Virus record (IMG/VR): IMGVR_UViG_3300010297_000095
Location: 1 to 22,658 of that record
Reading direction: 5' to 3' (one strand)
Length of the DNA: 22,658 bases
Origin: a virus
Each line of letters starts with the position of its first letter. The first letter of the stretch is position 1. This document shows, one piece after another, positions 1-22,658 of the stretch. Both the position numbers and the translations under genes were made by a program. A model generated the notes under the pieces. It was not told the DNA's origin and searched no databases. It saw nothing but the letters and a program-made list of their open reading frames with translations.

Positions 1-348
1 AATAGTAATCTGCACTCTAAGTTTACGTACATTAGTGTATAAAGCAGTCTCATTCTCTAACGTAGTTCTGATAGTACTTGCATTGATAGGATCACCAGTA
101 ATACTACTACCAGAAATACTTATTGATGGCCCTGATGTTGTACCACCAAATAATGCAACTCCAATAGAGTTAGCAGCACTATTAGATCCTGCACTAAATG
201 CACTATAGGTTGTACCGTTAACATCTGTGTAAGAAGGGCCTGGTATATTACTGCCCCATACTATACCTGAATTAGCAGTTGCTGTAACATAATCAGCAAA
301 ACGATCTATCAGATTTTGTTCTTCAATAGGATTATTTAATGTTGCCAT
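1..348 (-). CDS. Start of a virion structural-like protein, 3' end beyond the window
   Basis: The reading frame opens at an ATG at 348-346 and stays open for 116 codons to the window edge, so only the N-terminal part is visible. The protein begins MATLNNPIEEQNLIDRFADY and continues as a Ser/Thr/Gly/Asn-rich stretch (for example FGGTTSGPSISISGS). That composition matches the neighbouring fibre and baseplate proteins, and there is no Cys in the visible part. Its first 17 bases overlap the last codons of the radical-SAM gene, so its translation is probably coupled to that gene. I do not recognise a named family. The late-operon position and composition suggest a tail or fibre-associated virion protein, which is inference. 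The start is supported by the overlap geometry and the lack of space for any other start. Confidence 0.72.
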   Translation of the reverse strand, partial: MATLNNPIEEQNLIDRFADYVTATANSGIVWGSNIPGPSYTDVNGTTYSAFSAGSNSAANSIGVALFGGTTSGPSISISGSSITGDPINASTIRTTLENETALYTNVRKLRVQITI

Positions 349-1366
349 TTATCTCTTCATCCAATCTTTTCATCAGCATTCTAGGAGCACCACAAATATC
401 ATCTTCCCAGAGTAATTGATGACAATCTCCTCCACAATATTTATATACCGAGCAACTATAACATCTCGGATCTCTATTTAGTTCTTGCATAATAACTTCA
501 CAACGCTTTGGAGATTCTATAACTTCTTTTGCATTAATACTTATATGACTAAAATAGTCTCTTGGTGCAGCATTTGGACATCCTGCTATCGATCCATCTG
601 CATTAATAGTAAATAACTTCTGCTCACAATCTCTACAGAATGTACCGCCTTTAGTAAATCCTGTTTCAAACTTACTATAAACTGTTTCCATAAACTCATT
701 ATCAAACCATTCCCGTGCATTATGTTCTTTCATTACTTCATGCATCTCTAAAAAGAAATGCTGAAGTTCTAAATTAGAAGGTGCTACGTTATTATAACGC
801 GCATGGCCATCATGAGTAATTCGTTCTAATGCTAATTCTTGTACCCCAAGACTTTTAACGTATTGTAATAGTGTTAAAGGTCCCATCTTCATAACATCTT
901 GTGTTAATGATACAAAGAGTTTTACTGTATAGCCTCTATCTAATAAAAGTGCAACATTATTTTGAAAAAGAATTCTTTGCTTTTCATTATCAAATCGTAT
1001 AGCTGGATCCCAAGACGTACCTAAGCGCTTTTTAAGTACAATATCCATAAATTCTAACTTTTCATCAGTTAGTTTATGAACTAGATTACTTGTACATCCA
1101 TAAGTAGCATCTGGCCATTTATCTTTAGTTAGCTCCCAGAACTTCCACATATCAGATACAGGGGCTAAAAATGGTTCACCTCCATGATATTCAAAATGCG
1201 CGGTACTTTCTGGTCTATAATCTTTTACTTGATTAACCCAGTACGCTACTTTCTCTGGATTAAAATAAATTTTACGTCCTTCTTTACCTGATGTATAGCA
1301 ATGAGAACAATTAAGATTGCAAGTCTCAGTCGTCTTAATATAGAACATCAAATCGTTCTTTAGCAT
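332..1366 (-). CDS. Radical SAM enzyme with C-terminal SPASM domain (predicted protein/peptide modifier)
   Basis: This 344-residue protein has the two hallmarks of a SPASM-type radical-SAM enzyme. The N-terminal cluster motif CxxxCxxC is at C16, C20 and C23, followed by a GGEP motif at 62-65 that normally contacts SAM. The C-terminal part carries C247-x10-G258-x4-C263, then C302-x2-C305-x5-C311-x3-C315 and a last Cys at C325. This fits the SPASM consensus for two auxiliary [4Fe-4S] clusters; C244 and C289 are extra. Known family members, such as anaerobic sulfatase maturases and RiPP maturases, modify side chains in proteins or peptides in the cytoplasm. The length is typical and no motif is broken, so the enzyme looks intact. 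Its ATG shares one base with the stop of the JmjC-like gene (TAATG), and its end overlaps the next gene by 17 bases. The substrate is unknown; a virion or host protein is inferred. Confidence 0.9.
   Translation of the reverse strand: MLKNDLMFYIKTTETCNLNCSHCYTSGKEGRKIYFNPEKVAYWVNQVKDYRPESTAHFEYHGGEPFLAPVSDMWKFWELTKDKWPDATYGCTSNLVHKLTDEKLEFMDIVLKKRLGTSWDPAIRFDNEKQRILFQNNVALLLDRGYTVKLFVSLTQDVMKMGPLTLLQYVKSLGVQELALERITHDGHARYNNVAPSNLELQHFFLEMHEVMKEHNAREWFDNEFMETVYSKFETGFTKGGTFCRDCEQKLFTINADGSIAGCPNAAPRDYFSHISINAKEVIESPKRCEVIMQELNRDPRCYSCSVYKYCGGDCHQLLWEDDICGAPRMLMKRLDEEINGNIK
437..444 (-). promoter_or_regulatory. Possible T4-type late promoter -10 box (TATAAATA)
   Basis: An exact TATAAATA octamer lies on the minus strand inside the end of the radical-SAM gene, about 90 bases upstream of the next gene's start at 348. 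T4-like late promoters consist of this single element. By base composition an AT-rich window of this length should contain a couple of copies by chance, so the position is the only support. Confidence 0.2.
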
Positions 1367-1782
1367 TAATCACCTATAGACAGCATAACTGAATCATAAT
1401 TATTAGTCGCTGCATGCTCTACATTTGCTGGTATAGTTATAGTCTCATTCGCATTAACTACTATATCTTTACCATCTATTATAAACGTTTTCTTTCCGAA
1501 CATTACATGTATTATAACATTATATGGGTCGCAGTGCAAGCCAAAACTTGCAGCATTTTGAGGTGCAATGTATAGATGAACAGTTTTTGGTTTGTATTGT
1601 GTAAAAACTGACTCTAAACCTTCTACTTTAACTGTCTTCTTATTTTCAGCCAGGTAAAAAGCGATTTGAGTCTTATCTATCTCAAATTCACGTCCATTAT
1701 TATCTATAATAAAAGCAAAAGACCCCGCTTCACATAATTGCAGTAAAGCAGGGTCTTGCAAAGATTCTATTTTGTCAATCAC
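1366..1782 (-). CDS. Small JmjC/cupin-fold protein with HxD...H metal site (putative 2-oxoglutarate oxygenase)
   Basis: This 138-residue protein carries the core pattern of cupin-8/JmjC (ROX-like) oxygenases. VHLYIAP at 68-74 is followed by SFGLHCDPYNV at 79-89, then FGKKTF at 95-100 and PANVEHA at 118-124. H83, D85 and H123 would bind Fe(II), and K97 or K98 sits where 2-oxoglutarate is usually anchored. Known relatives hydroxylate ribosomal or other proteins. This version is shorter than the usual core of about 200 residues or more and has H92 where many relatives have Gln, so activity is not certain; a plain metal-binding cupin is the alternative. It starts with GTG, one base after the fibre stop codon, without a clear Shine-Dalgarno, which implies reinitiation. 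It is one-base coupled to the radical-SAM gene, suggesting shared function. The enzyme class is moderately sure; the substrate is unknown. Confidence 0.78.
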   Translation of the reverse strand: MIDKIESLQDPALLQLCEAGSFAFIIDNNGREFEIDKTQIAFYLAENKKTVKVEGLESVFTQYKPKTVHLYIAPQNAASFGLHCDPYNVIIHVMFGKKTFIIDGKDIVVNANETITIPANVEHAATNNYDSVMLSIGD

Positions 1783-1783
1783 T

Positions 1784-4411
1784 TTACACTTTAAGCAAGC
1801 ACTCTACAAGCTTTTCTTCTTCATTACTATTTGATTCTAATGCAATACCTACCATAGGTCCGGTACTATGTTTACTCGCTGTACCATTTTCAGCAGGATA
1901 TACAGCCTCACCTTTCATAATAGCACCAACGACTCTTACTGGGACTCGGCCTTTCAGTGCAAGAGCTTGACCCTCTGCAGCTGCATTCATAAGATATGCA
2001 GGCTCTAATGATACTACACCTACTGGAATACCATCTGAGTTACACGCTTCTGTCTCACTTGCATCGCTAGATCCAATCATCATAACTGTACCTTCTGCAT
2101 GCTCAATGTCTGTTGTATATTTCTCAGCCAAGTCAGCGTAGTTAGCTGAAGTTGCTCTACCGTTAAAAGTACCTGTTGTTAATGTATTAGTAGAAGGGTT
2201 ATATGATAACCCTGCATCCATATTCAAACGTTTGTATGCTGCTGTACCATCATCTACAAATGTTAAATATCTGGTTGCATTTGAACTATCATCACGCTCG
2301 ACGTAAGGCTCTACTGTAATATTACTTGTACCGTTAAACGATACACCGTTAATCGTTCTCGTAGTTTGCAGTTGAGTAGCAGTAGCAGCATTACCGGAAG
2401 TATTTTGCGTACCTGAAGTATTTACTCCTGGTAAGTTAATACTAGCAGATCCGTTAAAAGATACACCACCAATAGTTCTAGCTGTTTGTAATACTGTTGC
2501 ACTACCTGCATTTCCTGTAACGTTGCCAGTAACATTACCTGTTAGATTACCACTAAATGTTCCATATACAGTACCACCAAAGTATCCATTATTAAATCTC
2601 TTTGCAGAGGTACCTAGGTTATATGAGTTATTAGATGACGGGTAGATATCATTACCACCTGGCTCGAGAACAATATCACCATCTGTTTTAATTTGCAAAT
2701 CGTTCGTATTATGTATACGAATCTGATGCTCAATATTACCTGAGCTATCTTGCCAATGAATACCTGCATTCGCTGTTGCAGTACCTGAATCATTATCTTT
2801 TAGAACAACCTGTGGTACTGATGTTAAGATAGTTGCACCAGGCGCTGTAATAGAAGCTCCAAATGTACCAATATTTGCTGGGTTAGCAGTACCGTTAGTC
2901 TCTGTTAAAACTAGTGTATTATTAGCAGAGCTAAAGGAGAACGAGCTAATTGGGTTAACACTGGTTGTACTAGCAGAAGTAACGCGACCCTTGTTGTCCA
3001 CTGTGACAACAGGGACAACTGTAGTATTTCCATAGGTTCCAGCAGTTACACCAGATGTTGCCAATCTAGCTACGGCTAAAGTTCCTGAACTAATATTTGT
3101 AGCATTAGTATAATATGAACTATCATTACCATCAAGTACATCTGCATCTAAACCTGATCCAGATCCATCATTACCAGCATGCCAGACTGTAAAGCTATTT
3201 GTACTATTTGTAGATGCTTTAAGATTAGTAGTATTACTAGATCTAAGAGTAATAGTACTTGCTGCAGTACTTAATGTGAAATCAGTCGGTGCGCTAATCG
3301 TAGCAGTATTAACAGTTGCAATACTTGCTGTGTTAGCATATACTTGCCATCGTTTACCTAATTGACCTAATTGCAGGTTACCGTTAGATGATGGGATAAT
3401 ATTAGAACCGTATAATGCGTTAATAGTAACTGTGTCACTTGTATTTGAACCAAATACTAAATTGCCATTAACAGTAAGATCTTCTGTAGCAAGTGATGTA
3501 GCGACATCAACATTAGTTGCATAGACGTAATTCCATCTATTTACTGTATTACCTAATGTTCTGCTACCAGTTGGAATAACGTTAGAGTTAACAGTAGCAA
3601 CAATTTGCAGAACATCCGTATCTGCATTACCGATTTGTGTATTACCTGTAATAGTTGCTGTATTAGATACTGTTAGATCGACTATTTGTGAATTAGATGT
3701 ACTAACCGATATACCTGCAGCGAACGAGGTATTACCATTTACAGTTAAATCACCACCTATAGTAGTATTACCAGAAAGAGTTGATAAGCCGCCAATCGAA
3801 AGGTTACCGTTTGCTGTTAAACCACCATTCTGAGAAACTGTAAAAGTATTTTGAGTTGAGTTAGCAACAACTAATGTTGCTTCATTTACTACCACGTTAC
3901 CATATGCATCAATACTGTTTAGGTTTGCTAATCCTGTTGTAGTTACAGTATTAGTAGATACATCTATAAAGTTACCATTCGAAGCGTAAATATTAACAAA
4001 CTGGTTTGCAGCTGTGCCTACACTATAAGTTACATTCGTGCTAGGACGAATATTCTGTACAAAGACATCTTGTACAGAAGCATTATTCGACACATTTAGT
4101 TGACCGGTAATATTTACATTCGCACTTACATTTGCGGTACCAGTAATAGATGTATTTGTAGTGATTGAAAGTGTTCCATTGGTAGTAACATTACCACCAC
4201 GTAGTCCGGTTCCTACAGCAATAGTCGTAGCACCAAAAATACCATTAATTACTGTATTACCATTTGCACTTGCACCAGAGGCATTAGCACTGACTGTCAT
4301 TACAGTCGTAGCCATATCTTCAACCATCTGATTCGTACGTACTAACCAGGTAGCAAAGGTATCAGTTGTTGAGCTTACATTCGCGGTGCCATATTTACCT
4401 GGATTAGCCAT
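1784..4411 (-). CDS. Long repeat-built tail fibre protein
   Basis: This 875-residue protein is rich in Asn, Thr, Ser and Gly and is almost free of charge over its first 500 residues, as in trimeric beta-structured phage fibres. Visible repeats include four copies of a motif like IxPSxNxxxxLGTxxxRWxxxY (about 118-145, 274-300, 335-360, 588-612), a TGNVTGN run at 623-634, and two copies of an RTIxGVSFNG unit (645-654 and 685-694). ISSGTLAVARL (440-450) and VDNKGRVTSAS (471-481) are common in phage fibres. The last about 120 residues begin with SANYADLAEKY at 755-765 and form a denser, charged C-terminal domain, plausibly the trimerisation or tip domain. The start ATG overlaps the 71-residue gene by 8 bases and has AGGA seven bases upstream. 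Only two Cys are present (C790, C871). The receptor is unknown. Confidence 0.88.
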   Translation of the reverse strand: MANPGKYGTANVSSTTDTFATWLVRTNQMVEDMATTVMTVSANASGASANGNTVINGIFGATTIAVGTGLRGGNVTTNGTLSITTNTSITGTANVSANVNITGQLNVSNNASVQDVFVQNIRPSTNVTYSVGTAANQFVNIYASNGNFIDVSTNTVTTTGLANLNSIDAYGNVVVNEATLVVANSTQNTFTVSQNGGLTANGNLSIGGLSTLSGNTTIGGDLTVNGNTSFAAGISVSTSNSQIVDLTVSNTATITGNTQIGNADTDVLQIVATVNSNVIPTGSRTLGNTVNRWNYVYATNVDVATSLATEDLTVNGNLVFGSNTSDTVTINALYGSNIIPSSNGNLQLGQLGKRWQVYANTASIATVNTATISAPTDFTLSTAASTITLRSSNTTNLKASTNSTNSFTVWHAGNDGSGSGLDADVLDGNDSSYYTNATNISSGTLAVARLATSGVTAGTYGNTTVVPVVTVDNKGRVTSASTTSVNPISSFSFSSANNTLVLTETNGTANPANIGTFGASITAPGATILTSVPQVVLKDNDSGTATANAGIHWQDSSGNIEHQIRIHNTNDLQIKTDGDIVLEPGGNDIYPSSNNSYNLGTSAKRFNNGYFGGTVYGTFSGNLTGNVTGNVTGNAGSATVLQTARTIGGVSFNGSASINLPGVNTSGTQNTSGNAATATQLQTTRTINGVSFNGTSNITVEPYVERDDSSNATRYLTFVDDGTAAYKRLNMDAGLSYNPSTNTLTTGTFNGRATSANYADLAEKYTTDIEHAEGTVMMIGSSDASETEACNSDGIPVGVVSLEPAYLMNAAAEGQALALKGRVPVRVVGAIMKGEAVYPAENGTASKHSTGPMVGIALESNSNEEEKLVECLLKV
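2312..2491 (-). repeat. Tandem fibre repeat unit (two RTIxGVSFNG copies)
   Basis: Two protein repeats occur in the fibre, at residues 641-662 and 681-700. Each has the pattern LQTxRTIxGVSFNGxxxI. They are separated by about 18 residues, and the DNA copies have diverged. Such units are common in phage fibre shafts. Confidence 0.6.
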
Positions 4412-4619
4412 TCGTCGTTCCTACTAATTTTTGTAATAAGTACTTCACTTCTGCTATCTCGCTTCTAACATATTCTAGCTCTTCCTCGAAACAATCTAGA
4501 CGCGTTACTTTTTGTCTTTGTTGCTTATATGCAAGGAAAGCACTCTTGTTAGTATTTATTAGAGCACCCGAAGAGGTATCTCTAGCAAAATCAATAACTT
4601 CTGTTTGTACTTTAGCCAT
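4404..4619 (-). CDS. Small 71-residue coiled-coil-like protein between baseplate and fibre genes
   Basis: This short gene sits between the 2022-residue protein (3-base gap) and the fibre (8-base overlap, ATGGCTAA), so a real coupled gene is likely. The protein has a first half with TSSGALINTNKSAFLAYKQQR at about residues 15-35, then a charged amphipathic helix, LDCFEEELEYVRSEIAEVKYLLQKLV (about 41-66), with leucine/valine spacing compatible with a coiled coil. I recall similar small proteins at this place in marine T4-like phages, always uncharacterised. It could be a fibre-attachment or assembly factor because of where it sits, but that is inference. The start ATG is the only one that fits the junction. 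Confidence 0.78.
   Translation of the reverse strand: MAKVQTEVIDFARDTSSGALINTNKSAFLAYKQQRQKVTRLDCFEEELEYVRSEIAEVKYLLQKLVGTTNG
4419..4422 (-). promoter_or_regulatory. Ribosome binding site of the tail fibre
   Basis: An AGGA core lies seven bases before the fibre ATG and inside the end of the preceding small gene. It supports the fibre start at 4411 and independent initiation in addition to coupling. Confidence 0.55.
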
Positions 4620-4622
4620 GTC

Positions 4623-7600
4623 TTACACCGATAGAGCAATTGCACGCATATCACGTAGACGCGGCACTATATTTTTACCTTCTGCTTTCAATATAATTTT
4701 GATCGCAAACGTCTTATACGTTTCAAATTTTGAACCAGTATCGTTAAAATAAGTAGTTAAGTATGCGTTTTGCGGATCAGCGAACGCTGATGTCTGCACA
4801 CTAAACTTCTCTACAGCAGATGAAGTCTTTGTAAATTGCGACGGGCTTGAAAGAGTTAAGCTTGTATTATTCGCAATTGATGCTACTCTACTTACTTGAT
4901 AGTCTGTAGTAGATGAGGTATTAATAATCTTAATAATATCACCAGCTGCTAGATCAGTACTAAACGTTGTACCTGAACCTGTAACAGTAGCACTATTATT
5001 TGCTACATCTACAACACCAGAGATTGCTGTTGCAGCGGGTGTATTTGGCACCTTATACTCATACTCAAAGAAATCATTTCTGTTTAACGAACTACTTCTA
5101 AGAGATGCTGGAGTGACCATATCTAATTTAGTCCAGGCTTTATCACTAAAGTTGTCTGGATCTGCAGCATTTAAGAACTTACCATACACTTCTACATCAG
5201 TACCTGCAGGTCTGTAAGCAGTAACATATACTTTAAGATCTTCTGCATCTAAGTCGTCTTCTAGTTCTACAATTCGAGAAATATATCTTACTTGAGCATT
5301 ACCTGCTGCCGCATCTTCACCAGTACTATCATTATTAATTAAATACTCGTAGAAGTTAATACTTGTAGACTGTAGATCAAGTACTGGTGAGACATGCTCA
5401 TCAGCAGTTGTCATTGTAAGAGTTGCAGTAAAGGTCTTCGCTGAACTATTATTACGAATCTCATTACTCTTACTCATTACAGCTGTTTCAAACTTAGTCA
5501 GATAATTGCTGTTATTAAACTTAAAGTTTTGAGTTAGTGTTGTACTAGCTGCACCTGATTGTGCAACATTAGCTGATAATGCCATACTAGTATTTGTAAC
5601 AGTTGTACGGTAAATCATTGGTTGGAAATAACTCATTACCTTATCGTCAACTGACTGAATAATACAGTTAGCTGTCGATTCAACCCCAATTACTGTATTT
5701 CCATTACCAAAACTAAATGTGCTATTAGCTGCTGTACTGCTTTCAATATACAAGTATTGTTTACCTGAATCATAGAAGAATACTTTACCTGTTGGTGAAT
5801 GTGCATGTCTCGATGTAGTATTACTAAAGGTTGGGAAACCTTTCACTGTTAGAGACGTATTACTTGTAATAGTGTCGATCTCTAGAACATCATGCACTGC
5901 GCTGCCAGCTACTTCTGCTTTTAATGTAATATAATCACCAACTGCATAATCAGTCTGGAAAGTAGTACTTGTACCAGTAATTACAGAGTTAGATGAACTA
6001 ATACTTACGTTACCAGTTAAGTTTGCTGTGTCTTGATAAACATACTCACCAGGTGTAAATCTACCATTAATACTATTTGCAGTAATATATTCGTATGAAC
6101 CGTTCTGCAATGTGGCTGTTCCAGAACCTGTATTAAATGATGCACGTCGTAATGTAAATTTAAGATCTTCACTCTGAAGTGATTGCCATGCAGAGTTATT
6201 AGTAGACTGGAACAGTACACCTACACCCCAGTCATTTCTAACTGTATATGCGCTATTACCTACATCAGTCTGACCAACTTCCGAAGTCCATGCTTTATAA
6301 TCAGGTGAGTTTGCATCTGGAATTAACGCAATTGCATACTCAGTATTATTTCTTAAGAATACAGGTGATTCAAAAGTTACAGTTGTTGCTGTAGCAGCAG
6401 TCTCACTAACATTAATTTGACTTGGTTTTAGATGCACAGAACCAAATGGCATTACTCTGTTTGTCGGATAACCATTGTCAGTAGAAGTTAAATTAACAGT
6501 AAGACCTTGAACAGAAGACTTTTCTTTAAAGTATAAGTCAACTTGAGTTACATAGATACCTTCTTGACCATCAGTATAATCATTGTCGATAATAAATGTC
6601 TGTGCAAGCGGGTCTCTACGAACTGTAGTCTGACGATCTTTCTCTCTATTCTCAAAGAAAGTATCATCTACACTAAAGCGTGTAATTTCAACATCTCTTG
6701 TAGCTACACTTAATCCACCTTTTTCAACTGCATAGTTATATGCATGGAACTGCGCTGTTGCAAACGATGTTGCTGTATCAATAGAATTATATGAACTTAC
6801 ATCTGCAATTTCAAGGTTTCTATCACCAACGAAATAAGTATCAGCTGGTAAGTAGAAGAGACCTAAAAGATTACCTGATGCATCTGATTGCAATGTAGTA
6901 CCTTTAACTCCAGTCGGTACAATATCAGCTTTTGTAAAGGTAGTTAAAGAATTATTTGCAGTAGCAGGACGTACTAAGCTTGATACACTATCCTGATCAA
7001 AATATACATAATGAGTTGTATCTGGACGTAACCCGGTTGCTACAAATGCAACTACTTGCTCGCGCATGTACGGTCTGAAAGAGATATCAGTTACAAAGTC
7101 TCCTACTCTCTGTACATTCTCGTTTGCAGTACCTCTAAAGAAGGTGCGAGTTTCTTTTACCTCTGTATTGAATGTGTCAATCCAGTTTTCAGTACCTACG
7201 TTACCATTCCAGTTTGTACCATTATGTCTTGTACCTAAAAACTCTTCACTAAGAACTTCTTGTGTAACTTCCTGTAAAGGAACTAATTCATTCAGACGTT
7301 CAATTAATGCAAGTACTGGAGCTGCTGTATCAATGTCAATAGTAATTGCATTTTCTGGGTTAATTGATACTTCATAGAAGTTGTCGTAAGAAGGTAAGAG
7401 TTGAACTTTACCATCAAACTGCCAGTATTTTTCTGTTAAGTTTCTTACACGAGTTGCATATGGCTGTTTAAGTACCTCGACATTAGTATAACTAAAAGTA
7501 ATTAAATCGCCTGTCTTTTGTAGACCTGAACCAGAAATATAATCAAGATCAAACTTATTTGACTCGACAGGAGGCATTAACTCTCCTGCACCTTTATCTA

Positions 7601-10600
7601 ATGCAATCCTAAAGTCAGCATCTTGCAAATTAGCAATAGCGAGATCCTGCATTGGATCTACCATAATACCATTCTTAAATCTATCCGCGCCACTAGCACT
7701 TGGAATTAACAAATCTTTAGATTGCTTTTCTAGGAAGTTAAGAACTGTATAATATTCTAACTTTTTAATACGTGTATCAATCTGGCCAATATCACGCATT
7801 GTGTAACGGCGATTTTGCTTCTTAACTAGACGTACAGCGTAATCATTTCTACCTGCATCAGATGCTTCTTGAACACTTAATGAAGGGTACACAGGTACTG
7901 TAATACTAGCAAGAGTCATAGTATTATTAGGATCTTCTGGTGGTGTTGGATTAACATCAGGGATACCAGAAGTTAAAGATAACAGACCATTTGAGTCAAG
8001 ATGTAGTTTATCAATACGTGGTAGATAAATTAACATATCTGCAGTAAAGTCTTCATCTGGTGCAACGATCTTCTTTGTACCGCTGAATGATTCTGTATTA
8101 GCAGGGTTAATTGTAGCAGTAGCTAAAGTATTAGCATAGGCTCCTGTATTTGCGATTACAGGTCTAAAATCAATTGAGTCTCTTAAATCATATGCAGCGC
8201 CAGTGACTGGAGATACAAATGTCGGAATATTCTCTGTACGAATTTTATTATCAGGTAATGATGCAGATACATCATCAATAATACTTGTATAAGAATCAAC
8301 ACTGAAGAAACCGAAACCACCACCAGTAGTATCTTCTCTAAATGCTTCAATCTTAACAGATAATTTATCACTAGCACCGATAGTTCTACTTGAACTAGGC
8401 TTTAATTTTAAGAAAGACATACCGTAATAGCCGTCTTTTTGACCTTTAACGATCTCAAAATCAGCTTTTACATCAGTACCAGTATTGGCATAAGAACTGC
8501 TTTGATAAATTTCTTTAATTTTGTATGCATCTGCTACACCAAGTGCCCATGGACCTGCAGTAGTCGCTGTATTATTAGCAGCGTCAATTTTGACCCATAC
8601 TGTTTCTAAATTCTTTTGTATAGCAACTGCACTTTCACGCTTTACATTATAATATGCGATTGCATCCATAGACGTTGCAAGAGTCTCACCTAAATTAATA
8701 GTCATACCCTGACCGCCAGCTGCAACACTAACTGTAGCGTCGCGCTTTACAATTGGAATAACTGTATTATCCGGGAAATGACGTCTATGAGTTTGAGTAG
8801 ATGCAGTTGATGTAAAGTTAGTAGCAACTGTCATCGATGCATCAGATTGAATTGCGATAATACGTTTAAATTCACTATTTACTGCAATATAGTCGCCAAC
8901 ATTATAATCATCTAAGAATGTTGTACTTGATCCAGTAACAGCGGCACTTCCAGAGCTAACATTAACTGTACCTGATTTAGCTACAGTATTAGCAGCACTA
9001 CGAGCGATAACGACAATATCTTCTTCTTGAGCTTCGCTTAATGTCGAGCCTGCAGTATACGGAAAATAATCATTACCGGTGACTGATAGTGTTAAAGTAC
9101 CACCACTGCTAAATGAAACAGTACTATCAATTGCTCGGTACACATAATTTGTATCATTAGTATTGTTACTATCTCTAAGAGTTTTAATACCTTTATGACC
9201 ATAAGGAACGATCAAAGTCTTACGGCTTACTTCTTTAAGAACTGCTTTACTGTTCTCTAAGACGATATCTGCAATACCTTTGTTAGTACCATTATAAAAA
9301 ATACTCTTAACATCACTAAAATTTTTACCAGCATTCATTTGAATATCAGTTAAGAAAACCTTAAACTCTGCATCTGGCGATCCAGCTGGTGTTAAGTTAT
9401 TACCTGATTCAAAGAGAACTGATACTACTTTTGCTTCACCTATTTTATTACCTGAAGGTGAAGAAGGAACTGTGAATGTTTCATCAGTAACTTCTGTTTG
9501 TGCAGTATCATATAAGTCTATTGAAGACAAAGTATCAAATTGAAAATTACCTAAGAATTCTTTTACAAATACATAGTTACCAAAAGCGACGGAAGCAACC
9601 TGACTAGTTCTTTCAATAGTCGTATCTGCTTTTGGTAAAGCTGCTCTAATATTATCTGTTACTTCTACTCGATATCCATCAACGTATGCAACTCCAGTAC
9701 CACTAGTAATATTTAAGTGTGTAGTGTTAGCAGCAATAGCTTCTGAACTAATATTAAACGGTTTAACTACATAATCACCTGACTCTTCATAAGTTCTACG
9801 AGCCATCTGACGACCAATTTCAGCATACTGAGTTTGGTTACGAATTCTAACCGGCTTGCCTTGTACAAAATCGACTAATGAGAAGAAGTTATTAGCACCA
9901 ACTGCAGTAGATGTAGTCTGTGCGGTTAAAGTAGGAGTTAATTTTAAACGGAAAGCACCAGGTGCATTAGCATTATTGAACCCTTGAGCATTATCTAACA
10001 AGGTCGAATCTACTGCGTTATTAACAATCGTCTCAGTAGTTGTAAAACCTATTGAAATATTATTAGGAGTAATATTATATTTACTAACAATAATCTCTTG
10101 AGATTCTACTCTTACAAAATGACCTTTTTGGTAAATAATACCGTCGTTAACCTTAAAAGCATAACCTCTACCAGTAGGTGCACTAAAGGAACTATTTGCT
10201 ACTGTTACTTGTGCAATAAGATTTGAAGTATTAGCAAGACTTACAACATCCAAAGTTTGACCGTTTGCAAATTCTTTCTCACCACCCGTACCAGTGTTGA
10301 TATATTTTACGTATAAAGTATGAAGGTCGGGTGTTTGTGATTCAAGACCGGCAACCTGATTAACTACTTGCGCTTGTAGATTAGCGGTAGTTTTAAGAAT
10401 ATTATTAGCATACGTAGCAACGTTAACTGGTTGACCATCTACTTGAAGATCATTTAGTTTGATATAATAATATTTGTCATCAAAAGTAAAAGCACAACCT
10501 TTAATAATTGTACCTTCTTGCAGAATATTATCACCAAAACGCTCAATCTGGTTTTGGAGAATAGTTTGCAGCTGTGTTAATTCTCGTGCTTGTACTGCGA

Positions 10601-10691
10601 CAGCGGGACGGAACAAGATTTTATGGAAGTTTTTTTCTTCGTTATAATCGTCAAAAAATGGCGATACATTAAGATCTGTTTCGATGGGCAT
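4623..10691 (-). CDS. Giant DUF4815-type baseplate/tail-fibre structural protein
   Basis: At 2022 residues this is the largest protein in the window. The N-terminus (MPIETDLNVSPFFDDYNEEK, then FRPAVAVQARELTQLQTILQ) is the pattern I associate with DUF4815 proteins of cyanophage-like myoviruses. It is preceded by GAGG seven bases before the ATG and 13 bases after gp8. Around residues 1200-1300 is a DISFRPYMREQVVAF...GLRPDTTHYVYFD segment, and near 1390 RRDPLAQTFIID; both recur in marine T4-like tail proteins. Three copies of a module of about 65 residues with VTGSSTTF...VGDYI character lie near residues 574-640, 1559-1630 and 1892-1960. In T4 the place after gp8 is held by gp9, gp10 and gp11, so this protein may take over fibre-socket or peripheral wedge roles, which is inference. 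Few Cys are present and no enzymatic domain is evident. Confidence 0.88.
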   Translation of the reverse strand: MPIETDLNVSPFFDDYNEEKNFHKILFRPAVAVQARELTQLQTILQNQIERFGDNILQEGTIIKGCAFTFDDKYYYIKLNDLQVDGQPVNVATYANNILKTTANLQAQVVNQVAGLESQTPDLHTLYVKYINTGTGGEKEFANGQTLDVVSLANTSNLIAQVTVANSSFSAPTGRGYAFKVNDGIIYQKGHFVRVESQEIIVSKYNITPNNISIGFTTTETIVNNAVDSTLLDNAQGFNNANAPGAFRLKLTPTLTAQTTSTAVGANNFFSLVDFVQGKPVRIRNQTQYAEIGRQMARRTYEESGDYVVKPFNISSEAIAANTTHLNITSGTGVAYVDGYRVEVTDNIRAALPKADTTIERTSQVASVAFGNYVFVKEFLGNFQFDTLSSIDLYDTAQTEVTDETFTVPSSPSGNKIGEAKVVSVLFESGNNLTPAGSPDAEFKVFLTDIQMNAGKNFSDVKSIFYNGTNKGIADIVLENSKAVLKEVSRKTLIVPYGHKGIKTLRDSNNTNDTNYVYRAIDSTVSFSSGGTLTLSVTGNDYFPYTAGSTLSEAQEEDIVVIARSAANTVAKSGTVNVSSGSAAVTGSSTTFLDDYNVGDYIAVNSEFKRIIAIQSDASMTVATNFTSTASTQTHRRHFPDNTVIPIVKRDATVSVAAGGQGMTINLGETLATSMDAIAYYNVKRESAVAIQKNLETVWVKIDAANNTATTAGPWALGVADAYKIKEIYQSSSYANTGTDVKADFEIVKGQKDGYYGMSFLKLKPSSSRTIGASDKLSVKIEAFREDTTGGGFGFFSVDSYTSIIDDVSASLPDNKIRTENIPTFVSPVTGAAYDLRDSIDFRPVIANTGAYANTLATATINPANTESFSGTKKIVAPDEDFTADMLIYLPRIDKLHLDSNGLLSLTSGIPDVNPTPPEDPNNTMTLASITVPVYPSLSVQEASDAGRNDYAVRLVKKQNRRYTMRDIGQIDTRIKKLEYYTVLNFLEKQSKDLLIPSASGADRFKNGIMVDPMQDLAIANLQDADFRIALDKGAGELMPPVESNKFDLDYISGSGLQKTGDLITFSYTNVEVLKQPYATRVRNLTEKYWQFDGKVQLLPSYDNFYEVSINPENAITIDIDTAAPVLALIERLNELVPLQEVTQEVLSEEFLGTRHNGTNWNGNVGTENWIDTFNTEVKETRTFFRGTANENVQRVGDFVTDISFRPYMREQVVAFVATGLRPDTTHYVYFDQDSVSSLVRPATANNSLTTFTKADIVPTGVKGTTLQSDASGNLLGLFYLPADTYFVGDRNLEIADVSSYNSIDTATSFATAQFHAYNYAVEKGGLSVATRDVEITRFSVDDTFFENREKDRQTTVRRDPLAQTFIIDNDYTDGQEGIYVTQVDLYFKEKSSVQGLTVNLTSTDNGYPTNRVMPFGSVHLKPSQINVSETAATATTVTFESPVFLRNNTEYAIALIPDANSPDYKAWTSEVGQTDVGNSAYTVRNDWGVGVLFQSTNNSAWQSLQSEDLKFTLRRASFNTGSGTATLQNGSYEYITANSINGRFTPGEYVYQDTANLTGNVSISSSNSVITGTSTTFQTDYAVGDYITLKAEVAGSAVHDVLEIDTITSNTSLTVKGFPTFSNTTSRHAHSPTGKVFFYDSGKQYLYIESSTAANSTFSFGNGNTVIGVESTANCIIQSVDDKVMSYFQPMIYRTTVTNTSMALSANVAQSGAASTTLTQNFKFNNSNYLTKFETAVMSKSNEIRNNSSAKTFTATLTMTTADEHVSPVLDLQSTSINFYEYLINNDSTGEDAAAGNAQVRYISRIVELEDDLDAEDLKVYVTAYRPAGTDVEVYGKFLNAADPDNFSDKAWTKLDMVTPASLRSSSLNRNDFFEYEYKVPNTPAATAISGVVDVANNSATVTGSGTTFSTDLAAGDIIKIINTSSTTDYQVSRVASIANNTSLTLSSPSQFTKTSSAVEKFSVQTSAFADPQNAYLTTYFNDTGSKFETYKTFAIKIILKAEGKNIVPRLRDMRAIALSV
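4800..5018 (-). repeat. Beta module copy 3 in the giant structural protein
   Basis: This is the third copy of the module family of about 65-70 residues, read as GVVDVANNSATVTGSGTTF followed by a GDIIKI strand and NNTSLTL. It aligns by eye with copies at 5800-6017 and 8775-8972. Boundaries are approximate. Confidence 0.6.
5800..6017 (-). repeat. Beta module copy 2 in the giant structural protein
   Basis: This is the second copy, with GNVSISSSNSVITGTSTTF, then VGDYITL and SNTSLTV. It ends in an HAH segment comparable to the THRRH end of copy 1. Confidence 0.6.
8775..8972 (-). repeat. Beta module copy 1 in the giant structural protein
   Basis: This is the first copy, with GTVNVSSGSAAVTGSSTTF, then VGDYIAV and SDASMTV. 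It is far from copies 2 and 3 in the protein, so this looks like repeated domain insertion rather than tandem repetition. Confidence 0.6.
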
Positions 10692-10704
10692 CTCTGTTCC
10701 TCAA

Positions 10705-12513
10705 TTAAAACTCAATGATAAGCTTTACTGTTTCTGATTGGTTATTTGCTCGTGAAATTGGCTGTAGATTTTCTAAGTAAATTAACTCACCACAACCTTT
10801 CACTAAATCTGGTCCGGTATATGTTTCTAGTTTACCAACAGCTGCAGATGTTTGACCAGTAATAGTTCTCACAACCCCGAGCGCTGAATCAGAAAGTTCA
10901 AAATTACCTTTTTTATTCGTTAAGAAGACTGTTGTACTGTTGGCTGCGTGAATAAAAGCATTTGCTTCTGTTGCAAGACCTTCATTCTGTTTAACTTCTT
11001 CATCTTCTATAAACCCTAAGCCATTAGTACCTGAGTCTGTAAGTGTTATCGTATATTTATAACGCTGATCAAACGTTGTAGTTATTTGAGAAGTAATAGC
11101 AGCGACATTAGCAGTAGCGTTAGAAGTAGCACCAGTTAATTCTTCACCAGTAACAAAAAAGCCGAAGGTATTTGCTAGACTAATACTTGAACTATTTGCT
11201 GCAGTTACTATACCATTAGCACCGGATGTGCCAGCAGTAACAACTTCTTCATCTTGGAATGTGCCGCTAAGAGTATCAATAGATAACACAACTTCTGAAA
11301 ATAGTGGATCTTTAATTACAGTAATCTGCCTGTAATCATTATCAGTAGGAATAGTTCCAGTTTCGTTATTTGCAAACGTAACACTTATACCTACTTTATC
11401 AGCACCTAATTCATTAATGACATTATTACCATGTCCGTGCTGTGGACTAATAATAGCTCTTGCTGTTGCTGTATTAGCTAAAATAGCACTGTTACTTGCA
11501 ACATTGATTGTTCCTGTGTTACCAGTAATAGTTGCAGTCGCAAACGTATAACCGCTACCTCTCGTTACAATTTGTACGTTAGCAATTGTATTTGCGGCTG
11601 TATTGACTAGAGCTCTAGCAGTTGCAGATAAGCCATCACCTGTTATTTCAACATAAGGGCTAATCTCATAAGTTGATGTTGTATCTGGTAGAGTAGTAAA
11701 TGCAGTATCAATAACTAGCCTCTTTGATGATGCAACATAATCTGTGATTTTTCTTAACTGTCCTGCGCCTGTACCTGTCTTAATATACAATGACGAGTCT
11801 TTATAGAAATCATTGTTTGATGCGAGTGTACCAGAGCTAGTAATTTCAAAGATTCGAGTATTACCACCTACTGCAGAAACACTAATGGTACCATTAGCAT
11901 AGGAATTGTAATTACTACCACCAGCTGTTACTATGACTACATCAATTGCTCCCGATACAGCGTTACCTGATACATTTGCATTAGGAATAACGGGTATGTT
12001 ATTAGATGTTGCAAATTTAGACCAATCTGCAGAGGAAATCGAATACATATATTTCCATTGATAACCATCAGTGCTTTTAATATAGATATCATCATCAGCA
12101 GCAGTTTCACTTAATAAAGGCTGGGCAGTAGAAGGTTGACCTTCACTATTATACAGACATTTAAAAACATGATAACTACCTGATTCAGGAGATACAACGA
12201 AGTAATTATTACTAGATAAATTTGAGTCCTGATCGTCATACATCGCATAGACTGTATTAGCAGTCCAATCATAACGCGATGTCATATGCTTTACATCATT
12301 ACTAGTAATTTGCTTACCAAAAATGAAGTTTTCGTAAGGCTCATAGTAAGTTGCTTGTACGTTGTTATTTACAGCAGGAGGGCTGGTATCATCAGCAAAC
12401 TCTGTGTGCTTACCTACTACCATGTAGTAAATATTATTAGCAGCTTCTGAGATTGACTCAATAAACTGTGCAGCACTATGCGTTTGAAAATTTTTCGTAA
12501 TACGTTTTGTCAT
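10705..12513 (-). CDS. gp8: Baseplate wedge protein gp8, enlarged
   Basis: The ends match T4 gp8 as I recall it. The C-terminus, GELIYLENLQPISRANNQSE (575-594), parallels T4 GEMIYMENRPPIIMAMDQTE. YRQITVIKDPL (394-404) parallels T4 FRQISIITNPL. An N-terminal stretch with YDWTANTVYAMYDD (81-94) and STDGYQWKYMYSI (147-159) fits the RDW and DGYVWEYLFEI parts. In T4, gp8 is a dimer in each baseplate wedge. T4 gp8 is 334 residues and this protein is 602. The extra length lies in two blocks: about 185-360, with GSNY and GSGY motifs, and about 413-565, with GTFQDEE, FFVTGEELTG and SGAN or SNATANV motifs shared with the upstream neighbour. The ATG is two bases after the preceding stop codon. The assignment is confident; the role of the inserts is unknown. 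Confidence 0.88.
   Translation of the reverse strand: MTKRITKNFQTHSAAQFIESISEAANNIYYMVVGKHTEFADDTSPPAVNNNVQATYYEPYENFIFGKQITSNDVKHMTSRYDWTANTVYAMYDDQDSNLSSNNYFVVSPESGSYHVFKCLYNSEGQPSTAQPLLSETAADDDIYIKSTDGYQWKYMYSISSADWSKFATSNNIPVIPNANVSGNAVSGAIDVVIVTAGGSNYNSYANGTISVSAVGGNTRIFEITSSGTLASNNDFYKDSSLYIKTGTGAGQLRKITDYVASSKRLVIDTAFTTLPDTTSTYEISPYVEITGDGLSATARALVNTAANTIANVQIVTRGSGYTFATATITGNTGTINVASNSAILANTATARAIISPQHGHGNNVINELGADKVGISVTFANNETGTIPTDNDYRQITVIKDPLFSEVVLSIDTLSGTFQDEEVVTAGTSGANGIVTAANSSSISLANTFGFFVTGEELTGATSNATANVAAITSQITTTFDQRYKYTITLTDSGTNGLGFIEDEEVKQNEGLATEANAFIHAANSTTVFLTNKKGNFELSDSALGVVRTITGQTSAAVGKLETYTGPDLVKGCGELIYLENLQPISRANNQSETVKLIIEF
10819..11277 (-). repeat. Repeat insert in gp8 of the same style as the upstream protein
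   Basis: Residues about 413-565 of gp8 contain SGTFQDEEVVTAGTSGANG, FFVTGEELTGATSNATANV and KGNFELSDSALG units. T4 gp8 has only a short link here, between its equivalents of the YRQI and GELIY motifs. Confidence 0.55.
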
Positions 12514-12515
12514 CT

Positions 12516-14975
12516 TTAACTCGTTGTAACTGAGCTTTCATTTACTTGCAACTGTAGCGCAGTAATAGTAGCTTCTCTAACTACTTCACCAAACAACTCA
12601 GTCCCTGCAACATGGAATATGTTCTTTAATAGCTTTGAATATTTATCTATTGACAAACCACTCTTAATTACGTATGAATAATCTTGATAAAAAGAATTAT
12701 CGTGAATTTTCTGAGATGAATTTAAGAAGCTCTTTTCATTTTGCCAGAACCCTTCTGCTATACCCTGGCGCGCTACACCAGTAGTACCAGTAATGACAAA
12801 GCTATTATTACTTGTAGTTAAAGTAACTGCTGTATTATTTTCGTATCCATACCCAGAATCAAGTACTTGTACTTGAGTAGCGATACCAGAAGCAGCTCTA
12901 ACTGTAGCAGAAACATTAGCATTAAATCCACTAGGCTTTGAATTAGTATCAGAAGTAATTGAAATAACATTAGCAGTAGCATTAGAGGTACTACCTCTAA
13001 TAGCAGTACTTGTATCAAAGCTCGTTGCAAATGTTATTCTTTTTAATGTTACTTCACTAGTATTTGCTGAACGTACAATACCTTTAGCATCAGTATCTAC
13101 ATTATTAGCAGTTGCCAGAGTCACATTGGCTGTAGCTCCTGATACAAATGCAGAAATACTATCTGTATTAGTAAATGTACCTCTAACATCAATTACTGTT
13201 AGATTTGTACTATTAGATGCATATACTGTACCGTTTGCACTACTAGATGTTTGAATTATACCTTCACCATCAGTAAATGAGCCTGTAATATCTGCAATAT
13301 CTAAAACAACACTACTAGTACTTAATGTCTGTGTAAGAGTTTCACCGATAGCGAAAGATCCAGATAGATTATTAATAGTTAAAACCTGATCCTGTCTATT
13401 GAAACCTGCAATCTCTGGCATTCTTATTGATACAAACGGGTCTGTATTATATCCTGCACCCGGGTTGATACCTGCAATACTTGAAATAGTACCTATAGTA
13501 AATGTATTACTAGTTAGCGCAACATCAAGCACATCATTTATATCTGCAGATGGATCTTTTGGAAACCCGAAACCTGTAGTATTAGAATTAGATGCGTTTA
13601 ATAATAAACTTAAGAACGGTACACCTCCAGTATTATTCGCACCTAACAAATCTGTATACAGTGAAACTGTTTCTTCGTTTTCTAGAGAACCAACCGAGAA
13701 TGTTGCATTTGCGCCAGTAGCAATACTTAAGACATTAGCAGTCGCGCTACTATCACTACCAGTAACATACGCACCATTAGCATAGAAAGCTCCAGTATTA
13801 CCATGGATACCTATACTTTGTGTATTTAACCCAATACCATTAGCCGTAATTGTTGTATTCGTTACTGTATCAATAGTTGCATTAACACTAGCATTACCAT
13901 TAATTTGAAGTTCAGGTGCACTACTAAAATCACCACTTAAAGTTGAAACTACAAAACTATTACCGCTTCCTGCAACAATATAACCATTAGCAATTGCAGT
14001 ACTAGTACTATTTGCACCAACAACAATATCATTTATATTAAATGTGCCGTTAACACCAATAAGATTAATGTCGTTTAAAGGTTGTGTAATAGTTTCAAAC
14101 TGCTCAAACGTTCCAGATATGTTTGTTAGATTAAGCACACCAGTTGATACTTTAACTTCTGTATCATTCGTAAGCGTAAAACCAAAACCACCATCTTCTA
14201 ATTGAAAATTAACTCGACCAGTACCATCAGTAATTGCGGTTACACGAGCTTTACCTTGTTTACCTCGCGCACCAATAATATCAAAAACGTCTCCTACTTC
14301 ATTATCTTGACCACCGTCAGTAACGGTTACTGTTGTTAGAGATCCAATAATGATCGGAGCATTTAAGAGTGATCCATCATCAGTAACCAACTCACCTGTT
14401 TGAAAATTGCCTCTAACGTTACTTAAGAACAATTGGTTAATTTGCTTACCATCTACGACCTTACGTGCAATTGATTCAACGAAGGCTTTTGCTCCAGAAG
14501 TTGATCCTGTAATCTCTTTACTAATAAAAGTTGCCGCTCTTGCATTATTTTCAATCTCTAGATAAATCGGCTCAAAAAAATCACCATCAGATGGCTTTAA
14601 GATTGATTCACTAGGAAAATCAACTTCAATATCTTCGCCATAAATTAATTGAAACAACAGTTCGTATGATCGCCGAGAACCCTTTGCTTTATATAAATCG
14701 AATGCATGCTTAACTAAAAAGCGCTGATCAGATACTGCAGAAAACTGAATACCATTTAAGAACTTACTTTTGAAGTACTTTACATATTCATCTACTGTAT
14801 TATCAATATCACGCTTCGCAAATAAATTACGTGTTTCGTGAATAGCCTTACCATCTTGCTCAAGATACTCAAAGTATGCTTTCACAAATTGAATAAACAG
14901 TTCCCCTTCTTCTTGATAAATGGCAGGAAACTGCGTTCTAATAAATGGTGAGATATATTCGTCAGTTAAATGCAT
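12516..14975 (-). CDS. gp7-position baseplate wedge protein with tandem beta repeats
   Basis: This 819-residue protein lies between gp6 and gp8, where T4 has gp7 (1032 residues), the wedge initiator. The assignment to gp7 rests on gene order, not on recognised motifs. The N-terminal about 130 residues are helical and charged (FPAIYQEEGELFIQFVKAYF, RDIDNTVDEYVKYFKSKFL, KGSRRSYELLFQLIYGEDIE), a pattern I have seen in related tail proteins. Residues about 183-673 hold many imperfect copies of a unit like GxFxxGExVxxxxSxATANV. Residues 742-798 return to a helical conserved-looking end (FWQNEKSFLNSSQKIHDNSF, LLKNIFHVAGTELFGE). The start ATG shares one base with the gp6 stop codon (TAATG). It is surely a structural protein of the wedge region; its exact equivalence to gp7 is moderate. 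Confidence 0.78.
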   Translation of the reverse strand: MHLTDEYISPFIRTQFPAIYQEEGELFIQFVKAYFEYLEQDGKAIHETRNLFAKRDIDNTVDEYVKYFKSKFLNGIQFSAVSDQRFLVKHAFDLYKAKGSRRSYELLFQLIYGEDIEVDFPSESILKPSDGDFFEPIYLEIENNARAATFISKEITGSTSGAKAFVESIARKVVDGKQINQLFLSNVRGNFQTGELVTDDGSLLNAPIIIGSLTTVTVTDGGQDNEVGDVFDIIGARGKQGKARVTAITDGTGRVNFQLEDGGFGFTLTNDTEVKVSTGVLNLTNISGTFEQFETITQPLNDINLIGVNGTFNINDIVVGANSTSTAIANGYIVAGSGNSFVVSTLSGDFSSAPELQINGNASVNATIDTVTNTTITANGIGLNTQSIGIHGNTGAFYANGAYVTGSDSSATANVLSIATGANATFSVGSLENEETVSLYTDLLGANNTGGVPFLSLLLNASNSNTTGFGFPKDPSADINDVLDVALTSNTFTIGTISSIAGINPGAGYNTDPFVSIRMPEIAGFNRQDQVLTINNLSGSFAIGETLTQTLSTSSVVLDIADITGSFTDGEGIIQTSSSANGTVYASNSTNLTVIDVRGTFTNTDSISAFVSGATANVTLATANNVDTDAKGIVRSANTSEVTLKRITFATSFDTSTAIRGSTSNATANVISITSDTNSKPSGFNANVSATVRAASGIATQVQVLDSGYGYENNTAVTLTTSNNSFVITGTTGVARQGIAEGFWQNEKSFLNSSQKIHDNSFYQDYSYVIKSGLSIDKYSKLLKNIFHVAGTELFGEVVREATITALQLQVNESSVTTS
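12957..14429 (-). repeat. Array of imperfect GxFxxGE/SxATANV repeats in the gp7-position protein
   Basis: At least eight imperfect copies can be picked out at residues about 183-211, 286-310, 307-333, 391-417, 536-560, 563-590, 597-620 and 645-673. The common parts are a short GxF start, a GE or ND turn, a hydrophobic strand, and a Ser/Ala/Thr-Ala-Asn-Val end. The copies are diverged at the DNA level. Units of the same style occur in gp8 at 10819-11277. Confidence 0.6.
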
Positions 14976-16771
14976 TATTCACGTGCCTGCGCAATAGTTA
15001 AAGTCGCATCAGCAGACTCTAATCTAAGAATCGTATTAAGTTTAGCTGCTATTTCTTGCTCATATGGTCTTGCATAAACCTTAATACCAGAACCAGTATA
15101 TGCTGCAATAACTGCTGCTTTAATAGTTACTTTACCGGTATTGTAGTCTACTGTGCCTACATCAGGATCTAATACACTAAATGCATCGCCTACCGATGTC
15201 ACAATTTGTAGTAACCCATCACCATTATCAATAAAGAATCCAGGCGAAGATCCAAATGTAAATGCTTCAGATTGAATCGCAGCGACGTATGTCGATACTC
15301 TAGTAGTTGTATTTAATTTAGGACCTTGCTTTAATTTGTTCTGATAGTTTAGAACTGCATCAGTAGCTGTGTTTAACGTCGGAATAAAGTTTTTATAAAT
15401 TCTTACATTAGTTTCATTAGATAAAATACTGCTGTCCGCATCATCAATTGCGCTAACAAGTTTACTATAACGTAATGTCTTCTCAAAATCCTGTAAAGTA
15501 TTATTAGCAAAAGTCTCAATAGAACTTAAGACCGAAGATTTAATATCAGAAGGAGTTGCATTAGTACTATTTACATTATAATGTATATGCGATGAAACTT
15601 CAATATAAGAAAACTCAGGATCAATAATAACTGATTCAATAGAAACAGGAGTACGTTGATCGATAAATTCTTTGTATTGTTGCTTAGTAATATTAGGAAT
15701 ACCATCAGCATTTTCTAAGTCAACTGATACAACAACTCTTCCATACTGAGGTGGGTCTTGATCTTCACCCCCGAATACTGTTATTGCTTCGATTTCTGGA
15801 AATCTTTGCTGTAGTAGAATCTTATAATCGTTTTTAGTTACAGCTCTTTCTTGTACCTGCACATTACGAGGAGCATTAAACTTGATATCTGCAATAGATT
15901 CAGGCGCTGCTCCACCTCTAGCTCTCGATACTGTAGTAATAGCTACGTTGCTATAACCTTGAATAGAACTTGCACTACTAAAAGCTGATGCTTGGTTAGA
16001 CTCTTCTCTATTACAAACTTGATAATAAACTTCAACTAAATTACCGCTTACTGGGCGTTTACCTGCAATATCATTACCAAATACTACTTCATATTTTTCT
16101 TTTTCAGCTGGCTGTAAAAAGAAGATAGCAGAATTTGCTCCTAAACCGAATAGAGAGGTTGCATAAGAATACGTAGTATTAGTAATAGATGTATTAGATT
16201 CTCTTACTTTAACCGTGATAGATCTAGTATCAATATCTTTATTAGATAATACAAATCTTTGTGATGTATTAGAGGTAACTGCAAAAAATTCTTCAATAGC
16301 GTCACCTTCTCTAATAATAATATTATTTGCAATATAGTCGCCATTAACATCTGCAGTAATAATATGACTTTCTGTCGTAGCAAAAGTATATGTGTTACTT
16401 TCAACTACTGTAGTAAACTCAGTACCTTTAGGGATATTAATACTTGCAGGGGTATCTGATGGTGTAATCTCTATATTAATGGTTGCTTCTGCACCTCTAC
16501 TGGAACGAGGTAAATAGTTCAATTCTTTTGCATGAGAAATAATACTATCTCTAATTAGAGCAGTATCTAAAAACATCTCAGATGCAAGCATGTTGAGATA
16601 AAAATTATTGTAATATGTATTGTATGCTAGAACATCTAATAATACGTTAAGATTGGAGCCAGCAAAATCATAATCCTGAAATTGCGCTTGACCTTCAAGA
16701 AATGTCTTGAGGTTAGTCTTAACTGTATCAAAGTCTAGTTCAGCAATAGCAATACCAGAATTAGCTGCCAT
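14975..16771 (-). CDS. gp6: Baseplate wedge protein gp6 (baseplate J-like)
   Basis: This 598-residue protein follows gp25, the order found in T4-like and many other contractile phages. The N-terminal stretch DFAGSNLNVLLDVLAYNTYY (35-54) followed by MLASEMFLDTALIRDSIISH is typical of gp6/baseplate J proteins. A middle part contains the conserved AVTKNDYKILLQQRFPEIEA motif at about 310-330. T4 gp6 is 660 residues and forms the dimeric wedge ring that holds the baseplate together during sheath contraction. The start ATG shares one base with the gp25 stop codon, and the end shares one base with the next gene, so translation is coupled on both sides. Nothing looks truncated. The family is confident. 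Confidence 0.9.
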   Translation of the reverse strand: MAANSGIAIAELDFDTVKTNLKTFLEGQAQFQDYDFAGSNLNVLLDVLAYNTYYNNFYLNMLASEMFLDTALIRDSIISHAKELNYLPRSSRGAEATINIEITPSDTPASINIPKGTEFTTVVESNTYTFATTESHIITADVNGDYIANNIIIREGDAIEEFFAVTSNTSQRFVLSNKDIDTRSITVKVRESNTSITNTTYSYATSLFGLGANSAIFFLQPAEKEKYEVVFGNDIAGKRPVSGNLVEVYYQVCNREESNQASAFSSASSIQGYSNVAITTVSRARGGAAPESIADIKFNAPRNVQVQERAVTKNDYKILLQQRFPEIEAITVFGGEDQDPPQYGRVVVSVDLENADGIPNITKQQYKEFIDQRTPVSIESVIIDPEFSYIEVSSHIHYNVNSTNATPSDIKSSVLSSIETFANNTLQDFEKTLRYSKLVSAIDDADSSILSNETNVRIYKNFIPTLNTATDAVLNYQNKLKQGPKLNTTTRVSTYVAAIQSEAFTFGSSPGFFIDNGDGLLQIVTSVGDAFSVLDPDVGTVDYNTGKVTIKAAVIAAYTGSGIKVYARPYEQEIAAKLNTILRLESADATLTIAQARE

Positions 16772-17187
16772 TATCTTACCCTATCTAAAACGAAGTTTAC
16801 TTGTGTAGCCTCTTCACTATTTATGGTATGAAAAATCACTGCTACAGCATATTGATTACGATCTAAGTCCCCACTCACTAAGACGTCAATTAATTGACAT
16901 CGTGGTTCAAAACGCTCAATGGTATTATAAATTCTAGTTTTTAAAGCGGTCTCTGTTTGAGGGCTAATATTTTCAAATAGTAAAGCTCTAATATTACCAC
17001 CAATATCAGGCTGCATCAATCGCTCTTCTTTATCTGTAAGTAACAGGTTCTTAATACTTTGTCTAATACTATCTTCATTCTTACGAGTAGTAAGATCTTG
17101 AGTAATTGGATGAACACTAAACAGATTAGGAATATCTGAAAAGACAACTCTTTCTGCATTTATTTGTCTTGCTGTTTTAATTGCCAT
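16771..17187 (-). CDS. gp25: Baseplate wedge protein gp25 (GPW/gp25 family)
   Basis: At 138 residues it is close to T4 gp25 (132). The N-terminal FSDIPNLFSVHPITQDLTTR (16-35), the ISIR-like EDSIRQSIKNLLLTDKEERL (38-57), a central PDIGGNIRALLFE (60-72) and the ERFEPRCQLIDV segment (91-102), with its EPR triplet, are characteristic of the GPW/gp25 family. Members sit in the wedge core and contact the first sheath ring. It starts two bases after the PAAR stop codon with an AGG about seven bases upstream. Its last bases overlap the gp6 start. The assignment is very sure. Confidence 0.95.
   Translation of the reverse strand: MAIKTARQINAERVVFSDIPNLFSVHPITQDLTTRKNEDSIRQSIKNLLLTDKEERLMQPDIGGNIRALLFENISPQTETALKTRIYNTIERFEPRCQLIDVLVSGDLDRNQYAVAVIFHTINSEEATQVNFVLDRVR
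16818..16825 (-). promoter_or_regulatory. Possible late promoter -10 box (CATAAATA) before gp6
   Basis: A NATAAATA element of the type used by T4-like late promoters lies within gp25, 47 bases before the gp6 start. Other ATAAATA matches on the minus strand are found at 4553, 11054, 12640 and 17670. That is no more than expected by chance in such AT-rich DNA, so this is only a candidate. Confidence 0.2.
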
Positions 17188-17189
17188 TT

Positions 17190-17477
17190 TTAACCTGCGA
17201 ATACATTAGATGAACCGGCTGCAACACTAGTACAACCTGAGATAGCATCACCTACTCTACCTGCACCTTTACCATTTACAAATACAGTTGTTGAGCCAAC
17301 TGCAATAGGAGCCGAGTGTCCTGGACAAGGAGCAGGTGGTAGTAAATGACCAGTATTATTATCGCCTTGACGCGACCAGCCTATACCATTTACAAATACA
17401 GTCGTTGAACCAACAGCTCGAGTCATTCCGGAACAATGCGGTACATCGGCATCACCTATTCTAGTTGCTGCTGGCAT
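17190..17477 (-). CDS. PAAR-repeat spike tip protein (gp5.4-like)
   Basis: This 95-residue protein has PAAR character: RIGDADVPHCSG at the start, then two near-identical VGSTTVFVNG strands at about 23-32 and 61-70, each followed by a GD turn. The His and Cys residues (H14, C15, H44, C51, H54, C79) could bind the single metal ion that sharpens such tips. T4 gp5.4, of similar length (97), caps the gp5 spike. Here the gene lies two genes after gp5 and directly before gp25, consistent with assembly onto the spike. The ATG overlaps the previous gene by 17 bases, and a purine-rich GAGAGAGA stretch lies just upstream. The family is very sure. Confidence 0.93.
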   Translation of the reverse strand: MPAATRIGDADVPHCSGMTRAVGSTTVFVNGIGWSRQGDNNTGHLLPPAPCPGHSAPIAVGSTTVFVNGKGAGRVGDAISGCTSVAAGSSNVFAG

Positions 17478-17667
17478 GTTCTCTCTCTATCAATTCTTGT
17501 AGTTTCGAATTCCAACTTTCAATTTCTTCATGCTGTTCTTCAGTATGTGGTTCTTCTGGTATTTCCGGTAAGAACTTTATTACATGTTGTATTTTATCAG
17601 GAATACTTTCAAACTCAGTAAAAGTATGCAATTCGTTATTAATCATTATTATAAATTCGTGTGCCAT
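17461..17667 (-). CDS. Small acidic protein of unknown function between spike and PAAR genes
   Basis: The protein is about 68 residues from the ATG at 17667, or 72 if the in-frame GTG at 17679, which overlaps the preceding stop codon (GTGA), is used. Neither start has a good Shine-Dalgarno, so the choice is open. The sequence begins MAHEFIIMINNELHTFTEFE and continues with IPDKIQHVIKFLPEIPEEPH and a Glu-rich helical tail (EEQHEEIESWNSKLQELIER). Coupling on both sides and the compact arrangement make a real gene likely. It could be an assembly chaperone or a small hub component because of its place next to the PAAR tip; nothing in the sequence proves that. Confidence 0.72.
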   Translation of the reverse strand: MAHEFIIMINNELHTFTEFESIPDKIQHVIKFLPEIPEEPHTEEQHEEIESWNSKLQELIEREHASSN

Positions 17668-17675
17668 AATATTTA

Positions 17676-18956
17676 TCACGGAGTCCAGAACTTTAAGTTC
17701 GGCTCTCTTTCTAAGAAATTAATTGCGTTCGCAGGTGCTGAATTACTTGGTTTAAGACCTTCAAGGAGGGCTATATCAGCTTCTAAATCGCCTATAGCTG
17801 GTAACACAGTCCTATCTGTGTCTTTATCAAGCTCTATATCGCTAATAATCTGGTCATATTCGCTTTGTAAATCTAGTAATTCGCCATAAAGTCTTGTGCT
17901 TTCTTTCTTCATTTCAGTGACTTGGCTACGCGCTTTCTGAAGTGCCTCGCTGCCTTGTGGGTATTTGTCTTTATTACTATCTAGATAAGCTTCATATTCT
18001 TTTACTTTCTTATTATTATCTGCGATAGCTTTTTCTTTAGCGGCAATTTCACTGCGAATACCAGCAGTAATTTGAATTTTTGTTAACTCTACATCTCCAG
18101 ATGTTGATTTTGCGTTCTTTGCAAGATCTAAATATCTACGATAAGCTGCAAGCCTTGTTTTCTTCGTCCACCACCAGCGAGCATAATATCGTTCAGAAGC
18201 TTGTTCTTCATTTATAGTGCCAGCAGGATCGTAATAATCAACCGGATAAAGTTTACCTGCCTGAACATTCCGTGATACATCCCATGTTACTGTTTTTTCC
18301 AACAACTCATCTTTATGAAAGACCAGAGTATTTTTTAATTGCACAACTGGAGGATTTTTAACAGCAGGTTCGCTCTGAACAGTTACTTTTTCTAGTTCTA
18401 GTTTAGTTTGAGTTGATCCAACATCAGCTGAATTGCCGTTATCTGTAGCAAATGAGCTTATTACTTGCCCTTTACCTCTAGGAAGTTCGTTAGGTTCAAT
18501 TTTGATTGCATCTTTATTAGGTGGGGTAACTGCTACCCCTTTTTGCGTTGACTCACCTTTATCATTAATCTCTATGTTAGGTACATCTTTACAAGGATCA
18601 AAACTGCCTGAAAACATTTTATCTACAATAGCGTTAATATCAACACCTGGCGCATTACCATATTTTGCGGCTAGCGCAGCGGCCGCCGCCACAAATGCTA
18701 CGGGATTATCTCGTAGTGCAAACAAGGCAGCTGCTTCTACGATTAAAGTAGTGTTAGTCTCAGGTAGATCTGGTATAAGCCCGTCGACTGCTTCATTGAG
18801 ACCGCTAACTGCATCATTAATAGCACCCTCAATCTCATCGATCGCAGCTGCAATACCTTCATTAATATCAGAAATTGCATCATCAATAGCAGATGTAATT
18901 TCATCGACTGCTTTATTAATGTCGTCTAAAAGTTGATTTGATCCGCAAGTTGCCAT
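17676..18956 (-). CDS. Hub-region structural protein with 11-residue helical repeats
   Basis: I do not recognise this 426-residue protein as a named family. It lies between the gp5 spike and the PAAR tip. Residues 16-59 form four in-phase 11-residue repeats (AVDEITSAIDD, AISDINEGIAA, AIDEIEGAIND, AVSGLNEAVDG), a hendecad pattern expected for a long helical bundle. An Ala-rich hydrophobic stretch follows (about 71-97). The middle is Pro/Lys-rich with GESTQKGVAVTPPNK near 132-146. Residues about 255-385, starting near RYYARWWWTKKTRLAAYRRY, are strongly helical and charged, probably coiled coil. The end is FLEREPNLKFWTP. It starts eight bases after the gp5 stop codon. A baseplate-hub or tail-interior protein is the best inference. 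No signal peptide or catalytic motif is seen. Confidence 0.82.
   Translation of the reverse strand: MATCGSNQLLDDINKAVDEITSAIDDAISDINEGIAAAIDEIEGAINDAVSGLNEAVDGLIPDLPETNTTLIVEAAALFALRDNPVAFVAAAAALAAKYGNAPGVDINAIVDKMFSGSFDPCKDVPNIEINDKGESTQKGVAVTPPNKDAIKIEPNELPRGKGQVISSFATDNGNSADVGSTQTKLELEKVTVQSEPAVKNPPVVQLKNTLVFHKDELLEKTVTWDVSRNVQAGKLYPVDYYDPAGTINEEQASERYYARWWWTKKTRLAAYRRYLDLAKNAKSTSGDVELTKIQITAGIRSEIAAKEKAIADNNKKVKEYEAYLDSNKDKYPQGSEALQKARSQVTEMKKESTRLYGELLDLQSEYDQIISDIELDKDTDRTVLPAIGDLEADIALLEGLKPSNSAPANAINFLEREPNLKFWTP
18780..18911 (-). repeat. Four tandem 11-codon repeats
   Basis: Four consecutive 33-base units encode the pattern A-(V/I)-x-x-(I/L)-x-x-(A/G)-(I/V)-x-x. The units keep phase exactly but differ in DNA sequence, so this is an old duplication or selection for an 11-residue helical period. 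Confidence 0.7.
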
Positions 18957-18964
18957 TGTTAATC

Positions 18965-20311
18965 TCAGCTATTCAAGTTAATGTGGAACGTTGGTGTGTT
19001 ACTGTCTATATTAACATGGGCGTTTGACACCATTTCAGTATTAGCACCTGATAGAATAGTAACTGTACCGTTAGCATTTACCTTTAAATTACTTTGAGTA
19101 GAAACAGTAAATTGCCCTTTAACACCTATACTCGCTGTGTTAGACGCTGCTATGTTTAATTTGCCAAATGTTGTTACAGTATGATTATTTACAGTAACAA
19201 TACTTCTCTTACCTCTTGTTAATTCTATACTACTTTGTTTAATCGTTTGCCTATTAGATTTACCAATGTCGAGATAATTATGACCTTTAATATTAACTGT
19301 CTGATTATTACTTACAGTTATAACATTATTACCGTTAATCTGAGCACCGTTATCAGTTACTATTTCAGTTAACTGACTGCCACCTACTTTAACAAATTTA
19401 TCTTTATGAACAGTTTCGTACTTATTACCTTCAACTTCAAGATAATGATCACCTTTAACTAAAGTTTTCATATCGCCATGCACTGTAAGATTGCAAGTTC
19501 CTCTAATAAAAACATTCTTACTATCAGCTACTATCTCGTAGTCATCGCTAACAATTTTAGTTACCCTATCACCTGAAGGCTGAATTTCTTGAAATGTGCC
19601 TTTAGTATGATACCAGTGGATACGTTCAGAGTTTTTAGTATCATCTATTTCAAATATATGACCTGATTCAGTTTCATGTACTTTATTGTAAGGATAAGTA
19701 CTACCTCTTACATTGAGCGGATATTTACCTTCTTCTTGCCCTCCATATCGAGGATTAGGTTCAAACCAAGGTGTTTGAGTCTTTTTTGCTTCTGGTATTG
19801 GGGCAAAGCCTTCGTTCATATTCGGAGCTTTTGCAGTTTCGATACCAATCACATTATTAGCACTATCACGGTCTAACTTCTGCTTACCATCACGTTTACT
19901 AAGAAGCGTATGATGAGATTCAGCGCTCTCTCTAGCTAGTGAAGTTACATCATTTCCTAAACGATTTGCTCTTGGAAATAAACCTGATACATCTTGAAAT
20001 CCTTCATCTGGACTTAAATCAGAACCTTGATTAGCAGCATGAACAGTACCTAGGACTAAGGGCTGTTGGAATTCATCACCATCTAAAAACGTACCTATTA
20101 CCCATGCACCAGGTACAATACCTGTAGGAGTCGTACCTATACCACTAGTTGAAGCACTAGTAGGGGGCATCAACTGTACAGCCCATGGTAGGTCATCAGT
20201 AGACAACAACTTAAGACTTTTCGGATGGACACCAATCCATCTAACCTTTAAGCGGCCGAGTTGAAGTGGGTCATTTCTTGATTCTACGACACCCCAATAT
20301 AAATTATTCAT
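18965..20311 (-). CDS. gp5: Baseplate central spike gp5 without lysozyme domain
   Basis: The N-terminus MNNLYWGVVESRNDPLQLGR and the following about 95 residues match the T4 gp5 OB-fold domain (T4 FVGVVEDRMDPLKLGR), including TSGIGTTPTG and FLDG. The GLFPRANRLGNDV segment matches T4 GQYPRRLGNDT. ETESGHIFEIDDT and GTFQEIQPSGDR match the start of the T4 C-terminal part (ETESGHIQEFDDT), which leads into a beta-helix of short VxGNxxxxV-type repeats up to the end. In T4 about 160 residues of lysozyme lie between these blocks; here only a linker of roughly 100 residues is present. The start at 20311 has AAAGGA eight bases upstream and overlaps the gp27 stop codon by 8 bases. Longer in-frame starts at 20335 and 20344 are less likely. 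Confidence 0.92.
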   Translation of the reverse strand: MNNLYWGVVESRNDPLQLGRLKVRWIGVHPKSLKLLSTDDLPWAVQLMPPTSASTSGIGTTPTGIVPGAWVIGTFLDGDEFQQPLVLGTVHAANQGSDLSPDEGFQDVSGLFPRANRLGNDVTSLARESAESHHTLLSKRDGKQKLDRDSANNVIGIETAKAPNMNEGFAPIPEAKKTQTPWFEPNPRYGGQEEGKYPLNVRGSTYPYNKVHETESGHIFEIDDTKNSERIHWYHTKGTFQEIQPSGDRVTKIVSDDYEIVADSKNVFIRGTCNLTVHGDMKTLVKGDHYLEVEGNKYETVHKDKFVKVGGSQLTEIVTDNGAQINGNNVITVSNNQTVNIKGHNYLDIGKSNRQTIKQSSIELTRGKRSIVTVNNHTVTTFGKLNIAASNTASIGVKGQFTVSTQSNLKVNANGTVTILSGANTEMVSNAHVNIDSNTPTFHINLNS

Positions 20312-21554
20312 GATAAAATTCCTTTGTATATCCATGACGAGCAATGTTACAGCTAATTTGATACTGTTGAGTTGTAAACGAATGTGTTACATCAGTCACT
20401 ACATATTCACCACTAATTTGCTCATCTTCCATTCTCTCTTTACCATCAGAGGACACTCTAGGATAACTTAGCTCAATGACTTTACCAGCATTAATCTTAA
20501 AGTTACCTCTTGCTGTAAATGATGCACTAATATTACCAAAAAAACTAATAGAAGCCATTTTATCACCGATTTGATATCCAAGACCTCTATCAATGTGATT
20601 TTGATAAATGACATAAGTGGTAGGATTAAATTTATGTCCATCAATAAATTTAGAAGTATGTATACCAGGTGTATAAGATGGTTTTTTCGTTAGTTTTTTT
20701 AATCGATCTAGTTGACCTTCATAATTAGTTTCTATATCAATAATACGTTTCTTGTGATAATCAGCTACTCTCGCAACTCTATTAAAGACACTCTCGTTTA
20801 CATATTTTGTACTATTAGCTCGATCAGTTAAATGAAACGATTTGATTTGAAGAACTTTACTATCTACATCAAAATTCTGGTTTGCTGCTACATTAATATT
20901 GTAAGCATATGTTGCTATTGGTTCTTTTTCCGTCATATCAAATAGACTTTCAAAATGAAACCCTTCAGTATTTTTGTAGAACATATACTGTTGAAACGGG
21001 TTTTTCGAGCTAGCTGCATATTTAGATAATAATCCAATAGTTCCAAACGGTGATAATCCAGGTATAGTTACTTCTTGTGTACGGTCTGTTTCACTTTTGG
21101 TAATTAATTCTTGACCGAGATAACCTAAAGCACTTTCTACACCGTCTGAAATATTACCAGTAAACTTTGCATCAATAGAGATTAATTCATTTAATTTGCT
21201 CTCTTGTGAAAACCCAACTAAGGTGTATCCCATAATAACACCTTTAGTGTCTCTATCAACACCTTGTATCGAAACTATATCAAAGGTTAACCTGATTGGA
21301 TCTTCTTCTGTATCAGTAATACTAACAAATTCTATATCTAAAGTTTCTTCCCCTAAAATTGGAAATGTACCTAAAAGATCAACTGCGTCAGCTATATCAA
21401 TTGCAATTGCTAAAGAATTTGAATAGATACTTTCTGTCAAATCAACACCAGTAAATAATCCCATAAGAGATTCACTCTTACCATCTGCATTAAACAGAAT
21501 AATTTGAGATATAGTTAACTGACCAGACTGCGCTGCTGGAGTACTACGCGCCAT
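20304..21554 (-). CDS. gp27: Baseplate hub protein gp27-like
   Basis: At 416 residues it is close in length to T4 gp27 (391). It lies just before gp5, the protein that gp27 trimers hold in the T4 hub. The sequence shows a two-half beta-barrel-like pattern: an N-terminal ILFNADGKSESLMGLFTGVD (19-38) with LTESIYSNSLAIAIDI (39-54), similar to the T4 [20 protein letters not shown] region. The late part holds FTARGNFKINAGKVIELSYP (about 355-374), parallel to T4 TIGNFNLTPGVKIIF, and GEYVVTDVTHSFTTQQY, parallel to T4 EFYVDEVIHELSNNNS. It starts two bases after the gp53 stop codon, with GGTGA six bases before the ATG. Overall similarity is modest, and gene order adds much of the confidence. Confidence 0.85.
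   Translation of the reverse strand: MARSTPAAQSGQLTISQIILFNADGKSESLMGLFTGVDLTESIYSNSLAIAIDIADAVDLLGTFPILGEETLDIEFVSITDTEEDPIRLTFDIVSIQGVDRDTKGVIMGYTLVGFSQESKLNELISIDAKFTGNISDGVESALGYLGQELITKSETDRTQEVTIPGLSPFGTIGLLSKYAASSKNPFQQYMFYKNTEGFHFESLFDMTEKEPIATYAYNINVAANQNFDVDSKVLQIKSFHLTDRANSTKYVNESVFNRVARVADYHKKRIIDIETNYEGQLDRLKKLTKKPSYTPGIHTSKFIDGHKFNPTTYVIYQNHIDRGLGYQIGDKMASISFFGNISASFTARGNFKINAGKVIELSYPRVSSDGKERMEDEQISGEYVVTDVTHSFTTQQYQISCNIARHGYTKEFYHE
20320..20325 (-). promoter_or_regulatory. Shine-Dalgarno deciding the gp5 start
   Basis: AAAGGA lies inside the end of gp27, eight bases before the ATG at 20311. It favours the short gp5 start over the two upstream in-frame starts, and the T4 gp5 N-terminus (NNLNW...VGVVED) aligns best from this ATG. 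Confidence 0.7.
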
Positions 21555-21556
21555 GT

Positions 21557-22069
21557 TTAATCACCGTTCAAAATGCGTTTTAAATCTGAGCGAGCTAGAG
21601 TCTTAAATGACTTATCGATTAAGAATATACTACGTCTAGATTCATTTAACTCAGTAGCTTCATCATATGCTGTAACTGCGGAGTAATTAGCATGACCACC
21701 ACTCATAAGAGCATACGTATCAGGAGTAATAGTTAAATCTTTGGTATTATGTTTATAGTGTATTATTGTACTTTGAGATGCTGCTAGCCCACCATATTTC
21801 TTTTTCATAAATTCTTGAAACTGAAAGGTTGTTAAAGGCCACTCATAATACGGATCAATAATCTGATTCGAAAGTAAAACTAGCCAATCATACTTTGGGT
21901 CATCATAGTAAAAATTTGCAACCATGTCAGGTCGTTCACCTTCTTCTACTGTATAAGGTAGAAAAATAGTAGCATTATTTTTAACTGTATCTAGAATTTT
22001 GACACGTGTTAAAATATTAACAACTTCTTGGTTGTTATAGTTTATTTTTGGGAAACGTCTAAAGTACAT
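21557..22069 (-). CDS. gp53: Baseplate wedge protein gp53
   Basis: This 170-residue protein (T4 gp53 is 196) has the gp53 core. A short N-terminal part is followed by YTVEEGERPDMVANFYYDDP (about 39-58), then YDWLVLLSNQIIDPYYEWPL (59-78), like T4 PRPEELANAIYGNPQLYWVLLMCNDNYDPYYGW read in pieces. The end IFLIDKSFKTLARSDLKRIL (148-167) resembles the T4 IKIIAKSDINSF end. In T4, gp53 binds wedges to each other around the hub. The ATG shares one base with the stop codon of the preceding tube-cap gene (TAATG), so the genes are coupled. The assignment is very sure. Confidence 0.92.
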   Translation of the reverse strand: MYFRRFPKINYNNQEVVNILTRVKILDTVKNNATIFLPYTVEEGERPDMVANFYYDDPKYDWLVLLSNQIIDPYYEWPLTTFQFQEFMKKKYGGLAASQSTIIHYKHNTKDLTITPDTYALMSGGHANYSAVTAYDEATELNESRRSIFLIDKSFKTLARSDLKRILNGD

Positions 22070-22658
22070 TACGGATAAAACTCCCCGGCTCCGCCTCCTC
22101 CGCCTTGACTATAATCTAACGTGTAGCCAAGAAAGTCTTCTGAGGTGATAATTTCAGTTTCTTGTAATTGAATAGTGCATTCGACTGCTACAGGAGCTCC
22201 TGTACCTTTATGGAATGATGGTACTCCATCAGGGGTATGATTTATTGTAAATCCTGTAATAACACTTCGTTTAATTGGTAGCATATCTGTTTGCGTACCA
22301 ATAATCATAACTTCTACTTCATCAGGATACTGTAATAAGGCGTCACCTCCATCTTTACCAAAGGATGGATGCATACGCCGTCTAAATTCATCTGTAACAT
22401 TAAACAGAGTTTTTGATTCAGCATCATTACGGGGTGCAAATTTCCATGTAAATGTATGAGTACGCAACGGTACGTTATCGAGAAGAGTAGCAAGATGTGG
22501 ATTTAATGTATTACCAGTTAATAAATCAACAGCGCCAGCTGCACCTGGTACTATACTAGCTACATTACGCAAAGCTAGCCTAGCAGCAGTATTAAGATTA
22601 TTACTATCTAGAACAAAATCTTTAGCACTTTGTGATAAGCCTCGTTCGGCTAGTTTAC
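22069..22658 (-). CDS. gp48: Tail tube cap protein of the gp48/gp54 family, 5' end beyond the window
   Basis: The frame is open without a stop codon to the right edge, so the N-terminus is outside the window; a TTG at 22572 is only an internal Leu codon. The 195 visible residues include NPHLATLLDNVPLRTHTFTW, KFAPRNDAESKTL, a RRRMHPSFG block, a YPDEVEVMIIG strand, a SVITGFTINHTPDG segment and an IQLQETEIITSEDF end. This is the order seen in T4 gp48/gp54 (NPFVELLF..., PRNxxESK, MHP, YPSEF, LTFRELE). Known members form the start of the tail tube on the baseplate hub. Marine relatives often place gp48 directly before gp53, which favours gp48 over gp54. The C-terminus is a glycine run (GGGGGAGEFYP). 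The family is sure; gp48 versus gp54 is less so. Confidence 0.78.
   Translation of the reverse strand, partial: KLAERGLSQSAKDFVLDSNNLNTAARLALRNVASIVPGAAGAVDLLTGNTLNPHLATLLDNVPLRTHTFTWKFAPRNDAESKTLFNVTDEFRRRMHPSFGKDGGDALLQYPDEVEVMIIGTQTDMLPIKRSVITGFTINHTPDGVPSFHKGTGAPVAVECTIQLQETEIITSEDFLGYTLDYSQGGGGGAGEFYP

Follow-up and report, generated by a model that had tools for sequence, protein, structure and literature searches.

The window, i.e. the whole stretch of DNA analysed here, is a virus record of 22,658 bases and contains a T4-like myophage block of baseplate and fibre genes, nearly all on the minus strand. Two open reading frames noted in a preliminary description, one for a cupin/JmjC-like protein and one for a radical-SAM/SPASM protein (rSAM0), are real and intact on that strand (Table 1). 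The stop codon of the cupin gene and the start codon of rSAM0 overlap in TAATG, and a tail-fibre gene lies directly upstream, as had been described.

rSAM0 harbours the signature of radical-SAM/SPASM proteins, an N-terminal CxxxCxxC followed by Cx9-15Gx4C...Cx2Cx5Cx3C...C. Its three radical-SAM and eight SPASM-region cysteines are identical in 84/84 sequences. The cupin possesses the HxD...H facial triad on a cupin-type profile; H83 and D85 (HxD), the distal H123, and G96 and K98 (G-x-K) are invariant in 82/82 sequences. Profile searches with the cupin matched cupin dioxygenases (3e-10) and the histidyl hydroxylase MINA53 (4e-5), and K98 would be compatible with 2OG binding. The fixation of the cluster cysteines among the 84 homologues, and of the cupin residues among the 82, indicates that selection maintains both active sites. 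Judged by these intact and fixed residues, both enzymes still look functional, as first proposed.

Table 1. Coordinates of features in the window and in related records
Feature	Record	Position	Strand	Remarks
Tail-bearing protein, N-terminal 116 aa (candidate substrate)	window	1-348	-	homologous to the family after rSAM0 in 65 loci
rSAM0, radical-SAM/SPASM protein, 344 aa	window	332-1366	-	Pfam Radical_SAM 6.8e-7; NCBIfam SPASM 29.6 bits, cut-off 27
rSAM0 cysteines	window			CxxxCxxC C16/C20/C23; SPASM region C244, C247, C263, C302, C305, C311, C315, C325
Cupin/JmjC-like protein, 138 aa, GTG start	window	1366-1782	-	Cupin_2 1.1e-8, JmjC_2 1.9e-5, both above gathering
Tail fibre protein, 875 aa	window	1784-4411	-	PHROG 6722, 4.7e-33; directly upstream of the cupin
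Fibre C-terminal domain, residues 756-872	window	1796-2146	-	co-inherited with the cassette
71-aa virion protein	window	4404-4619		no relatives found in the relatives scan
PAAR-motif protein	window	17190-17477		PHROG 281, 6.5e-23; probably spike tip of the baseplate
Block with cytidylyltransferase/mannose-isomerase fusion	L001	3652-7439		beside a related cassette
Split tail protein	L009	9007-10375		second frame carries the tail
Stretch between fibre and rSAM0	L067	7468-7956		no intact cupin frame called
c5	L072	9601-10248		PHROG 20767
Seven consecutive radical-SAM genes	L117	290-8878		adjoining the tail gene; 231-kb phage record
Chromosomal cassette, complete or scattered	L303	6654-19999		Bdellovibrionota-type genome, 20-kb stretch
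Chromosomal cassette, complete or scattered	L304	5826-17704		Bdellovibrionota-type genome, 20-kb stretch
Chromosomal cassette, complete or scattered	L305	929-10482		Bdellovibrionota-type genome, 20-kb stretch

The tail-bearing protein

The preliminary description had reported no small precursor gene nearby. This proved wrong, as the gene adjoining rSAM0, which is cut by the contig end, is a candidate precursor. Complete members of its family end in CHxSCHxxCHxSR(G/S)RR, hereafter the tail. Since the window ends ahead of its own tail, we infer the tail of this phage from its relatives.

Among the loci selected by rSAM0 only, all complete family members (64/64) have this ending. The set includes near-identical loci, and the 64 members comprise 51 distinct tail DNA sequences. 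The latter encode 25 distinct tails, with variable Cys, His and Arg codons, and the nine invariant tail positions are likewise encoded by varied synonymous codons, which places the constraint on the protein. The mean frequency of the major residue is 0.90 in the last 16 columns, i.e. the tail, versus 0.52 in the body. Half of the sequences in the 59-sequence alignment A1 were picked by the tail pattern, and only the rSAM-selected set is unbiased. The layout is that of a RiPP precursor gene beside its maturase with a conserved core, as the tail-bearing gene lies directly after rSAM0.

The tail was also found on bodies without mutual matches, in groups of 104, 39 and smaller numbers of proteins. 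Similarly, matches of PHROG 35144 to the tail proteins of the A type, of Atu_ph07 and of Bdellovibrionota are confined to the last 25-49 residues. The tail behaves as a portable tag and is the sole part conserved across families.

The body, 120-360 aa long, forms a folded domain. AlphaFold2 predicted it with a mean pLDDT of 86, and the last ~17 residues with 53-59. Foldseek found no match of the body in the PDB, and its matches in BFVD include gp170 of Atu_ph07. Neither the tail protein of L072 nor the cassette protein c5 (see below) matched an NCBIfam model. In four loci (L009, L011, L012 and L014) the tail protein is split and the second frame carries the tail; the first frames lack it because a Gly_rich_2 domain (PF21722) ends them, which looks like the insertion of an adhesin-like domain. 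A [WY]GT[ND]xxPF motif, located close to the N-terminus encoded by the window's own tail-bearing gene, was considered as the modified site and dropped, being not invariant, unlike the tail.

The longer cassette and its association with the fibre

The scan of IMG/VR with rSAM0 revealed 166 relatives, 80 of which were kept. Among 50,697 named phage records only seven encode rSAM0, namely Sinorhizobium phage Phosso, Agrobacterium phage Atu_ph07 (two records), Burkholderia phages FLC6, FLC8 and SURPRISE13, and Pseudomonas phage pPa_SNUABM_DT01. The named phages were reached via the enzyme searches rather than via tail searches; when they were searched by tblastn with the tail region and with one marine tail protein, there were no matches, probably owing to low-complexity masking and divergence.

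Across 86 rSAM0 loci, a count that takes in the window and its copy, the cupin lies beside rSAM0 in 83, fibre proteins of one cluster lie upstream in 56, and one small-protein family lies downstream in 65. The fibre proteins of these loci vary widely in length. In the named jumbo phages, the cupin and rSAM0 are likewise retained next to virion genes. The neighbours are thus conserved rather than random and the key residues are fixed rather than lost, which favours a joint system of the two enzymes. This part of the preliminary description stands, as does its placing of the pair beside the fibre. In L067, rSAM0 and the tail are intact and no intact cupin frame was called between them and the fibre, pointing either to a damaged cupin gene or to a faulty assembly. 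The Bdellovibrionota-type loci that were read, mostly windows of only 5-8 kb, showed no cupin close to the tail gene. Either the cupin is not strictly required or these records are defective.

The cupin and rSAM0 are the head of a longer multi-enzyme cassette, and the contig of the window stops just past the pair. The cassette contains three to six further radical-SAM enzymes, often including one of the B12 type, together with Fe/2OG oxygenases. In longer relatives the pair is followed by the tail protein, c5 (PHROG 20767), c9 (~370 aa), and often a B12-binding radical-SAM enzyme. Three more radical-SAM families, 2OG oxygenases of PF13759/PF13640, and PHROG 20737 are also found there. Pseudomonas phage pPa_SNUABM_DT01 possesses six radical-SAM genes, and the consecutive run of seven listed in Table 1 lies in L117.

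The structure of c5 was predicted with a pLDDT of 96, and Foldseek detected no matching fold in the PDB; the model suggests a possible new fold and a candidate recognition factor. Searches of PDB sequences with c5, c9, the tail body, rSAM0 and the fibre C-terminal domain returned nothing useful. Beside a related cassette, L001 encodes, in addition to the fusion protein in Table 1, two DUF7936-type proteins, which suggests a separate, sugar-related virion chemistry.

Virus records fished by the tail DNA pattern alone encode rSAM0 in 90 of 99 cases (47/50 and 43/49). Three of the exceptions were inspected: L110 has other radical-SAM genes, and L091 and L126 are chance matches. Conversely, in the class with rSAM0 and no nearby tail gene, all seven records of at least 28 kb hold two tails elsewhere, and the shorter ones hold none.

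Loci selected by their baseplate gene show the same association. Nine of them (L307, L309-L311, L313, L317, L318, L320 and L321) have the tail, the cassette and the fibre C-terminal domain, and seven with enough downstream sequence (L314, L316, L325 and L329-L332) have none of the three; the remaining loci end too early and stand outside this count. L314 and L316, both among the seven, count as close relatives at 72-73% in the baseplate protein, and their fibres end differently. The fibre C-terminal domain, which matched nothing in Pfam or the PDB, is also present in Atu_ph07 and Phosso. According to these loci, the tail, the cassette and the fibre C-terminal domain are co-gained and co-lost.

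The virion cluster of Atu_ph07 and the cassettes of Bdellovibrionota

Most of the Atu_ph07 virion proteins detected by ESI-MS/MS come from three gene clusters, one of which is CDS 170-215 (PMC6102473). In the record of this phage, gp170 is the tail-bearing protein, gp171 rSAM0, gp172 the cupin, and gp215 the major head protein. As gp215 is the major head protein both in the record and in PMC6102473, the two numberings agree, and gp170, with the tail ...FCHSSCHASCHNSRSRR, is the first gene of that virion cluster. From the cluster boundary, we infer that gp170 itself was detected in the virion.

Outside phages, the tail followed by a stop and flanked by enzymes was found on genome contigs of nine genomes that are not phage-like at that place, with one copy each. 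Seven or eight of the nine are titled as Bdellovibrionota families. Matches were kept only if a stop followed RxRR and enzymes adjoined; most matches of the tail pattern on genome contigs were chance Arg/His-rich frames. Among 291 genomes sampled from the phylum, eight were positive, none beyond the finds of the contig scan, so the system is a minority trait in the phylum. Contigs of archaeal, Rickettsiales, Bacteroidetes and Rhodobacteraceae MAGs (L206, L225, L244, L246, L265 and L292) have the fibre and cassette context of phages. They look like misbinned phage DNA and were excluded from the cellular counts.

The chromosomal cassettes of L303, L304 and L305 also encode a second small protein ending in (N/D)GRHWV(K/Q)VK. 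A Peptidase_S74 protein is located close to the cassette in two of these three 20-kb stretches (L303 and L304). In Bdellovibrio, the mosaic adhesive trimeric (MAT) fibres have S74 as their chaperone (PMC10769870). With S74 near the bacterial cassettes and a fibre beside the phage ones, both settings place the cassette beside trimeric-fibre machinery. The likeness to the MAT system thus lies in phage-like fibres with S74 chaperones in predators and in S74 proteins that adjoin Bdellovibrionota cassettes. In contrast, the text of PMC10769870 mentions neither radical SAM nor pilin, and the S74 protein of L304 has a prepilin-like N-terminus.

Proposed maturation of the tail and known systems

We consider it likely that the cassette matures the C-terminal CHxSCHxxCHxSRxRR tail of a virion protein in a RiPP-like manner, at the fibre tip. 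The sequences themselves show the tail, its strict coupling to the enzymes, its portability and the intact active sites, and gp170 of Atu_ph07 speaks indirectly for a place in the virion. Radical-SAM enzymes would carry out the maturation, with a putative chemistry and purpose. The SPASM radical-SAM enzyme would act on the Cys/His/Ser repeats of the tail, where it would introduce cross-links or modify C-H bonds in other ways. The cupin, whose residues are those of a JmjC-like Fe oxygenase, would hydroxylate a tail residue, for instance His or Arg, which is a reasonable guess given its matches to MINA53 and cupin dioxygenases. The additional enzymes of the cassette (radical-SAM, B12 radical-SAM and 2OG) may add modifications. 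Counting against this reading, Pfam and NCBIfam recognised no leader-binding RRE domain among the scanned proteins.

The preliminary description had named as targets a virion protein of the same operon, with the C-terminus of the fibre in mind, or a host protein. A virion protein of the operon is still the probable target, but its likelier site is the tail of the adjoining gene's product than the fibre C-terminus, and nothing supports the reprogramming of a host protein.

The layout, in which a conserved core-like C-terminus has SPASM maturases adjacent to it, would also suit a released RiPP, whose tail is the core cut off from the body as leader and acts in the infected cell or the medium as toxin, signal or metallophore. 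This is unlikely, as neither a peptidase nor a transporter for cutting a peptide from its leader and exporting it was detected by Pfam in the cassette proteins that were scanned, the body of 120-360 aa is folded, gp170 of Atu_ph07 is placed within a virion-protein cluster, and the system is coupled with the fibre C-terminal domain. With no peptidase or exporter in these proteins, the product most likely remains on the virion. The tail peptide would probably be unreleased and form an exposed C-terminus at the fibre tip, in contact with the host envelope, where it may bind a receptor or metal or provide a rigid, cross-linked tip.

An equally doubtful alternative is that the enzymes act on the fibre or on some other protein of the virion, and that the tail is an unmodified assembly or metal-binding motif (Zn, Fe or Cu, with three Cys and three His). 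The three CH pairs could plausibly serve as ligands, and the C-terminal domain of the fibre is co-inherited with the cassette. However, the tail is the most conserved and portable part, which better fits a constraint by enzyme recognition or by the product; the differences in fibre length are wide, and several radical-SAM enzymes would be superfluous for an unmodified metal site. Slightly less probable still, the cassette could make a cofactor or other small molecule for attachment to the cysteines of the tail, which would then serve as an anchor and not as the direct substrate of every enzyme; this would account for so many enzymes for one 16-residue tail and for two conserved families, c5 and c9, without assigned fold or function, but the profile relatives of the radical-SAM enzymes are mostly peptide maturases and no small-molecule pathway core was recognised among the scanned proteins. 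Chance open reading frames and a host metabolic gene island were considered and rejected, as was 7-deazaguanine DNA modification, since no profile match argues for a QueE-type role.

Maturation of a virion-displayed tail is the reading we prefer. There is about an even chance for its wider form, in which an unreleased fibre-tip peptide, rebuilt by several radical-SAM enzymes into a non-canonical structure, touches or breaches Gram-negative envelopes, in phages as well as in some bacteria of a predatory phylum. If true, natural-product chemistry builds part of the phage particle, and this would be the first virion component matured by radical-SAM enzymes. A chemically unusual contact peptide would then be shared by a common group of marine phages, by several jumbo phages that can be cultured, and by some Bdellovibrionota. 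CHxSCHxxCHxSRxRR at a C-terminus would be a precise sequence tag for finding such systems, and the orphan phage radical-SAM group PHROG 1802 would gain a likely substrate.

The cupin is comparable to the JmjC ribosomal oxygenases MINA53, NO66 and YcfD in its HxD...H triad, the G-x-K after it, and a JmjC_2 match above gathering. Unlike these, it has only 138 aa and matches generic cupins more strongly; its oxygenase role is putative.

In the HxsABCD system, a target containing repeated H-x-S is accompanied by two radical-SAM enzymes. This His-Xaa-Ser system is mentioned in PMC9062424. The cassette enzymes show weak similarity to HxsB (1.8e-7) and HxsC (2e-7), but at 30 bits against cut-offs of 370 (HxsB) and 268 (HxsC), and the repeats here are C-H-x-S followed by RxRR. 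Such scores below the cut-off rule out an identity as HxsABCD or as any NCBIfam equivalog.

Most of the NCBIfam models nearest to the cassette radical-SAM enzymes describe peptide maturases (PapB, DynA, YhhB, DarE and HxsB/C), with all equivalog models at about a tenth of their cut-off. The nearest peptide maturases make thioether, C-C, ether or His-linked bonds; with scores this far below cut-off, the profiles do not assign a bond type. Similar to the RiPP maturation systems of PapB, DynA, DarE and the 3-residue cyclophanes, a SPASM enzyme lies beside a short, conserved C-terminal Cys/His/Ser segment, and one downstream cassette enzyme resembles DynA over nearly its full length (1.2e-13). In contrast to these systems, no protease or exporter was found in the cassette, each cassette has several radical-SAM enzymes, and the 'precursor' is folded and probably borne on the virion. 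In the open literature searched, these phage genes appear as annotations only, and we found no description of phages that use natural-product chemistry to build their own particle. Radical-SAM peptide maturation is known as a kind, and its setting on a virion protein would be new.
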